From NCBI GenBank assembly GCA_024644725.1, contig JAHEHE010000006.1:1-60405 (forward strand): a stretch of 60,405 bases of DNA, read 5' to 3'. The notes beneath the pieces were generated by a model that saw only the letters and a list, made by a program, of their open reading frames with translations, had not been told where the DNA came from and made no database searches. The stretch is from Flavobacteriaceae bacterium. Lineage in GTDB: Bacteria; Bacteroidota; Bacteroidia; Flavobacteriales; Flavobacteriaceae. Shown in pieces: positions 1 to 60,405 of the stretch (position 1 is its first letter; each line of letters begins with the position of its first letter). Position numbers and translations under genes: made by a program.

Positions 1-4
1 GATG

Positions 5-79
5 TGGGCAAAGAGGGATTCGAACCCCCGACCCCCTGGGTGTAAACCAGGTGCTCTGAACCAACTGAGCTATTTGCCC
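5..79 (-). tRNA. tRNA-Val, anticodon TAC
   Basis: Read on the minus strand this folds as a complete 75-nt cloverleaf. The acceptor stem is GGGCAAA paired with TTTGCCC, with discriminator A at position 5. The anticodon stem CCTGG/CCAGG encloses the loop TTTACAC, whose central bases TAC read valine codons GUA/GUG. The T arm carries GGTTCGAATCC. No CCA is encoded. A well-formed promoter lies about 30 bases upstream. Confidence 0.97.
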
Positions 80-107
80 GGATGTGCCCCCTTGCGGTAA
101 GCAGGTG

Positions 108-138
108 CAAATATAATCCAGTTTTTTATTCTGGCCAA
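108..138 (-). promoter_or_regulatory. Bacteroidota-type promoter of tRNA-Val
   Basis: On the minus strand a TTG (-33, positions 138-136) is followed by a 20-bp spacer and TATATTTG (-7, positions 115-108). This matches the Bacteroidota primary sigma consensus TTG-N(19-21)-TAnnTTTG. It is the best-formed promoter in the window, and transcription should begin about 20 nt before the tRNA. Confidence 0.8.
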
Positions 139-199
139 TATTTTTTATTCAAATTTTAGAGGGCTTTAAGCGACTTTCGACTCGTGAAGCAAATGCCTG

Positions 200-1420
200 T
201 CAAAGAGGCATTTCTGCAACGACAAAAGTACTCCCTCCTGCGTAGATAAGGTCTTCTGGTCCAGCGTTTTTAAGAGCAGCTTCATAGGCTTGATCAACGC
301 CTCTATAGCTTTGTCCCATCAAATCAAATCTTGCCGCTTTCTGCCTGAGAACTTCTGCATCCAAACCCCTGGGGATATCGGGCCGACAAAAATAATAGTT
401 GGCCTCCTCTGGAAATAAAGGTAAAACAGTATCGAGGTCCTTGTCATTGACAAAGCCTAGTACAAAATGTAGGTTCTCTGCACCTTCTTTCATGACCTGA
501 TCCAAAACCAGTTCCAGGCCCTCGCGATTGTGCGCCGTATCACAAATGACTTTTGGATGGTGCCGAAGCACCTGGTAACGACCCTTAAGGCCCGTGTTTT
601 CAGCAACGTGAAGGAGGCCTTCCTGAAAATGGGTATCCGATATTTCAAACCCTTCTTTCCGGAGGAGCTCTAATGTCTTTAGCGCGGTTTGAAGGTTCTT
701 TACCTGATAGCGACCGATAAGATCAGTTTCAAAAATAGATTCGGACTCCTGGTTGGCTAAAACCAGCGGAGCCTTTCTTTCCAAAGTCAATTTCTTAAAT
801 ACAGGCAAGGTTTCTTCTTGTGTCTCGCCTATAACCACAGGGATTCCTGGTTTGATGATTCCCCCTTTTTCAAAAGCAATCTCGGGTAGTGTTTCTCCCA
901 AAAATTGGGTGTGATCAAGACCAATGTTGGTTATGACAGAAACCAGGGGCCTTATAATATTCGTCGAATCCAGGCGGCCTCCTAAGCCCACCTCTACAAC
1001 CGCAATATCCACCTGCTTGCGCGCAAAATGATCAAAGGCCATCCCTACCGTGAGTTCAAAAAAGGAAAGGCTGTGCTCTTCTAAAAATATCTTATTCGTC
1101 TCAACGAACAGAACTACCTCCTCCTCCGAGATCATCTCTCCGTTCACGCGAACTCTTTCGCGAAAGTCTTTGAGGTGTGGTGAGGTATAGAGGCCCACCT
1201 TGTAACCGGCGGCCTGGAGCACAGAAGCGATCATATGACTGGTGGATCCCTTGCCATTGGTCCCTGCAATATGAACGCTGGGATATTGGTTTTCAGGTTT
1301 TCCGAGATATTCAGAAAATGCTATGCTGTTGGTCAAGTCCTTTTTAAGCGCCGGAGCTCCCTGACGTTGGTACATCGGCAAACGGAAATACATCCAGTCG
1401 AGAGTCTGCTGATAGTTCAA
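200..1420 (-). CDS. folC: Bifunctional folylpolyglutamate synthase / dihydrofolate synthase
   Basis: Mur-ligase-superfamily enzyme that adds glutamate to dihydropteroate and to folates, in the cytoplasm. The 406-residue protein has the usual FolC length. Its P-loop GTNGKGST is at residues 53-60, followed by the magnesium-binding region and a C-terminal domain with the CDTAHN segment. The first codon is TTG, two bases after the stop of the upstream tonB-like gene. Family homology begins at this codon (MNYQxTLDWM), and the next in-frame ATG (residue 10) would cut into conserved sequence, so the TTG start is preferred. The tight spacing implies translational coupling with the TonB-ExbBD operon. 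It is the only complete Mur-type ligase here besides MurE. Confidence 0.93.
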   Translation of the reverse strand: MNYQQTLDWMYFRLPMYQRQGAPALKKDLTNSIAFSEYLGKPENQYPSVHIAGTNGKGSTSHMIASVLQAAGYKVGLYTSPHLKDFRERVRVNGEMISEEEVVLFVETNKIFLEEHSLSFFELTVGMAFDHFARKQVDIAVVEVGLGGRLDSTNIIRPLVSVITNIGLDHTQFLGETLPEIAFEKGGIIKPGIPVVIGETQEETLPVFKKLTLERKAPLVLANQESESIFETDLIGRYQVKNLQTALKTLELLRKEGFEISDTHFQEGLLHVAENTGLKGRYQVLRHHPKVICDTAHNREGLELVLDQVMKEGAENLHFVLGFVNDKDLDTVLPLFPEEANYYFCRPDIPRGLDAEVLRQKAARFDLMGQSYRGVDQAYEAALKNAGPEDLIYAGGSTFVVAEMPL

Positions 1421-1422
1421 GG

Positions 1423-2421
1423 CTATTCAGATAATGAGAAGTTATAAATGATCAGCCCTACCTGCTTGGAAGGGGCATTGCTGTCTGCGTTGAATTTTGT
1501 GCGAAGAGCGGCTTCTTTGGCTCGGCTGAACAAACAGGAGGCAGAATTGGTGGTTCCCTTCGCCCCGGGTTGGGCCGAGATAACTTTACCGGATTGGTCA
1601 ACTGAAATCGTAACCACAACCTTTCCTTCTTCATTACAGTCATATTCGGGTATCGGCCTTGTGAGTGCCCTTCGATTTCCTAAACGGTAGTTTCCCCCAC
1701 TTCCGTCTCCTCCTATGCCATAATATCCGCTCGCATTCGGATCTCCGGTTTCCTTGCCCTTGTCACCGGGTTGATCATCGTCTCCTTCTCCCCCATCAGC
1801 ATTGCCATTGCTGTCGCTGAAGCCTCCCATCAGGGCGTCGACGTTCTTTCGTTTGGCTTCCTGGGCCTTTCTTTCTTGTTCTTTACGCTCGTTCTCCTCG
1901 CGGATCTTTCGCTGACGCTCCTCTTCAGCCTTTCTTTCAGCCTCGGCCTTTTTCCTGGCTTCTTCTTTCTTTCTGGTCTCTTCTTTTTTTCTAGCTTCTT
2001 CCTTTTCTCTGGCCTCCCGAATCTTTCGTTCGTCCTCCGCTTTTTTGATCGCAAGCGCCTCAGCGGCTTCCTGGGTCATAAGCTCCTCGGATGCCGAAGG
2101 CTCGGAGGCTTCTTCAATTTCGGATTCGGCAACCTCCGTTGTCTCTTCAACGGGTTCTTCAGTTATTTCCTGTTCGACCTCCTCTACATCCTCAACTGGT
2201 TCGGGTTCGCTCTCGGATACCGTAGCAGGTTTCAGGGCCTCGGTCGGCTGAACGTTACCGCTCCCTACATCCGAACTTCCAAAGTTCACGGCGATGCCAT
2301 ACTCTATGGGCGGATCAAAATAGGTCAGGCCGAATACAAACATAATAAGCAGGAGCAGAACCCCGATCATTGTCGTGTACAAGGCTGATTTTCTTTTGTG
2401 TTTTGTATCCAGGAAAGCCAT
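1423..2421 (-). CDS. TonB-family energy transducer protein
   Basis: Periplasm-spanning protein that passes proton-motive force from ExbB/ExbD to outer-membrane receptors. The 332-residue protein has a cytoplasmic basic start, one transmembrane segment (about residues 15-34), an acidic Glu/Pro/Val-rich stretch (70-120), then a long Lys/Glu/Arg/Ala-rich probable coiled coil (about 120-195). A Gly/Asp-rich linker leads to a C-terminal domain containing YDCNEEGKVVVTISVDQSG. That domain resembles TonB/TolA C-terminal domains found in Bacteroidota transducers but is divergent, so the exact partner is uncertain. It lies downstream of exbB and exbD on the same strand, which supports the role. The highly biased coiled coil produces long false frames on the plus strand. 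Confidence 0.85.
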   Translation of the reverse strand: MAFLDTKHKRKSALYTTMIGVLLLLIMFVFGLTYFDPPIEYGIAVNFGSSDVGSGNVQPTEALKPATVSESEPEPVEDVEEVEQEITEEPVEETTEVAESEIEEASEPSASEELMTQEAAEALAIKKAEDERKIREAREKEEARKKEETRKKEEARKKAEAERKAEEERQRKIREENERKEQERKAQEAKRKNVDALMGGFSDSNGNADGGEGDDDQPGDKGKETGDPNASGYYGIGGDGSGGNYRLGNRRALTRPIPEYDCNEEGKVVVTISVDQSGKVISAQPGAKGTTNSASCLFSRAKEAALRTKFNADSNAPSKQVGLIIYNFSLSE

Positions 2422-2456
2422 AGGCTACGCGTCGAAACGCTTGTTTTGACTAGAAT

Positions 2457-2849
2457 CTACTTCGGTCTCACAGCGAGGACCACCTTTATCTTGTTTCGGT
2501 TTGCAATGTCCAGGACCTTGACGGCCTTTTCTATGGGGACCCCTTCCTCCGCTCGTAAAACGATAGTCGGATCCTCACTGTCTTTCAATGTGTTCAAAAG
2601 ATAGCGCTCAATTTCCCCTTCACCTACCTTTTCTCTGTCGACATAAAAATCGAGCTTGCGCGTAATACTTACAGCTGTAGATTTTTTATTCTCCGTCTTT
2701 CCCTGTGCCTTGGGAAGCAGAATGTCCAACGCGTTAACGGTGACCAGGGTTGAGGTCAACATAAAGAAGATCAACAACAGGAAAACAATGTCCGTCATAG
2801 ACGACATGTTGAAATTCGGATTGATCTTGTTTCTTCCTCTTATTTCCAT
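2457..2849 (-). CDS. exbD: ExbD/TolR biopolymer transport protein
   Basis: Small inner-membrane subunit of the ExbB-ExbD proton channel that powers TonB. It has 130 residues, the normal family length. A single transmembrane helix spans about residues 20-40 and contains the MTDIVFLLLIFFMLTS signature. The Asp of MTD is the conserved proton-carrying residue of the family. A periplasmic domain follows. Twelve bases separate it from exbB upstream and 35 from the TonB-like gene downstream, so the three form one operon. Confidence 0.93.
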   Translation of the reverse strand: MEIRGRNKINPNFNMSSMTDIVFLLLIFFMLTSTLVTVNALDILLPKAQGKTENKKSTAVSITRKLDFYVDREKVGEGEIERYLLNTLKDSEDPTIVLRAEEGVPIEKAVKVLDIANRNKIKVVLAVRPK

Positions 2850-2861
2850 GGGTTCACCTCC

Positions 2862-3563
2862 TTAAACAGGTTCATTGAGAAGGTCGAGAAATTCCAGGGA
2901 GTTGGCCTCCATCTGGTATACAACCTTGTTGGTCCTTACGATGAGATGGTTGTAAGCGATATAAGCAATAATACCTACAATGAGTCCCGCAACAGTTGTT
3001 GTCATGGCCGTGTAGAGCCCGTCACTCAGCATCTTGATGTCGATCTGCCCGCCGGAATTGGCAATCTCATGTATGGCAACGATCATTCCGATCACGGTTC
3101 CCAGGAAGCCAATCATGGGCGCTGCACCGGCAATAGTTGCCAAAACGGCAACGTTTTTCTCCAACTTATAGATTTCCAGTTTTCCAGCGTTTTCAATGGC
3201 TTTGTTTATATCATCCAGTGGCTTTCCGATTCTCGAGATTCCTTTTTCGATCAAGCGGGCAACAGGGCTTCGGTTGTTCTGACTTAATATTTTGGCCGCC
3301 TCCAGATTTCCGCTCGAGATATTATCACGGATCTGATTCATGTAGTTCTTATCGATTTTGGATGCCGCCTTTATAGCAAGAAACCGTTCAAAATAGATGT
3401 AGAGACCTACCATTAGAAGAACAAAAAGCAAAGCAATAATGATTTGACCTCCAAGGCCCCCCTCCATGATCAGATTAAAAATGGAAAGCGTCTTCTCTTC
3501 AGATACCACCTCTTCCAGAAGTTCGGGGTCGGCACTGGCATCCTGCAGTAAAAATAGTGACAT
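2862..3563 (-). CDS. exbB: ExbB/TolQ/MotA-family proton channel protein
   Basis: Multi-spanning channel subunit partnered with ExbD. The 233-residue protein has a first transmembrane helix near residues 38-60, a cytoplasmic region, and two further helices at about 138-165 and 185-212. The last two hold the family segment from AAPMIGFLGTVIGM onward. The start ATG lies 22 bases after a TACGTTTG -7 element, making it the first gene of the exbB-exbD-tonB-folC operon. Known MotA/TolQ/ExbB proteins share this topology. The assignment to the TonB system rather than TolQ rests on the downstream TonB-like gene. Confidence 0.92.
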   Translation of the reverse strand: MSLFLLQDASADPELLEEVVSEEKTLSIFNLIMEGGLGGQIIIALLFVLLMVGLYIYFERFLAIKAASKIDKNYMNQIRDNISSGNLEAAKILSQNNRSPVARLIEKGISRIGKPLDDINKAIENAGKLEIYKLEKNVAVLATIAGAAPMIGFLGTVIGMIVAIHEIANSGGQIDIKMLSDGLYTAMTTTVAGLIVGIIAYIAYNHLIVRTNKVVYQMEANSLEFLDLLNEPV

Positions 3564-3584
3564 ATTAGCTAATTAATGAGTATT

Positions 3585-3592
3585 CAAACGTA
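3585..3592 (-). promoter_or_regulatory. Candidate -7 element for exbB
   Basis: TACGTTTG on the minus strand matches TAnnTTTG and ends 22 nt before the exbB ATG. No TTG lies at the preferred -33 distance, so this is a partial promoter match. Confidence 0.5.
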
Positions 3593-3645
3593 ACGATCCC
3601 ATCGGCGATAAATTGCCACAAAAATGTGAAAATTTACTTAAAATT

Positions 3646-5007
3646 TCACAGTAAGATTCGCATGAACATGAAAGTTACCGCTCCTGCCAAAAATCCGATC
3701 AGGGCAAGCAACGAAATCTTCTTCAAATACCAAAAGAAATTGATCTTCTCCATACCCATGGCGACCACACCTGCAGCCGATCCAATAATCAGCATGCTTC
3801 CACCGGTTCCGGCAGAATAGGCTATGAAATGCCACAATGGGCTATCCGTTGGATCGGCGAACATCCCCAAACTTGCGGCAACAAGAGGAACGTTGTCGAT
3901 TACAGCCGAAGCAACTCCCATAATGAGAACAACTAAATCAGAGACCTGGGTACCTGACCCCGTGAGCTCCGTACCCAACATAGGTATGGTGGTCGTAAGA
4001 CCGTCAGCAAAACGGAACAGGACACCTAAGGATTCAAGGGCGGCAACAGCCATCAGAATTCCCAGGAAGAACAATATGCTCGGCATCTCAATGCCACTCA
4101 AAGCCCTGTGAACAGGACTGTGGTGCGAGGATTCCTCTGAATCGTGATCGATGCTCGTGAAACTGATACGGGTGTTCGAGTACAACTCTCCAAAGGTTGC
4201 TACCACAGCTAGAGACAACATCATTCCCACATAAGGTGGCAAATGCGTAACTGTTTTGAAGATTGGAACAAAAATGATTGCGGTCAATCCGAGATAAAGC
4301 ATGATCCTGCTGTATTGATCCACTTTATCGGTCTCGTCATCCTCGACCATGGGAATTGTACCCTTGAAGGCGGGCAACCTTGAGGCTATCAGGACTGGAA
4401 CCACCATGCAAAGCAATGACGGGATGAACAGATATTTGATCAGGTTGAGGGTCGTCACCTTGTTTCCGATCCAGAGCATGGTTGTAGTAACATCTCCAAT
4501 TGGTGACCAGGCCCCGCCCGCATTTGCCGCAATGATAATCAAACCGGCAAACCAGAGTCGATCTTCTCGAGTCTTGATAATCTTTCTCAGAATTGTGATC
4601 AAAACGATTGTTGCTGTAAGATTGTCTATGATTGCCGATAGTATGAAGGCGAGTATCGAAAAGATCCAAAGCAGGCGAACCCGGCTATTGGTTCTAACAA
4701 AATCCTTGATTGTAGAAAAGCCATTGAAATAGTCAATGATCTCAACTATGGTCATTGCTCCGACCAGGAAAATCAGAATTTCAGAGGTTTTGCCCAAGTG
4801 ATGAAGCAGAATCTCGTCAAGATGGGACTCCTCCAATTCCAGCAATTCGGTATTGACTTCAAAAACGGGAAGATGTCCAAGAGAAATAACCGCCCAACTC
4901 ACTGCCATCATTCCCAGTGCCGGAATCAGCTTGTCAATTTTAAGGTTGTGTTCAAGTGTTATGGCTAAGTATCCTAGAATGAAAATGGCGATAACAAGAG
5001 TTTCCAT
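3646..5007 (-). CDS. nhaD: NhaD-type sodium:proton antiporter
   Basis: Inner-membrane antiporter of the ion transporter superfamily, expected to export Na+ in exchange for H+. The 453-residue protein has about 12 hydrophobic helices. Motifs of the NhaD family are visible, including AGGAWSPIGDVTTTMLWI in the middle and VIDNVPLVAA and SAGTGGSMLIIGSAAGV near the C-terminus. The acidic and Thr residues of these segments are those implicated in ion binding in the family. It stands between the amino-acid dehydrogenase and the exbB operon, with spacers of 112 and 82 bases, so it is probably its own unit. NhaD is common in marine and halotolerant bacteria, consistent with a marine host. Confidence 0.93.
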   Translation of the reverse strand: METLVIAIFILGYLAITLEHNLKIDKLIPALGMMAVSWAVISLGHLPVFEVNTELLELEESHLDEILLHHLGKTSEILIFLVGAMTIVEIIDYFNGFSTIKDFVRTNSRVRLLWIFSILAFILSAIIDNLTATIVLITILRKIIKTREDRLWFAGLIIIAANAGGAWSPIGDVTTTMLWIGNKVTTLNLIKYLFIPSLLCMVVPVLIASRLPAFKGTIPMVEDDETDKVDQYSRIMLYLGLTAIIFVPIFKTVTHLPPYVGMMLSLAVVATFGELYSNTRISFTSIDHDSEESSHHSPVHRALSGIEMPSILFFLGILMAVAALESLGVLFRFADGLTTTIPMLGTELTGSGTQVSDLVVLIMGVASAVIDNVPLVAASLGMFADPTDSPLWHFIAYSAGTGGSMLIIGSAAGVVAMGMEKINFFWYLKKISLLALIGFLAGAVTFMFMRILL

Positions 5008-5066
5008 AGTATGCTTTTAAGGTTTTTCGGTAGTTTGAGCTGACTAATATAGTAATTTAAAGCTTC

Positions 5067-5102
5067 CTTGCGATGGGAATTTCTTCAAAAAATCATCGCA
5101 AG
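5067..5102 (-). terminator. Perfect 9-bp inverted repeat after the dehydrogenase gene; possible terminator
   Basis: CTTGCGATG (5067-5075) pairs with CATCGCAAG (5094-5102) across an 18-nt loop. Allowing one mismatch adds three more pairs. It lies 18 bases beyond the dehydrogenase stop, in the spacer before nhaD. On the minus strand it is not followed at once by a T-run, so termination is uncertain and it may act as an mRNA end-stabilising hairpin. Confidence 0.45.
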
Positions 5103-5119
5103 AAAGGCATAAAACAACC

Positions 5120-6355
5120 TCAACCAATCAATTCTTGAAGAGCGATCTCGAAAGCTGTTTTACAGATATCGGTTTTATACGGATGCAGATGATGCGCCTT
5201 TTTAAGGGCCTCCCGAATGGTTGATGAAGTGTCCCCGAAAATTTTACTGTCTTTCATCGGGAGATCCACCTTGGTCTCCATCAGGTAGGCAAAAAGTCGT
5301 GCAATTCCACAGTTGGAGATAAAGTCAGGTAAAAGACTCACTTTCTGATCCGTGTATTCCATGATGGGCCCGAAAAAGATCTCTGTGTCGGCAAATGGCA
5401 CATTGGCTCCCGGAGAAATAACTTCGAGTCCGGCCCCTATCATGTGATCTACCTGTTCTCTGGTCACCAACCGTGAAGCAGCTGCAGGAATGAAAATCTC
5501 TGCAGGCAACTTCCAGATTCGCTCATTCATCTCATCGAATGGAATCATGTCTTCAGCCACCAACATGTTGCCCCTTTTATTCAGGAACATCGTACGAATC
5601 TCCTCATCGTCAAAGCCGTCTTCTCGAATCACCCCACCGGCACGGTCGATGATTCCCACAATTTTTGCGCCCAGTCGGGTCAGGTAAAATGCTGCTGCAG
5701 AGCCCACATTACCGAAGCCCTGCACGATCGCTTTTTTACCCTGAATGTTTCCTCCGTAAATGTCGTAATAGTGCTTGACCGCTTCCGCAACCCCATACCC
5801 CGTGAGCATATCCGCGATGGTATATTTCTTGGTTAAATCCGGTGAGTAGTCCTCATCTTCAATCACCTTGATAACGCCATGGCGCAATTGGCCAATGCGG
5901 TTGATCTTCTCAGCTTCTGTAGGCCTGAAATGCCCATTAAATACACCTTCCTGCGGATGCCAAACGCCACTATTCTCTGTCAGAGGTATCACGTCCTGTA
6001 TCTCGTCCACATTGAGATCTCCCCCAGTGCCGTAGTAATGCTTCAACAAAGGAGTGACGGCCTTATACCACCTTTCCAGCACCCCTCTCTTTCGGGGATC
6101 ATTGGGGTCAAAATTGATTCCGGATTTGGCCCCTCCGATCTTGGGTCCGGATACCGTGAATTTAACTTCCATGGTTTTAGCCAGTGATAACACCTCGTTC
6201 ATGTCTAGCCCCTTTCGCATCCTTGTTCCTCCTCCGGCCGCACCTCCGCGCAAGGAATTGATGACGGTCCACCCCTCGGCTTCTGTTTCGGGATCCCTCC
6301 AGTGGAAGACAATCTCAGGCGGTTTATTCTCATATTTCTTTAAAAGATCTTTCAT
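5120..6355 (-). CDS. Glu/Leu/Phe/Val dehydrogenase family protein
   Basis: NAD(P)-dependent oxidative deaminase of amino acids, linking amino-acid and 2-oxoacid pools. The 411-residue protein has the normal family length. The N-terminal substrate domain contains TMEVKFTVSGPKIGGAKSGI (residues 61-80); K65 and K77 sit at the positions of the two active-site lysines of the family. The Rossmann domain starts near residue 205 with GKKAIVQGFGNVGSAAA. Fine substrate specificity, glutamate versus leucine or valine, cannot be decided by eye. The nearby glutamate synthase and branched-chain amino-acid genes make either plausible. The spacer to anmK upstream is 69 bases, so co-transcription is possible. 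Confidence 0.88.
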   Translation of the reverse strand: MKDLLKKYENKPPEIVFHWRDPETEAEGWTVINSLRGGAAGGGTRMRKGLDMNEVLSLAKTMEVKFTVSGPKIGGAKSGINFDPNDPRKRGVLERWYKAVTPLLKHYYGTGGDLNVDEIQDVIPLTENSGVWHPQEGVFNGHFRPTEAEKINRIGQLRHGVIKVIEDEDYSPDLTKKYTIADMLTGYGVAEAVKHYYDIYGGNIQGKKAIVQGFGNVGSAAAFYLTRLGAKIVGIIDRAGGVIREDGFDDEEIRTMFLNKRGNMLVAEDMIPFDEMNERIWKLPAEIFIPAAASRLVTREQVDHMIGAGLEVISPGANVPFADTEIFFGPIMEYTDQKVSLLPDFISNCGIARLFAYLMETKVDLPMKDSKIFGDTSSTIREALKKAHHLHPYKTDICKTAFEIALQELIG

Positions 6356-6424
6356 CGTATGCTCTGATATTTGTGTTTATTCATTGTATATGTAGAGTGA
6401 TTCTTTGCGGATACACCCCTCGTT

Positions 6425-7507
6425 TCAAGTCTGATAGACAACCCCGCTGCTATGGTCCTTTCGCGCACCGGTGACGCTCTTCAGGCAATTCACTTCATTC
6501 TGCTCCTTCAACAATCCGAGGAAGGCAAAAATCAGGGCTTCCTTAAACTCAATGATCTCGCGATCCGGCAGAACAATTTTTGCCCGACTGTAAAATTCAA
6601 TCCTGTCAATCAAAAAATCATTGAAAGCTCCTCCTCCCGTCACAAGAACAGAGGCAGATTCCAATTGATTTTTGAGCACTGCCCGATTCAGAACCATTGA
6701 AATCTGCATGGCGGCGTGCTCGGAATAGGTATGCAAGATGTCCTTGAGATCCAGGTTGAACTTTTCAATTATGGGGAGCACGGTGTCGACCACAAATTCG
6801 TAACCCAGTGACTTCGGGTGAGTCATGACATAAAAGGGGAGGTCATTCAATTCCTCGAGTAGCTCTTCATGGAGCTTTCCATCGGATGCCATCCTGCCCC
6901 TGTCATCGAATTCGAATCCGGCTTGCCGGGTATAGTGATTCAATACAATGTTCGCCGGGCATATGTCATAGGCCTTTCGAACCTCATCCTGCCTGTAAGA
7001 CACATTGGCAAACCCCCCTAAATTCAGACAGAAGTCATAATCAGAAAACAGGAGCTCATCCCCAATCGGCACCAAGGGAGCCCCTTGACCTCCCAGAGCG
7101 ACATCCTGTACCCGAAAGTTACAGATCACCTTGAGTCCGGTTTCAGCTGCGAGAACGCTGCCTTCTCCGATCTGGAGCGTGAACCCACGTTCCGGCTGAT
7201 GAAAAATGGTATGTCCGTGTGAGGCGACAAAATCAATTTTCCCAAGCGAAAAACGCTCCTTGAAACCCAATGTGCATTTGGCCAGGTATCGCCCGTATTC
7301 CACATCGAGCGAAGTTAGATTCTCTCCATTCTCAGTAAAAGCGCTCTGCAGCCGATTTTTCCATTTTTCTGAATAAGGAATTGATTCTGTTTGCAATATG
7401 TCAAATTTATAGCCCTTATCAAGTGAAAATTTAACATATATTAAATCCACTCCGTCAAGAGAAGTGCCGCTCATCAGACCGATGCAATGCCAGTTTGTGT
7501 TCGTCAT
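6425..7507 (-). CDS. anmK: Anhydro-N-acetylmuramic acid kinase
   Basis: Cytoplasmic kinase of cell wall recycling. It opens the 1,6-anhydro ring of anhydroMurNAc and phosphorylates it to MurNAc-6-phosphate. The 360-residue protein begins with the diagnostic CIGLMSGTSLDGVD segment. It continues with ASHGHTIFHQP and VLVTGGGAFNDFLIDRI, which belong to the ASKHA sugar-kinase fold. An in-frame GTG exists six bases upstream (7513), but the ATG at 7507 is preferred. It is divergent from the acyl-CoA dehydrogenase gene. MurQ, the usual next enzyme, is not in the window. Confidence 0.94.
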   Translation of the reverse strand: MTNTNWHCIGLMSGTSLDGVDLIYVKFSLDKGYKFDILQTESIPYSEKWKNRLQSAFTENGENLTSLDVEYGRYLAKCTLGFKERFSLGKIDFVASHGHTIFHQPERGFTLQIGEGSVLAAETGLKVICNFRVQDVALGGQGAPLVPIGDELLFSDYDFCLNLGGFANVSYRQDEVRKAYDICPANIVLNHYTRQAGFEFDDRGRMASDGKLHEELLEELNDLPFYVMTHPKSLGYEFVVDTVLPIIEKFNLDLKDILHTYSEHAAMQISMVLNRAVLKNQLESASVLVTGGGAFNDFLIDRIEFYSRAKIVLPDREIIEFKEALIFAFLGLLKEQNEVNCLKSVTGARKDHSSGVVYQT

Positions 7508-7526
7508 AATCACGTAAAATTACGAA

Positions 7527-7553
7527 TTGATTCTGAGAATTTCCGTATCTTTG
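7527..7553 (+). promoter_or_regulatory. Candidate promoter of the acyl-CoA dehydrogenase gene
   Basis: TATCTTTG (7546-7553) matches the TAnnTTTG -7 consensus, with a TTG at 7527-7529 and a spacer of 16 bp, slightly short for the class. It lies 36 bases before the ATG in the divergent spacer with anmK. Confidence 0.5.
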
Positions 7554-7589
7554 AGCAATTGAATCGCATTTATTAAAGCCAACTTTTTT

Positions 7590-8732
7590 ATGGATTTTAC
7601 CTTCACAGAAGAGCAGCTCATGATCAGGGACGCCGCCCGGGATTTTGCACGTACCGAATTGTTGCCCGGAGTCATCGAGAGAGATGAAAAACAGGAGTTT
7701 CCCAAAGAACAGATCAAAAAGATGGGAGAGCTCGGTTTCATGGGCATGATGGTCGATCCGAAATACGGGGGCGGGGGCATGGATACTGTTTCCTATGTTC
7801 TTGCCATGGAAGAGATCTCCAAGATCGATGCCTCGGCTTCAGTGGCCATGTCGGTCAACAACTCTTTGGTTTGCTGGGGATTGGAAACCTTTGGAACCGA
7901 GGAGCAAAAAGAAAAGTACCTGGTACCTCTGGCATCGGGTGAGATTCTTGGCGCGTTCTGTCTCAGTGAACCCGAGGCGGGAAGCGATGCGACCTCTCAA
8001 AGGACCACAGCGAAGGACATGGGAGACCATTATCTGGTCAATGGCACGAAGAATTGGATCACCAATGGCAACAGCGCCAGTGTCTACCTGGTGATTGCAC
8101 AGACCTATCCGGAGAAAGGACATAAGGGAATCAATGCGCTCATCATAGAGAAAGAAATGCAAGGGTTCGAAATTGGCCCGAAAGAGAACAAATTGGGAAT
8201 TCGGGGTTCGGATACGCATTCCTTGATGTTCAATAATGTCAAGGTTCCCAAAGAAAACCGGATCGGTGAAGACGGGTTTGGCTTTTCTTTCGCCATGAAA
8301 ACCCTGGCAGGAGGTAGAATCGGAATCGCTGCCCAGGCCCTTGGGATTGCGTCGGGTGCCTATGAGCTGTCTTTGGAGTACTCGAAACAGCGCAAAGCGT
8401 TTGGCAAAGAGATAAGTAAACACCAGGCCATAGCCTTCAAATTGGCAGACATGGCCACCGAAATAGAAACAGCTCGTCTGCTTTGCCTGAGAGCTGCCTG
8501 GGACAAAGATCAAAAGAAAAATTACGACAGGTCGGGCGCCATGGCCAAACTCTTCGCCTCTGAAATGGCAATGCGCACCACCGTCGAAGCGGTCCAGATT
8601 CACGGAGGCTACGGTTATGTCAAAGAGTATCATGTCGAACGGCTGATGCGGGATGCCAAAATAACGCAGATCTACGAAGGCACCTCGGAAATACAGAAAA
8701 TAGTAATCTCAAGAGGACTACTAAAGGACTAA
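7590..8732 (+). CDS. Acyl-CoA dehydrogenase (short/medium chain type)
   Basis: FAD enzyme that introduces the alpha-beta double bond in acyl-CoA during fatty-acid or branched-chain amino-acid breakdown. The 380-residue protein has the full family architecture. A helical N-terminal domain is followed by the FAD-binding beta domain with AFCLSEPEAGSDATS and NWITNG. A C-terminal helical domain contains IQIHGGYGYV-like sequence and ends in the IYEGTSEIQ signature, whose Glu is the catalytic base in butyryl-CoA dehydrogenases. The gene opens a plus-strand run and is 13 bases from the next gene, suggesting co-transcription. Exact chain length or isovaleryl specificity cannot be read directly. Confidence 0.93.
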   Translation: MDFTFTEEQLMIRDAARDFARTELLPGVIERDEKQEFPKEQIKKMGELGFMGMMVDPKYGGGGMDTVSYVLAMEEISKIDASASVAMSVNNSLVCWGLETFGTEEQKEKYLVPLASGEILGAFCLSEPEAGSDATSQRTTAKDMGDHYLVNGTKNWITNGNSASVYLVIAQTYPEKGHKGINALIIEKEMQGFEIGPKENKLGIRGSDTHSLMFNNVKVPKENRIGEDGFGFSFAMKTLAGGRIGIAAQALGIASGAYELSLEYSKQRKAFGKEISKHQAIAFKLADMATEIETARLLCLRAAWDKDQKKNYDRSGAMAKLFASEMAMRTTVEAVQIHGGYGYVKEYHVERLMRDAKITQIYEGTSEIQKIVISRGLLKD

Positions 8733-8745
8733 CAATAAATCGTTT

Positions 8746-9654
8746 ATGGCAAAGGTTTTGATTTCGGGAGGAACGGGTTCCATCGGAAATCTGATGGCGG
8801 ATTTTCTCCATCGGCAAGGTCATGAAGTGGGCCTATTGAGCCGGTCCAGACAGAGTGACGGGACCTTCAAAACCTACCAATGGAACATCAAAGAAAACTA
8901 TGTCGATCCGGAAGCTCTCGAATCCTGCGATTATATCATTCACCTGGCAGGGGCGGGCATTGCCGATAAAGCCTGGACTGCCGGGCGCAAAAAAGAGATC
9001 ATAGAAAGCCGGGTGCTGAGCACGGATCTTCTTTACAACCAGGTCAAAAAGCATAAAACCCCGCTCAAAGCCTTTATCTCGGCCTCTGCAGTGGGTTATT
9101 ACGGTCAGGTGACCTCGGATAAAATCTTCACCGAAAAAGACAAATCCGCCAATGATTTTGTGGGCAAAACCTGCTTTTTGTGGGAACAATCCGCCGAACG
9201 ATTTGAAGAGCTGGGCATCCGAACGCTCAGGCTCCGCATTGGCGTGGTCCTGATGGAGAAGGGCGGTGCCCTGGAAAAGATGGCCCAACCCATTCGTATG
9301 GGAGTAGGATCTCCCCTGGGCTCTGGCAAGCAATACATTCCCTGGATTCATGTTGATGATCTGATAGGCATGTTTTACAAAGCCCTGACAAGCGAGGATA
9401 TGTCAGGGGCCTATAATGCAGTTGCCCCGGAACCGGCTAGCAATGCTGAATTCACTCGAATTTTGGCCCGGGTATTGAAGAAAAATCTTTGGTTGCCCAA
9501 TGTACCTGCTTTCGTTTTGAAAGCTCTTCTGGGTGAACGGGCATCTCTGGTCCTGAAAGGAAGCCGGGTTTCATCTCAAAAGATCGAGAGCGCCGGTTTC
9601 AAATTTAAATACCCATCCCTTGAACCCGCCTTGGAAAACCTTCTTGCACGCTGA
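8746..9654 (+). CDS. TIGR01777-family NAD-dependent epimerase/oxidoreductase
   Basis: Member of the extended short-chain dehydrogenase group related to E. coli YfcH. Its substrate is not established. The 302-residue protein begins with the nucleotide-binding segment VLISGGTGSIGNLMADFL. It carries the family pattern IIHLAGAGIADKAWT, the SASAVGYYG segment holding the YxxxK-region residues, and PWIHVDDLIGMF. The C-terminal DUF1731-like part includes the PNVPAFVLKALLGE segment. It follows the acyl-CoA dehydrogenase gene by 13 bases. No functional conclusion beyond an NAD(P)-binding oxidoreductase is warranted. Confidence 0.88.
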   Translation: MAKVLISGGTGSIGNLMADFLHRQGHEVGLLSRSRQSDGTFKTYQWNIKENYVDPEALESCDYIIHLAGAGIADKAWTAGRKKEIIESRVLSTDLLYNQVKKHKTPLKAFISASAVGYYGQVTSDKIFTEKDKSANDFVGKTCFLWEQSAERFEELGIRTLRLRIGVVLMEKGGALEKMAQPIRMGVGSPLGSGKQYIPWIHVDDLIGMFYKALTSEDMSGAYNAVAPEPASNAEFTRILARVLKKNLWLPNVPAFVLKALLGERASLVLKGSRVSSQKIESAGFKFKYPSLEPALENLLAR

Positions 9655-9796
9655 CGAATCAATTTGATTCTATGCTATTTTACCTTTCACTACCCTTTTC
9701 AATTCTCAAAATTTGATGGGGCAAATTAACATATCCACACTTTTTATAGCCATAAAATTGATTCTTTGCATTTCTTCTATCGAATAGTTAAAATCG

Positions 9797-9828
9797 TTGA
9801 CCTTTAAATATCAATTTTACTATTTTTG
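9797..9828 (+). promoter_or_regulatory. Promoter of the gltBD operon
   Basis: TTG (9797-9799), a 21-bp spacer and TATTTTTG (9821-9828) fit the Bacteroidota consensus well. The -7 element is 17 bases from the gltB ATG, giving a very short leader. The preceding part of the 191-base spacer is AT-rich and shows no other clear signal. Confidence 0.72.
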
Positions 9829-9845
9829 TGGAAATTCATTAAAGT

Positions 9846-12800
9846 ATGGCGTTCGAGAAACAGGGTGTGTATTTACCGGAATATGAACATGACAATTGTG
9901 GTGCAGGCTTTATTTGCAGCCTTACAGGAGAGAAGACAAACAGCATCATTCATGATGCACTCGAAATATTGATCAAATTGGAGCACCGGGGTGCGGTAAG
10001 CGCGGACGGCAAAACAGGTGATGGTGCCGGAATACTGATCGAGGTGCCACACGCCTTTTTCAAAAAGGCATGTGATTTCGAGTTGCCCGAGCCCCGTGAA
10101 TACGGGGTGGGTATGATCTTTCTGCCCAAAGGGATCAACCAGCACAAGTATTGCATTGACGTACTGGAAAGGGAAATCCGTAGACAGAACCTGGATGTTC
10201 TGGGATGGAGAGAGGTTCCCGTCAATCCCGAGCACCTGGGTGAGATTGCCGAAGCGACCGAGCCCTACATCCGCCAGATCTTTGTTGGTAAGAAGGAGGA
10301 ATTGAGCACGGCACAATTCAATGCGAAGATGTACGCGGCGCGTAAAATTGCTGAGCATGAAATCCACAATTCAAAACTGAAGGACCACTCGCAGTTCTAC
10401 ATACCAAGCTTTTCGACCAATACCCTGATATACAAAGGGCTGCTTATTCCGGAAGACATCCGAAACTATTATGCGGACCTGTCTGACCCGGACCTGGTCA
10501 CAAGACTCGCTCTTGTGCATCAACGGTTTTCAACCAATACGGCACCTTCCTGGGATCTTGCCCAACCTTTCCGTTTTATGTGTCACAATGGTGAGATCAA
10601 CACCCTTAGGGGAAATGTCAGTCGCATGAAGGCTCGAGAAGAACTGATGAAGAGTGAGCTTTTTGGAGATGACACGGAGCGTCTTTTTCCAATCATTCTC
10701 GAAGGAAAATCGGATTCCGCCTCCATGGATATGGCGGTTGAGCTATTGCTGATGACAGGACGCTCTCTGCCCGAGGTCATGATGATGCTTGTACCGGAGG
10801 CCTGGGAAAAGGATCCCAACATGCCGGATGAGAAAAAGGCCTTTTACGAATACAACTCCTGCATTATGGAGCCCTGGGACGGTCCGGCTTCTGTACCATT
10901 TACGGACGGTAATTTTATCGGTGCCCTCCTCGATCGGAACGGCCTGAGACCTTCACGTTTCACGGTTACCAAGCAGGGCTATGTGATCATGTCCTCTGAA
11001 ATCGGGGTCCTCGAGATCAAACCCGAGGATGTTGTCCGTCACGGCAGACTGGAGCCCGGAAAGATTTTCCTGGTCGATATGAATGAGGGAAGGATCATCG
11101 AAGACGAAGAAGTCAAAAACAATGTGACCAAGAAGCATCCGTATCGCAGGTGGCTTGATGAGAACCTGTTGCCATTGGCCAAGGTTCCTTACACAGGCAA
11201 TCAATGTCCGGTAGAGCTTACTCCGTACAAGACAAGACAGCGCATGTTCGGATATACCATGGAGGACATTGACACCATAATCACTCCCATGTCAAAAATG
11301 GGCAAGGAAGCCATTGGCTCCATGGGGACCGACACGCCTCTTGCAGTATTGTCGGAACGCAATCAGTTGCTCTACAACTATTTCAAGCAGTTGTTTGCCC
11401 AAGTGACCAATCCGCCCTTGGACGGAATCCGTGAGGAGATCATAACCGACATCAGTCTCGCCATAGGAGAAGATCGTAATATTTTTGAGATCAGCCCGGA
11501 GCATTGTAAAAAATTGAAAATTCAGAATCCGGTCATCTCGAATGACGACCTGGACAAAATCAAGAACATCGAACACCCTGATTATAAGTCGGTGGTCATT
11601 CCGATGCTTTACGATATCAAGCGAGGTTTGAACGCCCTTGAGAAGTCGTTGAACAACATCATTATTTCTGCTGAAAAAGCCGTGGATCAAGGATGCAACA
11701 TCATCATTTTGAGCGATCGTGGTGCTGACAAGGTCAATGGGCCGATTCCGGCTCTGCTTGCCTGTTCCTATCTGCACCATTCCCTCAACAACACCAAGAA
11801 GCGTTCCAAATTCGGAATCATCATAGAATCGGCGGAACCTCGGGAACCGCATCATTTTGCCACCTTGTTCGGATACGGTGCGAGTGCCATCAATCCTTAC
11901 ATGGTCAACGAGATCATACGCGAAAAGGTCAGAAACGGATCCATAACCGGCATCGATGCCGAAGAGGCCGTACAAAATTTCAACAAGGCCATCGGCAAGG
12001 GCATCCTCAAGATTATGAACAAAATCGGGATCTCAACCCTTCATTCCTACAGGGCCTCACAGATTTTTGAGATCCTCGGACTGAATTCGACTTTTACCGA
12101 GAAGTATTTCCCAAACACGGCCTCGAGGATCGAGGGCATTGGGCTCTACGAAATCGAAAGAGAGATCTCCAAAAGGCACAAGGACGCCTTCTTCAACAAT
12201 AAGATTGACAAAAACCTAAAGCTCGACATCGGTGGTGACTACCGTTGGAGAAGAAACGGCGAGAAGCACATGTTCAATCCGACCACGGTGGCCAAACTCC
12301 AACAGGCCGTTCGCACCAGCAGCACTCAAAGCTACCAGGAGTACTCAAAAATGATCAACGAGCAAAGTGAAAACCTGATGACCTTGAGAGGTCTTTTTGA
12401 ATTCCAGAATCTCGATCCGATTCCACTCGATGAAGTGGAACCCTGGACCGAGATCGTAAAGCGTTTCAAAACAGGGGCCATGTCTTACGGATCAATCAGC
12501 AAAGAAGCGCATGAGAACCTGGCCATTGCCATGAACCGGATTGGCGGTAAGAGCAATTCGGGAGAAGGTGGCGAGGACCAAAACCGCTTCCGGAAGGACC
12601 TGAACGGAGACAGCCGAAACAGCGCCATCAAGCAGGTGGCTTCGGGCCGGTTTGGAGTCTCCAGCCACTATCTGACCAATGCGAGCGAGATCCAAATCAA
12701 AATGGCACAGGGAGCCAAACCCGGAGAAGGAGGTCAACTTCCCGGTGAAAAAGTTTTCCCCTGGATCGCCGAGGTTAGAAACTCAACACCCTATGTAGGA

Positions 12801-14354
12801 TTGATCTCTCCACCGCCACATCACGACATTTATTCGATCGAAGACTTGTCACAGTTGATCTTTGACCTGAAGAATGCCAACCGGGAAGCCAGGATCAATG
12901 TGAAACTTGTATCGGAAGTCGGGGTCGGAACCATCGCAGCAGGGGTCGCCAAGGCCAAGGCTGACGTCATACTCATCTCTGGCTATGACGGAGGGACAGG
13001 AGCCTCGCCCCTGACCTCTTTGAAGCACGCCGGGCTTCCGTGGGAACTCGGAATTGCCGAGGCCCAACAAACCCTTGTTCTGAATGATCTCAGGGGAAGG
13101 ATCGTTCTAGAATGCGACGGTCAACTTAAAACCGGGCGCGATGTGGCGATTGCCTGCCTACTCGGGGCCGAGGAATTCGGCTTTGCAACGGCTCCTCTTG
13201 TGGCTTCGGGATGCATCATGATGCGCAAGTGTCATCTGAATACCTGCCCGGTGGGAATCGCTACGCAGGATCCTGAATTGAGAAAGAACTTCAAAGGAAC
13301 CCCGGAGCACGTGATCAATTTCATGTACTTCGTTGCTGAAGAGTTGCGGGAAATCATGGCCTCACTTGGCTTCCGCAGCATTGACGAGATGATCGGTCAG
13401 TCTCAAAAGATCAACGCGCGCAAGGCCGTAGATCAGTACAAAGCCCAGGGAATTGATCTTTCTGCTATTCTGTATCAACCATCCGACTACCACGAAAGAA
13501 CCATAAGGAACATTGAAGATCAGGTGCATGATCTTCACGACGCTCTGGACTTCGAGATTCTGCAAGACGCTCATCCGGCGGTATATCGCAAAGAAAAAAT
13601 GAGCCTTGATTATCCGATCCACAATACCGATCGATCCGTGGGCGCGATTTTGAGCAATGAGATCTCCAAGATCTACGGTGCAAATGGCCTTCCGGAAAAC
13701 ACGCTCATGCTGAACTTTGAAGGATCAGCAGGCCAGAGCTTTGGAGCCTTCGCAACCAACGGGCTCACCATGAAGATCGAAGGCAACTCCAACGACTACC
13801 TGGGTAAGGGACTCTCCGGAGCCACCCTGATTGTGAAAAAACCGGAAGCGGCAGATTTCAGGGCCGACGAGAACATCATTGTGGGTAACGTTTGCTTCTA
13901 CGGGGCCACCCAGGGCAAAGCCTTTATCAATGGGGTCGCAGGAGAGCGTTTCTGCGTGCGAAACTCTGGGATCACCGCTGTTGTGGAAGGCGTAGGTGAC
14001 CACGGATGTGAATACATGACAGGTGGAAAAGTAGTTGTCATAGGAAAAACGGGGCGAAACTTTGCTGCAGGAATGAGTGGAGGAACCGCTTATGTATTTG
14101 ATCCGGACAAGAGCTTCAGAAATTCAAAATGCAACCTGGAAATGGTGGAGCTCGAAACCCTGAGTGATGAAGAATCGATGGAGATCTTCAGCCTGATCAA
14201 GGATCACTACCACGCCACCGAAAGCGCAAAGGCGCTGAGCCTGCTCGAAAGTTGGGAAGAGGCGAAGACTTCTTTCGTGAAAGTAATGCCTACTGAATAC
14301 AAACGTGCCCTGAAGCGCCTGGCTGAAGAGCAAAACATAAAACAAACTGTTTGA
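9846..14354 (+). CDS. gltB: Glutamate synthase large (alpha) subunit
   Basis: Transfers the amide nitrogen of glutamine to 2-oxoglutarate. The 1502-residue protein has the full length of bacterial GltB. Cys18 in NCGAGF is the expected N-terminal nucleophile after removal of a 17-residue propeptide. The glutaminase domain includes [19 protein letters not shown] and CHNGEINT. The FMN-binding synthase domain includes [19 protein letters not shown]. The 3Fe-4S loop [19 protein letters not shown] lies near residue 1129, and a C-terminal GXGXG beta-helix follows. It has its own promoter and is followed after two bases by gltD. Together they assimilate ammonia with glutamine synthetase, which is not in the window. 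Confidence 0.98.
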
Positions 14355-14356
14355 AC

Positions 14357-15814
14357 ATGGGAAAGATAACCGGATTTAAGGAGTTCGAAAGAGTCGATGA
14401 AAGAAACAATCCCGTTGAACAGCGACTAAAGGATTATAAGGAGTTTACGGTTCCGCTTGCTGACAAAGATCTGCAAAAGCAGGGCTCGAGATGCATGGAT
14501 TGCGGTATTCCTTTTTGCCACAGTGGATGCCCGCTCGGAAACCTAATTCCGGATTTCAACGATCTTGTCTATAAAGGGGACTGGGAAAAGGCTCTTGACA
14601 TTCTGCACTCAACCAACAACTTTCCAGAATTCACCGGACGCCTATGCCCGGCTCCCTGTGAAAAGGCTTGTGTACTGGGTCTCATCGAAGACCCGGTCTC
14701 CATCGAGAACATTGAGAAGAGCATCGTGGAGAAAGGGTTCAGCGAAGGTTGGATTGTGCCGCAACCTCCCAAAGAAAGAACCGGCAAAAAAGTTGCCGTC
14801 GTAGGTTCAGGGCCAGCAGGGCTCGCAGCAGCCCAACAATTGAATCGAGCAGGACATTTGGTGACCGTCTTCGAGCGAGATGACGCCCTGGGTGGCTTGC
14901 TTAGATATGGCATACCTAATTTCAAAATGGAAAAGGAAATCATCGATCGACGAGTGAAGATCATGGAAGAGGAGGGCATTGAATTTCAGACCAACACACA
15001 TATCGGGGTCAATTATGATGTAGGGCAACTTGACGCCTTTGACGGCGTGGTCCTGTGTGGTGGGGCAACGGTTCGCAGAACCCTTCCCACCAAGGGAGCC
15101 GATGCCAAGGGAGTTGAGCAGGCCATGGATTTTCTGACTCAGCAGACCAAAAGCATTTACGGAATCGACTTCGAGCAGGAGCCTATCAGTGCCAAAGGCA
15201 AAAATGTTATTGTAATTGGAGGAGGCGACACGGGTTCCGACTGCATTGGAACTTCAAATCGACAAGGAGCCAAGTCGGTGACGAATTTTGAGATCCTGCC
15301 CAAACCACCTGGGGAAAGAAGTGAAACCACACCCTGGCCCTACTGGCCTTTGCAGTTGAAAACATCTTCTTCACATGAAGAAGGTTGTGAACGCAATTGG
15401 CTCATCAATACCAAAGAATTTCTTACTGACGCAGATAACAACCTGACCGGTGTTGTGACCGTCGAGGTAGAGTGGAAAAAAGTTCCCGGACAGCGTCCGC
15501 AGCTGGTTGAGCGCAAAGGGACCGAAAAGGCTTGGCCTTGTGAGCTGGTCTTACTGGCTCTTGGATTCACCGGGCCCGAAAAAACCCTGAGCGAACAGCT
15601 CGGACTCGAGTTGGATGAGCGAAGCAACTACAAAGCCGTAAAATACCAAACGAATGTGCCACACATTTTTACGGCAGGTGACATGAGAAGGGGGCAATCT
15701 CTGATTGTTTGGGCGATCAATGAAGGCCGCGAAGCCGCTCGTGAGGTGGATCTTTATCTGATGGGAGTGAGTAATCTTCCGGTCAAGGGTCAGGGCGACC
15801 TTCCATCCATTTGA
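14357..15814 (+). CDS. gltD: Glutamate synthase small (beta) subunit
   Basis: FAD/NADPH subunit that feeds electrons to GltB. The protein has 485 residues counted from the ATG at 14357. An in-frame TTG at 14351 overlaps the gltB stop, but the ATG, two bases after that stop, is the more natural start. The N-terminal Cys clusters (CMDCGIPFCHSGCPLGN and CPAPCEKACVLG) bind the low-potential 4Fe-4S clusters. A first dinucleotide fold, VAVVGSGPAGLAAAQQL, binds FAD, and a second, VIVIGGGDTGSDCIGTSNRQG, binds NADPH. The C-terminal TAGDMRRGQSLIVWAINEGR is the usual flavin-contacting end. Confidence 0.97.
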   Translation: MGKITGFKEFERVDERNNPVEQRLKDYKEFTVPLADKDLQKQGSRCMDCGIPFCHSGCPLGNLIPDFNDLVYKGDWEKALDILHSTNNFPEFTGRLCPAPCEKACVLGLIEDPVSIENIEKSIVEKGFSEGWIVPQPPKERTGKKVAVVGSGPAGLAAAQQLNRAGHLVTVFERDDALGGLLRYGIPNFKMEKEIIDRRVKIMEEEGIEFQTNTHIGVNYDVGQLDAFDGVVLCGGATVRRTLPTKGADAKGVEQAMDFLTQQTKSIYGIDFEQEPISAKGKNVIVIGGGDTGSDCIGTSNRQGAKSVTNFEILPKPPGERSETTPWPYWPLQLKTSSSHEEGCERNWLINTKEFLTDADNNLTGVVTVEVEWKKVPGQRPQLVERKGTEKAWPCELVLLALGFTGPEKTLSEQLGLELDERSNYKAVKYQTNVPHIFTAGDMRRGQSLIVWAINEGREAAREVDLYLMGVSNLPVKGQGDLPSI

Positions 15815-15892
15815 TGTTGATAAGTTCTTTTTAATTCGTAATAATTTCTTTTTCAGGGGCTCATAATTAAGATTCTCTTCAGAATTGCCGCC

Positions 15893-15900
15893 TACTTTTG
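15893..15900 (+). promoter_or_regulatory. Candidate -7 element for the OmpA-family gene
   Basis: TACTTTTG matches TAnnTTTG and lies 61 bases before the ATG, leaving an AT-rich leader. No TTG lies at the ideal -33 distance. No clear terminator for gltD was seen in the same 147-base spacer. Confidence 0.5.
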
Positions 15901-15961
15901 TCCCAGAACAAAGGATAAAACTATCCAAACGAATTAAAACTAAACATTAAATTCAACTAAA

Positions 15962-16837
15962 ATGAAAAGAATCCTTGGACTTTTGATCGTGACTGTACTG
16001 GTCACTTCATGTGTATCAAAGAAAAAGTATGTGCAATTGGAGCAAGATCTGATTGACACAAAGGGAGAATTGCAGCAAACTACCCTTGAAAAAGAAGAGC
16101 TGGAAACCAAAATGGCAGCGATCGAGAAAAGAGTGGAGATCTACAACGCCAACATCAATTCTCTACAAACTGAGAACGCTACGCTTCAGGCGAGTAACGA
16201 CCAGAAAATGGACTTTCTCGATGACAATTCAGCTGTAATGTCAGCTAATATGAGAGCCAATCTCGAAGCTACTTTGGCTCAATTGCCAGCAGAGGAGCTG
16301 GAAGGAGCCAAGACTCTTAAAGATTCGATGAACATTGCAATTGCGCACAACCTGAAAAAATCAATCAGTGATTCAAACATGGAAAACGAAGGAGACATCA
16401 ACGTTGGCATTGACCAAACCGTTGTTATGATCTCTGTTGCTGACAGCTTGCTTTTCCGTTCAGGAAGTTATAACGTAAGCCGCAAGGCGAATCCTTTGCT
16501 TGCTAAATTGGCGGATGTAATCAATGCCGAGCCAAGCATCGATGTCATGATCGAAGGTCATACAGACAACAAGGGCATCCACACGGAAGAGATTGTTGAC
16601 AACTGGGATCTCAGTGTTAAAAGATCAACAGCGATTGCTCGAATCCTTCAGCACAAATACAAAGTTGATCCTGCACGTTTGATTCCTGCTGGAAGAAGCA
16701 GCTATGTGCCGTTGACTGATAACTCTACTTACAAGAACAGGGCAAGAAACAGAAGAACCAACATCATCATCATGCCAAATCTCAACAAATTCTTTGCCCT
16801 TATGGCCGAGGAAGAAGTTGTGAGCCTCGAAGAGTAA
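15962..16837 (+). CDS. OmpA-family peptidoglycan-binding lipoprotein
   Basis: Envelope protein expected to tether the outer membrane to peptidoglycan. The 291-residue protein has a signal peptide ending in the lipobox VTSC, so Cys17 should be lipidated. A probable coiled coil (about 25-80), rich in Glu, Leu and Lys, comes next. The C-terminal OmpA/MotB-like domain (about 150-275) contains IEGHTDNKG and RSTAIARIL, with the Asp and Arg positions that hold diaminopimelate in characterised OmpA domains. The coiled coil plus OmpA domain arrangement is common in Bacteroidota. It is monocistronic, bounded by its own promoter and a strong terminator. Confidence 0.92.
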   Translation: MKRILGLLIVTVLVTSCVSKKKYVQLEQDLIDTKGELQQTTLEKEELETKMAAIEKRVEIYNANINSLQTENATLQASNDQKMDFLDDNSAVMSANMRANLEATLAQLPAEELEGAKTLKDSMNIAIAHNLKKSISDSNMENEGDINVGIDQTVVMISVADSLLFRSGSYNVSRKANPLLAKLADVINAEPSIDVMIEGHTDNKGIHTEEIVDNWDLSVKRSTAIARILQHKYKVDPARLIPAGRSSYVPLTDNSTYKNRARNRRTNIIIMPNLNKFFALMAEEEVVSLEE

Positions 16838-16869
16838 TTCTCTTCACTTGAGACTTGGTTCTCAAAAAA

Positions 16870-16900
16870 TCAAAAACCGGGCAGACGCCCGGTTTTTTTA
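16870..16900. terminator. Bidirectional rho-independent terminator between the OmpA-family gene and ftsZ
   Basis: ACCGGGC (16876-16882) pairs perfectly with GCCCGGT (16887-16893) around the tetraloop AGAC. A run of seven T follows on the plus strand, and an A-rich stretch precedes the stem, so it works for the plus-strand lipoprotein gene and for the minus-strand ftsZ operon that ends at 16966. Confidence 0.9.
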
Positions 16901-16965
16901 TGCCAAAAAAAATCCGGAATAGATGAATTCGTATTCCGGACTTTCCCACTAACTAAAACTAAAAA

Positions 16966-18999
16966 CTAATCAACATTGTCATGTAAAAATGAGTTGTTCG
17001 ATCGCAATTGGATATCATCATTCTCATCTGTTCCCAAACTCATTCGGGATTTGTTGTTGTCCGCCTCAGAGGAAGGTGGAACCTCTCTTAGATCCACTCC
17101 CATCCGCTTATAAGCCGGTTCACTCTCTATCTCATCGATGCTGTGATTGAGTTTGTTTATGAACTTGTAATTGAAGTCCTTCATCTTTTTTCTTCTCAAC
17201 TCGGCCCTGTCCTTCAATTCCGCTATGGTCAGGTTCAACGGCGAGATATCATTGTCATCACTGATTGCTTCTGCGACATCGTTCTCAACGGGTTCAGATT
17301 GGGTTACCTTGAGCTCAAAGTTCAGGTTCTCATCCTCATTCTCTTCTTCTGCAGCAGACTTCAGGGCATTGATCTCTGGAGCAAACTCCTCCTCGAGGCT
17401 GTGTCGCACCACTTCCTCGTCGGTGTTATGAACCGGATTCGATGTTCGAACAGGATTGGGTTTTATGTGCTCCAGGCCAACGATCTCTATGTCATTGATA
17501 TTGATCTTCTCAAGTGTCTTCGTTGGAGCGGGTTCTTGTTTTGACTTTTGAATGGGCAGGTCAAATGTGAAAGAGATCTGATTCTCACTTTCCTCCTCCA
17601 CGGGTTCCACGATCTCAGGTTCCCGAACGGTCATGTTGGTAATTTCGAAATCGATGTCTTCTTCGTTCACAGGTGCCATTTCAAATGGTTCTGTGGTTGT
17701 TTCTTTGATTGGAGTCGCTTCTGCCGTTGGAGTCGCTTCTTCGGATGGAGTCTCTGTAACATAAGGAGATTCGTCAGCATAACGAGTCGTTTCCGTCGTT
17801 GGAGTCTTATCCATCGTTGGAGTGGCGTCCGGAGAAACAGTTTCATATTCCACCTGAATACTGTCGGTCTCGTCCATTTCAAGCGTATGAACAACGCGAG
17901 TCTCTTTCTCTTCTTCCACTTTTGGTGGCTCCACAGGTTTTGCCAGTTGAGGGGCCGAACGATCCTCCTCCAGCCGGTGGACGATCTTCTTGGACTCCAG
18001 CTTTGAAATCTCATTCTGCTGCTCCGGATTGAAACCCGTTGCGATAATCGTCACAGCAATGGCGTCACCCAGAGACTCGTCCTCACCGACACCCATTATG
18101 ATATCGACGTTGGTTTTGGCCTCCGACTGAATGTAATCATTGATCTCACCGATCTCATCGATAGTGACCTCCGAGGTTCCCGAAACGATGAGCAACAATA
18201 CGTTTTTCGATCCTTCAATCTTATTGTCATTGAGCAGCGGCGAATCCAGCGCCTTGGTGATGGCATTTTGCGCCCGGTTGGATCCTGACGCCTGGGCCGA
18301 TCCCATAATAGCGGTTCCACTGTTGGACAATACGGTCTTGGCGTCGCGCAAGTCGATATTCTGTGTGTAGTGATGCGTGATGACCTCCGCTATTCCGGTA
18401 GCTGCCGTAGACAGGACCTCATCGGCCTTGGAGAATCCGGCTTTAAAACCTAGGTTGCCGTAGACCTCCCTGAGTTTGTTGTTATTTATGACAACCAGCG
18501 AATCCACGTGCTTACGTAACCTGCGAATTCCGATCTGGGCCTGTTCATTTCTCATTTTTCCTTCAAAAGAAAAGGGAATCGTCACGATGCCAACGGTCAG
18601 AATGTCAAGTTCCTGAGCGATTTTTGCTATGATAGGTGCTGCTCCGGTCCCTGTTCCGCCACCCATTCCCACAGTGATGAAAAGCATCTTCGATTTCGTG
18701 TTGAGCATATTCTTGATGTCCTCCATGCTCTCCATGGCAGACTGCTCACCGATCTCAGGGTTCGCACCCGCTCCCAATCCTTCTGTCAACGCGGCTCCCA
18801 ACTGAATTTTAAAGGGCACAGGGCTACTGTTCAGGGCTTGTGCGTCTGTATTGCAAACGACAAAATCAACCCCTTTGATCCCTTTGTTGTACATGTGATT
18901 GACCGCATTGGAACCTCCGCCGCCAACTCCGATTACCTTGATTACATTGGACTGGTTCTTGGGCATGTCAAACGAAAGGTTGCTAAATTCTGAGCTCAT
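16966..18999 (-). CDS. ftsZ: Cell division protein FtsZ with long repeat-bearing C-terminal linker
   Basis: Tubulin-like GTPase that forms the division ring. The GTPase core occupies about residues 15-335, with the nucleotide-binding GGGTGTGA at 113-120 and the synergy-loop Asp in the later NIDLRDAKTVL segment. At 677 residues it is much longer than the roughly 380-residue E. coli protein. The excess is an acidic, Pro/Thr/Glu-rich linker, typical in kind for Bacteroidota. Within it, residues 393-434 form seven 6-residue units mostly starting TP, encoded by an exact 18-bp register. The tail carries conserved-looking patches such as INKLNHSIDEIE and YKRMGVDLREVP, which may bind partners. It is the last gene of the division cluster, ending at a shared terminator. 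Confidence 0.97.
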   Translation of the reverse strand: MSSEFSNLSFDMPKNQSNVIKVIGVGGGGSNAVNHMYNKGIKGVDFVVCNTDAQALNSSPVPFKIQLGAALTEGLGAGANPEIGEQSAMESMEDIKNMLNTKSKMLFITVGMGGGTGTGAAPIIAKIAQELDILTVGIVTIPFSFEGKMRNEQAQIGIRRLRKHVDSLVVINNNKLREVYGNLGFKAGFSKADEVLSTAATGIAEVITHHYTQNIDLRDAKTVLSNSGTAIMGSAQASGSNRAQNAITKALDSPLLNDNKIEGSKNVLLLIVSGTSEVTIDEIGEINDYIQSEAKTNVDIIMGVGEDESLGDAIAVTIIATGFNPEQQNEISKLESKKIVHRLEEDRSAPQLAKPVEPPKVEEEKETRVVHTLEMDETDSIQVEYETVSPDATPTMDKTPTTETTRYADESPYVTETPSEEATPTAEATPIKETTTEPFEMAPVNEEDIDFEITNMTVREPEIVEPVEEESENQISFTFDLPIQKSKQEPAPTKTLEKININDIEIVGLEHIKPNPVRTSNPVHNTDEEVVRHSLEEEFAPEINALKSAAEEENEDENLNFELKVTQSEPVENDVAEAISDDNDISPLNLTIAELKDRAELRRKKMKDFNYKFINKLNHSIDEIESEPAYKRMGVDLREVPPSSEADNNKSRMSLGTDENDDIQLRSNNSFLHDNVD
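17711..17836 (-). repeat. Seven 18-bp in-frame repeats inside the ftsZ linker
   Basis: On the plus strand the core GGAGT or a one-base variant recurs at 17711, 17729, 17747, 17765, 17783, 17801 and 17819, exactly 18 bases apart. In the protein these are hexapeptides such as TPTMDK, TPTTET, TPSEEA, TPTAEA and TPIKET, with two diverged central units (TRYADE, SPYVTE). Copy number could vary between strains. Confidence 0.85.
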
Positions 19000-19089
19000 A
19001 ACGTTAATTAGTTTTCGGGAATTTTCTTTTCCAGTTTTTTGTTATTGTTTTTTGTTTTTCTTCATGATTTCATTCCAAGGCTGTCCGGG

Positions 19090-20388
19090 CTATTCAGCAT
19101 TGTCGAGAAAGTCTCTGAACTTCTCACCCCATTTCTCAAATATGGTCTTTTTCGGCCCCATTCTTTCAGAGCCCGCTGTCTTGAGCGAGTCATCTTCCAG
19201 CTGCCTTTGAAAACGCTCCCGCTTCTCATTTTCCTTCAAGCCCTTCATGAGGAGCCCTACTACAGTTGCATAAAGAGGACTTGAAAGCTCGGGATCAGAA
19301 TTGCTCGCCAGGTGCTCGTTTGGATATCCGATTCGGGTGTCCATCCCAGTAATGTATTCAACCAGCTGTTTGATGTGCTTGAGCTGTGCACCTCCACCCG
19401 TGAGCACGATTCCGGCAATCAGCTTTTTCTTGCTCTCCTCATGACCGTAGTTCTTTATTTCCAAAAAGATCTGTTCGATGATCTCAACCACCCGCGCATG
19501 TATGATACGCGAAAGGTTTTTCAAGGTGATCTCCTTGGGCTCGCGTCCCCTGAGACCCGGAATCGAGACTATCTCATTGTCTTTGTTTTCTCCCGGCCAG
19601 GCCGATCCGAACTTGGTTTTAAGGAGCTCGGCCTGCTTCTCGATGATGGAACAGCCTTCCTTGATATCCTCCGTGATAACATTGCCTCCAAACGAGATCA
19701 CAGATGTATGCCGTATGATCCCATCTTTGAAAATCGCAAGATCCGTTGTTCCTCCTCCTATGTCAATCAATGCCACGCCAGCTTCTTTCTCCTCCTGGCT
19801 CAACACCGCGTCCGCCGAAGCGAGCGGCTCCAAGGTGATGCTTCCCAATTGAAGTCCGGCACTTTTGATGCAGCGCCCGATATTCCTGATGGAGGAGACC
19901 TGTCCGACGACCACGTGAAAATTGGCTTCCAGCCTGCCCCCGTACATTCCAATGGGTGTTTTGATCTCAGCCTGCCCGTCGACTTTGAAGTCCTGGGGAA
20001 GCACGTGAATGATCTCCTCCCCGGGCAGCATGACCAGCTTGTAAACCTGATTGATCAGCCTTTCAATGTCTTCTTCGTCGATGACCTTGTCGGAATTCGG
20101 CCGGGTGATGTAATCGCTGTGGTGAAGGCTTCGGATATGCTGTCCTGCAATTCCCACGATCACATTCTCTATCTTCTCACCAGATGCCGCCTCAGCCTGA
20201 TCAACGGCTTCCTGAATGGATTGAATGGTTTGTGTGATATTGTTCACAACCCCTCTGTGGACTCCAAGGCTGCGAGCCTTGCCAGTTCCGAGGACCTCAA
20301 TTTTGCCATAGGCATCCTCTTTTCCCACCATGGCCACAATCTTCGTTGTACCTATGTCAAGTCCGACTGCTATGTTCTTGTTGTCCAT
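19090..20388 (-). CDS. ftsA: Cell division protein FtsA
   Basis: Actin-like protein that anchors FtsZ filaments to the membrane and recruits later division proteins. The 432-residue protein begins with the ATPase phosphate-1 segment VGLDIGTTKIVAMVG. The FtsA-specific SHS2-like insertion follows. The phosphate-2 motif ALIDIGGGTTDLAIF and the adenosine motif GIVLTGGGAQLKHI come later. The C-terminal tail is longer than in E. coli, rich in Lys/Arg/Glu and ends in EKWGEKFRDFLDNAE, a plausible amphipathic membrane-targeting helix. It sits two bases after ftsQ and 90 bases before ftsZ in transcription order. Confidence 0.96.
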   Translation of the reverse strand: MDNKNIAVGLDIGTTKIVAMVGKEDAYGKIEVLGTGKARSLGVHRGVVNNITQTIQSIQEAVDQAEAASGEKIENVIVGIAGQHIRSLHHSDYITRPNSDKVIDEEDIERLINQVYKLVMLPGEEIIHVLPQDFKVDGQAEIKTPIGMYGGRLEANFHVVVGQVSSIRNIGRCIKSAGLQLGSITLEPLASADAVLSQEEKEAGVALIDIGGGTTDLAIFKDGIIRHTSVISFGGNVITEDIKEGCSIIEKQAELLKTKFGSAWPGENKDNEIVSIPGLRGREPKEITLKNLSRIIHARVVEIIEQIFLEIKNYGHEESKKKLIAGIVLTGGGAQLKHIKQLVEYITGMDTRIGYPNEHLASNSDPELSSPLYATVVGLLMKGLKENEKRERFQRQLEDDSLKTAGSERMGPKKTIFEKWGEKFRDFLDNAE

Positions 20389-20390
20389 AC

Positions 20391-21122
20391 TTATTTTTTT
20401 TCACAAACGATCTGGTCGTTGAACTTGAGGTTTATCGTTTTGTAATTTGTGTATGTGCTGTCCAACATGGTCTTGTTGTAAAAAACCTTGAGTTTAGCAA
20501 TTTTCTTTTCGATTCTCTGCAGGTCTCCCAAAAGTATCTTTTGCTCTCCCACACGGGTCTTCAGCTCGTATTCAAAGTGTTCCCCTTTCTCGATCATGTC
20601 TACAGCAATAATCTGCTTCTTGAGGAACTCATCTTCGTTTATGATCCTGGACAAGACAATCAAATCGTTGTCACCCTCCTCGGAAATCGTATCAGCGGTT
20701 ATAGGAACTCGTGCAGAATAATTATCGGATAAGGGCATTCTTTTACCCTGTGTATCATAATAATAGGCTTCCTTGTCACAGGCTACTCGTAAAACAGGTG
20801 TTCTTTGCTTGATTATGGCCCCCAGTTCCCCACTCAACGTCAGATAGATCTCAGCGTTTTCAACCATTTCATGGTCGCCTAAATACGTTTCCAACTGCCT
20901 CAAATTTATATTTTCTTTCGGTTGCAATCCGGAGGTGTTTAACTTTTGTATTAACAACTTATTAACCGTTTCATAGCTCACAAACAGGTTTTCACCGTTC
21001 TCAAAAACCACATTCACTCCGATGTCCTCCCGCAGGGAGCTCCTGTGTGCGGCAAAGCCATAAAGAAAAACGATTGCCACTGCTAAACCTATGAATATTA
21101 ATGTATTGTAATATTTTCTCAT
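20391..21122 (-). CDS. ftsQ: Cell division protein FtsQ (DivIB-like)
   Basis: Bitopic inner-membrane protein of the divisome. The 243-residue protein has a short cytoplasmic start, one transmembrane helix (about residues 8-26) and a periplasmic region. Its beta-rich FtsQ domain includes VENAEIYLTLSGELGAIIKQRTPVLRV. Sequence conservation in this family is low, so the call rests on topology, this segment and position directly before ftsA. Its ATG is unusually exposed: the expected upstream neighbour murC is missing, and only a 94-base spacer separates it from murG. Confidence 0.9.
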   Translation of the reverse strand: MRKYYNTLIFIGLAVAIVFLYGFAAHRSSLREDIGVNVVFENGENLFVSYETVNKLLIQKLNTSGLQPKENINLRQLETYLGDHEMVENAEIYLTLSGELGAIIKQRTPVLRVACDKEAYYYDTQGKRMPLSDNYSARVPITADTISEEGDNDLIVLSRIINEDEFLKKQIIAVDMIEKGEHFEYELKTRVGEQKILLGDLQRIEKKIAKLKVFYNKTMLDSTYTNYKTINLKFNDQIVCEKK

Positions 21123-21216
21123 TTCCGGTTCTGAATTAAAACTATGGCAACCCGTGAATTATCCCCTCTAAATCCAATGGAGTTGCCATAGTTGTCAAAG
21201 TACTTAGCACAAAATT
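21123..21216. repeat. murG-ftsQ junction where murC is expected, holding a 12-bp inverted repeat
   Basis: This 94-base spacer replaces the roughly 1.35-kb murC gene that normally lies here in flavobacterial division clusters. AACTATGGCAAC (21140-21151) is repeated in perfect inverted orientation at 21182-21193 across a 30-base interval. With a single-base bulge, two further G:C pairs extend the stem. Read on the minus strand, one frame stays open across the spacer and its TGA overlaps the ftsQ ATG. It has no start codon in the spacer and no MurC-like sequence that I recognise. Confidence 0.7.
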
Positions 21217-22308
21217 TTACTTTACTATCTTTTCGACCTCATCCGCGATCCTTCGGGTTGCGTCCGGTAAGGCCAATTTTTTTATGTTTTCACTGAGATC
21301 CTTTCTTTTCTCAGGGTCCCCAACAATTCCGAGGAGAACCTCTTCAAAAGACTCGAGTTCACTTTCCTTGATCATAAGAGCGGCATCCTCATTAACTACT
21401 GAAAGCGCATTCTTTGTCTGATGATCCTCGGCTACGTTAGGTGATGGAATGAACAAAACCGGTTTTCCCACTATGCATAGCTCCGATATCGTTCCGGCTC
21501 CGGCCCGACTGATCAACACATCCGCAGCTGCGTAAAACAGATCCATACGCTGAATAAAGGCCCTCATGACCACGCCCTCTTTTTTTCCAAGGGCCTCAAA
21601 CCTGTCAATGTAGAGCTTGCCGGTCTGCCAAAGCACCTGTAGCCCCTTATCCAGCAAGGTTTCCAGGTGCTGGGCAATCATTTCATTGATGCGCTTCGCG
21701 CCCAGGCTCCCGCCAATTACCGCAATCGTTGTTTTTTTGGGGTCAAGTCCGAAATGAGCAAGTCCTTCTGCCCTCTTGCTTTCGATATCGAGCAGATCCT
21801 GGCGCACCGGATTGCCCGTCTTTATCATCTTCTCCTTTGGAAAATATTTCTCCAATCCGTCATAGGCCACACAGATCTTCTCCGCTTTTTTTGCCAACAG
21901 CTTGTTTGTGATCCCCGGATACGAATTCTGCTCCTGGATCAGACTCGGAATGTTCTTTAAACTGGCCATGTAAAGCGTGGGGCCACTGGCGTACCCTCCC
22001 GTTCCGATAACGACATTGGGCCTGAATTTCCTGAGAATCTTACCGGCTCTGTAGAGGCTCTGCAGCAACTTGAAAGGAAAGCTGAGGTTCTTCAGCGTCA
22101 GGCTCCTTTGGATGCCACTGATGTTCAGTCCTTCTATTTTGTATCCTAGCTGCGGTATTTTTTCCATCTCCATGCGCCCGTTCGCCCCGACAAACAGGAA
22201 TTCAGCCTCAGGGTGCCTTGCCTTCAATTCGTTGGCAATGGCAACCGCGGGATAGATATGCCCTCCCGTACCTCCTCCGCTGAGCAGTATGTTAACCGAC
22301 GGCTTCAT
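21217..22308 (-). CDS. murG: UDP-GlcNAc:undecaprenyl-PP-MurNAc-pentapeptide GlcNAc transferase MurG
   Basis: Peripheral membrane glycosyltransferase (GT28) that converts lipid I to lipid II. The 363-residue protein has the complete two-domain GT-B fold. The N-terminal [17 protein letters not shown] binds the acceptor and phosphates. [31 protein letters not shown] and [12 protein letters not shown] are the diagnostic MurG segments. Its 5' end overlaps the 3' end of ftsW by 17 bases, consistent with translational coupling. It looks fully functional, which makes the loss of neighbouring murC and most of murD the more notable. Confidence 0.97.
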
Positions 22309-23494
22309 GCAGTATATCTAAAGGATTTTCGAGTTCTTTTTTTACATTTTTAACTTGTTGCTCCTCATCTCTGGCACTGACGCTAAGCACGATACCTATA
22401 GCGAAACAAGTCATCCAGATCGACGTACCTCCCGTGCTGATCAGGGGCAATGGCTGTCCGGTAACCGGAAAAAGGCCAACGGCCACTGCCATGTTGATCA
22501 TGGCCTGAAATATGATGGGCAAACCGACGCCCAGAACGAGCAGAGTTCCAAAGATCGTAGATGTCTTAGTGGCGATGATCACCAGCCGGAATAGCAGACC
22601 CAGGTAGAGAATTATGATCATGAGCGCGCCTAATAGACCGAATTCCTCGCCAATGATGGCGTAGATAAAATCGGAAGACGACTGCGGCAGAAAATTCTTC
22701 TGAACGCTTTTCCCCGGTCCTTTTCCATAGATCTCACCTGATGCTATGGCAATTTTGGCCTTCTCGGCCTGGTAATTGTCCTCTTCGTTGCCGGAGACAA
22801 AATTTTCAATCCGACTCGACCAGGTTCCCACACGGCTGTTTTTCATGGCATCGGGAAATGCACGAGCCGACAGAATGAACAGGGCCAAAATCAGGACCCC
22901 TGCGCCAACAATCCCAGCAAGGTACTTTACCGGATATCCTCCCAAAAAACAAAGGATCAGAATCATGGCAAAACTTATCGCGGTTGTCGAGAAATTTGCA
23001 GGGAGAATCAAGGCGAGCACAATGCCAACGGGCACCCAAAGGTAGAGCATGCTCTCCTTGAAGAGAATGTCCTTCTCCTTGTTGCGCGACAAATATCGGG
23101 CAACATAAATCATGAGTATAACGGAAGCCAAGGTGGAGGTTTGAAAGCCGATGCCGACAAAGGGAATGCGAATCCATCGACTTGCATTGGCCCCGTCAAT
23201 GACCGTACCCTGGGTCAGGGTATACACGAGCAAAAGAATTACAACCGGAAGAATCAAAACGGATAAACCGCTGAAGTACCGGTAGGGAATCTTGTGAGTC
23301 GCATAGACGATGCCAAAACCAAGAACCAGCAAAAGAGCATGTTTCAAAAGATACCCCAGGGTCGTTCCCTTACCCGCAACGTAGACCAGGTTCGTACTGG
23401 CGCTGTAAACGGGAAGAAACGAAAATAAGGCAAGCGCACCTATGATCGCCCAGATCGTCCTGTCTCCTTTTATGTTCTTAAAAAAATCGGTCAT
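22292..23494 (-). CDS. ftsW: Lipid II glycan polymerase FtsW (SEDS family)
   Basis: Ten-helix SEDS glycosyltransferase that polymerises glycan strands at the division site with its PBP partner FtsI. The 400-residue protein shows the full set of hydrophobic helices. Conserved loops include [12 protein letters not shown] after the fourth helix and [18 protein letters not shown], whose Asp lies in the catalytic loop of the family. The segment [17 protein letters not shown] is near the C-terminus. It follows the MurD-like remnant by 17 bases. Confidence 0.95.
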
Positions 23495-23511
23495 CGTTTG
23501 AATTCAGATAA

Positions 23512-24063
23512 TTACAGTTGTCTTACGGCTTCTTTGAATCGATCTCCCCTCGCCTGGTAATTCGCGTAATGCTCATCACGTCCGCAACACGCAGGAGAAA
23601 AAAGAACGCTGTCGCCCTCATCGCTCAATTTGTAAGCAATCTTTACCGCTTCCTCGAGGTTGTTGGTCTCTATCATAAAATCAACGACATTGGCAAAGGT
23701 GTGTATGAGGTGATCGTTGTCTTCCCCAAGACAAATAATGGCCTTTACCTTCTCGTTGACAAGTGGCAACAACATATCGCAGTCACTTCCCCGTCCAACC
23801 CCTCCGGCAATCCAAACGGTTTCATTCTCCATGCTTTCAAGGGCGTAGAATGTGGCATTGACGTTTCCTGCTTTGGAATCGTTGATGTATTCAACACCAT
23901 TGATGCGCAATACCTTTTCCAATCGGTGCTCCTCACTTTCAAAATCGGTGAGACATTCCCGTATAGTCTCCTTTCTCACCCGCATCAGATCTGACAAGGT
24001 GCTGGAAGCCATGGCGTTTTTTACGTTGAAGTTGGATTGACTTGCGAAGGATGAAATACTCAT
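23512..24063 (-). CDS. MurD-like C-terminal domain protein, N-terminally truncated with altered ligase motifs
   Basis: This occupies the place of murD between mraY and ftsW but encodes only 183 residues, against about 445 for a complete MurD. It aligns by eye with the last 40 percent of flavobacterial MurD (NVKNAMASSTLSDLMRVRKE, then EHRLE at 45-49). The UDP-binding domain and the ATP-binding domain with its P-loop are absent. Key motifs are changed: the HN pair before VKNAM is FN (12-13), DSKATN is DSKAGN (62-67), the GGxDKG motif reads GGVGRG (87-92), and SPACAS reads SPACCG (156-161). In E. coli MurD these regions bind ATP, metal and D-Glu. The frame has no stop or frameshift, so it may be a retained non-catalytic protein rather than simple debris. 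No MurD N-terminal sequence was found in the 47 bases upstream. It should not be annotated as an active ligase. Confidence 0.82.
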   Translation of the reverse strand: MSISSFASQSNFNVKNAMASSTLSDLMRVRKETIRECLTDFESEEHRLEKVLRINGVEYINDSKAGNVNATFYALESMENETVWIAGGVGRGSDCDMLLPLVNEKVKAIICLGEDNDHLIHTFANVVDFMIETNNLEEAVKIAYKLSDEGDSVLFSPACCGRDEHYANYQARGDRFKEAVRQL

Positions 24064-24110
24064 TGAACTGTTATTTAAATAGTTATTGTCTTATCTTTTT
24101 TTATTCTTTT

Positions 24111-25343
24111 TTATCGGACCTTGAGTGTCAGGATAGAGATCACGGCGAGCATGATCCCGACGATCCAGAAACGCGTTACAATCTTGCTTTCGTGGTATCC
24201 CTTTTTCTGATAGTGGTGATGCAAAGGAGACATCAGAAAGATTCTCCTTCCTTCACCGAATTTTTTCTTTGTGTACTTGAAATACGACACCTGGAGAACC
24301 ACAGAAAGGTTTTCCGCCAGGAAAATGCCCGCAAGGATCGGAATTAAAAACTCCTTGCGCACGGAAAGGGCCAGAACAGCAATCACCGCCCCGATGGTCA
24401 GGCTTCCCGTATCTCCCATGAAAACCTGGGCCGGGTAGGTATTGTACCACAAGAACCCTACGAGCCCGCCGACAAAGGCACTGATAAAAATGGTCATCTC
24501 TCCTGATTCCGGGATGTACATCACATTGAGGTAGTCTGCAAATATGATGTTGCCCGAGACCCAGGCAAAAATGGCCAGGGTCAGTACGATTACAGCCGAA
24601 CTCCCCGCAGCCAGTCCATCTATCCCGTCTGTCAGGTTCGCTCCGTTGGAAACTGCCGTGATGATGAAGATCACAACCAGAACAAAAAGCAACCAAACGT
24701 AATTTTCGGTCCAGTCGCCCATCCATTTGATAAGGCTGGCATAATCGAATTCGTTGTTCTTCACAAAGGGAATCGTTGTCTTTGTAGATTTGTGAGCCTC
24801 TCCAAACTTGTTTGTAGGCACTTGCAGTTCCAGCATTTGAGACACCTCTTTTTGAGGAAGCTTCTGCTTGACCACTACTCCCGGGTTGAAATAGAGCATG
24901 AGTCCAACGAAAGTTCCCAGGGTCACCTGGCCGACAATTTTAAATCGTCCCTTGAGTCCTTCCTTGTTCTTTTTAAAGACCTTGATGTAGTCATCTATGA
25001 ATCCGATGGCCCCCATCCAGATTGTCGTCACGATCAATATGACGATGTAGATATTGTCGAGCCGGGCTAAAAGAAACACGGGCACGAGTGTCGCCAGGAT
25101 AATGATGATTCCCCCCATGGTCGGGGTGCCCTGCTTTTCATTTTGCCCTTCCAGCCCGAGGTCACGCACCGACTCCCCAACTTGCAAGCGCCGCAATTTG
25201 TCGATGATCTGACGGCCATAGATGGTGGAGATCAAAAGCGAGAATGCAAAAGCCAATCCGGCTCGGAACGAAATGTATTGAAACAGACCGGTACCGGGCA
25301 GGTTGTAGTTTTGATCGAGATATTCAAAAAGATAGTAGAGCAT
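24111..25343 (-). CDS. mraY: Phospho-N-acetylmuramoyl-pentapeptide transferase MraY
   Basis: Integral membrane enzyme that transfers phospho-MurNAc-pentapeptide to undecaprenyl phosphate, making lipid I. The 410-residue protein has about 10 helices and the usual Bacteroidota insertion near residues 155-200. The diagnostic [44 protein letters not shown] and [12 protein letters not shown] motifs are all present, including the Asp and His residues of the active site. Five bases separate it from murE. It needs a UDP-MurNAc-pentapeptide, the product of the MurC-MurD-MurE-MurF series, so the organism must still make that precursor. Confidence 0.97.
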
Positions 25344-25348
25344 TCTCC

Positions 25349-26812
25349 TTATTTGTTCATTTTGGTTAGTATGTCATTGGTAATCTCAAAATCGTCGAAA
25401 TCGAATCGCTCGTTTCCTATGATCTGGTAAGTTTCATGACCTTTTCCCGCCACCAGGATGATGTCACCCTCCTTTGCGAGCGAACACGCGGTCTTGATGG
25501 CCTGTTTTCTGTCAACAATTGAAAGGGTCTTCTTATAGTTTTCAGGCTGAACACCCTCTTCCACTTCTTTGATGATGCTCTCCGGGTCCTCGCTTCTCGG
25601 ATTGTCAGAGGTGAAGACCACCTGATTGCTCAAAGCAGAAGCGATGTGCCCCATTTTGGGTCGTTTTGTTCGATCCCTGTCACCGCCGCATCCGACCACC
25701 GTAATGAGTTGCTCGTTGTTCGTGCGGATCGTATTGATGGTCTCCAGGACATTTTTCAATGCATCAGGCGTATGGGCATAATCCACGATGGCATTTATTC
25801 CGCCTTTTGACAAGGCGTGTTGAAATCTGCCTTCAACATTCTCCAACTCGCTGATGATCCTGAGATTGTCCTGGGGCTCGAACCCGAGAAGGTCCGCAAC
25901 AGCATAAATCGCAAGGAGATTGTAGGCATTGAACGAACCTATCAATCGGGTCCAGACCTCTTTCTCGTTGATTTGCAGGAGCAGGCCTGTGAATTGATTC
26001 TCCATGATTCGGGCCTTGTAATCCGCAACCGTTTTGAGCGCATAGCTGTACTTCTTTGCCCGAGTATTCTGAACCATCACAGGTCCGTTTTTGTCATCGG
26101 CGTTGTAAAGAGCGAAGGCATCCGTTTCCAGTTGGTCAAAGAAGGATTTCTTGACATCCCTGTAGGTTGCGAAATCCCCGTGATAGTCGAGATGATCATG
26201 GGTCAAATTCGTAAATACGCCTCCTTTGAAATGAAGACCTGCCGTGCGCCCCTGATCAATCCCGTGGGAACTCACCTCCATGAAGCAATAATCTACACCC
26301 TGGTCAACCATTTGCCTGAGCATCTTGTTAATGGTTATCGAATCTGGTGTGGTATGAGTTGCTGGATATTCAGATTCACTTATGAGAATTCGTATGGTCG
26401 AGATCAGACCAGAAGGGCGTCCTGCTTTTTGAAACATTCTGTAGAGCAAAGTAGCTATGGTCGTCTTACCATTTGTTCCGGTAACTCCCACAAGTTCCAT
26501 TTGCTCTGAAGGATTATCGAAAAAATTCGATGCGGCCTGGGCCAGGGCCAGTTGAGTGTCTTTAACGGCCACATAGGTGATCTGGTCATGCGTTTTTGCA
26601 GGAAGCTCTTCACAAAGGATGGCACGAGCGCCTTTCTCAATCGCCCCATCGATGAACTCATGACCATCAAAATTCAAACCTCTTTGAGCGACGAACAAGG
26701 ACCCTTCACCCACACGTCTTGAATCAAATTCGATCTGTTCAATTTCTGTGGCGGTCGATCCCACTACTGCCTCAACCGATACCCCATACAATATGTCTTT
26801 CAGCAGTTTCAT
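25349..26812 (-). CDS. murE: UDP-MurNAc-L-Ala-D-Glu:meso-diaminopimelate ligase MurE
   Basis: Adds the third amino acid of the peptidoglycan stem peptide. The 487-residue protein has all three Mur-ligase domains. The UDP-binding region covers residues 1-105, the central ATPase domain has the P-loop GTNGKTT at 112-118, and the C-terminal domain contains [11 protein letters not shown]. The DNPR motif near residue 402 is the known signature for meso-diaminopimelate rather than lysine. This indicates a Gram-negative-type peptidoglycan. Its intact state contrasts with the stripped murD two genes downstream. It is one base from ftsI. Confidence 0.97.
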
Positions 26813-26813
26813 A

Positions 26814-28790
26814 TCAGGACATCTCCAGTTTGATGGTTTCTCCTTTCTTAATTTCAGTTCCCGCCTTTACGGACTGTGACTTCACCTTGCCAATCCCTGT
26901 AGCAACCACGTGAAAGCCCATGTTTTCGAGCAAGGCAACAGCATCCATTCCTGCCATATTTCTCACATCTGGAACTGTTGAAGAAGCGGCATTTATCTTT
27001 TCGAAGTAGTCATTGTACTCTTTGTCCACAAGCTTTGGATCGGTATTAAAATCCAATTCTTCTACTTGTGGCGTTTCCGTGTAGATCTTCCTGGCAATGC
27101 GCTCGAACACCGGAGCCGCCACAATATTCCCGTAATAGCCTAACTTTTTATTGGGTTTGTGTATCACAACGATACAGGAATACTTGGGTTGATCCGCTGG
27201 AAAATAGCCCACGAAAGAGGATACGTACTGGGTGTTGTCAGTCCAGTAATCTGTCTGACAGGTTCCCGTCTTCCCTGCCATGGAAAAATTCGGATCATAA
27301 ATATTGTCAGCTGTCCCTCTTCGCACAACGTTCTCCATCATGACCTTAACCTGGTCAATGGTTTCCTGTGAACAGATCTGAGGATGAATGACTTCCTTCT
27401 CGTATGAGCTTACCACATGGCCCTGGGCCCGAATCTCTCTTACGAAACTTGGCTTGACCATCTCGCCGTTGTTGGCGATCGCGTTGTAGAAAGTAAGTGT
27501 TTGCAAGGGAGTGATGGAAACTCCATACCCATAGGCCATCCAGGGCAGTGAAAGCCCGTTCCAGGTCTTTTTGTCTTTTGGATTTGGAATCTTGGGCTCG
27601 CCTTCCCCCTTGATCGGAAGCCCCAATTTCTGGTTTACACCCAGCCGTTTTAAACCGTCGACGAATTTCTGGGGGTTCTCACCGTAATTTTCGTCGATCA
27701 GCTTCACGATTCCCACATTGGACGAAACCTCGAAAACACGTGCAGCTGAAATTTCACCGTAACCCCCATGTCTGGAATCCCGAACGGGTTTGCCATGAAA
27801 GCGAATCACTCCTTTTTCGGTGTCAACTACCTGACCGGTATCGATGACCTTGTCCTCCAGACCGACGATCATTCCCATCAGTTTAAATGTGGATCCGGGC
27901 TCATGTGACTCGTAAACGGCGTAGTTCCTCTGTTCGAAATAGGTTCCCTTAGACGTTCTGCCCAAATTGGAAATCGCCTTGATCTCACCTGTTTTGGTCT
28001 CCATGACCACGACTGATCCATGATCCGCCTCAAACTTTTCGAGTTGTCCCAGCAAGGCATGGTGAGCAACGTCCTGAATCTGCAGGTCGATGGTCGTGAT
28101 AATGTCCTTGCCGTCAATCGGCTCAATCTCGTTGTTGTCGTTCAGTGGTTTCCATTGTCCTTTGGCGATCTTTTGCTTCAGTCTTTTGCCTTTCTTTCCC
28201 CGGAGATATTCATAAAAGCTGCCCTCTATGCCTACGCGACCACGATAGTCGTCATAGCCCACAGCTCGCTCCGCCATTTTCCCGATTGGATGCTCTCTTA
28301 CAGTTCGCTGCTCCACTATGAATCCACCCCGGTAGGTCCCGAGGTTAAAGATGGGAAAGGTCTTGATTCGCTGGTATTCCGAGTAGCTCAGGTTTCGAAC
28401 GATAAAGAGATATCGGTTCTTGTTTGCCCGTGCTTTGCGTATCTTTCTTTCATAGTACCCCGGATTCTTGCCGAACATCTCTGACATCGAATTGCTAAGC
28501 CCCTTGATTCCGGTTTCAAAATCGGTATCGGAAATGGTCACGGCATCCATGCGGATGTCAAAGCGCGAAACAGAGGTGGCCAACAAGCTGCCATCAGCTG
28601 TATACACACTTCCGCGATTGGCTGCGATCTCAAAGGTTTTGACCGTGCCCTCTTCAGCCTTTACCCGGTAAATATCCCCTTCGACAAATTCTATCTCTAC
28701 GAGCTTGTACGTGATAGCGGCAGCAAATAGAAATAGAATCCCCGTTAGGATGTAGAGTCGGTTCAGTATTTGCTTCTTGTCAGTGGCCAT
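26814..28790 (-). CDS. ftsI: Penicillin-binding protein FtsI/PBP3 with C-terminal PASTA domain
   Basis: Septal peptidoglycan transpeptidase. The 658-residue protein has one N-terminal transmembrane helix (about residues 11-30), a pedestal/dimerisation domain, and the penicillin-binding transpeptidase domain. The catalytic serine is S300 in STFK, SSN follows near residue 363, and AGKTGTCQ completes the triad. A C-terminal PASTA domain (about 595-658, VPDVRNMAGMDAVALLENMG) is common in Bacteroidota and Firmicutes but absent from E. coli FtsI. It is two bases from the FtsL-like gene and one base from murE. Confidence 0.95.
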   Translation of the reverse strand: MATDKKQILNRLYILTGILFLFAAAITYKLVEIEFVEGDIYRVKAEEGTVKTFEIAANRGSVYTADGSLLATSVSRFDIRMDAVTISDTDFETGIKGLSNSMSEMFGKNPGYYERKIRKARANKNRYLFIVRNLSYSEYQRIKTFPIFNLGTYRGGFIVEQRTVREHPIGKMAERAVGYDDYRGRVGIEGSFYEYLRGKKGKRLKQKIAKGQWKPLNDNNEIEPIDGKDIITTIDLQIQDVAHHALLGQLEKFEADHGSVVVMETKTGEIKAISNLGRTSKGTYFEQRNYAVYESHEPGSTFKLMGMIVGLEDKVIDTGQVVDTEKGVIRFHGKPVRDSRHGGYGEISAARVFEVSSNVGIVKLIDENYGENPQKFVDGLKRLGVNQKLGLPIKGEGEPKIPNPKDKKTWNGLSLPWMAYGYGVSITPLQTLTFYNAIANNGEMVKPSFVREIRAQGHVVSSYEKEVIHPQICSQETIDQVKVMMENVVRRGTADNIYDPNFSMAGKTGTCQTDYWTDNTQYVSSFVGYFPADQPKYSCIVVIHKPNKKLGYYGNIVAAPVFERIARKIYTETPQVEELDFNTDPKLVDKEYNDYFEKINAASSTVPDVRNMAGMDAVALLENMGFHVVATGIGKVKSQSVKAGTEIKKGETIKLEMS

Positions 28791-28792
28791 GA

Positions 28793-29119
28793 TCAGTTTT
28801 GGATTCTAACTCTTATTTTTCTGGGTGGTATTTGAGAAACATGCAGTCCATTCTGGGCGAGTCGGCGGGAAATGCTGGACTCCATTTTCAACTTCATGAG
28901 ATCGGATCGTGTTGAAACAAATTCTGCGCGAAGTCTTCTCCCCTCCTTGTTCAGCTGGGAAATGCTCTGCACCTTGTTGTCTATCTGGTGTGAGCTCGTG
29001 ATCATTAAAAGAGCGAGCAAAGTCAAAAACAAAATGAATCCCCAGTTTTTCTTTGCATCCTCGTCGACGAGAAACTTCCCCTTAAGAATGTTGTACAAGG
29101 TTTGTTTGACCTTTGACAT
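28793..29119 (-). CDS. ftsL: FtsL-like cell division protein
   Basis: Small bitopic protein in the position of ftsL, between rsmH and ftsI. The 108 residues comprise a basic cytoplasmic start, a transmembrane helix (about residues 25-41) and a heptad-like periplasmic segment, QSISQLNKEGRRLRAEFVST onward, ending in a beta-like tail. The size, topology and location match FtsL/FtsL-like proteins of Bacteroidota. Sequence identity in this family is always low. It would bridge FtsQ and FtsB-type partners with the FtsWI complex. Confidence 0.85.
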   Translation of the reverse strand: MSKVKQTLYNILKGKFLVDEDAKKNWGFILFLTLLALLMITSSHQIDNKVQSISQLNKEGRRLRAEFVSTRSDLMKLKMESSISRRLAQNGLHVSQIPPRKIRVRIQN

Positions 29120-29169
29120 ATTGATTTTGTGATTTGATTTATTTCGTTTTCCCTTATTCTGCGGGCTCC

Positions 29170-30087
29170 CTAACTTCCCTCTTCTTCAATTCTCTCTGCC
29201 ACTCTCAACCGGGCACTTCGCGCCCTGTTGTTTCGAGCAATTTCCTCATCGGAGGGAAGAATCAGCTTTCCAACTCTTTTGAAAGGCTTTCTGACATTTC
29301 CGTAGAAATCCTTGACAGGCTCCCCTTCGAAAACTCCATTGTTGATGTATCTCTTGACCAGTCGATCCTCGAGCGAGTGATAGGAGATGACACTCAACCT
29401 TCCTCCCGGCCCCATAATCTCGACCGCCTGCTGGAGAAATTCTTTCAAAGCCTCCATCTCTCCGTTTACCTCAATCCGAATGGCCTGGAACACCTGAGCC
29501 AAAACCTTGTTCTCCTTTTGCCTGGGGAGATACTTGGCAATCGCGTCCTTCAACTGGAAACTCGTCCTAATCACCTCATCCTTTCGAACCCGGACAATCT
29601 CCCGAGCCAAAACTCTTGAGTTTCTCAGCTCCCCGTACTGAAACAGAACTGACGCAAGCTGTTCCTCATTGTACTCGTTCACTACGGTCAGGGCGGAAAT
29701 TTCAGCTGACTGATCCATCCGCATGTCCAGCTCCGAATCAAATCGAATTGAAAATCCCCGCTCGTCGCTGTCGAACTGATGCGAGGAAACACCGAGGTCG
29801 GCGAGAATTCCATCCACCTGGCGAATTCCGTAAAACCTGAGAAACTTGCCCAGGTACCTGAAATTCTGTGGAACCAGGGTAAAACGTTCATCCTCAGGCA
29901 CATTCTGCTGCGCATCAGCATCCTGATCAAAAGCGAACAACCTGCCTTCTTCACTCAGCCGTTTGAGTATCTCCCTGGAATGGCCGCCTCCGCCAAAAGT
30001 GACGTCGACATAGATTCCATCCGGCTTGACATTCAGCCCATCAACACTTTCAAAGAGCAGAACGGGTTCATGATACGCCATCGTCAT
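29170..30087 (-). CDS. rsmH: 16S rRNA m4C1402 N4-methyltransferase RsmH (MraW)
   Basis: S-adenosylmethionine-dependent methyltransferase that modifies C1402 of 16S rRNA. The 305-residue protein begins with YHEPVLLFESVDGL, then VDVTFGGGGHSREIL, the SAM-binding loop, and ADLGVSSHQFDS, all diagnostic. The C-terminal SYHSLEDRLVKRYI is also conserved. Its start overlaps the 3' end of mraZ by 20 bases. A second in-frame ATG lies six bases downstream and could be used instead. Confidence 0.97.
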   Translation of the reverse strand: MTMAYHEPVLLFESVDGLNVKPDGIYVDVTFGGGGHSREILKRLSEEGRLFAFDQDADAQQNVPEDERFTLVPQNFRYLGKFLRFYGIRQVDGILADLGVSSHQFDSDERGFSIRFDSELDMRMDQSAEISALTVVNEYNEEQLASVLFQYGELRNSRVLAREIVRVRKDEVIRTSFQLKDAIAKYLPRQKENKVLAQVFQAIRIEVNGEMEALKEFLQQAVEIMGPGGRLSVISYHSLEDRLVKRYINNGVFEGEPVKDFYGNVRKPFKRVGKLILPSDEEIARNNRARSARLRVAERIEEEGS

Positions 30088-30541
30088 CGTCGTTTACATT
30101 TCCCATAACCTCTTCGGCCAGGTCTGCAAAATCAACTGCGGCGTCGTCAATCGCACGTTCGTAATTATTCTTGTCCCAAATTTCAATGATGTTCACCGAG
30201 GAGGAGAGGACGACCTCTTTCGAAATACCAGCAAAAAGATGAAGATCCTTTGGAATCAGCATGCGACCCGAAGCATCGAGCTCAATGACCTTCACACCGG
30301 CTGTGAATCTTCTGATAAAGTCATTGTTCTTCTTTACGAAGCGGTTCAGCTTGTTCACTTTGGCCATGACCTGGTTCCACTCCTGCAGGGGGTACATCTC
30401 CAAACAGGGCTGAAACACGGAGCGCTTTAAGACAAATCCGTCCTGCAGAACAACCGAAAGCTGCTTTTTGAGTGGAGAAGGCAACATGAGCCTTCCCTTG
30501 ACGTCTGCCTTACACTCGTATGTACCAATAAGATTTACCAC
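30068..30541 (-). CDS. mraZ: Transcriptional regulator MraZ
   Basis: First gene of the division cluster and its likely autoregulator. The 157-residue protein contains two SpoVT-AbrB-like domains with the family segments GTYECKADVKGRLMLPSPL and VIELDASGRMLIPKDL. The C-terminal tail is acidic. Translation starts at GTG; the codon two positions before it is a TAA, and family homology begins immediately, so the start is well fixed. Three direct repeats resembling MraZ boxes lie 48-74 bases upstream and overlap the promoter. MraZ is known in other bacteria to repress or tune its own operon through such repeats. Confidence 0.95.
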   Translation of the reverse strand: MVNLIGTYECKADVKGRLMLPSPLKKQLSVVLQDGFVLKRSVFQPCLEMYPLQEWNQVMAKVNKLNRFVKKNNDFIRRFTAGVKVIELDASGRMLIPKDLHLFAGISKEVVLSSSVNIIEIWDKNNYERAIDDAAVDFADLAEEVMGNVNDDDDGVS

Positions 30542-30570
30542 AAATTACCCCCGTCGATGATTAATAATGA

Positions 30571-30578
30571 CAAATATA
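30571..30578 (-). promoter_or_regulatory. -7 element of the mraZ (division cluster) promoter
   Basis: TATATTTG on the minus strand fits TAnnTTTG and lies 30 bases before the GTG of mraZ. The -33 position, about 19-21 bases upstream, has TGG instead of TTG and falls inside the MraZ-box repeats. Confidence 0.65.
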
Positions 30579-30588
30579 AAGATTTTTA

Positions 30589-30615
30589 CCACTTTTTACC
30601 ATTTTTTACCACTTT
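30589..30615 (-). promoter_or_regulatory. Three MraZ-box direct repeats
   Basis: On the minus strand AAAGTGG, AAAATGG and AAAGTGG occur at 10-bp intervals, each followed by TAA. This is close to the AAAGTG-N4 tandem pattern described for MraZ operators in mollicutes and to the TGGG-N5 spacing in E. coli. The array covers the -33 region of the mraZ promoter, so bound MraZ would be expected to block transcription. Confidence 0.75.
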
Positions 30616-30739
30616 GTTGAAAACTTTTGCCTCTTTCCTACAAGTGCTTGAAATTCTAGGAGTTAGAAGCAACGAAATCGATTTCCAGAAAATTAATCGA
30701 AGTAATGAGAAGAAAATTAGTACTTTGATCCAAAATATT

Positions 30740-30747
30740 TAAATTTG
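30740..30747 (+). promoter_or_regulatory. Candidate -7 element for the alpha/beta hydrolase gene
   Basis: TAAATTTG matches TAnnTTTG and ends 26 bases before the ATG. The divergent mraZ promoter lies 160 bases away. The 232-base spacer otherwise shows only AT-rich sequence. Confidence 0.5.
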
Positions 30748-30773
30748 CATTTTGCTTAAGATTTAGATACTAA

Positions 30774-31553
30774 ATGAAGTATACCCTCAAAAAAGAAAAC
30801 GGTTATTCCTATCTGGAATCCGGCACGGGGACACCTTTGATCATTCTTCACGGATTGATGGGTAACTTGAGTAATTTCGATAGTGTTTTCGATCATTTTT
30901 CCGAATTGGGCTATCAGGTGATCATGCCTGAGCTTCCGCTCTATACCATGCCACTACTGAAAACCAATGTCAAAAATTTGTCAAAATTTGTCAAAGACTT
31001 TGTGAAATTCAAAGGTCTTGACAAATACATCCTGATGGGGAACTCGTTGGGTGGCCACATTGCACTTTATCACGCCAAGATTAATCCCAAAAATGTCTCT
31101 GGACTCGTTTTGACCGGAAGCTCCGGACTTTATGAGAACTCCATGGGTGAAAGCTATCCTAAGCGAGGGGATTACGAGTATATCAAAAAGAAATCCCAGG
31201 ACGTGTTCTATGATCCTGCCATTGCAACCAAAGAGGTGGTCGACGACGTTTTTGAAACGTTGAACAACAGGAATAAATTGATTCGTACGATCGCAATAGC
31301 GAAGAGTGCGATTCGTCACAATATGGCCCAGGATCTTCCTAAAATGACCATGCCGACGTGCCTGATCTGGGGTAAAAACGACACGGTTACCCCACCTGAT
31401 GTAGCTGAGGAGTTCAAGAGACTTCTGCCCAACTCAGAGCTTTTCTGGCTCGATAAATGTGGGCATGCCCCTATGATGGAGCATCCTGACAAATTCAATC
31501 AGCTCCTGGAGCCCTGGCTGCTCAAGCATTTCAATGTGCCCGCCAGACATTGA
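30774..31553 (+). CDS. Alpha/beta hydrolase
   Basis: Single-domain hydrolase of 259 residues, cytoplasmic by sequence, with no signal peptide. The oxyanion-hole HGLMGN segment is at 26-31. The nucleophile elbow GNSLGG places Ser91 as nucleophile. The acidic residue is expected in IWGKNDTVTPPD and the histidine in KCGHAPMMEHPDKF. All parts of the triad are therefore present. Its substrate cannot be named from sequence. It resembles the MhpC/BioH-like group and starts a plus-strand run with the GH130 lipoprotein, engB and a pseudouridine synthase gene. Confidence 0.9.
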   Translation: MKYTLKKENGYSYLESGTGTPLIILHGLMGNLSNFDSVFDHFSELGYQVIMPELPLYTMPLLKTNVKNLSKFVKDFVKFKGLDKYILMGNSLGGHIALYHAKINPKNVSGLVLTGSSGLYENSMGESYPKRGDYEYIKKKSQDVFYDPAIATKEVVDDVFETLNNRNKLIRTIAIAKSAIRHNMAQDLPKMTMPTCLIWGKNDTVTPPDVAEEFKRLLPNSELFWLDKCGHAPMMEHPDKFNQLLEPWLLKHFNVPARH

Positions 31554-31592
31554 ACGACTCAGGGGGTTTTAACGGCGTTAAAGTCTCGTTCT

Positions 31593-32741
31593 ATGTTTAA
31601 AATTCAAGGCATCTTCTTTTTTTTGTTATCAATTGCTGTCTTGTGCCTGAGTTGCCAATCAGACCCCAGCCCCAAAAGATGGGATCTCAGTGGTTTCGTA
31701 AAGGTGGATAGCCTCAACCCCATTTTGAGCCCCGACTCCAACCCCATGTTCAACTGCCCTTTGAGAATGGAAAACGTTTCCTGGGAGGAACGCAACGTGC
31801 TGAACCCTTCAGCCGTAGTCAAGGATGGCAAGGTCCATCTTTTCTATCGGGCACAGGATGCCATGGGAACCTCAAGAATCGGGTTGGCCACCAGCGAAGA
31901 TGGTCTGAACTTCAAGAAACACCCAAGACCTGTTTTCTACCCGGACCGCGACAGCATGTTTGACTACGAATGGAACTACCGGAAACGTGAGATGATCGGT
32001 CCTCCAGAAGATTGCAAATCGTGTTATTTTGACGGAGTGGAAGATCCGCGAATCATAGAAGATGAAAGCGGCACCTATTGGATGACTTACACGGCCTATG
32101 ATGGCGACAAGGCTCGTTTGAGCCTCGCGAGCTCAAAGGACCTTATGACATGGACCAAGCACGGACTGGTTCTGAAAGAGGATCAATACAAAAACCTTTG
32201 GTCCAAATCCGGGGCCATAATAGGGCAGCTTAAGAATGAAAGAATAGTGGCTACCCGCATTGCCGGATCCTATTGGATGTATTTTGGGGATACGGATCTC
32301 TTCATCGCTCGTTCTGATGATCTGTTGAACTGGCATCCGGCAACAGACGAAGAAAAAGGGGATTTGATACGGGTCATGCACCCGAGAAAAGGGTATTTTG
32401 ACAGCAGGCTGGTAGAACCCGGACCCTTCGCATTGAAGACTCAAAAGGGCATTCTATTGATTTACAACGGAAGCAATGCTGCCAATTATCAATATGACGG
32501 TTATCCAAAGTATACCTATGCCGCCGGTCAGGCCCTGTTTGATTCTGAAGAACCTTTCAAAATGATCAACAGGACCGCTCAGGATTTTCTGCATCCTGAA
32601 AAAGACTATGAAAAAGTGGGAGAGGTAAACGAAGTGTGCTTTGTTGAAGGTCTCGTCTTTTTCAAAGGAAAATGGTTTCTCTACTACGGCACGGGAGATT
32701 CCAAAATTGCAGTTGCCATCAGTAATCAAGGACCCCTTTAA
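31593..32741 (+). CDS. GH130-family glycosidase/phosphorylase, lipoprotein
   Basis: Probable mannoside-active enzyme anchored in the envelope. The 382-residue protein has a hydrophobic signal ending in the lipobox CLSC, so it should be lipidated near Cys21. The five-bladed propeller signature of GH130 is clear: NPSAVVKDGKVHLFYRAQD, then YFDGVEDPRIIEDESGTYWM with the conserved Asp, then RLVEPGPFAL and YYGTGDSKIAVA. Family members are beta-mannoside phosphorylases or inverting mannosidases. An extracytoplasmic location argues for a hydrolase rather than a phosphorylase, but this is inference. No SusC/SusD pair or other polysaccharide genes accompany it. Confidence 0.85.
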   Translation: MFKIQGIFFFLLSIAVLCLSCQSDPSPKRWDLSGFVKVDSLNPILSPDSNPMFNCPLRMENVSWEERNVLNPSAVVKDGKVHLFYRAQDAMGTSRIGLATSEDGLNFKKHPRPVFYPDRDSMFDYEWNYRKREMIGPPEDCKSCYFDGVEDPRIIEDESGTYWMTYTAYDGDKARLSLASSKDLMTWTKHGLVLKEDQYKNLWSKSGAIIGQLKNERIVATRIAGSYWMYFGDTDLFIARSDDLLNWHPATDEEKGDLIRVMHPRKGYFDSRLVEPGPFALKTQKGILLIYNGSNAANYQYDGYPKYTYAAGQALFDSEEPFKMINRTAQDFLHPEKDYEKVGEVNEVCFVEGLVFFKGKWFLYYGTGDSKIAVAISNQGPL

Positions 32742-32764
32742 AAAGACCTTAAAAAAATCCATCG

Positions 32765-33370
32765 ATGAAAATTAACTCAGCGAAGTTCGTGATCAGCAAT
32801 ACAGATGTCGGCAAATGTCCGAATGAACCTTATCCGGAATACGCCTTTATCGGTCGGTCAAATGTGGGCAAGTCATCGCTGATCAACATGCTGACCGGCC
32901 ACAAGAACCTTGCAAAAACTTCAGGAAAACCAGGAAAGACGCAACTGATCAATCACTTTCTGATCAATGACAACTGGTATCTAGTAGACCTACCGGGATA
33001 CGGCTACGCCAAGGTCTCTAAGGACAAAAGAAAGACCTTTCAGAAGTTCATCAAGGACTATTTCAACAAAAGAATGCAACTGGCATGCACCTTTGTTCTC
33101 ATCGATTCGCGTCACGAGCCTCAGAAAATAGACCTGGAGTTCATGGAGTACCTGGGAGAAAACGGCATCCCTTTTTGCATCGTATTCACCAAGACGGACA
33201 AACTCGGCAAAACAGGTTTGGAGAAAAACCTGACCCATTACAAAAAGGTGATGCTCGAGAGCTGGGAAGAGATGCCTACCACTTTCCTGACCTCTTCTGT
33301 CGACAGCTCGGGTAAGAAAGAAATCCTGAGCTTTATAGGGCAAGTCAACCTGAGTCTCAAACAAGAATGA
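32765..33370 (+). CDS. engB: Ribosome biogenesis GTPase EngB (YihA/YsxC)
   Basis: Small GTPase needed for large ribosomal subunit assembly. The 201-residue protein has the P-loop GRSNVGKS (30-37), the G3 motif [10 protein letters not shown], the G4 motif TKTDK and a G5-like TSSVDSSG. The family-specific N-terminal [12 protein letters not shown] is visible. Its stop overlaps the start of the pseudouridine synthase gene by four bases (ATGA), a coupling arrangement consistent with a joint role in ribosome maturation. Confidence 0.95.
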
Positions 33371-34071
33371 GAACCACAAAGTCAAATTTACAGGTGCTCC
33401 ATGAGGATAATCACCTGATCATAGTCAATAAAAGAGCAGGTGACATCGTACAGGGAGACAAGACCGGTGACCTCCCGCTCAGTGAGATCGTCAAGGAATA
33501 CATCGCCGACAAATACGACAAACCCGGCAAGGTTTTTTTAGGGGTCGTGCATCGACTGGACCGCCCTACTTCCGGTGTCGTGGTCTTCGCCAGAACTTCC
33601 AAAGCCCTGGAACGCATGAACAAAAAGCTGAGAGACCGGAACATCGATAAAATTTACTGGGCCGTGGTACAGGGTCATCCCACTCCTGAGGAAAGGACCC
33701 TCGAGCACCATTTGAAAAAAAATCCCAAGAACAACAAGTCGACAGCATTCAAAGAACCCGGGGAAGGAACTAAAAAAGCAATTTTGCACTATGAGACCCT
33801 CCTTCAATTCGATCTTTACAGCATGCTGGAAGTCACTTTGGAAACAGGTCGTCACCACCAGATACGCAGTCAGCTGTCAGCAAGCGGGCATCCGATAAAG
33901 GGCGATTTGAAATACGGATCAAGGCGATCGAACAAAGATGGAAGCATTCATTTGCACGCCAGGAGAATCGCCTTTGAGCATCCGGTTAAAAAGACCCCAT
34001 TGGAGGTCGTTGCTCCCCTACCCTCTGATCCACTATGGGATCTCTGTGAAGAGCGTTTGAGCGACGATTAA
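33367..34071 (+). CDS. RluA/RluD-family RNA pseudouridine synthase
   Basis: Converts uridine to pseudouridine in rRNA or tRNA. The 234-residue protein has the catalytic segment [12 protein letters not shown] with Asp65 as the expected nucleophile, preceded by [15 protein letters not shown]. Later family segments are [20 protein letters not shown] and [12 protein letters not shown]. No N-terminal S4 domain is present, so it is closer to RluA/TruC-sized enzymes than to RluD itself. The target position is not predictable. It begins within the engB stop. Confidence 0.92.
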
Positions 34072-34101
34072 GTAGAGAGCAAAGAGGATCATACATTCGG
34101 A

Positions 34102-35556
34102 TCAGTCCCAAATCCACCATTCGGCCTTTACGCCAAAATACGTGCCCCACTTCCTGGCTCCTGTCAGTTCCAAATAAGGAGAATAGAGCGTTTCCTGCGC
34201 ATAGTCATTGTACCTTGCTGCCGAGATCACGAATCGCAGATGCGGTCGTGCCCAGGTATTACGCTGTCCGGTCGGTACATAAACAGGCGCCACGCTGAAC
34301 TTCAGCATGCTGGCCCAGGGGTTGACCCCGTCCTTGCGTTGAGAATAGTGAACTTCTGTGAGCAGGTGAAAATAATCGGACAGATAATGTTGATTCCTGA
34401 TTCCCACAGTAAAATCGAATTTTCGGTTGTACACCTCCCTGTCAAAGAAAGTTTTGGCCAGGCCGTTGGTGTCTGCCGCACCTTTGCTGTTGGTGAAGAT
34501 GACATAGCCGTTGAGGGTGTATTTCTTCGAGAAGTTCAGCAATAGATGATTGACCAGGGCCACAGAATAAGCTCCCTGAAAATTCTGTTTCAAACTGTCC
34601 GGTGCACCGTAAGTGAGCCAGGTTCGGGAAAGTCCCCCGTCACCACCATTCGCTATTCCGCCTCCATATCTAAGGGAAAAATGATTAAAGGAGCCAGCAG
34701 TCTCCGTTTTGATCCGACGATTGTAACGCACGCCCAATACGGCTCCATAATCCGATGGGAAGTTGAACTCTTCCTTGATCGAATCATTTTCGATCTCCCC
34801 GTCGGCGTCCGCCATACGATGAAATTCCCCGAGCAGAGTTATTTGATTGTGGTCGTCAATGTCGAAATCCTGCTCAGCTGTAATAACTACCCGTTGGCGC
34901 AAGGCCGTACTGGGTGTACCTGTTTTGATATTCAAATAAAAGTAAGGCGGCACGGTAGAGGTCGTGTCCGTCGATGCAATATACAGAGCAGTCAGCCTTG
35001 TCTTTTTGAACTCTACCCCAAAACCCTGACCGGAGTGATCATTGAAATAGAAATGGTCCGCAATATGAACGTCCTCACCCCTATAAAGTCGTGCACCTAC
35101 CCAAACGCTGACTCCGCTATTCTTGATGTTTCGAGCCTCCACATACATTTCAGGCATGGCAAACTCCAGTCCCCCGAGACTGTTTGACGTACTGTTTCCA
35201 AAGGAGGCCTGGCTGGTCGAATACATGGATAGCCTGAGTTGGGCATAAATACGGGTGCTGTCTCCTTCCTTGGGAATCCAGTCAAAATTTGGAACCACTT
35301 CCAGGTAATCCTGCTCCTCGAGTCGCCCTCCAATGCTTCCCATGTTGTTCAGATTGAGCCTACGCCCAACGGATCCCCCGTTCTCAAAGTTCCAATCCAC
35401 TCCGACACGCCCATAGGAACCGACATTCACCTTTTGATTCGTGGGCATTTGGTACATGATCTGGGCCCCGATATCATGAATCAGTAAAAAAGAAAAAAGG
35501 AGAAAAAGGAACAGTCGGAACCTTGCAGATTCCGTTGGAATGAGGCCTGGTTTCAT
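34102..35556 (-). CDS. LamB-type (maltoporin family) outer-membrane porin
   Basis: Predicted 18-stranded beta-barrel sugar channel. The 484-residue protein, counted from the ATG at 35556, has a signal peptide ending near HDIGAQ. An upstream in-frame TTG (35583) lies inside the -7 element and is rejected. The segment SVWVGARLYRGEDVHIADHF resembles the conserved IWAGKRFYQRHDVHMIDFY of E. coli LamB. Alternating aromatic/hydrophobic strands run throughout, and the end WGTYFGVKAEWWIWD has the terminal aromatic signature of outer-membrane barrels. Maltose genes are not nearby, so the substrate is unknown. Confidence 0.8.
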   Translation of the reverse strand: MKPGLIPTESARFRLFLFLLFSFLLIHDIGAQIMYQMPTNQKVNVGSYGRVGVDWNFENGGSVGRRLNLNNMGSIGGRLEEQDYLEVVPNFDWIPKEGDSTRIYAQLRLSMYSTSQASFGNSTSNSLGGLEFAMPEMYVEARNIKNSGVSVWVGARLYRGEDVHIADHFYFNDHSGQGFGVEFKKTRLTALYIASTDTTSTVPPYFYLNIKTGTPSTALRQRVVITAEQDFDIDDHNQITLLGEFHRMADADGEIENDSIKEEFNFPSDYGAVLGVRYNRRIKTETAGSFNHFSLRYGGGIANGGDGGLSRTWLTYGAPDSLKQNFQGAYSVALVNHLLLNFSKKYTLNGYVIFTNSKGAADTNGLAKTFFDREVYNRKFDFTVGIRNQHYLSDYFHLLTEVHYSQRKDGVNPWASMLKFSVAPVYVPTGQRNTWARPHLRFVISAARYNDYAQETLYSPYLELTGARKWGTYFGVKAEWWIWD

Positions 35557-35580
35557 CTCAGTGAGGGGATTAGTGACACT

Positions 35581-35588
35581 CAAATATA
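35581..35588 (-). promoter_or_regulatory. Candidate -7 element for the LamB-type porin gene
   Basis: TATATTTG on the minus strand lies 24 bases before the chosen ATG. No TTG is at the ideal upstream distance. Its placement argues for the ATG at 35556 over the TTG at 35583. Confidence 0.55.
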
Positions 35589-35643
35589 GGAAATTCAGGA
35601 TATCATTTGATCCCGAACCTTGTTATTCCTCTCTTCTGCGACC

Positions 35644-37287
35644 TTATAGGATGTAATTGGTATTCACAAAGTTGGATTTGTTCTCATCGAGAATGTCATT
35701 GAGAATCTCTACATTCAATTCGTTCTTTTTACAGGCCACAAGGGTCCGTATCGAGAAAGATCTGAGGGCAGCTCGGACGCTCAGCGTACTTACGGCAGAG
35801 TCTTTTCGTCCCACAAAAGGATAGACATCAGGCCCACGCTGACACTGACTGTTGATGTTAACACGACAAACCTGGTTCACGAGACTGTCAATCAATGGAG
35901 CCAGCGTGTCAGGATTCTTGCTGAAGAGACTCACCTGTTGACCGTAGTTGGATTCAACAATGGAATCGATGGGTTCGGAGATTTCCTTAAAAGGAATGAT
36001 AGGCACGACCGGACCAAATTGCTCCTCGTGGTAGAGATCCATGTTTTCAGATACGGGGTACAGCACAGCAGGAAAAACAAAGCTCCCTTGAGTTTTCCCT
36101 CCCCTCGGGTTGATCACTTCCGCCCCTTTCGACACAGCATCGTCCACCAGGTCCTTGATGTATTGGGGTTTTCCCGGCTCAGGCAGTGGCGTGAGCTTTA
36201 CACCATCCTCCCAGGGCAAACCAAACTTCAGGTTCTCGACCTTGGACACATAGCGGGCATTGAACTCCTCGATAATGTCTTCATGTACAAAGAGCATCTT
36301 CAGGGCGGTACAGCGTTGCCCGTTGTAAGACAGTGAGCCTAGAACACATTCCTCAACGGCCAGGTCCATGTCGCAATCGGGAAGGACGATGGCCGGATTC
36401 TTGGCCTCCAGGCCGAGAACCAGCCTCAAGCGATTCTTTTTGGGATGGTGACTTTGAAGGGCATTGGCCGATTTGCTGTTTCCAATAAGCGCAAGTACCT
36501 CTACCCTGCCTGTTTTCATGATCGGCGTGGCCACTTCTCTGCCCCGTCCGAACAAGATGTTCACGACACCCGGAGGAAACGCCCGTGCAAATGCGTCCAA
36601 AAGGGGTGTGATAAGTATAGCTCCGTATTTGGCCGGCTTGAAAACCGTCGTATTACCCATGATCAAAGCCGGAATCAAAAGACAGAAGGTCTCGTTGAGA
36701 GGATAGTTGTATGGACCAAGACACAGTACCACTCCAAGTGGTCCACGTCTGACCTGCGCATACACTTCACTGTGCAATTGCAACCGGGCCGAATTCCTGT
36801 CGAGTTCCTTGAGTTCTTCAATGGTATCGTGAATATAATCGAGGGTTCGATCGAATTCTTTTCGTGAATCTGCCAGGTTTTTGCCAATCTCCCACATGAT
36901 GAAATTGACCACCTCATTTCTCTTTTCGGCCATCATCTTTGCAAACTTTGCAACGCAGGCGATCCGGTCCTTGACCTTCATGGTCGCCCATTTCCCCGTG
37001 CCGTTGGCAAAGGCGCGATTCGCCGCGTCCAGGGCCTGCATGGCCTCAGGCTCTCCCATTACCGGGAGCGTCCCAAGAACTGTAGGGCCCAATTTCCCGT
37101 CTTTGTCACGCGTGTAAATAGGCGAGAGCACTGGAGCTGTCTTGCCCTTCCATTCCCTGAGCTCCCCATCGACGAGATAGGTGTTGTAGCTCTTTTTGAA
37201 GGGAACCTGGAACTCTTCAGGAATCACTTTGTCTTGAAAAATGCGTTCTACTGCTGAAGTTTTGATTTGTTGATCTTTTCGGCTCAT
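35644..37287 (-). CDS. gapN: NADP-dependent glyceraldehyde-3-phosphate dehydrogenase (non-phosphorylating), GapN-like
   Basis: Aldehyde dehydrogenase superfamily protein, probably oxidising glyceraldehyde-3-phosphate directly to 3-phosphoglycerate and making NADPH. The 547-residue protein is slightly longer than typical ALDH because of N- and C-terminal extensions. The catalytic Cys is in [11 protein letters not shown] and the general-base Glu in [29 protein letters not shown] is in the cofactor domain, and [17 protein letters not shown] is typical of the GapN/ALDH11 group. The GapN assignment is by overall pattern and could be another ALDH. It lies 47 bases after ilvA on the same strand and may be co-transcribed. 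Confidence 0.8.
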
Positions 37288-37334
37288 GATTTTGAATGTT
37301 TGTCTTGCTAGACTTGGTTTGTTTGATTGACGGA

Positions 37335-38597
37335 TCAGACCAGAAGTTGAAAGAGCTGAGGCTTGTCATTGAGGTAATCTCCATAGAAACCTCTCTCTTT
37401 CATCCGTGCCACCAGCGGATCAAAGTCGCTTTTTCTCTTGAGTTCAATCCCGACCAGGGCCGAGCTTCTCGCCCTGCTGTTCTTTTTCGTGTATTCGAAA
37501 AAGGTGATGTCGTCATCCTTCCCGAGCACGTTGACCACAAATTCCTTTAAAGCGCCTGCCCGTTGAGGGAAACTGACCATGAAATAATGCTTCATCCCTT
37601 CATGGAGCAGGGATCTCTCCTTGATCTCTTCCATCCTCGAAATATCGTTGTTGCCTCCACTGATGATGCATACGACACTTTTCCCTTTTATTTTTTCACG
37701 AATGAGTTCCAAAGCTGCGACCGAAAGAGCTCCTGCCGGTTCGGCTACAATGGCCTTCTCATTGTACAACTGCAACAGAGTCGTGCAAATCTTACCTTCG
37801 GGTACCACGAGAACTTCATCCACTGAGTCTTTGCAGATCACAAATGGCAGGTCACCTATCTTTTTGACGGCGGCTCCATCTACGAATTTATCGATTTCTG
37901 GGAGCTCCACATTCTCACCCTGCTCCAATGAGGTCTTTAAGGAAGGAGCTCCAGAGGGCTCAACCCCAATGATCCGGGTATTCGGACTGAGCTCGCGAAA
38001 AACGCTGATAAGGCCCGAGATCAAACCTCCTCCTCCAACCGGAACGAGCAGAAAATCTATGGGTTTCTCAGCATCTTCCAACAATTCGAGACCGACTGTG
38101 CCCTGACCGGCTATGATCAAAGGATCGTCAAAGGGATGCACGAATTCGTAATTCATCGTTTGGCAATAGGCCCTGGCCACCGAATAGGAGGCATCATAGG
38201 TATCTCCCTCGAGTCGGATCTCAATGTGATCCCGACCGAACATCTCTACCTGCTGCACTTTCTGACGGGGCGTGGTAGTCGGCATGAAAATGACTCCCTT
38301 GATGCCCAAATGCTGACAGGTCTGGGCAACACCCTGAGCGTGATTTCCGGCACTTGAGCAAACCACAGTATGGACTTCCTTGCTTTCTACAAGGTTTGAA
38401 ATCTTGTTGAAGGCCCCCCGAATCTTGTAACTCCTCACTCGCTGCAGGTCCTCTCGCTTGAAAGATACGTCGGCTCCAAGACGCTCCGAAAGATTGGGCA
38501 TCCTTATCAGGGGTGTATGCCGGACCAGTTCTTTGATTCTGTTTTCGGCCTCCCGAATCTTTTCCAGGGGGATGTATGTGTCTGTTGCTGGTATCAT
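37335..38597 (-). CDS. ilvA: Threonine ammonia-lyase (threonine dehydratase)
   Basis: PLP enzyme that makes 2-oxobutanoate from threonine, the first committed step to isoleucine. The protein has 420 residues from the ATG at 38597; an in-frame TTG at 38609 is rejected. The PLP lysine is K58 in RSYKIRGAF, followed by [13 protein letters not shown] and the glycine loop [10 protein letters not shown]. The C-terminal ACT-like regulatory region (about 330-420) is short, with one ACT-like unit instead of the two of E. coli IlvA. It ends the ilvD-B-N-C-A run. Confidence 0.93.
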
Positions 38598-38609
38598 TTT
38601 AAAACACAA

Positions 38610-38642
38610 AGACCATCGATTCTTTGAAAAAACCGATGGTCT
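38610..38642 (-). repeat. Intercistronic 9-bp inverted repeat between ilvC and ilvA
   Basis: AGACCATCG (38610-38618) and CGATGGTCT (38634-38642) are perfect inverted repeats across 15 bases. On the transcribed strand the hairpin ends 12 bases before the ilvA ATG. It lacks a proper T-run and probably does not stop transcription. It may tune ilvA relative to ilvC through mRNA processing or access to the start codon. Confidence 0.6.
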
Positions 38643-38664
38643 GAGCTTGTATCGGTTATTTCTT

Positions 38665-40140
38665 CTATACGATTTTTGTCATGGCGGTCATCGACTCCCG
38701 GAGCTCCGCCCCGATGATCTCCACCATGTGGTAGCGAATCTCTTCGTTGATTCGTATCAGTTCACGATTGTCAACACCGTTGTCCCGGCCCGCACCGTAC
38801 TGTGTTCCGATCACATCAGTTCCGATTCCTTTCATGAAATCAGTCAAAAGTGGCTTGCATGCATGATCGAAAAGATAGCAACCATATTCGGCCGTGTCAG
38901 AAATCGTAGCATTCATCTCATAGAGCTTTTTGCGAGCTATCGTATTGGCGATGAGAGGTGTCTCGTGAAGAGACTCGTAATAGGCCGACTCTTCAATAAT
39001 GCCCGCCTCAGTCATCGTCTCAAATGCCAGCTCGACCCCGGCTCGCACAAAGGCCACCATGAGAACCCCATTGTCAAAAAATTCCTGCTCCGAGATCTCC
39101 TGGTCTGTAGCCTGGGTCTTTTCGAAGGCAGTCTCACCAGTGGCGGCTCTCCAGCTCAAAAGGTTTTTGTCATCATTCGCCCAGTCCTCCATCATGGTCC
39201 TGGAGAATTCCCCGGACATGATGTCGTCCATATGCTTTTGGAACAACGGGCGCATAATTGTCTTTAACTCTTCCGAGAGCTCATAGGCTTTTATCTTCGC
39301 AGGATTCGACAAGCGATCCATCATATTGGTGATCCCGCCGTGCTTGAGAGCTTCGGTAATGGTCTCCCAGCCATACTGGATGAGTTTCGACGCATATCCG
39401 GGTTCGATTCCCTTTTCAACCATTTTGTCAAAGCTGAGTATGGATCCTGTCTGAAGAACTCCACAGAGAATAGTCTGTTCACCCATCAAGTCCGATTTTA
39501 CCTCGGCAATGAATGAGGATTCCAGCACACCGGCCCTGTCACCACCCGTGGCAACCGCATAGGCCTTTGCCTGTTCCAGTCCGACCCCCTGGGGATCGTT
39601 CTCCGGATGGATCGCGATCAACGTGGGAACTCCAAAACCTCTTTTGTATTCCTCACGGACCTCAGATCCTGGGCACTTGGGTGCCACCATAATCACGGTG
39701 AGATCCTTTCTGACCTGCATGCCTTCTTCTACAATGTTGAATCCGTGTGAGTACGAAAGCGTTGCTCCTTCTTTCATCAGGGGCATCACCGCGTTTACCA
39801 CGGCAGTATGTTGCTTGTCAGGCGTCAGGTTGCACACCATATCCGCTGACGGTATCAGCTCCTCATAGGTGCCGACTTTAAAGCCATTTTCCGTCGCATT
39901 TTTGAATGATGCTCGCTTTTCGTCAATCGCACTTTGCCTCAGCGCGTAGGAGATATCCAGGCCGGAGTCTCTCATGTTGAGGCCCTGGTTGAGACCCTGT
40001 GCTCCGCAACCAACGATCACAATTTTTTTATCGATCAGCGCCTGAACCCCGTCAGTGAATTCAGAGGATTCCATGAACCTGCATTTTCCTAGTTGTTCCA
40101 ATTGCTCGCGCAGCGAAAGTGAGTTGAAATAATTTGCCAT
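38665..40140 (-). CDS. ilvC: Ketol-acid reductoisomerase, class II (long form)
   Basis: Isomerises and reduces acetolactate or acetohydroxybutyrate with NADPH and Mg2+, second step of valine and isoleucine synthesis. At 491 residues it is the long class II form, with a duplicated C-terminal knotted domain, as in E. coli. The Rossmann motif reads [23 protein letters not shown]. The metal-binding Asp/Glu region [16 protein letters not shown] and the [13 protein letters not shown] loop are visible. A 118-base spacer separates it from ilvN upstream and may hold an internal promoter (TAAATTTG at 40230-40237, minus strand). Confidence 0.96.
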
Positions 40141-40258
40141 TCTATTTACTGTTAATCTTGTGTTTGTATTTAAATTAAATTCCTTGTTGAGAATAATATA
40201 GCCATTTTATAAAAATCCATCCCGAAGGACAAATTTAAGTTCTCTTGTGACAAACGTG

Positions 40259-40783
40259 TCAAATGAGCTCTTTTTGCAACATTTCGGAGATCTTCATCTC
40301 CTCCTTGGTCACAGATATTCTTCCTGAACGGACGAACTGCATGATTCCGAATTTTGACAATTCATCATAAAGCGTTTCTATCTCTTCTTTTCTGCCCGAT
40401 TTTTCAATTACGAAGAATTCAGGTGAAACCGTCACGATCTGCGCATTGCTGTTTTTGATGATGTTCTGGATCTGACGTTCTTCAAACAACAAGCTCGATT
40501 TGATCTTGAAAAGAGCCGACTGCAGGTAAATGCACTCGTCATTTGTGTGATAGTAGGCCTTGATGACCTCCACCTGCTTCTCAATCTGCCCGATGATCTT
40601 CTTGACCTGTTCCTCAGTGATCTCCACCACAATGATAAACCGGGAAACGTGGTCTATCTCCGTGCTGGAAACCGTAAGACTCTCAATGTTGATGTGTCTT
40701 TTGAGAAAGATGGTTGCGATTCGGGTCAGGAGTCCCAAGTTGTTCTCGGTATACACCGATATTGTATATCGTTCTTTCTTCAT
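40259..40783 (-). CDS. ilvN: Acetolactate synthase small (regulatory) subunit
   Basis: Regulatory subunit that confers feedback control on IlvB. The 174-residue protein has an N-terminal ACT domain (about residues 5-75: YTISVYTENNLGLLTRIATIF, with SRFIIVVE) and a C-terminal ALS_ss_C domain. It begins five bases after the ilvB stop. Size and domain order match the IlvN/IlvH family. The valine-binding ACT fold suggests end-product control is retained for this step. Confidence 0.94.
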   Translation of the reverse strand: MKKERYTISVYTENNLGLLTRIATIFLKRHINIESLTVSSTEIDHVSRFIIVVEITEEQVKKIIGQIEKQVEVIKAYYHTNDECIYLQSALFKIKSSLLFEERQIQNIIKNSNAQIVTVSPEFFVIEKSGRKEEIETLYDELSKFGIMQFVRSGRISVTKEEMKISEMLQKELI

Positions 40784-40788
40784 GTCTT

Positions 40789-42522
40789 TTATTTTAATCG
40801 GATGTCTGATACGCTCGCCCCACTGGGTATCATGGGAAATACGTTCTCTTCCATTTCAACCACGACTTCCAGGAAATAAGAGTTCTTTGACTCAACCATT
40901 TCTTTCATAGCGGATTCAAGGTCTTTTCTATCGGTCACGCGTTTGGATTGAATGCCATAGCCGTCTGCGATCTTCACAAAGTCCGGGTTGGTCATGACCG
41001 TAGAGGCATAACGACTCTCGAAAAAGAGCTCCTGCCACTGTCTCACCATTCCGAGAAACTGATTGTTCAGCACAACGACTTTTACCGGAACTCCGGTCTG
41101 CAAGACCGTACCGAGCTCCTGAATGTTCATCTGCAGGCCTCCGTCTCCCATGATGGCAATAACCTCCCTTTCCGGGGCACCCATCTTGGCTCCTATGGCA
41201 GCAGGCAGTGCAAAGCCCATGGTTCCCAGGCCTCCCGAGGTTACTTTGCTCCTAGAGTTGTTAAACTTGCTGTAACGACAGGCCACCATCTGGTGCTGGC
41301 CCACGTCGGTCACGATCACCGCATCTCCCCCGGTGAGCTCATTCAATTTCATAATCGTCTCGGCCATGGTCAGCCCGTTGCCGTTCACATGAACCTGGTC
41401 CTTGATCACCTCTTCGTATTCGATGTCATATAGTTCATGAAATTTCTTCAACCATGCCTCATGCGTTCTGATCTCTATCAAGGGTAAAATACTGCGAAGG
41501 GTGTCCTTTACGTTACCCATAACAGCAACATCCGTTTTCACATTCTTGTCCACCTCGGCAGGATCGATCTCAAAGTGTATGATTTTTGCCTGTTTGGCAT
41601 AAGTGTCCAGGCTACCTGTGACACGATCATCGAAACGCATTCCGATTCCGAGAAGCAGGTCGCATTCGTTGGTGAGTTTGTTGGGGGCATAGTTTCCGTG
41701 CATGCCCACCATGCCCACGTGCAACTCATGATCCGACGGGAGCGCAGACAGACCCAATACGGTCGAAGCTGAAGGGATCCCTGCTTTTTCAATGAATTCC
41801 TTGAATTCCTGTTCCGCCTTCCCCAGGGTGATGCCCTGACCCCAAACAACAAAAGGTTTTTTCGCCTTGTTGATCAACTCAGCCGCCTGAATCAGGCTCT
41901 CAGGATCAGTGGATGGAACGGGGGTATAGCTCCTTACTTTCTTACACTTTTCATATTCGAATTCCAGTTCACCAAACTGGGCATCCTTGGTAATATCGAT
42001 AAGCACAGGTCCGGGACGCCCCGATTTGGCTATGTAAAACGCCTTGGCGAAGATCTCGGGAATCTCTTCTGCACGGGTAATTTGATAGTTCCATTTCGTT
42101 GCCGGCGTTGAGATGCTCACAATGTCAGTTTCCTGAAATGCGTCGCTTCCCAGCAAATGCGATCCCACCTGACCCGTAATGCAGACCACGGGCGTTGAAT
42201 CTATCTGGGCATCGGCAATTCCTGTAATCAGGTTCGTCGCACCTGGACCCGAGGTCGCAATCGCAACTCCCACCTTGTCGGTTACCCGCGCATAGCCCTG
42301 GGCAGCATGTATCGCACCCTGTTCGTGTCTTGTCAGCACGTGTTGCAATTCCTTTTGGTATTTGTAAAACTCATCATACACCGGCATGATGGCTCCACCC
42401 GGATATCCATAGATCAGATCAACCCCTTCCGCGAGAAGGCATTTCACCACGGCCTCTGCCCCTGTGATCTTCACGGTGGGCTTTTTGGCGGCTTGCTGCT
42501 GGGTGCTGGTTTGTGTTTCCAT
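40789..42522 (-). CDS. ilvB: Acetolactate synthase large (catalytic) subunit
   Basis: Thiamine diphosphate and FAD enzyme that condenses pyruvate with pyruvate or 2-oxobutanoate. The 577-residue protein contains the catalytic Glu in LTRHEQGAIHAAQGYAR and the segment ATSGPGATNLITGIADA. The ThDP-Mg motif GDGGLQMNIQELGT is near residue 465, followed by NNQFLGMVRQWQ. The last of these distinguishes anabolic AHAS from other ThDP enzymes. It follows ilvD by 20 bases and precedes ilvN by five. Confidence 0.97.
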   Translation of the reverse strand: METQTSTQQQAAKKPTVKITGAEAVVKCLLAEGVDLIYGYPGGAIMPVYDEFYKYQKELQHVLTRHEQGAIHAAQGYARVTDKVGVAIATSGPGATNLITGIADAQIDSTPVVCITGQVGSHLLGSDAFQETDIVSISTPATKWNYQITRAEEIPEIFAKAFYIAKSGRPGPVLIDITKDAQFGELEFEYEKCKKVRSYTPVPSTDPESLIQAAELINKAKKPFVVWGQGITLGKAEQEFKEFIEKAGIPSASTVLGLSALPSDHELHVGMVGMHGNYAPNKLTNECDLLLGIGMRFDDRVTGSLDTYAKQAKIIHFEIDPAEVDKNVKTDVAVMGNVKDTLRSILPLIEIRTHEAWLKKFHELYDIEYEEVIKDQVHVNGNGLTMAETIMKLNELTGGDAVIVTDVGQHQMVACRYSKFNNSRSKVTSGGLGTMGFALPAAIGAKMGAPEREVIAIMGDGGLQMNIQELGTVLQTGVPVKVVVLNNQFLGMVRQWQELFFESRYASTVMTNPDFVKIADGYGIQSKRVTDRKDLESAMKEMVESKNSYFLEVVVEMEENVFPMIPSGASVSDIRLK

Positions 42523-42542
42523 AAATCAATTATTGGTATCTT

Positions 42543-44228
42543 CTAATATTTGTCCGTTACACATCCCTCAGAGGCTGAGGCAACGGTTCGGGCATACTTG
42601 AACAATATGCCCTTATTGTGCTTCAAGGGTGGTTCTGTCCACGCTTCTTTTCTTTTTCGTATCTCCTCATTGCTGAGTTCAACGTGTATTGAGTTTTCTT
42701 TCGCATCGATGGTTATCATGTCTCCGTCCTTCAAAAGCCCGATCATGCCCCCACTCTGTGCCTCAGGAGTTATATGTCCCACCACGAAACCGTGCGTGCC
42801 CCCTGAGAACCTTCCATCTGTAATCAGAGCTACCGTCTTGCCAAGGCCTGCTCCCATGATCATGGAAGTCGGCTTCAACATCTCCGGCATGCCCGGCCCG
42901 CCCCGCGGACCTACATATCGGATGACAACCACGTCTCCTTTAGAAACTTTTCCGGCACCTATGCCATCATTGGCCTCCTGCTCACTGTCAAAAACTACGG
43001 CCTTGCCCTTGAAGAGAGAGCCTTCTTTTCCGCTGATCTTCGCGACTGCGCCTTCTGACGCCAGGTTGCCAAAAAGAATCTGCAGGTTGCCCGATTCCTT
43101 CAGTGCATTTTCCGTGGGATAAATGACCTGTTGATCCTCCTCAAAGCGAAGCGGTTTTACCTCGCTGAGGTTTTCTGCCAGGGTCTTCCCGGTAACAGTC
43201 ATACAATCCCCGTGCAAGAATCCTTCATCCAGCAGGTACTTCATCACTGCCGGGGTTCCGCCTATGCTGTGAACATCTTCCATGAGATACTCTCCACTCG
43301 GTTTGAGATCGGCAATAAGCGGCGTACGGTCACTGACCCTTTGAAAATCTTCCAGGGTAAAATCAATGCCTGCTGCATGCGCGATGGCGAGGTAATGCAG
43401 AACCGCATTGGTCGAACCGCCGAGGGCATTCACGACGGCCACTGCATTTTCCAACGACTTCTTAGTAATGATATCAAGGGGCTTTAAATCCTTCTCAAGT
43501 AGATTTTTAATGGCTTTTGCGATTTGTTCGCTTTCTTTCTCTTTATTCGGGTTCTCGGCTGGAATCGAGGAATTGTAGGGCAGCGCAAAGCCCAGCGCTT
43601 CAATCGAAGACGCCATGGTATTGGCCGTGTACATGCCTCCGCATGCTCCTGCTCCGGGTATGGCGCGCTTGATGATTTCCTTGTATTCAGCATCATCGAT
43701 CTCTCCCGAAATCTTCTGTCCGAGGGCTTCAAAGGCCGAAACGATATTCAGCTTGCGCCCTTTGTAGTTTCCGGATGCAATTGTGCCCCCATACACCATA
43801 AGCGCCGGCCGGTTCAATCTGAGCATGGCCATAATCGCCCCGGGCATGTTCTTGTCGCAACCTACCACCGAAACCAAAGCATCGTAGCTCTGCGCGTTCA
43901 TGACGACTTCAATCGAATCTGCGATGATGTCTCGAGACGGAAGAGAATAATTCATCCCGCTCGTACCCATGGAAATCCCGTCACTCACCCCGATGGTATT
44001 GAAAACCAGACCCACGGCATCCTCTTTGTTCACTTCAGCTTTGATCTCTCCTGCCAAATGATTCAGGTGCATGTTACAAGGGTTCCCGTCATATCCCGTG
44101 CTGGCAATTCCAACCTGGGGCTTCTTCATGTCTGCATCCGAGAGGCCTACGGCATAAAGCATGGCCTGAGCCGCAGGTTGCGTCGTATCTTGAGTGAGTC
44201 GTTTGCTGTATTTATTCAAGTCCTTCAT
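42543..44228 (-). CDS. ilvD: Dihydroxy-acid dehydratase
   Basis: Iron-sulfur enzyme that dehydrates 2,3-dihydroxy-acids in valine and isoleucine synthesis. The protein has 561 residues from the ATG at 44228; an in-frame TTG at 44243 is rejected. Cluster cysteines are expected in [17 protein letters not shown] and [12 protein letters not shown], all present. [18 protein letters not shown] and the C-terminal [18 protein letters not shown] are diagnostic. It is the first gene of the ilv operon. No leader peptide rich in branched-chain codons was seen upstream. Confidence 0.96.
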
Positions 44229-44295
44229 GCGGTGAAAAGCCAAATTCTTCTATTGATTTGTTTTTATGGAAACACAAGTTTCTTTCAATAATCTT

Positions 44296-44303
44296 CAAAA
44301 ATA
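44296..44303 (-). promoter_or_regulatory. Candidate -7 element for the ilv operon
   Basis: TATTTTTG on the minus strand ends 67 bases before the ilvD ATG. A TTTG sits 24 bases further upstream, a bit distant for -33. The rest of this 257-base spacer is AT-rich. A weak 6-bp stem (44430-44435 with 44460-44465) followed by T-rich sequence might end the upstream gene. Confidence 0.5.
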
Positions 44304-44485
44304 ACAAGGTTGCTTTCCATGAAGCGACAAAGATTTTGGTATTTACAATATTCAATACCCCATTCACCTATCTAAATAATTGACTATTAATGTATTAAAT
44401 GAGTGCTTTTACAAGGTTTAAACAAGAAAAACGAGACAATATGAAGTGAGCTCTGGTCGCTCGTTAGGTGAGAATCCGCTAGTTT

Positions 44486-46030
44486 CTATTTGTACTGATG
44501 CTTGGATTTTTTACGAATAATGGATTCTACGCTTACGTTCTCAATCCGGCTTTCGAGCCAGGAAATGATATCCAGGTACATGAAAGACCTCTTTTCATAA
44601 GGGTGATTCTCAAAGGCTTTCAGTTCCTTGTGAAGATTGATAAACGCTTGTTTCAATTCATGAGGATAGATGCTGCTCAGGTTTCTCAGGAATGCGATGA
44701 TTCTTTGCTGAACCAGGTGCAGCTCATTCATTTTCAACAGGAATTTGTACGTCGATTTGATCAGGGCATCCAGGTTCTGATCCAGTCCGGCCTCATAGTG
44801 AGCCACCAGGTTCAGAATTCTCGAAAAGCACAAAAGGTCTTCCCGCATGATGAGCTTCTTGTTGCGGATTATTTTGTCGAGATAATAGATGCATTCCTCA
44901 TATCTGGACGCTCCAAAGTAGAGGCTGGCAAACTTGTAGTAAAACACCATGATGTGGTGTTCGTCTATTTTGGGCCTGAAGCTGTCAATCTCCTCCAAAA
45001 CCTCGGGTATCAGTTCAATTCCCTTGTTGAATTCGCCCTCCAGGAAATAGAGATTGATCTTGTTCAGATACAGGTACAGAAAAGTAAGCGATTCGGTGTT
45101 TTCATTGATCGTGAAACTATGGGTCTTGATTTCCTCTTCAAAGTAGTTTAAGGTAGATCGGAATTTGGTCAGTTGCTGATTTAGAAACAAGGTCTCGAGC
45201 AGATAATTCATCCCCTTCAGGTAAAATACCGGATTGGTCTTTTTCAACTTGGGATTATAATAGAACAGGTCCACCCATTTTTGGGAATACTTGTAGCAGT
45301 TCACAAAATCCTGGGTAATGAAATTGTACCAGAGCATTGCTTTGTAGAGATACAATTTCTCTTTCAATCCCAGTTTGCGGATGTTGTATTCGGGCAGGGA
45401 GGATTCGAAAAAACTCTTGACCTCCTCATAATCCTCGTCGTTGCTGACATATCCCTTCTTCAGCAAAATGCTGTACAATTGAAGCGAGAGATTCGACAGC
45501 TTGCTCAACAATAGCGTCTTCTCACTCAGGTCCTTGGATTCCGCAATGAGATCATCCGCCCGGCTGGTCATGCTGCGAGTTATGTACTGCGACTCCACAA
45601 CTTTCTCGAGTTCAACAATCTCGTAAGCGAGGTTGTTCTCTTCATTAAAGACTGCGACCCCTTTGGCCTTGTCCAGTATCTTCAGGCTCTGCCTGTGCAG
45701 CCCTTTGTTGTATAACACCGTGGCAAAGTCAATCTGCTCGCGGATCTGCATTTTGACATTTTGATGGATCGGATTGAGCTTGAGGCTCACAAGAATCTGC
45801 CTGTACAGATGAGCCTTGGAATTGGATAACTGCTGCTTTTTGATCTTGGTCTTCTTAAGTATCTGACTCTCATCAAATTCATCCAGCTTGTCCAGGACAT
45901 TGAAAAGCGCCATAAAATTCTTTTCGAGATTTCCGCCCAATCTGCCTGCGTAAAGCTTGAACTGTCTCTTCTCCGACTTTGTCAGGGACTTCACCAGGAC
46001 GAAAAGGGCGTCATTTTTCTCCATAGACAT
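44486..46030 (-). CDS. Helical-repeat protein of unknown function, Bacteroidota type
   Basis: I do not recognise a named family. The 514-residue protein has no signal peptide or membrane helix and is rich in Leu, Tyr, Lys, Glu and Phe. It looks almost wholly alpha-helical, with paired helices of roughly TPR length (for example LYNKGLHRQSLKILDKAKG, then ASLYFGASRYEECIYYLDKI). The N-terminal part, LVKSLTKSEKRQFKLYAGR, is strongly charged and may be the conserved signature of the family. It is transcribed divergently from leuA and lies upstream of ilvD on the ilvD strand, so it is embedded in the branched-chain amino-acid locus. A scaffold or regulator role is possible but unproven. Confidence 0.75.
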   Translation of the reverse strand: MSMEKNDALFVLVKSLTKSEKRQFKLYAGRLGGNLEKNFMALFNVLDKLDEFDESQILKKTKIKKQQLSNSKAHLYRQILVSLKLNPIHQNVKMQIREQIDFATVLYNKGLHRQSLKILDKAKGVAVFNEENNLAYEIVELEKVVESQYITRSMTSRADDLIAESKDLSEKTLLLSKLSNLSLQLYSILLKKGYVSNDEDYEEVKSFFESSLPEYNIRKLGLKEKLYLYKAMLWYNFITQDFVNCYKYSQKWVDLFYYNPKLKKTNPVFYLKGMNYLLETLFLNQQLTKFRSTLNYFEEEIKTHSFTINENTESLTFLYLYLNKINLYFLEGEFNKGIELIPEVLEEIDSFRPKIDEHHIMVFYYKFASLYFGASRYEECIYYLDKIIRNKKLIMREDLLCFSRILNLVAHYEAGLDQNLDALIKSTYKFLLKMNELHLVQQRIIAFLRNLSSIYPHELKQAFINLHKELKAFENHPYEKRSFMYLDIISWLESRIENVSVESIIRKKSKHQYK

Positions 46031-46141
46031 CGTAAAATTAAAGACTTAATTTACTGTGGATCAATAGATTGTTCTGATCTAAAATAATTTGAATGTAGTA
46101 AACCCATCAAAAGAAAACCGAAGTGCTTGCCCTTATAGGAT

Positions 46142-46149
46142 TATTTTTG
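46142..46149 (+). promoter_or_regulatory. Candidate -7 element for leuA
   Basis: TATTTTTG fits TAnnTTTG and ends 31 bases before the leuA ATG in the 150-base divergent spacer. No TTG lies at the ideal upstream distance. No Leu-rich leader peptide was seen. Confidence 0.5.
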
Positions 46150-46180
46150 ATACTTCAAATGTGGTAAAAAATCTTTAATA

Positions 46181-47356
46181 ATGAGTAAAAGTCAAGTCCA
46201 AATATTCGACACAACCTTGAGAGATGGTGAGCAAGTACCTGGCTGCAAGCTAAATACACCTGAAAAACTGATCATAGCGGAGCGCCTGGACGAACTTGGG
46301 GTCGACATCATTGAAGCGGGATTTCCAATTTCAAGCCCGGGAGATTTCAACTCTGTCGTAGAGATTGCCAAGCTGGTTAAAAATGCTACGGTTTGCGGAC
46401 TTACCCGTGCCAATAAAAAGGATATCGATGCCGCAGCACAGGCACTTGAACACGCGGTCAAACCCAGAATTCACACCGGGATAGGAACTTCCGAATCTCA
46501 CATACGCTACAAATTCAACTCAACTCCTGAAAAGATCCTGGAGCGAGCCGTAGAGGCGGTAAGCTACGCCAAATCCTTTGTTGAGGATATTGAATTCTAT
46601 GCGGAAGACGCGGGCCGCACGGACAATGAATTTTTAGCCAAAGTTTGTGAAGAGGTCATAAAAGCGGGTGCAACAGTATTGAACATCCCGGACACTACCG
46701 GTTATTGTCTTCCCGAAGAATACGGGGCAAAAATGACCTATCTGAAAGAAAATGTGAAAGGCATTGAGAACGTGGTTCTCTCCTGCCATTGCCACAATGA
46801 TCTGGGTCTCGCCACGGCGAATTCCATTGCCGGAGTTCAGGCCGGAGCCAGACAAATCGAATGTACCATAAATGGCATAGGAGAGCGCGCCGGGAACACC
46901 TCGTTGGAAGAAGTGGTCATGATCATGAAGCAGCATCCTTACCTCAATCTCGATACAAACATCAATACCCAGCTTCTTTACAGCACGAGTCAAATGGTGC
47001 AGCACCACATGGGAATCCTGGTCCAGCCCAACAAGGCTGTTGTCGGCGAGAATGCTTTTGCGCACAGTTCCGGTATTCACCAGGACGGTGTGATCAAGAA
47101 TCGCGAGACGTATGAAATCATGGACCCGTCTGACGTGGGGGTCACCGAATCTTCAATCGTTTTGACTGCTCGCAGCGGAAGAGCCGCCCTGGCCTACCGC
47201 GCCAAGAAAATCGGTTTCGATCTCACGAAGTTGGAATTGGACAAAGTCTATCCCGAATTTCTCAAATGTGCTGACTATCAGAAAGAAGTTGAAGATGAGG
47301 ATATCGAGAAGATCGTCAAATCGGTACGTGCACAGCTGGAAAAAATTGCCTCCTGA
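46181..47356 (+). CDS. leuA: 2-isopropylmalate synthase, short form without the regulatory domain
   Basis: Condenses acetyl-CoA with 2-oxoisovalerate, first step of leucine synthesis. The 391 residues contain the catalytic TIM barrel: [18 protein letters not shown], which holds the Arg-Asp pair; [20 protein letters not shown] with the metal-binding HxH; and the [15 protein letters not shown] loop. The subdomain with [13 protein letters not shown] follows. The C-terminal LeuA dimer domain that binds leucine in full-length enzymes of about 510 residues is absent, so feedback inhibition in the usual way is not expected. A homocitrate- or citramalate-synthase-like role is conceivable, but leuB next door favours leucine synthesis. 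Confidence 0.88.
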
Positions 47357-47397
47357 TCCACAGAAATTTCCTAAATTGAGGGCCTAAATCGGAATTG

Positions 47398-48516
47398 ATG
47401 AAACTGAAAATTGCTGTTTTGCCCGGAGATGGAATTGGCCCGGAAGTGACCGATCAGGGCTTGAAGGTTCTGAAAGCCATTGGCCAGAAATACGGACATC
47501 AGTTTGACTTGAAAAGTGCCCTCGTGGGTGCCTGTGCCATAGATTCCGGTGGAGATCCTCTGCCCGAGGAAACACTGGAGCTCTGCAAAAATTCGGACGC
47601 CATACTCTTCGGAGCTATAGGAGACCCCAAATACGAGAACAGCCCAGACGCCAAAACGAGACCTGAAGAAGGCATTCTTCGCCTGAGGAAGGAATTGGGT
47701 CTTTACGCCAACATCAGACCCCTAAAAGTATATCAACCCCTGATTCACAAATCTCCGATCAAGGAAAAAGTGATCAAGAACACGGACTTCGTTATTTACA
47801 GGGAACTCAGTGGTGGTATTTACTACGGTGACAAAACAGAGAGCCAGGGAGGTGATTCGGCAACCGATTCCTGCCCTTACACAGCGGCCGAAGTGGATCG
47901 GATAGCTCACCTCGCTTTCAAGGCGGCTATCTCCCGCAGGAAAAAATTGACCCTTGTTGACAAGGCTAACGTATTGGCGACGTCGAGACTTTGGAGATCT
48001 CGGGTCAAGGAACTGGCCAAATCGTATCCGGAGGTCACCGTCGACTACCTTTATGTTGACAATGCGGCTATGAAAATTCTCCTGAACCCAAGACAATTTG
48101 ATGTTATCCTAACGGACAATATGTTCGGAGACATCCTTTCGGATGAATCGAGCGTGATCTCGGGATCCATCGGATTGCTCGCGTCGACCTCACTCGGTGA
48201 TGATTCCGTGCTCTTTGAACCGATTCACGGATCCTTCCCGGACATGAAAGGAAAGGACCAGGCCAACCCCTTGGCTACGATTCTGTCTGTTGCCCTTCTT
48301 CTGGACCATTTCAAGCTTCATGAAGAGGCAGACGCAGTGAGAAATGCAGCGGAGAAGTCGATCGAGCTCAACATCACAACACCCGATATCAACGCCACCA
48401 AGAAATTTGCCCGAACAACGGTCGTCGGTGATTTCATTTCGGAATACATTATTGACAAGAAAAGTGTTCTGTACAAAGTCGAAAACATCTCACTGGGTCA
48501 ATCGACTATCATTTAA
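47398..48516 (+). CDS. leuB: 3-isopropylmalate dehydrogenase
   Basis: NAD-dependent oxidative decarboxylation of 3-isopropylmalate. The protein has 372 residues from the ATG at 47398; an in-frame TTG precedes it. IAVLPGDGIGPEVTDQGLKV opens the beta-decarboxylating dehydrogenase fold. Substrate residues appear in LRLRKELGLYANIRPLKVY, and the metal and catalytic loop reads LTDNMFGDILSDESSVISGS. FEPIHGSFPDMKGKDQANP completes the family. It lies 41 bases after leuA and directly abuts the nitroreductase gene. leuC and leuD, needed between the two steps, are not in the window. Confidence 0.95.
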   Translation: MKLKIAVLPGDGIGPEVTDQGLKVLKAIGQKYGHQFDLKSALVGACAIDSGGDPLPEETLELCKNSDAILFGAIGDPKYENSPDAKTRPEEGILRLRKELGLYANIRPLKVYQPLIHKSPIKEKVIKNTDFVIYRELSGGIYYGDKTESQGGDSATDSCPYTAAEVDRIAHLAFKAAISRRKKLTLVDKANVLATSRLWRSRVKELAKSYPEVTVDYLYVDNAAMKILLNPRQFDVILTDNMFGDILSDESSVISGSIGLLASTSLGDDSVLFEPIHGSFPDMKGKDQANPLATILSVALLLDHFKLHEEADAVRNAAEKSIELNITTPDINATKKFARTTVVGDFISEYIIDKKSVLYKVENISLGQSTII

Positions 48517-49239
48517 ATGGAATTCAAAGAAGTTGTCTTAAAGCGCAGGTCGGTCAGGAAATTTGACCCGAATAAAAAGCTGGACTCCAAAATTGTCAGG
48601 GACTGCCTGGAACTTGCAACCCTGGCGCCCAACAGCAGCAATATGCAGCTCTGGGAGTTCTACCATGTGACTTCCCCCGATAAATTGAAAAAACTCTCCA
48701 ATTACTGTTTCGATCAAAACGCGGCCAAAACTGCACAGCAAATGGTGGTCCTGGTCACCCGTAAGGATAAATGGAAGACCCGGGTTCGCTGGCACGTTAA
48801 AATGATGGAAGGCAAATTCGGAAAAAAGAAATGGGAGGACTACAGCAAAAGGGAGCGATTCGCCTTTACCTATTATAAAAAGATAGTGCCGGTCACCTAT
48901 GCGGATTTCGGAGGAATTTTGGGTTGGATCAAATACCTGTTCTACTGGCTCATTGGCTTTTTCAGGCCCATATATCGCCAGGCCCGACACAGTGACATGC
49001 GTGTTGTGGTCCACAAAACCCAGGCGCTTGCGGCTCAAAACTTCATGCTGGCCATGACCGATGCGGGGTACGACACCTGCCCTATGGAAGGCAGTGATAC
49101 ACTGAGGATCAAGAAATTGCTCGGACTGCCCTTTGGAGCCGAAATCAATATGGTCATTGCTTGTGGAGTGCGACTCCCCGAAGGCGTTTATGGAGACCGG
49201 ATCCGGCTGCCCTTTGAGGAAGTCTACCACAAAGTCTGA
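48517..49239 (+). CDS. Nitroreductase-family flavoprotein
   Basis: FMN-dependent oxidoreductase fold. The 240-residue protein begins with the classic FKEVVLKRRSVRKFDPNKKL segment and continues with LATLAPNSSNMQLWEF. A longer central insertion (about 85-165) carries a hydrophobic stretch, GILGWIKYLFYWLIGFF, which could contact a membrane. The C-terminal part includes ALAAQNFMLAMTDAGYDTCPMEG. The ATG follows the leuB stop with no gap, so it is likely translated from the leu transcript. Substrate is unknown. Confidence 0.88.
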   Translation: MEFKEVVLKRRSVRKFDPNKKLDSKIVRDCLELATLAPNSSNMQLWEFYHVTSPDKLKKLSNYCFDQNAAKTAQQMVVLVTRKDKWKTRVRWHVKMMEGKFGKKKWEDYSKRERFAFTYYKKIVPVTYADFGGILGWIKYLFYWLIGFFRPIYRQARHSDMRVVVHKTQALAAQNFMLAMTDAGYDTCPMEGSDTLRIKKLLGLPFGAEINMVIACGVRLPEGVYGDRIRLPFEEVYHKV

Positions 49240-49290
49240 TTGAATTCCAATTCCGCAAACGTAATTTACGATCGCTTTTCTCGTCTGATT

Positions 49291-49312
49291 CAGGTATGAA
49301 CCTGTATCTTTG
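49291..49312 (+). promoter_or_regulatory. Candidate cysE promoter -7 element with adjacent palindrome
   Basis: TATCTTTG (49305-49312) matches TAnnTTTG and lies 19 bases before the cysE ATG. Immediately upstream, CAGGT-ATGA-ACCTG (49291-49304) is a perfect 5-bp palindrome between the -33 and -7 positions, a possible operator. No regulator is assigned. Confidence 0.45.
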
Positions 49313-49331
49313 ATCATCAATCATTTGGAAA

Positions 49332-50126
49332 ATGGCAATTGACAGAATTATTCAGAGCATCCGATCGAACAAACAGAATCATCTCGTCAATTTCGGACTT
49401 CGATCCAAAACTGAGGTGTTCACCAATGAGCTCTTTCTCATACTTTTTGACGCTGAAACTTCCGTAAGCAATAATATGGAGGATCTGGCGGATCTGTTCA
49501 AAGACATTTACGGTCGCATCGAGACATGTGAGGAACAGGACTATATCTCGATCTGGAAGAGATTCCTGGTCGGTCTGCCGGACATACTGGAAAAACTAAA
49601 CCAGGATGCCAAGTGTCTGTATGAGCATGATCCTGCTGCCAATAGCGTGGAAGAAGTAATTCTCGCCTACCCGGGATTCTTCGCCATAGCCGTTTACCGT
49701 CTGAGTCATGAATTTCAGAAGAACAACATGCCCCTGGTTCCCCGTATGATGAGCGAATACGCTCACCGACTTACGGGTATAGACATCCACCCGGGCGCGA
49801 CGATAGGCTCTCCTTTTTTCATTGATCATGGCACCGGCGTGGTCATCGGTGAGAGTGCAGTAATCCGAAACCATGTGAAAATCTACCAGGGAGTTACCCT
49901 GGGGGCCCTCCAGGTTTCCAAAGACATGAAAGACACGAAACGGCACCCAACAGTTGAAGATGACGTGACCATCTACGCCGGAAGCACAATTTTAGGAGGA
50001 GACACCGTGATAGGAGCCCATTCGACCATTGGTGGAAATGTGTGGCTCACCCAATCTGTGCCGCCCAACTCACGGGTATATCAGACATCCGAGATCAAAC
50101 TCAAAAGCAAAGTCAACGAATCCTGA
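49332..50126 (+). CDS. cysE: Serine O-acetyltransferase
   Basis: Makes O-acetylserine from serine and acetyl-CoA for cysteine synthesis. The 264-residue protein has an N-terminal helical domain (about 1-140) and a left-handed beta-helix of hexapeptide repeats. The repeats include GTGVVIGESAVIRNHVKIYQ and DVTIYAGSTILGGDTVIGA. The active-site region HRLTGIDIHPGATIG is conserved. Eight bases separate it from cysM, so the two enzymes of cysteine synthesis are co-expressed. Confidence 0.94.
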   Translation: MAIDRIIQSIRSNKQNHLVNFGLRSKTEVFTNELFLILFDAETSVSNNMEDLADLFKDIYGRIETCEEQDYISIWKRFLVGLPDILEKLNQDAKCLYEHDPAANSVEEVILAYPGFFAIAVYRLSHEFQKNNMPLVPRMMSEYAHRLTGIDIHPGATIGSPFFIDHGTGVVIGESAVIRNHVKIYQGVTLGALQVSKDMKDTKRHPTVEDDVTIYAGSTILGGDTVIGAHSTIGGNVWLTQSVPPNSRVYQTSEIKLKSKVNES

Positions 50127-50134
50127 AATAAAAA

Positions 50135-51019
50135 ATGCGCAAGAACAACATCTACGAACTGATCGGCAACACGCCTCTGGTACGATCGAGAAGCCTCGTC
50201 ACCAAGCCGGGAGTTCGTCTCTTTTTCAAGATGGAAGGACACAACCCGGGCGGCAGTGTGAAGGACCGGCCTGCCCTGAACATGATCAAAAGTGCGCTCG
50301 ACCGTGGAGAGATTGATCAGAACAGCAAACTCATTGAGGCGACTAGCGGAAACACAGGGATTGCACTGGCGATGATCGCGGGCTTGTTCCATCTTGACAT
50401 GGAACTGGTCATGCCGGAGAACGCGACCCGGGAGCGTGTGCAAACCATGCGGGCCTACGGAGCGAAAGTCACTTTGACTTCCTCTGACAGTGGCATTGAA
50501 GGGGCGCGCGACTACGCCGAAGCCAAGGTTCGCGACGAGGGTTATGTCATGCTGAACCAATTCGGGAACCCAGACAACTGGAAGGCCCATTACAAAACGA
50601 CCGGGCCCGAGATCTGGAAGGACACCGAACAAGAGGTGACCCATTTCGTATCGGCCATGGGTACCACCGGGACCATCATGGGAGTTTCAACCTACCTGAA
50701 AGAGCAGAATCCAGGCATTCAGATCATCGGGGCACAGCCCACAGACAATTCCAGCATTCCGGGAATTCGAAAATGGCCCGAAGAATACCTGCCCAAAATC
50801 TTTGACTCAACCAAAGTAGATCGTATCGAAGAAGTCAGCGAAGCGCAGGCACGGCAGATGACGCGGCGACTCGCTCGCGAAGAGGGTGTATTTGCCGGCA
50901 TGAGCAGTGGCGGCTCGGCAACCGTGGCTTTGCGAATCGCTAATGAGCTGGACTACGGGACGGTCGTCTGCATCATTTGCGATCGGGGGGACCGCTACCT
51001 GTCTTCAGATCTTTTTTGA
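50135..51019 (+). CDS. cysM: O-acetylserine sulfhydrylase / cysteine synthase B
   Basis: PLP enzyme that makes cysteine from O-acetylserine and sulfide (or thiosulfate). The 294-residue protein has the PLP lysine K43 in GGSVKDRPALNM, the substrate loop EATSGNTGIALAMIAG, and the phosphate-binding SAMGTTGTIMGVSTYL segment. The lack of a CysK-type long C-terminus and the EGHNPGGS sequence favour CysM over CysK. Its last 25 bases overlap the 3' end of the convergent ORF6N-domain gene. Confidence 0.93.
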   Translation: MRKNNIYELIGNTPLVRSRSLVTKPGVRLFFKMEGHNPGGSVKDRPALNMIKSALDRGEIDQNSKLIEATSGNTGIALAMIAGLFHLDMELVMPENATRERVQTMRAYGAKVTLTSSDSGIEGARDYAEAKVRDEGYVMLNQFGNPDNWKAHYKTTGPEIWKDTEQEVTHFVSAMGTTGTIMGVSTYLKEQNPGIQIIGAQPTDNSSIPGIRKWPEEYLPKIFDSTKVDRIEEVSEAQARQMTRRLAREEGVFAGMSSGGSATVALRIANELDYGTVVCIICDRGDRYLSSDLF

Positions 51020-51537
51020 TTATCTCTACCCGTTTTATAACCGATTCGCTTTCTTGGTTTTTCTTTTGGTTTAGACAATAAACGCTGAAGAACCTCGTAT
51101 ATCTCGGTGAACTGTTCATGTGTCTGTGATTCTACCTCTTTGATTTTGGCCATTATTTCATCATAGTTATTGGCCAGTTTTCTCAATTGAATGAAAGTCT
51201 TTATAATTTGGATATTCATTTGCACCGCTTTTTCACTATTCAAAACACTTGACAGCATCAATATTCCATGTTCTGTAAACACAAAAGGTTCCCTTCTGCG
51301 TCCACCCCAACTTGAGGTCGCATTTTGCGACTTCAAGTCAGCCCATTCCTGTTTCGACATACGGAACATAAAATCCTGCGGAAAGCGACCAGGATTTCTT
51401 TTTACTTGCTCGTTAAGACGCTTAGTCTCTACTTGGTAAAGGTCTGCTAAATCTCTATCCAACATTACTTTTTGATCTCGAATTACATAAATTCTCTTTA
51501 TTATAGCTTCGTCCGGAATCGATACTTTCTTGGTCAT
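50995..51537 (-). CDS. ORF6N-domain DNA-binding protein
   Basis: The 180-residue protein, from the ATG at 51537, begins with the ORF6N domain (about residues 8-95). That domain contains IYVIRDQKVMLDRDLADLYQV, LNEQVKRNPGRFPQDFMF and EHGILMLSSVLNSEKAVQMN. These domains are known from phage antirepressor-like and mobile-element proteins, and free-standing copies are frequent in Bacteroidota genomes. A helical region follows and the tail is highly basic (KPKEKPRKRIGYKTGR). The gene is richer in A+T than its neighbours and overlaps the end of cysM, suggesting later arrival. TAACTTTG (51544-51551) lies only six bases before the ATG, which could give a leaderless mRNA. Confidence 0.88.
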   Translation of the reverse strand: MTKKVSIPDEAIIKRIYVIRDQKVMLDRDLADLYQVETKRLNEQVKRNPGRFPQDFMFRMSKQEWADLKSQNATSSWGGRRREPFVFTEHGILMLSSVLNSEKAVQMNIQIIKTFIQLRKLANNYDEIMAKIKEVESQTHEQFTEIYEVLQRLLSKPKEKPRKRIGYKTGRDNQKRSEDR

Positions 51538-51723
51538 ATTATTCAAAGTTACTTCTGGGTTATTTCTACCTTTATATTCCTGGGTATCCTTCCCCTTCTA
51601 CCTTTGTACCATGCGGCCGACCGAAAAATACACTGTAACTACACATGCAAATTCCTTCCATTCGGATAAAGTGCAATATCCGGCTTTTTGGAATCATAAT
51701 GCCTTGATCTTTCCTTGAAACTG

Positions 51724-54060
51724 TTATGGTTTTAGCGTAAGCTTATCCTCTGAGGCCTTGATCTCCTGCTCATTGAGCATCATCTTTACGAACTCGCCGT
51801 CGAGGTATTTTTGGGCCTGGTCGTCATAGTGTTTGCTGAAGACATTTCCGGACTGACCTGTGGGCAGGATGGCACAGGCGTTCTCCACATTCGAGAAATC
51901 GATGACTCTTCTTGTCGAAGGGCCTGCTGTAATCTCAAAGGAACCGGAGCCATTGATTTGAAACAGCTGGTTGTTGATCACCTCGTTTCCTCCGTGGGTG
52001 CTGAAAGGACCTACATTGAAGAAAGATCTCAGTAAGCCGCTTTTGTCGAAGGTGTGCTTGTGCGTCACCTGCGCAGCCTTCGCCCATTTCCAGTCCTTCA
52101 AATCCTTGCCGTATTTGTCCTCAAGGGTCGCAATGGCTTCATGTAGTGAACGAGTGAAGATCTCCTCGCGGTTTTCTTTGACTTCCTCGGTAGAGATGTC
52201 ATCCCACCACACCGATTTGAGCATTTGAATCTGCTTCGCGATCTGACGTTTGGACAGATGGGCCTTGATGAACTGATCGAAAGCCTCCTCCCCCATCTCA
52301 TCCTTAAAGGTGTTTTCGAGAATGTTGTAGATCAGGGTGAAATAGATCGTAGGCGCGATGTCTTTTTTTCTGTAGGATCCGTCCCAACCTTTCAACACTT
52401 CTATGGCCTCTTTTTCGAGGTCACTCATTTTGACCAGCGACATGTTTCTCAGAACAATGCTTGCGAGTTCAGCCGAGTTGGAAGATTCGACGTTGTATAT
52501 CATCTGTTCCACGTCCTTCTGAGCGAAATCATCCCGGGCCTCCAACAACTCGACAATCTTCTTGGCCCGGTCTTCCGGCAGGTAATAGCCGGGATACAAT
52601 CTTCCGTCGACTTCCTCGGGCTGGTTGTTGGCCGAATACACATAATCCCATCGTGGGTTTATTGCCTGTGGATTCTGATCGAAGTCGAGAAACATCAAAT
52701 GGTCCTGGGTTGGGTCCGCCCCATCGAGGATGAACTTGGAATGGACCCCTTCTGCACGTGAATAGAGCTGTGCGGCACCAAACCAGGCGATGTTGCCCTT
52801 TGCATCCCCGTACATGATGTTCAGACCCGGGGCGTGAATTTTTGAGACTCCATCGCGAAATTCGGTCAAACTTCCCGCATGGGATATCTCGTAGGAAACC
52901 TGCAGCATCTCATTCTCCAAACGCGTATAGATCCAGTCCATGGCCACGGGTTCCTCGCGGCTGATCGTTTGCACCAGGTCGTTCATGACCGGGCCGTGCT
53001 TGCCGGAACGGACCGTGAATTTCACGTCGTCTTCACCTTTCACTTTGATCACTTCCTCACGGATTTCAAACTCAGCCTCTTGAGGCTCATGGTAAAAATC
53101 GAGATCATCGTTCTCCAGCATTGTCATTCCATAGGCGTAGTTTCGGTTGTGCGCCAACAGAGGAAAAGGAGTCAGGGCGAGGTGGAAGCCGTACATTTCA
53201 TAGTTAGGTGTGACCACGTGGGCCTGGTACCAAACCGCTGGCTGGGCAAATCCAATGTGCGGATCATTTGCAAAGATGACTTGTTTGTTTTTTGTCTTGT
53301 CTGGGCCGACCACCCAGCTGTTGCTTCCTATAAAAGGGGGAATCGGACTTTTTTCAAGGATCCCGTCCATAGCTCCGATCATATTCTGGGCCAATGCACC
53401 GGGACGTCGCGCATTCTTTATCAAAGTCGTTCTGGGGTCAATATTGACATCCAGATCGGCTATGTATTCACCTCCTAACTTCTCCTGCAAATGCGACAGA
53501 AGCGGATCCGTCTTCTGTGCCTGGGCGAAACCAAAGCTCATATATCCAAAAACATTGTAGATGTCATTCAGGTTGTATGTCTCTTTATCGATACCCAGAA
53601 GTCGAAATTCAATCGGCGTCCTGCCCGATTCTATGAACCTGTTGATCCCATCGAGGTAGGCCTGACTCAATAAGTACGCATTCGAAGTCGTATCCAGTTT
53701 CTGCATGGCTTTAGCCGAAGCGTATTCAATTCCCAGACCTCTGAAAAACTTGTCTGTTTCAACGAGATCAGGTCCGAAAAGCTCGGATAACCTACCTGCT
53801 GCAATCCGTCGTACCAATTCCATTTGCCATAGCCGGTCCTGAGCGTGAACATATCCCAGAGCCAGATAAGCATCGGATTCTTTTTCGGCATAAATGTGTG
53901 GGACACCGAACTCATCGAAATAGACTTCAACCTCTGAAGTCAGTCCAGGGAGTTCGACGGTGCCCTTGTAAGTCGGTTTTTGACTTTGGGCAAAGAAGTA
54001 AAAAGCAATAAGCAAAAGAAGGGCAAAAGCGATCGAGCCCACGACAATTTTCCGGATCAT
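51724..54060 (-). CDS. Penicillin acylase-family N-terminal nucleophile hydrolase
   Basis: Secreted amidase precursor that should cleave itself into two chains. The 778 residues, from the ATG at 54060 (an upstream in-frame TTG lies within the -7 region), start with a signal anchor or signal peptide (about residues 5-25). The alpha chain region contains GLTSEVEVYFDEFGVPHIYA and YVHAQDRLWQMELVRRIAAG. The nucleophile serine opens the beta chain at IGSNSWVVGPDKT (about residue 245), followed by FANDPHIGFAQPAVWYQAHV. The family includes penicillin G acylases and acyl-homoserine lactone acylases; the real substrate is not predictable. Confidence 0.92.
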   Translation of the reverse strand: MIRKIVVGSIAFALLLLIAFYFFAQSQKPTYKGTVELPGLTSEVEVYFDEFGVPHIYAEKESDAYLALGYVHAQDRLWQMELVRRIAAGRLSELFGPDLVETDKFFRGLGIEYASAKAMQKLDTTSNAYLLSQAYLDGINRFIESGRTPIEFRLLGIDKETYNLNDIYNVFGYMSFGFAQAQKTDPLLSHLQEKLGGEYIADLDVNIDPRTTLIKNARRPGALAQNMIGAMDGILEKSPIPPFIGSNSWVVGPDKTKNKQVIFANDPHIGFAQPAVWYQAHVVTPNYEMYGFHLALTPFPLLAHNRNYAYGMTMLENDDLDFYHEPQEAEFEIREEVIKVKGEDDVKFTVRSGKHGPVMNDLVQTISREEPVAMDWIYTRLENEMLQVSYEISHAGSLTEFRDGVSKIHAPGLNIMYGDAKGNIAWFGAAQLYSRAEGVHSKFILDGADPTQDHLMFLDFDQNPQAINPRWDYVYSANNQPEEVDGRLYPGYYLPEDRAKKIVELLEARDDFAQKDVEQMIYNVESSNSAELASIVLRNMSLVKMSDLEKEAIEVLKGWDGSYRKKDIAPTIYFTLIYNILENTFKDEMGEEAFDQFIKAHLSKRQIAKQIQMLKSVWWDDISTEEVKENREEIFTRSLHEAIATLEDKYGKDLKDWKWAKAAQVTHKHTFDKSGLLRSFFNVGPFSTHGGNEVINNQLFQINGSGSFEITAGPSTRRVIDFSNVENACAILPTGQSGNVFSKHYDDQAQKYLDGEFVKMMLNEQEIKASEDKLTLKP

Positions 54061-54077
54061 TTTCTCTCGATTTTGAT

Positions 54078-54085
54078 CAAATATA
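54078..54085 (-). promoter_or_regulatory. Candidate -7 element for the penicillin acylase-family gene
   Basis: TATATTTG on the minus strand ends 17 bases before the ATG and starts only a few bases after the T-run of the upstream operon terminator. The compact layout supports a separate transcript for the acylase gene. Confidence 0.55.
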
Positions 54086-54087
54086 GG

Positions 54088-54116
54088 CAAAAAAAAACCC
54101 CAATTTAATTGAGGTT
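54088..54116 (-). terminator. Rho-independent terminator of the act-cox operon
   Basis: On the minus strand AACCTCAA pairs with TTGGGGTT around the loop TTAAA, giving eight pairs including one G:T, followed by a run of T (54097-54089). It lies about 30 bases after the coxA stop. Confidence 0.85.
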
Positions 54117-54147
54117 CTAAAAATGACTTTTTAATTAGTAGTAGGTC

Positions 54148-55920
54148 TTAAAATTCTTCTTCTCCCTGACGGATCGGCACGGTCTGAGGGGTAAAATCCT
54201 GTCCGCCCCAAAGCTCACCTGACTCATCCGTTTTGCTATAGTCATAGGCCCATCTGTGTACCTCCGGAATCTCTCCCGGCCAGTTGCCGTGCATGTGCTC
54301 CACAGGTGCTGTCCATTCAAGCGTATTTCCTTTCCAGGGGTTCTTCTCGGCTTTCTTTCCTTTGGCAATGCTAAAGAAGAAATTGGCCAGGAAGATCAAT
54401 TGAGCGGCTCCTCCAATCAGAGCAAATACCGTCATCACCTTGTTGATGTGCAAAAGATCATCAAACATAGGGAACGCCGTGTTGCTGTAGTATCGTCTTG
54501 GAAGTCCGGCCAAACCGGTAAAGTGCATCGGGAAGAACACTCCGTATGCAGAGATCGCTGTAAACCAGAAATGCAGATATCCCATGTCTTTGTTCATCAT
54601 CTTACCGTACATCTTTGGAAACCAGTGATAGACCCCTGCGAACATACCGAACAAAGCGGAAATACCCATAACCAGGTGGAAATGCGCCACGACAAACATC
54701 GTATCGTGTACATTGATATCCAAAGCACTGTCTCCTAGAATCAATCCGGTCAGACCTCCTGTAATGAAGGTAGAGACCATACCGATTGAAAACAACATCG
54801 CCGGATTCAATTGCAGGTTTCCACGCCAAAGTGTCGTGATGTAGTTGAAAGCTTTTACAGCGGATGGAATTGCGATCAGAAGGGTCGTAAAGGTAAATAC
54901 AGACCCCAGGAACGGGTTCATACCCGTCACGAACATATGGTGTCCCCAAACGATGGTCGAAAGGAATGCAATTGCCATGATCGATCCGATCATCGCCCGG
55001 TATCCAAAAATTGGTTTACGGGCATTCGTAGAGATTACTTCCGAGGTGATTCCGAGCGCAGGAAGGAGAATGATATAAACCTCCGGGTGCCCAAGGAACC
55101 AGAACAAGTGTTCGAAAAGAATCGGAGATCCTCCCTTATAGTGCAATACTTCCCCCTGGATAAAGATGTCCGAGAGAAAGAATGATGTTCCAAAACTACG
55201 GTCAAAAATAAGCAGCAGAGCCGCAGACAGAAGAACCGGAAAAGAGATCACACCAATTACGGCAGTGATCAGGAATGCCCAGATCGTCAAAGGCAGGCGC
55301 GTCATTTTCATTCCTTTGGTCCTCAAATTCAGAACCGTAACGATATAATTAAGAGATCCCATCAGAGAAGAGGCAATGAATATCGCCATGGAAACGAGCC
55401 ACAGTGTCATTCCTAAACCTGAACCTGACATGGCCTGAGGCAATGCGCTCAAAGGCGGGTAAATGGTCCAACCTGCAGCGGCAGGCCCGGTATGTACAAA
55501 GATTGAAATGAACATCACCAAACTCGACAGGAAGAACAACCAGTAGGAGATCATGTTCAGAAATCCGGAAGCCATGTCACGCGCCCCGATCTGCAAAGGG
55601 ATAAGCAGGTTACTAAATGTACCACTCAAACCTGCAGTCAAAACAAAGAAAACCATGATAGTTCCGTGAATCGTAACGAGTCCCATGTACATGTCCGGGG
55701 TCATTTGACCTCCTTCTCCACCCTTTCCGAGAAAGGCTTCAATGATGCTGAAGCTCTGATCCGGATAAGCCAACTGCAAACGGAACAAAAGAGACATGAA
55801 CACACCAATGACTCCCATGAACATACCCGTAATGAGGTATTGCTTGGCAATCATCTTGTGATCCTGGCTAAAAATGTATTTAGTGATGAATGTTTCCTTA
55901 TGATGGTGATGATCTGACAT
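54148..55920 (-). CDS. ctaD: Cytochrome c oxidase subunit I
   Basis: Heme-copper catalytic subunit of the terminal oxidase. The 590-residue protein has about 12 membrane helices. The HPEVYIILLPALGITSEVI segment holds the CuB His, the cross-linked Tyr and, in GHPEV, the proton-channel Glu of A1-type oxidases. HHMFVTGMNP provides the other CuB histidines. VVAHFHLVMG contains the heme-a3 and heme-a axial His pair. A His-rich start (residues 4-7) is unusual but short. It follows coxB by 26 bases and is the final gene of the operon. Confidence 0.97.
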   Translation of the reverse strand: MSDHHHHKETFITKYIFSQDHKMIAKQYLITGMFMGVIGVFMSLLFRLQLAYPDQSFSIIEAFLGKGGEGGQMTPDMYMGLVTIHGTIMVFFVLTAGLSGTFSNLLIPLQIGARDMASGFLNMISYWLFFLSSLVMFISIFVHTGPAAAGWTIYPPLSALPQAMSGSGLGMTLWLVSMAIFIASSLMGSLNYIVTVLNLRTKGMKMTRLPLTIWAFLITAVIGVISFPVLLSAALLLIFDRSFGTSFFLSDIFIQGEVLHYKGGSPILFEHLFWFLGHPEVYIILLPALGITSEVISTNARKPIFGYRAMIGSIMAIAFLSTIVWGHHMFVTGMNPFLGSVFTFTTLLIAIPSAVKAFNYITTLWRGNLQLNPAMLFSIGMVSTFITGGLTGLILGDSALDINVHDTMFVVAHFHLVMGISALFGMFAGVYHWFPKMYGKMMNKDMGYLHFWFTAISAYGVFFPMHFTGLAGLPRRYYSNTAFPMFDDLLHINKVMTVFALIGGAAQLIFLANFFFSIAKGKKAEKNPWKGNTLEWTAPVEHMHGNWPGEIPEVHRWAYDYSKTDESGELWGGQDFTPQTVPIRQGEEEF

Positions 55921-55946
55921 TTCCTAAATTAATTTTCGGTGATTCT

Positions 55947-56966
55947 TTAGTTATTAATTACCTGAGCTAGGGTTTTTTGCTCGCCCAACCATTTGTTGAA
56001 GTCTGCTTCTTCCTCGACCACAACCTTCATTTGCATGTTGTAATGCGAGGATCCGCAGATCTTATTGCAGAGTAGCAGGAAGTCAAACTCGACAGGATCT
56101 TTGTCATTTGATTTCCTAAGTTCATTGATCGCTTCATACTTTGCCTTCGTATCTTCATTCTCACGCATTTCTGCGGTAGTCACCGTTGGGGTGAAACCGA
56201 AGGATGTAGTCATACCGGGAACGCAATTGATCTGCGCCCGGAAATGAGGCATATAGGCCGAATGCATAACATCCTGTGACCTGAATTTGAAGATCACTTT
56301 TCTCCCTTTGGGAAGGTGCAGTTCGCGCACCGGAATGTCGTCAGCAGAGCGCTTGTCGCTCATGTCAACTCCCATGGTGTTGATTCCTTCGATAAAATTC
56401 ACATGACCCACACCGAGTTCATTATCCGCTCCGGCATAACGCGCTTCCCAGTTGAACTGTTTGGCGTATACTTCAATGATCAATGGGTTCTCCGCATCGG
56501 AGAGGTCCTGAACATTGTTCCAGGTATAAAGCCCGTAGATGATCAAAACCGAAAGAACGATAGTCGGTGTCACCGTCCACCACATCTCTAATTTATGACT
56601 GTCGGCAAAGAACATGGCCTTTCTACCTTTTATACCCCTGTATTTGAAGGTAAAAAAGTAGATCAGGAACTGCGTGATGAACTGAACCACCAGGATCAGT
56701 CCCATGGTGATCACAAAGAGATTGTCAATATCCTCGCCTTCCAGGGAGGCCGATTGTCGTGGCAGCAAAACCACGCGCCCCTGGAACATGGAATACAGCA
56801 TCAGGCCATAGATGAACCCACCTAAACCTAGCATCAACCAGCCGTTGATATTGTTCTCTTTCTCCGTCGCTACCTGTTCCTTCTTTGTCAATCCCAAAAG
56901 TTTGAAGAACTGCCAGACAGCCGTCGCAATTAGAATAAAAACAAGGATGTAAAATAGTGCTTTCAT
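55947..56966 (-). CDS. ctaC: Cytochrome c oxidase subunit II
   Basis: CuA-bearing electron entry subunit. The 339 residues, from the ATG at 56966, include an N-terminal hydrophobic segment, an extra Bacteroidota-type hydrophobic segment (about 45-65), the usual second helix (about 75-105), the tryptophan-rich EMWWTVTPTIVLSVLII region and the cupredoxin domain. CuA ligands are seen as His in DVMHSAYMPHFRAQINCVPG and in the loop C300-N-K-I-C304-G-S-S-H308-Y-N-M311. The Glu found between the two cysteines in Paracoccus and bovine enzymes is Lys302 here. It has no C-terminal cytochrome c domain, so electrons presumably come from ActE or a soluble cytochrome. Confidence 0.95.
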   Translation of the reverse strand: MKALFYILVFILIATAVWQFFKLLGLTKKEQVATEKENNINGWLMLGLGGFIYGLMLYSMFQGRVVLLPRQSASLEGEDIDNLFVITMGLILVVQFITQFLIYFFTFKYRGIKGRKAMFFADSHKLEMWWTVTPTIVLSVLIIYGLYTWNNVQDLSDAENPLIIEVYAKQFNWEARYAGADNELGVGHVNFIEGINTMGVDMSDKRSADDIPVRELHLPKGRKVIFKFRSQDVMHSAYMPHFRAQINCVPGMTTSFGFTPTVTTAEMRENEDTKAKYEAINELRKSNDKDPVEFDFLLLCNKICGSSHYNMQMKVVVEEEADFNKWLGEQKTLAQVINN

Positions 56967-57005
56967 CAATATTTTGTAAAGTTTTTAGGCGGATTTGAAT
57001 GCCGT

Positions 57006-57013
57006 CAAATATA
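57006..57013 (-). promoter_or_regulatory. Candidate internal -7 element before coxB
   Basis: TATATTTG on the minus strand lies 39 bases before the coxB ATG in a 118-base spacer after actF. It could allow cox genes to be transcribed separately from the act genes. A short CTCAA/TTGAG hairpin in the same spacer is not followed by T on the coding strand. Confidence 0.5.
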
Positions 57014-57084
57014 AATAAATTTATTAACTACTTTTTTCTCAATTCTTTGAGGACGCCTTCTGCAGTGCCCCTTCCGGATTCGGT

Positions 57085-58425
57085 TTAGTAATGATACAAT
57101 TCGCTTTCCTTCATGAACGGATTGCCTTTCGCGTGCAACGGAGCTTTCGCAATTGCCGAGAACACGACAAAGATGAAGAGTCCGAGGAAAAAAGCAAGCG
57201 ATGACAATTCGGGAATTCCGATGCTCCAACTGTCACCCACAGTTGCCGGTGAGATCAACTGAAAAATATCAATGAAATGACCCGTCAGGATCACGAATCC
57301 TGCTGCAACAACAAACCACGGGATGCGCTTGAAATCGCTGTCCATAAGAATCAGTATCGGAAAGACAAAATTCATGACCAGCATCGAAATGAACGGCAAC
57401 TGGTATGACCCGATCAGCCTTGGATAAAAATAAGCCGCTTCTTCCGGAATGTTCGCATACCACTGCAACATAAACTGGTCAAAGAAGAAGTAGGTCCAGA
57501 AAATACTGAAACCGAACATATATTTGGCCAGGTCATGTATATGGCTGTTGTTTACAAATGGGATAACACCTTTGTTCTTCAAATAGATGGTTACAAGGGC
57601 AATTGTTGTGATCGCAGAGACAAGAACGCTTGCGAATACATAGAACGAATACAATTGGCTGTACCAGTGTGGGTCCAGTGACATCAGCCAGTCAAATGAC
57701 ATGAAAAGCTCGAAAATTCCGAAGATTACAATAAAGGTCACCGACATGTTGAAACTTTTCTTGTAGAGCTTGACGTCGCCAGACTCGTCCAGAGCCAGAG
57801 AATTCCTGCGCAGTAGGTACCTGAAAAGATTATAGGTACCCAAGTAGATAAAACTTCGGATCAACCATCCCGGGATGTTCAACCACCAGGATTTCCCCTG
57901 GATGATCTCATCGTCAGCAGCTGCCTCCCCCATCCAGACATACATGTGATTGAAGTGCATGGCCGAAAGCAGCAGGAAAATAAAGAGCAGAATTGAACCG
58001 GGCAGTATGTACGCAGAGATACCTTCCATGATTCTGAAAAGCACAATCGACCATCCAGCCTGGGCCGCCCATTGAATGGCATAGAAAACCAGAACACAAA
58101 CTGAGATCATCAGAAAGAAGAAGGCAGCGATGAAAAAGGCTGTCCAAGGTCTGTTCTGTGCCTGGTGCAACAGGTGTTCCAAATGGCTTTGCTCCTCCTC
58201 CGCACTGTGCTCCCCGGAGGCCTCACCATGCGATGATGCATCGTCGTGGGATTCAGAGGCAGCATGCGCCTCTCCTCCGCCGTGATGACCGTCATCAGCA
58301 TGTTGCATGGCCGCCACCTCTTCTGTGGTAGAAGGTGCCGAAAGGAATCCATACCCGATGCCCAGAAGACCGAGAATCATCAGTACGATTGAAACAGTTT
58401 TAAGTTTTCCCGAAAATGTATACAT
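57085..58425 (-). CDS. actF: Alternative complex III subunit ActF (quinol:cytochrome c oxidoreductase membrane subunit)
   Basis: Integral membrane subunit of alternative complex III, which oxidises quinol and passes electrons toward the oxidase. The 446-residue protein has an N-terminal helix (12-30), then a 46-residue stretch (42-87) with ten histidines and many acidic residues. About nine more helices follow, with FDWLMSLDPHWYSQLYSFYV and ISMLVMNFVFPILILMDSDF. The latter segments match the NrfD/PsrC-like ActF family. It follows actE by 25 bases. Confidence 0.9.
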   Translation of the reverse strand: MYTFSGKLKTVSIVLMILGLLGIGYGFLSAPSTTEEVAAMQHADDGHHGGGEAHAASESHDDASSHGEASGEHSAEEEQSHLEHLLHQAQNRPWTAFFIAAFFFLMISVCVLVFYAIQWAAQAGWSIVLFRIMEGISAYILPGSILLFIFLLLSAMHFNHMYVWMGEAAADDEIIQGKSWWLNIPGWLIRSFIYLGTYNLFRYLLRRNSLALDESGDVKLYKKSFNMSVTFIVIFGIFELFMSFDWLMSLDPHWYSQLYSFYVFASVLVSAITTIALVTIYLKNKGVIPFVNNSHIHDLAKYMFGFSIFWTYFFFDQFMLQWYANIPEEAAYFYPRLIGSYQLPFISMLVMNFVFPILILMDSDFKRIPWFVVAAGFVILTGHFIDIFQLISPATVGDSWSIGIPELSSLAFFLGLFIFVVFSAIAKAPLHAKGNPFMKESELYHY

Positions 58426-58450
58426 TTTATACTGTATTTGTTATCCTACA

Positions 58451-59017
58451 TTAATTTTTTAAGAGCTCTGCTCTTAGCGTCTCTACATAGTGAACCACTT
58501 GCCAACGCTCCTTTTCTGTCAACTGTGACGAATGTGAGCCCATAAGGTTCCTGCCGTACATCAGCACGTGATAGATGCTTCCCTGTGTGATATCCCGGTC
58601 CTTGTAATTCGGAACACCGAGGAATTTTTCGTTTTTTACCAAGGTTCCCATGCCATCCCCTTTGTCTCCATGACAGGTGGCGCAGTAAATGGTGTACATA
58701 GCCTTACCGTTTTCCAGGTTCTTCTCATTGACCTCCAGCGGAGACCTCAGGGAATCCTTCGCCATTTGGTAGCCCGCTTCAGAATTTGGGTACTCGTATA
58801 CCGTGGTACCCCTTGCAATGGTACCCTCTACAGGTAATTGGGCGCTTATTCCGTTGTCAAAAACCGGGCTGGTAGAGTAAGTCTCATAAGGAATCGGGTC
58901 GTACATATCCACGTCACCCATGTACTGAGCCTTTCTCGTCGTCGGCCTGTCTTTGCCGCACGACACAAGGGCCGCAAGCAACAATCCTGTACAAACTATG
59001 CTGAGTAATTTTTTCAT
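58451..59017 (-). CDS. actE: Alternative complex III subunit ActE, monoheme cytochrome c lipoprotein
   Basis: Cytochrome subunit that is expected to pass electrons out of alternative complex III. The 188 residues include a lipoprotein signal with lipobox LVSC (Cys20 approximately) and one heme-binding CATCH motif near residue 114. GDGMGTLVKNEKFLGVPNY follows, and the Met ligand is probably in VLMYGRNLMGSHSSQL. Gene order actD-actE-actF confirms the assignment. It begins three bases after actD in transcription order. Confidence 0.92.
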   Translation of the reverse strand: MKKLLSIVCTGLLLAALVSCGKDRPTTRKAQYMGDVDMYDPIPYETYSTSPVFDNGISAQLPVEGTIARGTTVYEYPNSEAGYQMAKDSLRSPLEVNEKNLENGKAMYTIYCATCHGDKGDGMGTLVKNEKFLGVPNYKDRDITQGSIYHVLMYGRNLMGSHSSQLTEKERWQVVHYVETLRAELLKN

Positions 59018-59020
59018 CGT

Positions 59021-59545
59021 TTAATGCTTTTCTACGATTTTTGTTTCGATGGCTCCCGTTTTTGTCAAAAACGATTCCAATTCTTTTTCATCTCCGGTAA
59101 CCGGGACTTCCATGAGGAATTTGTCATCCGTCGTCCGCGGATCTGGATTTGAGGCCTTGACAAAAGGTCCGATCTTGCTTCTCATGTAAAAGGTGATCAC
59201 CATCAGGTGAGATGCAAAGAACACCGTCATTTCAAACATGATCGGAACGAAGGCCGGCATGTTCTCCGCATAGGAGAAACTCGGCTTACCTCCGATATTC
59301 TGGGGCCAGTCTTCAATCATCATGAAATTCATCATCCAAACCGCGAATCCAAGTCCGGTCAAACCGTACAGAAAAGCGGTAATGGCTATTCGGGTTCCAC
59401 CGATTCCCATGGCTTTTTCAAGTCCGTGAACCGGAAACGGAGTGTAAACTTCTTCGATATGATGATCAGCTTCACGAACTTCTTTGACGGCCTTCAAAAG
59501 AACGTCGTCATCGTCGTATATCGCGTGTATGACTTTATCACTCAT
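59021..59545 (-). CDS. actD: Alternative complex III subunit ActD (DUF3341)
   Basis: Membrane-anchored subunit of unknown precise role in alternative complex III. The 174-residue protein has an N-terminal soluble part (HAIYDDDDVLLKAVKEVREA, YTPFPVHGLEKAMG) typical of DUF3341. Two transmembrane helices lie at about 55-75 and 100-120. The C-terminal tail is soluble. It follows the actC gene by 30 bases. Confidence 0.92.
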   Translation of the reverse strand: MSDKVIHAIYDDDDVLLKAVKEVREADHHIEEVYTPFPVHGLEKAMGIGGTRIAITAFLYGLTGLGFAVWMMNFMMIEDWPQNIGGKPSFSYAENMPAFVPIMFEMTVFFASHLMVITFYMRSKIGPFVKASNPDPRTTDDKFLMEVPVTGDEKELESFLTKTGAIETKIVEKH

Positions 59546-59575
59546 CTTTTTGTTTTTATCGTGATTCTATTTCTT

Positions 59576-60405
59576 CTATTTGTTGTCTCTTTCTCTTTTG
59601 AAATTGTCACCTGATGATTTCAGGATCGATTTCACCTCCGCCTGCGCCACTACCGGGAAGGTTCGGGCATACAGCAGAAACAGTACAAAGAAAAATCCTA
59701 CGGTTCCCATGAAAATGCCTACGTCGACGAAAGTTGGTTCAAACATGGTCCATGTCGATGGCAGGTGACCTCGGCTCAGGTTGATGACGATGATGTCAAA
59801 ACGTTCAAACCACATCCCGATATTGATGATGATGGCCATGATGAACGAAACCGTGTAATTGGTTCTCAATTTTTTGATCCACAGCAACTGGGGGAAGACC
59901 CCGTTACACAAAATCAGCGCCCAGAAAGCCCACCAGTATGGGCCCGTAGCTGCCCCAATGGACAGATACGTGAAATCCTCATAAGAGCTTCCGGAGTACC
60001 ATCCCACAAAGAATTCAGACAGATAAGCGACCATGACGATGCCTCCTGTGACCAGGATGACCTTGTTCATGTTCTCAATGTGTACTCTCGTGATATAGGC
60101 TTCTAAATTTGAAACCTTGCGCATGACGATCAATAGGGTCTGCACCATCGCGAAACCCGAGAATACAGCTCCTGCAACGAAATATGGAGGATAAACGGTA
60201 CTGTGCCAACCCGGAATAACTGAAGTAGCAAAGTCAAAGGATACGATTGTGTGCACAGAGAGTACCAGCGGCGTGGCCAAACCTGCCAAGACCAGTGAAA
60301 CTTCCTCAAATCGCTGCCAGTCTTTCGCTCTTCCGGTCCAACCGAAACTGAGCAAACTGTAGATTTTTTTCTGAAATGGCTTGGTAGCCCTGTCCCGGAT
60401 CATGG
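59576..60405 (-). CDS. actC: Alternative complex III subunit ActC (NrfD-like), partial
   Basis: Quinol-interacting integral membrane subunit of alternative complex III. Only the C-terminal 275 or so residues are in the window; the gene continues past the right edge. The visible MIRDRA is an internal methionine, not the start, since NrfD-like ActC proteins are near 450-480 residues with several helices before it. Conserved segments include FGWTGRAKDWQRFEEVSLVLAG (split here by description only), HTIVSFDFATSVIPGWHSTV, and NMNKVILVTGGIVMVAYL. Helices are spread throughout. ActA and ActB are expected upstream, outside the window. Confidence 0.9.
   Translation of the reverse strand, partial: MIRDRATKPFQKKIYSLLSFGWTGRAKDWQRFEEVSLVLAGLATPLVLSVHTIVSFDFATSVIPGWHSTVYPPYFVAGAVFSGFAMVQTLLIVMRKVSNLEAYITRVHIENMNKVILVTGGIVMVAYLSEFFVGWYSGSSYEDFTYLSIGAATGPYWWAFWALILCNGVFPQLLWIKKLRTNYTVSFIMAIIINIGMWFERFDIIVINLSRGHLPSTWTMFEPTFVDVGIFMGTVGFFFVLFLLYARTFPVVAQAEVKSILKSSGDNFKRERDNK

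Follow-up and report, generated by a model that had tools for sequence, protein, structure and literature searches.

In Lutimonas and four related genera of the Flavobacteriaceae, murC has been lost, and so have the two thirds of murD that encode the UDP- and ATP-binding domains; a short open frame that matches the C-terminal part of MurD persists at the murD position. The window in which we studied this frame is a stretch of 60,405 nucleotides and makes up a whole contig of a 2.83-Mb draft genome in 161 contigs, 90% complete (G000). Both MurC and MurD are usually regarded as essential enzymes and as targets for antibacterials. An earlier note on this DNA had described a reduced MurD in an otherwise intact division cluster; that description was too narrow, since murC is missing as well and the double loss extends over five genera. 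The finding is therefore larger than first noted: MurC and the MurD ligase are missing from several related genera that apparently still make wall precursors.

The frame (23512..24063, minus strand, as are all genes located below unless stated) starts with ATG and encodes 183 amino acids. It lies between mraY (24111..25343) upstream and ftsW (22292..23494) downstream, which is the position of murD in E. coli when gene orders are compared. Against the MurD model TIGR01087 it aligns to positions 271-441 of 441 with 153 bits, missing the curated cut-off of 211.95 bits, and the sole Pfam domain matched is Mur_ligase_C (PF02875; 44 bits, gathering cut-off 28.4). The Pfam search found no ATP-binding central domain (Mur_ligase_M, PF08245) in the frame, which comprises the Mur_ligase_C domain and the end of the central domain. 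As the earlier note had it, only the C-terminal part of MurD is encoded here and the UDP- and ATP-binding domains are gone. The full-length MurD model found no better match in the whole genome than the 183-residue frame, and Mur_ligase_M exceeds its cut-off in only four proteins of this genome, namely MurE, MurF, an Mpl-like protein and FolC. Family searches for a second complete MurD or MurC elsewhere in the genome came back empty. The encoded protein is 58-63% identical to the corresponding region of nine full-length MurDs from other genera. The AlphaFold2 model of the remnant (mean pLDDT 77.7, pTM 0.68; residues 1-12 and 41-44 under 50) has the predicted fold of the MurD C-domain, and its top 33 fold matches in the PDB are all MurD (TMq 0.64-0.69). 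The remnant resembles the MurD C-domain in gene position, sequence and predicted fold.

Several positions that presumably matter for catalysis are altered. We take K319, T321 and S415 of E. coli MurD (numbering of the mature protein) to contact D-Glu or the nucleotide. Together with K348, they read K/T/K/S in all 64 full-length MurDs compared and K/G/R/G in the window, where one of the four is kept: the former SKATN motif is now SKAGN (23863..23877), replacing T321; the former GGVDKGND-type loop is GVGRGSDC (23779..23802), with K348 changed to R; and the former SPACAS(F/Y)D loop with its following residues is SPACCGRDEHYANYQA (23551..23598), in which S415 is replaced and one residue inserted. 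The claim that the contact residues had been rewritten consequently stands for T321, K348 and S415 and falls for K319, which is still K. Likewise, the change to SPACCG with its extra residue is real in the window, and the insertion after SPAC otherwise occurs in the closest relative only. In MurD, Lys348 and adjacent residues are close to D-Glu, as stated in PMC8788868. The N-terminal segment, residues 1-41 (MSISSFA..NFNVKNAMAS...; 23941..24063), is strongly conserved in Lutimonas and helical, at low confidence, in the predicted model; here the HN of full MurD is FN, and the change from H to F before VKNAM that the earlier note had seen in one sequence recurs in 20/20 Lutimonas copies. Across these copies K319, T321, K348 and S415 are retained in 15, 2, 8 and 11 of 20, respectively, and among the copies from the other genera in 6, 1, 1 and 0 of 10. 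ND, W84, SPA and the C-terminal G..F are invariant in the 20 Lutimonas copies, NDS is found in most copies, and DKG and SPACAS are still present in some Lutimonas copies.

A protein search recovered the same truncated frame from 20 of the 22 Lutimonas genomes; the copies are 67-93% identical to that of the window, have 180-214 codons and no internal stops, and all begin with MSI. Carriers include a single-contig, 100%-complete genome (G021) and the isolate L. halocynthiae; the search did not find it in two drafts (G017 and G018, 61% and 83% complete). Among 80 loci fetched, 64 encode a full MurD, 15 are truncated and one (L142) runs off its contig, and of the 15 one comes from Lutimonas halocynthiae CECT 8444 and the others from metagenome-assembled genomes. 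In a set of 100 genomes from 99 genera of Flavobacteriaceae, MurD exceeds its cut-off in 95; the five others are two Lutimonas and the drafts G077, G082 and G101. An assembly gap, a misassembly or a pseudogene might be suspected in one contig of a 161-contig draft, but with 20/22 genomes of the genus carrying the same frame, a 100%-complete single-contig genome and an isolate among them, and with selection acting on the frame, this explanation was rejected and retains a negligible probability.

In Lutimonas the remnant is under purifying selection. Between the window and its relative G011, its dN/dS is 0.039, beside 0.022 for ftsW, 0.033 for murG, 0.048 for murE and 0.125 for ftsQ, and ftsA, mraY, ftsW, murG and murE together span 0.012-0.048. 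Sixteen Lutimonas pairs had a usable dS, and their median dN/dS of 0.093 (range 0.026-0.205) is well below 1, as the earlier note had proposed for a retained protein. The corresponding C-terminal parts of full MurDs give a median of 0.021 (range 0-0.179; 34 pairs), so that the remnant is genuinely constrained, but about fourfold less strongly than the enzyme. Its distribution differs as well: mean dN in the pocket loops versus the rest is 0.009 versus 0.031 in full MurD and 0.088 versus 0.093 in the remnant, whose D-Glu/ATP pocket no longer carries any extra constraint. With the frame kept free of stops across congeners, pocket loops no more conserved than the rest and contacts replaced, the remnant is a retained, selected protein, probably without ligase function, rather than a gap or random decay; on both points our reading agrees with the earlier note. 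In the same comparison with G011 (L064), dS is 0.30 for ftsQ (20391-21122), compared with 0.94-1.33 for the other six dcw frames, a difference suggestive of recent recombination at this gene.

The loss of murC is visible in the same cluster. Between murG (21217..22308) and ftsQ (20391..21122) only 94 bases remain (21123..21216) where murC would be expected; in G060, which lies outside the clade, the same cluster holds a full murD (443 aa) and, in the murG-ftsQ slot, a murC of 451 aa. MurE is intact (25349..26812), with 637.9 bits to the DAP-adding ligase model NF001126 against a cut-off of 373, and folC (200..1420) is the sole other Mur-superfamily ligase of the window found by family search. 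The names murE, murF and folC in G000 rest on family searches, whereas mraY, ftsW, murG, ftsQ, ftsA, ftsZ, ftsI, ftsL, mraW and mraZ were named from reading frames and gene order, which for mraY, ftsW and murG was compared with E. coli. No protein of the 22 Lutimonas genomes exceeds the MurC cut-off. In 19 of them the best match of the MurC model is the Mpl-like protein (1.7e-64 to 2.0e-71), and in G006, G011 and G013 the model yields MurE- or MurF-level matches only. The two 100%-complete genomes G002 and G021 contain exactly four Mur_ligase_M proteins each, which we named MurE, MurF, Mpl-like and FolC by size, position and their homologues in G000, and no fifth match appears in either even at E <= 1. 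Four of the 22 genomes also encode Mur-domain proteins of 862-898 codons (on contigs C17 of G001, C75 of G005, C135 of G017 and C171 of G019), which from their size are probably cyanophycin synthetases.

Beyond Lutimonas, we searched 395 Flavobacteriaceae genomes, all at least 90% complete, for MurC. It exceeds the cut-off in 361 and falls under it in 34; 17 of the latter are just under (best E about 1e-95 to 1e-99), and in 15 the match is no better than Mpl level, or there is none at E <= 1e-30. These 15 belong to Lutimonas (G000, G001, G002, G021) and to the genera g127 (G150, G308, G414), g192 (G215, G353), g142 (G165, G318, G421), g215 (G238, G365) and g57 (G077). Two genomes outside the clade, G244 (C1:997101-997967) and G348 (C75:89413-89796), have a full MurD and MurC in weak pieces only, which may reflect a frameshift, real splitting or early loss. 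A MurD search of 13 non-Lutimonas genomes, that is the eleven MurC-negative ones plus G244 and G348, returned the remnant at E <= 1e-37 in eight and diverged copies in G353 (2e-15) and G215 (1e-7); G077 gave none, and in G244 and G348 the match was the full MurD. In all seven clusters read (G150, G353, G215, G165, G238, G414, G308) the remnant sits between mraY and ftsW, and murG is directly followed by an ftsQ-like frame in 5/5 clusters with both on the contig. The copy of G150 reaches 48.2 bits with PF02875, over the cut-off of 28.4. Those of g192 (L297 9247-9783, plus strand; L298 9339-9857, minus strand) score 24.5 and 23.7 bits, under the Pfam cut-off; they are strongly diverged and recognised mainly by position. 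The genus g57 was rejected as a member of the clade: G077 is an 8% contaminated draft with no remnant and an Mpl of the outside type, and it is probably an outsider. Over the nine clusters read (the window, G021 and these seven), mraY, ftsW and murG are kept and the neighbouring dcw genes are intact, and wall precursors are therefore probably still made.

Lutimonas, g142, g127, g215 and g192 cluster together (support 0.994) in an unrooted FastTree phylogeny of six dcw proteins, which has no outgroup beyond the family, includes two genomes each of g192 and g215 and leaves out G044, with fewer than three of the six proteins. This grouping suggests that the double loss of murC and murD likely happened once. 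This is not certain, because the Mpl tree places g127 on a long branch with the outside genome G063 (support 0.963) and not beside Lutimonas and g142; a single origin also presumes a root among the other genera, since midpoint rooting of the six-protein tree falls on the long g192 branch.

Among the Mur ligases that remain, only the Mpl-like protein is of a type for which ligation to UDP-MurNAc itself is known. In G000 it scores 166.2 of 388.7 bits with the Mpl model TIGR01081 and 231.6 of 335.1 with the MurC model, and by these scores it appears to be only a distant relative of Mpl. The gene is present in 12 of the 14 clade genomes of the 395-genome set (G077 excluded); the MurC-model search did not find it in G165 and G238, nor in the Lutimonas genomes G006, G011 and G013. 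The clade proteins retain the P-loop GSHGKT and the acidic EGDEY. A characterised Mpl accepts L-Ala-D-Glu and L-Ala weakly (PMC3060825). This Psychrobacter Mpl is reported there to turn over L-Ala-D-Glu at 1.4 per min and L-Ala at 0.7, both at 15 mM, and the tripeptide at 260 per min at 0.25 mM, so that it is about 190 times slower on L-Ala-D-Glu than on the tripeptide despite 60 times more substrate; according to the same paper, a murC mutant is rescued by overexpression of E. coli mpl. In contrast to the characterised enzyme, the G000 protein lies below both the Mpl and the MurC cut-offs, and its role as main entry enzyme is our proposal. Comparing seven outside with 19 clade sequences chosen by availability, G348 not included, we found seven clade-diagnostic sites (fixed outside, different in 70% or more of the clade). 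Of these, four fall within nine residues after HNxxN (hypergeometric p = 1.5e-5, the stretch having been chosen on inspection of the result). In L032 (5127-6482, plus strand) this stretch is codons 282-290, where W, Q, M and D, fixed in the seven outside Mpls, are mostly lost in the clade; the segment corresponds to the start of the MurD remnant.

A putative dipeptide epimerase is the other candidate component. An ortholog at E <= 1e-70, a cut-off set after the scores were seen, occurs in 14/15 clade and 11/31 other genomes (p = 3e-4, the genomes being related), the latter hand-picked, half of them for small size, with G077 counted among them. By genus the association is weak (5/5 versus 11/26, p = 0.043), and among genomes up to 2.4 Mb the counts are 7/8 and 1/15. 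Weaker relatives (33-35% identity) are found in the outside genomes G196, G340, G041 and G189; counting these four, p is 0.0016 with G077 inside. The G021 and G215 proteins both exceed the cut-offs of the enolase-superfamily domains PF13378 and PF02746. The best PDB match of the clade epimerase is 3iji, deposited as a muconate cycloisomerase and presumably a dipeptide epimerase, followed by 1jpd and 3jva, which the depositors name L-Ala-D/L-Glu epimerase and dipeptide epimerase. The substrate of the clade enzyme is uncertain, because the best NCBIfam model of the G021 protein is the N-acetyl-D-Glu racemase DgcA (219.3 of 400), ahead of the L-Ala-D/L-Glu epimerase (154.2 of 343), and every curated cut-off is missed. 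The gene adjoins the dcw cluster in G215. At two g127 loci (L345 5978-6586, L346 13102-13984) there is no dapB-sized frame between parB and lepB, where we would expect dapB in Flavobacteriaceae, and the epimerase gene follows lepB and a WbqC-like gene (names from reading). MurI exceeds its cut-off in 19/22 Lutimonas genomes and is present in 6/10 of the other clade genomes, being absent from both g192 genomes, G308 and G365; in most of the clade free D-Glu therefore probably still has a user.

From the observed losses and the conserved remnant we infer, at a probability of roughly 40%, a wall built through the Mpl-like ligase and a dipeptide epimerase, with a non-catalytic remnant serving as a scaffold. 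In this proposal the loss of murC and of the UDP- and ATP-binding part of murD most likely happened once; the epimerase would supply the D-Glu residue; and the remnant would act as a binding or scaffold module, not as a ligase, in a cytoplasmic complex with Mur enzymes, MraY and MurG, perhaps docked on the Mpl-like ligase. Its fully specified form, in which L-Ala-L-Glu is epimerised, the resulting L-Ala-D-Glu is joined to UDP-MurNAc by the Mpl-like ligase and the MurD C-domain is a non-catalytic subunit of the precursor complex with a possible docking role, is a more doubtful, tentative version. The dipeptide route is favoured because of the type of the Mpl-like ligase, the distribution of the epimerase, the loss of MurI in g192 and the changes in the clade Mpl. 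Against it count the retention of MurI elsewhere, the uncertain substrate of the epimerase and the missing source of the dipeptide: no enzyme making L-Ala-Glu was found. The slow turnover of L-Ala-D-Glu by the published Mpl, the epimerase orthologs outside the clade, the five genomes in which the Mpl-like gene was not found, the position of g127 in the Mpl tree and the weaker selection on the remnant also weigh against the proposal.

Nearly as likely is a replacement of MurC and MurD by one or two ligases from outside the Mur superfamily, for example of the ATP-grasp or an adenylating type, that would use L-Ala and free D-Glu, with the remnant as a partner or scaffold. The widespread MurI of Lutimonas, which suggests a user for D-Glu, and the lack of a fifth Mur_ligase_M protein in G002 and G021 fit such a replacement, but no candidate has come to light and g192 does without MurI. 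ATP-grasp_4 (PF13535), the one family searched for an extra ATP-grasp ligase, gave nothing specific to the genus in G000 or G021, where it matches only a Ddl-sized frame and a frame of 951-959 codons taken for carbamoyl-phosphate synthase; it has 5-8 matches in G001, G002 and G008 and 3-7 in outside genomes. Nor was a clade-specific ligase found beside dcw, mpl, murF, murI, ddl or the epimerase, in the small part of each genome that was read. Alternatively, the remnant might still contribute the amino-acid-binding third to a split ligase, its C-domain assisting the Mpl-like protein or MurE in trans in the addition of D-Glu. The fold predicted to be kept, the retained core positions (SPA, W84 and, in most copies, NDS), the DKG and SPACAS of some Lutimonas copies and the altered Mpl segment beside the equivalent interface would all suit it. 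Such a division of labour is nevertheless unlikely, given that the D-Glu contacts T321, K348 and S415 are lost in the window and many Lutimonas copies and nearly everywhere in the other genera, that the pocket loops carry no extra constraint and that the g192 copies are barely recognisable.

It is similarly improbable that the clade relies on imported peptidoglycan peptides, the Mpl-like ligase joining a scavenged tri- or dipeptide to UDP-MurNAc so that the first two stem residues are not made de novo. The presence of this ligase in most clade genomes and the loss of MurI from g192 would agree with scavenging; yet tripeptide uptake would be expected to render MurE dispensable, and MurE, with a dN/dS of 0.048 in one pair, is strongly selected; most genomes also keep MurI, and L. 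halocynthiae is a named strain. A reduction or loss of peptidoglycan with its genes decaying could explain why two core enzymes are absent, but we consider it very improbable in view of the intact dcw neighbourhood in all nine clusters and the low dN/dS of ftsA, mraY, ftsW, murG and murE in the window-G011 pair.

From MurD itself the remnant differs in lacking the UDP- and ATP-binding domains and several D-Glu/ATP contacts, in a genome where no MurC was found. In the MurD2/MurL system of Xanthomonas, as outlined in PMC8788868, MurD2 is a MurD-like Mur ligase whose substrate is the MurC product, and the substrate of MurL is the UDP-linked dipeptide; the clade has neither MurC nor a MurD-type ligase, and the epimerase proposed here is an enolase-superfamily protein that would act on the free dipeptide. 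The earlier note had named this pair as a possible substitute, and its MurD2 half is excluded in G002 and G021, whose four Mur_ligase_M proteins are all accounted for. A looser parallel comes from the fold search, in which chains Q of 9epc and 8ras rank 38 and 47 among the matches of the remnant model. We take both chains to be PAP11, the MurE-like protein of the plastid-encoded RNA polymerase, likewise a Mur-fold protein kept within another complex, although it belongs to plant plastids, derives from a different Mur ligase and sits in a different complex. Among the open-licence PubMed Central articles listed by our searches, no title or abstract start pointed to a published account of the Lutimonas murD remnant or of Flavobacteriaceae without MurC and MurD.

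Overall, the wall of these bacteria is probably built by an unrecognised route. With a cultivable lineage that lacks MurC and MurD and has MurE, MurF, MraY and MurG, an alternative way of adding the first two residues of the stem peptide becomes testable, and the remnant represents a natural separation of the catalytic and the possible structural roles of MurD.
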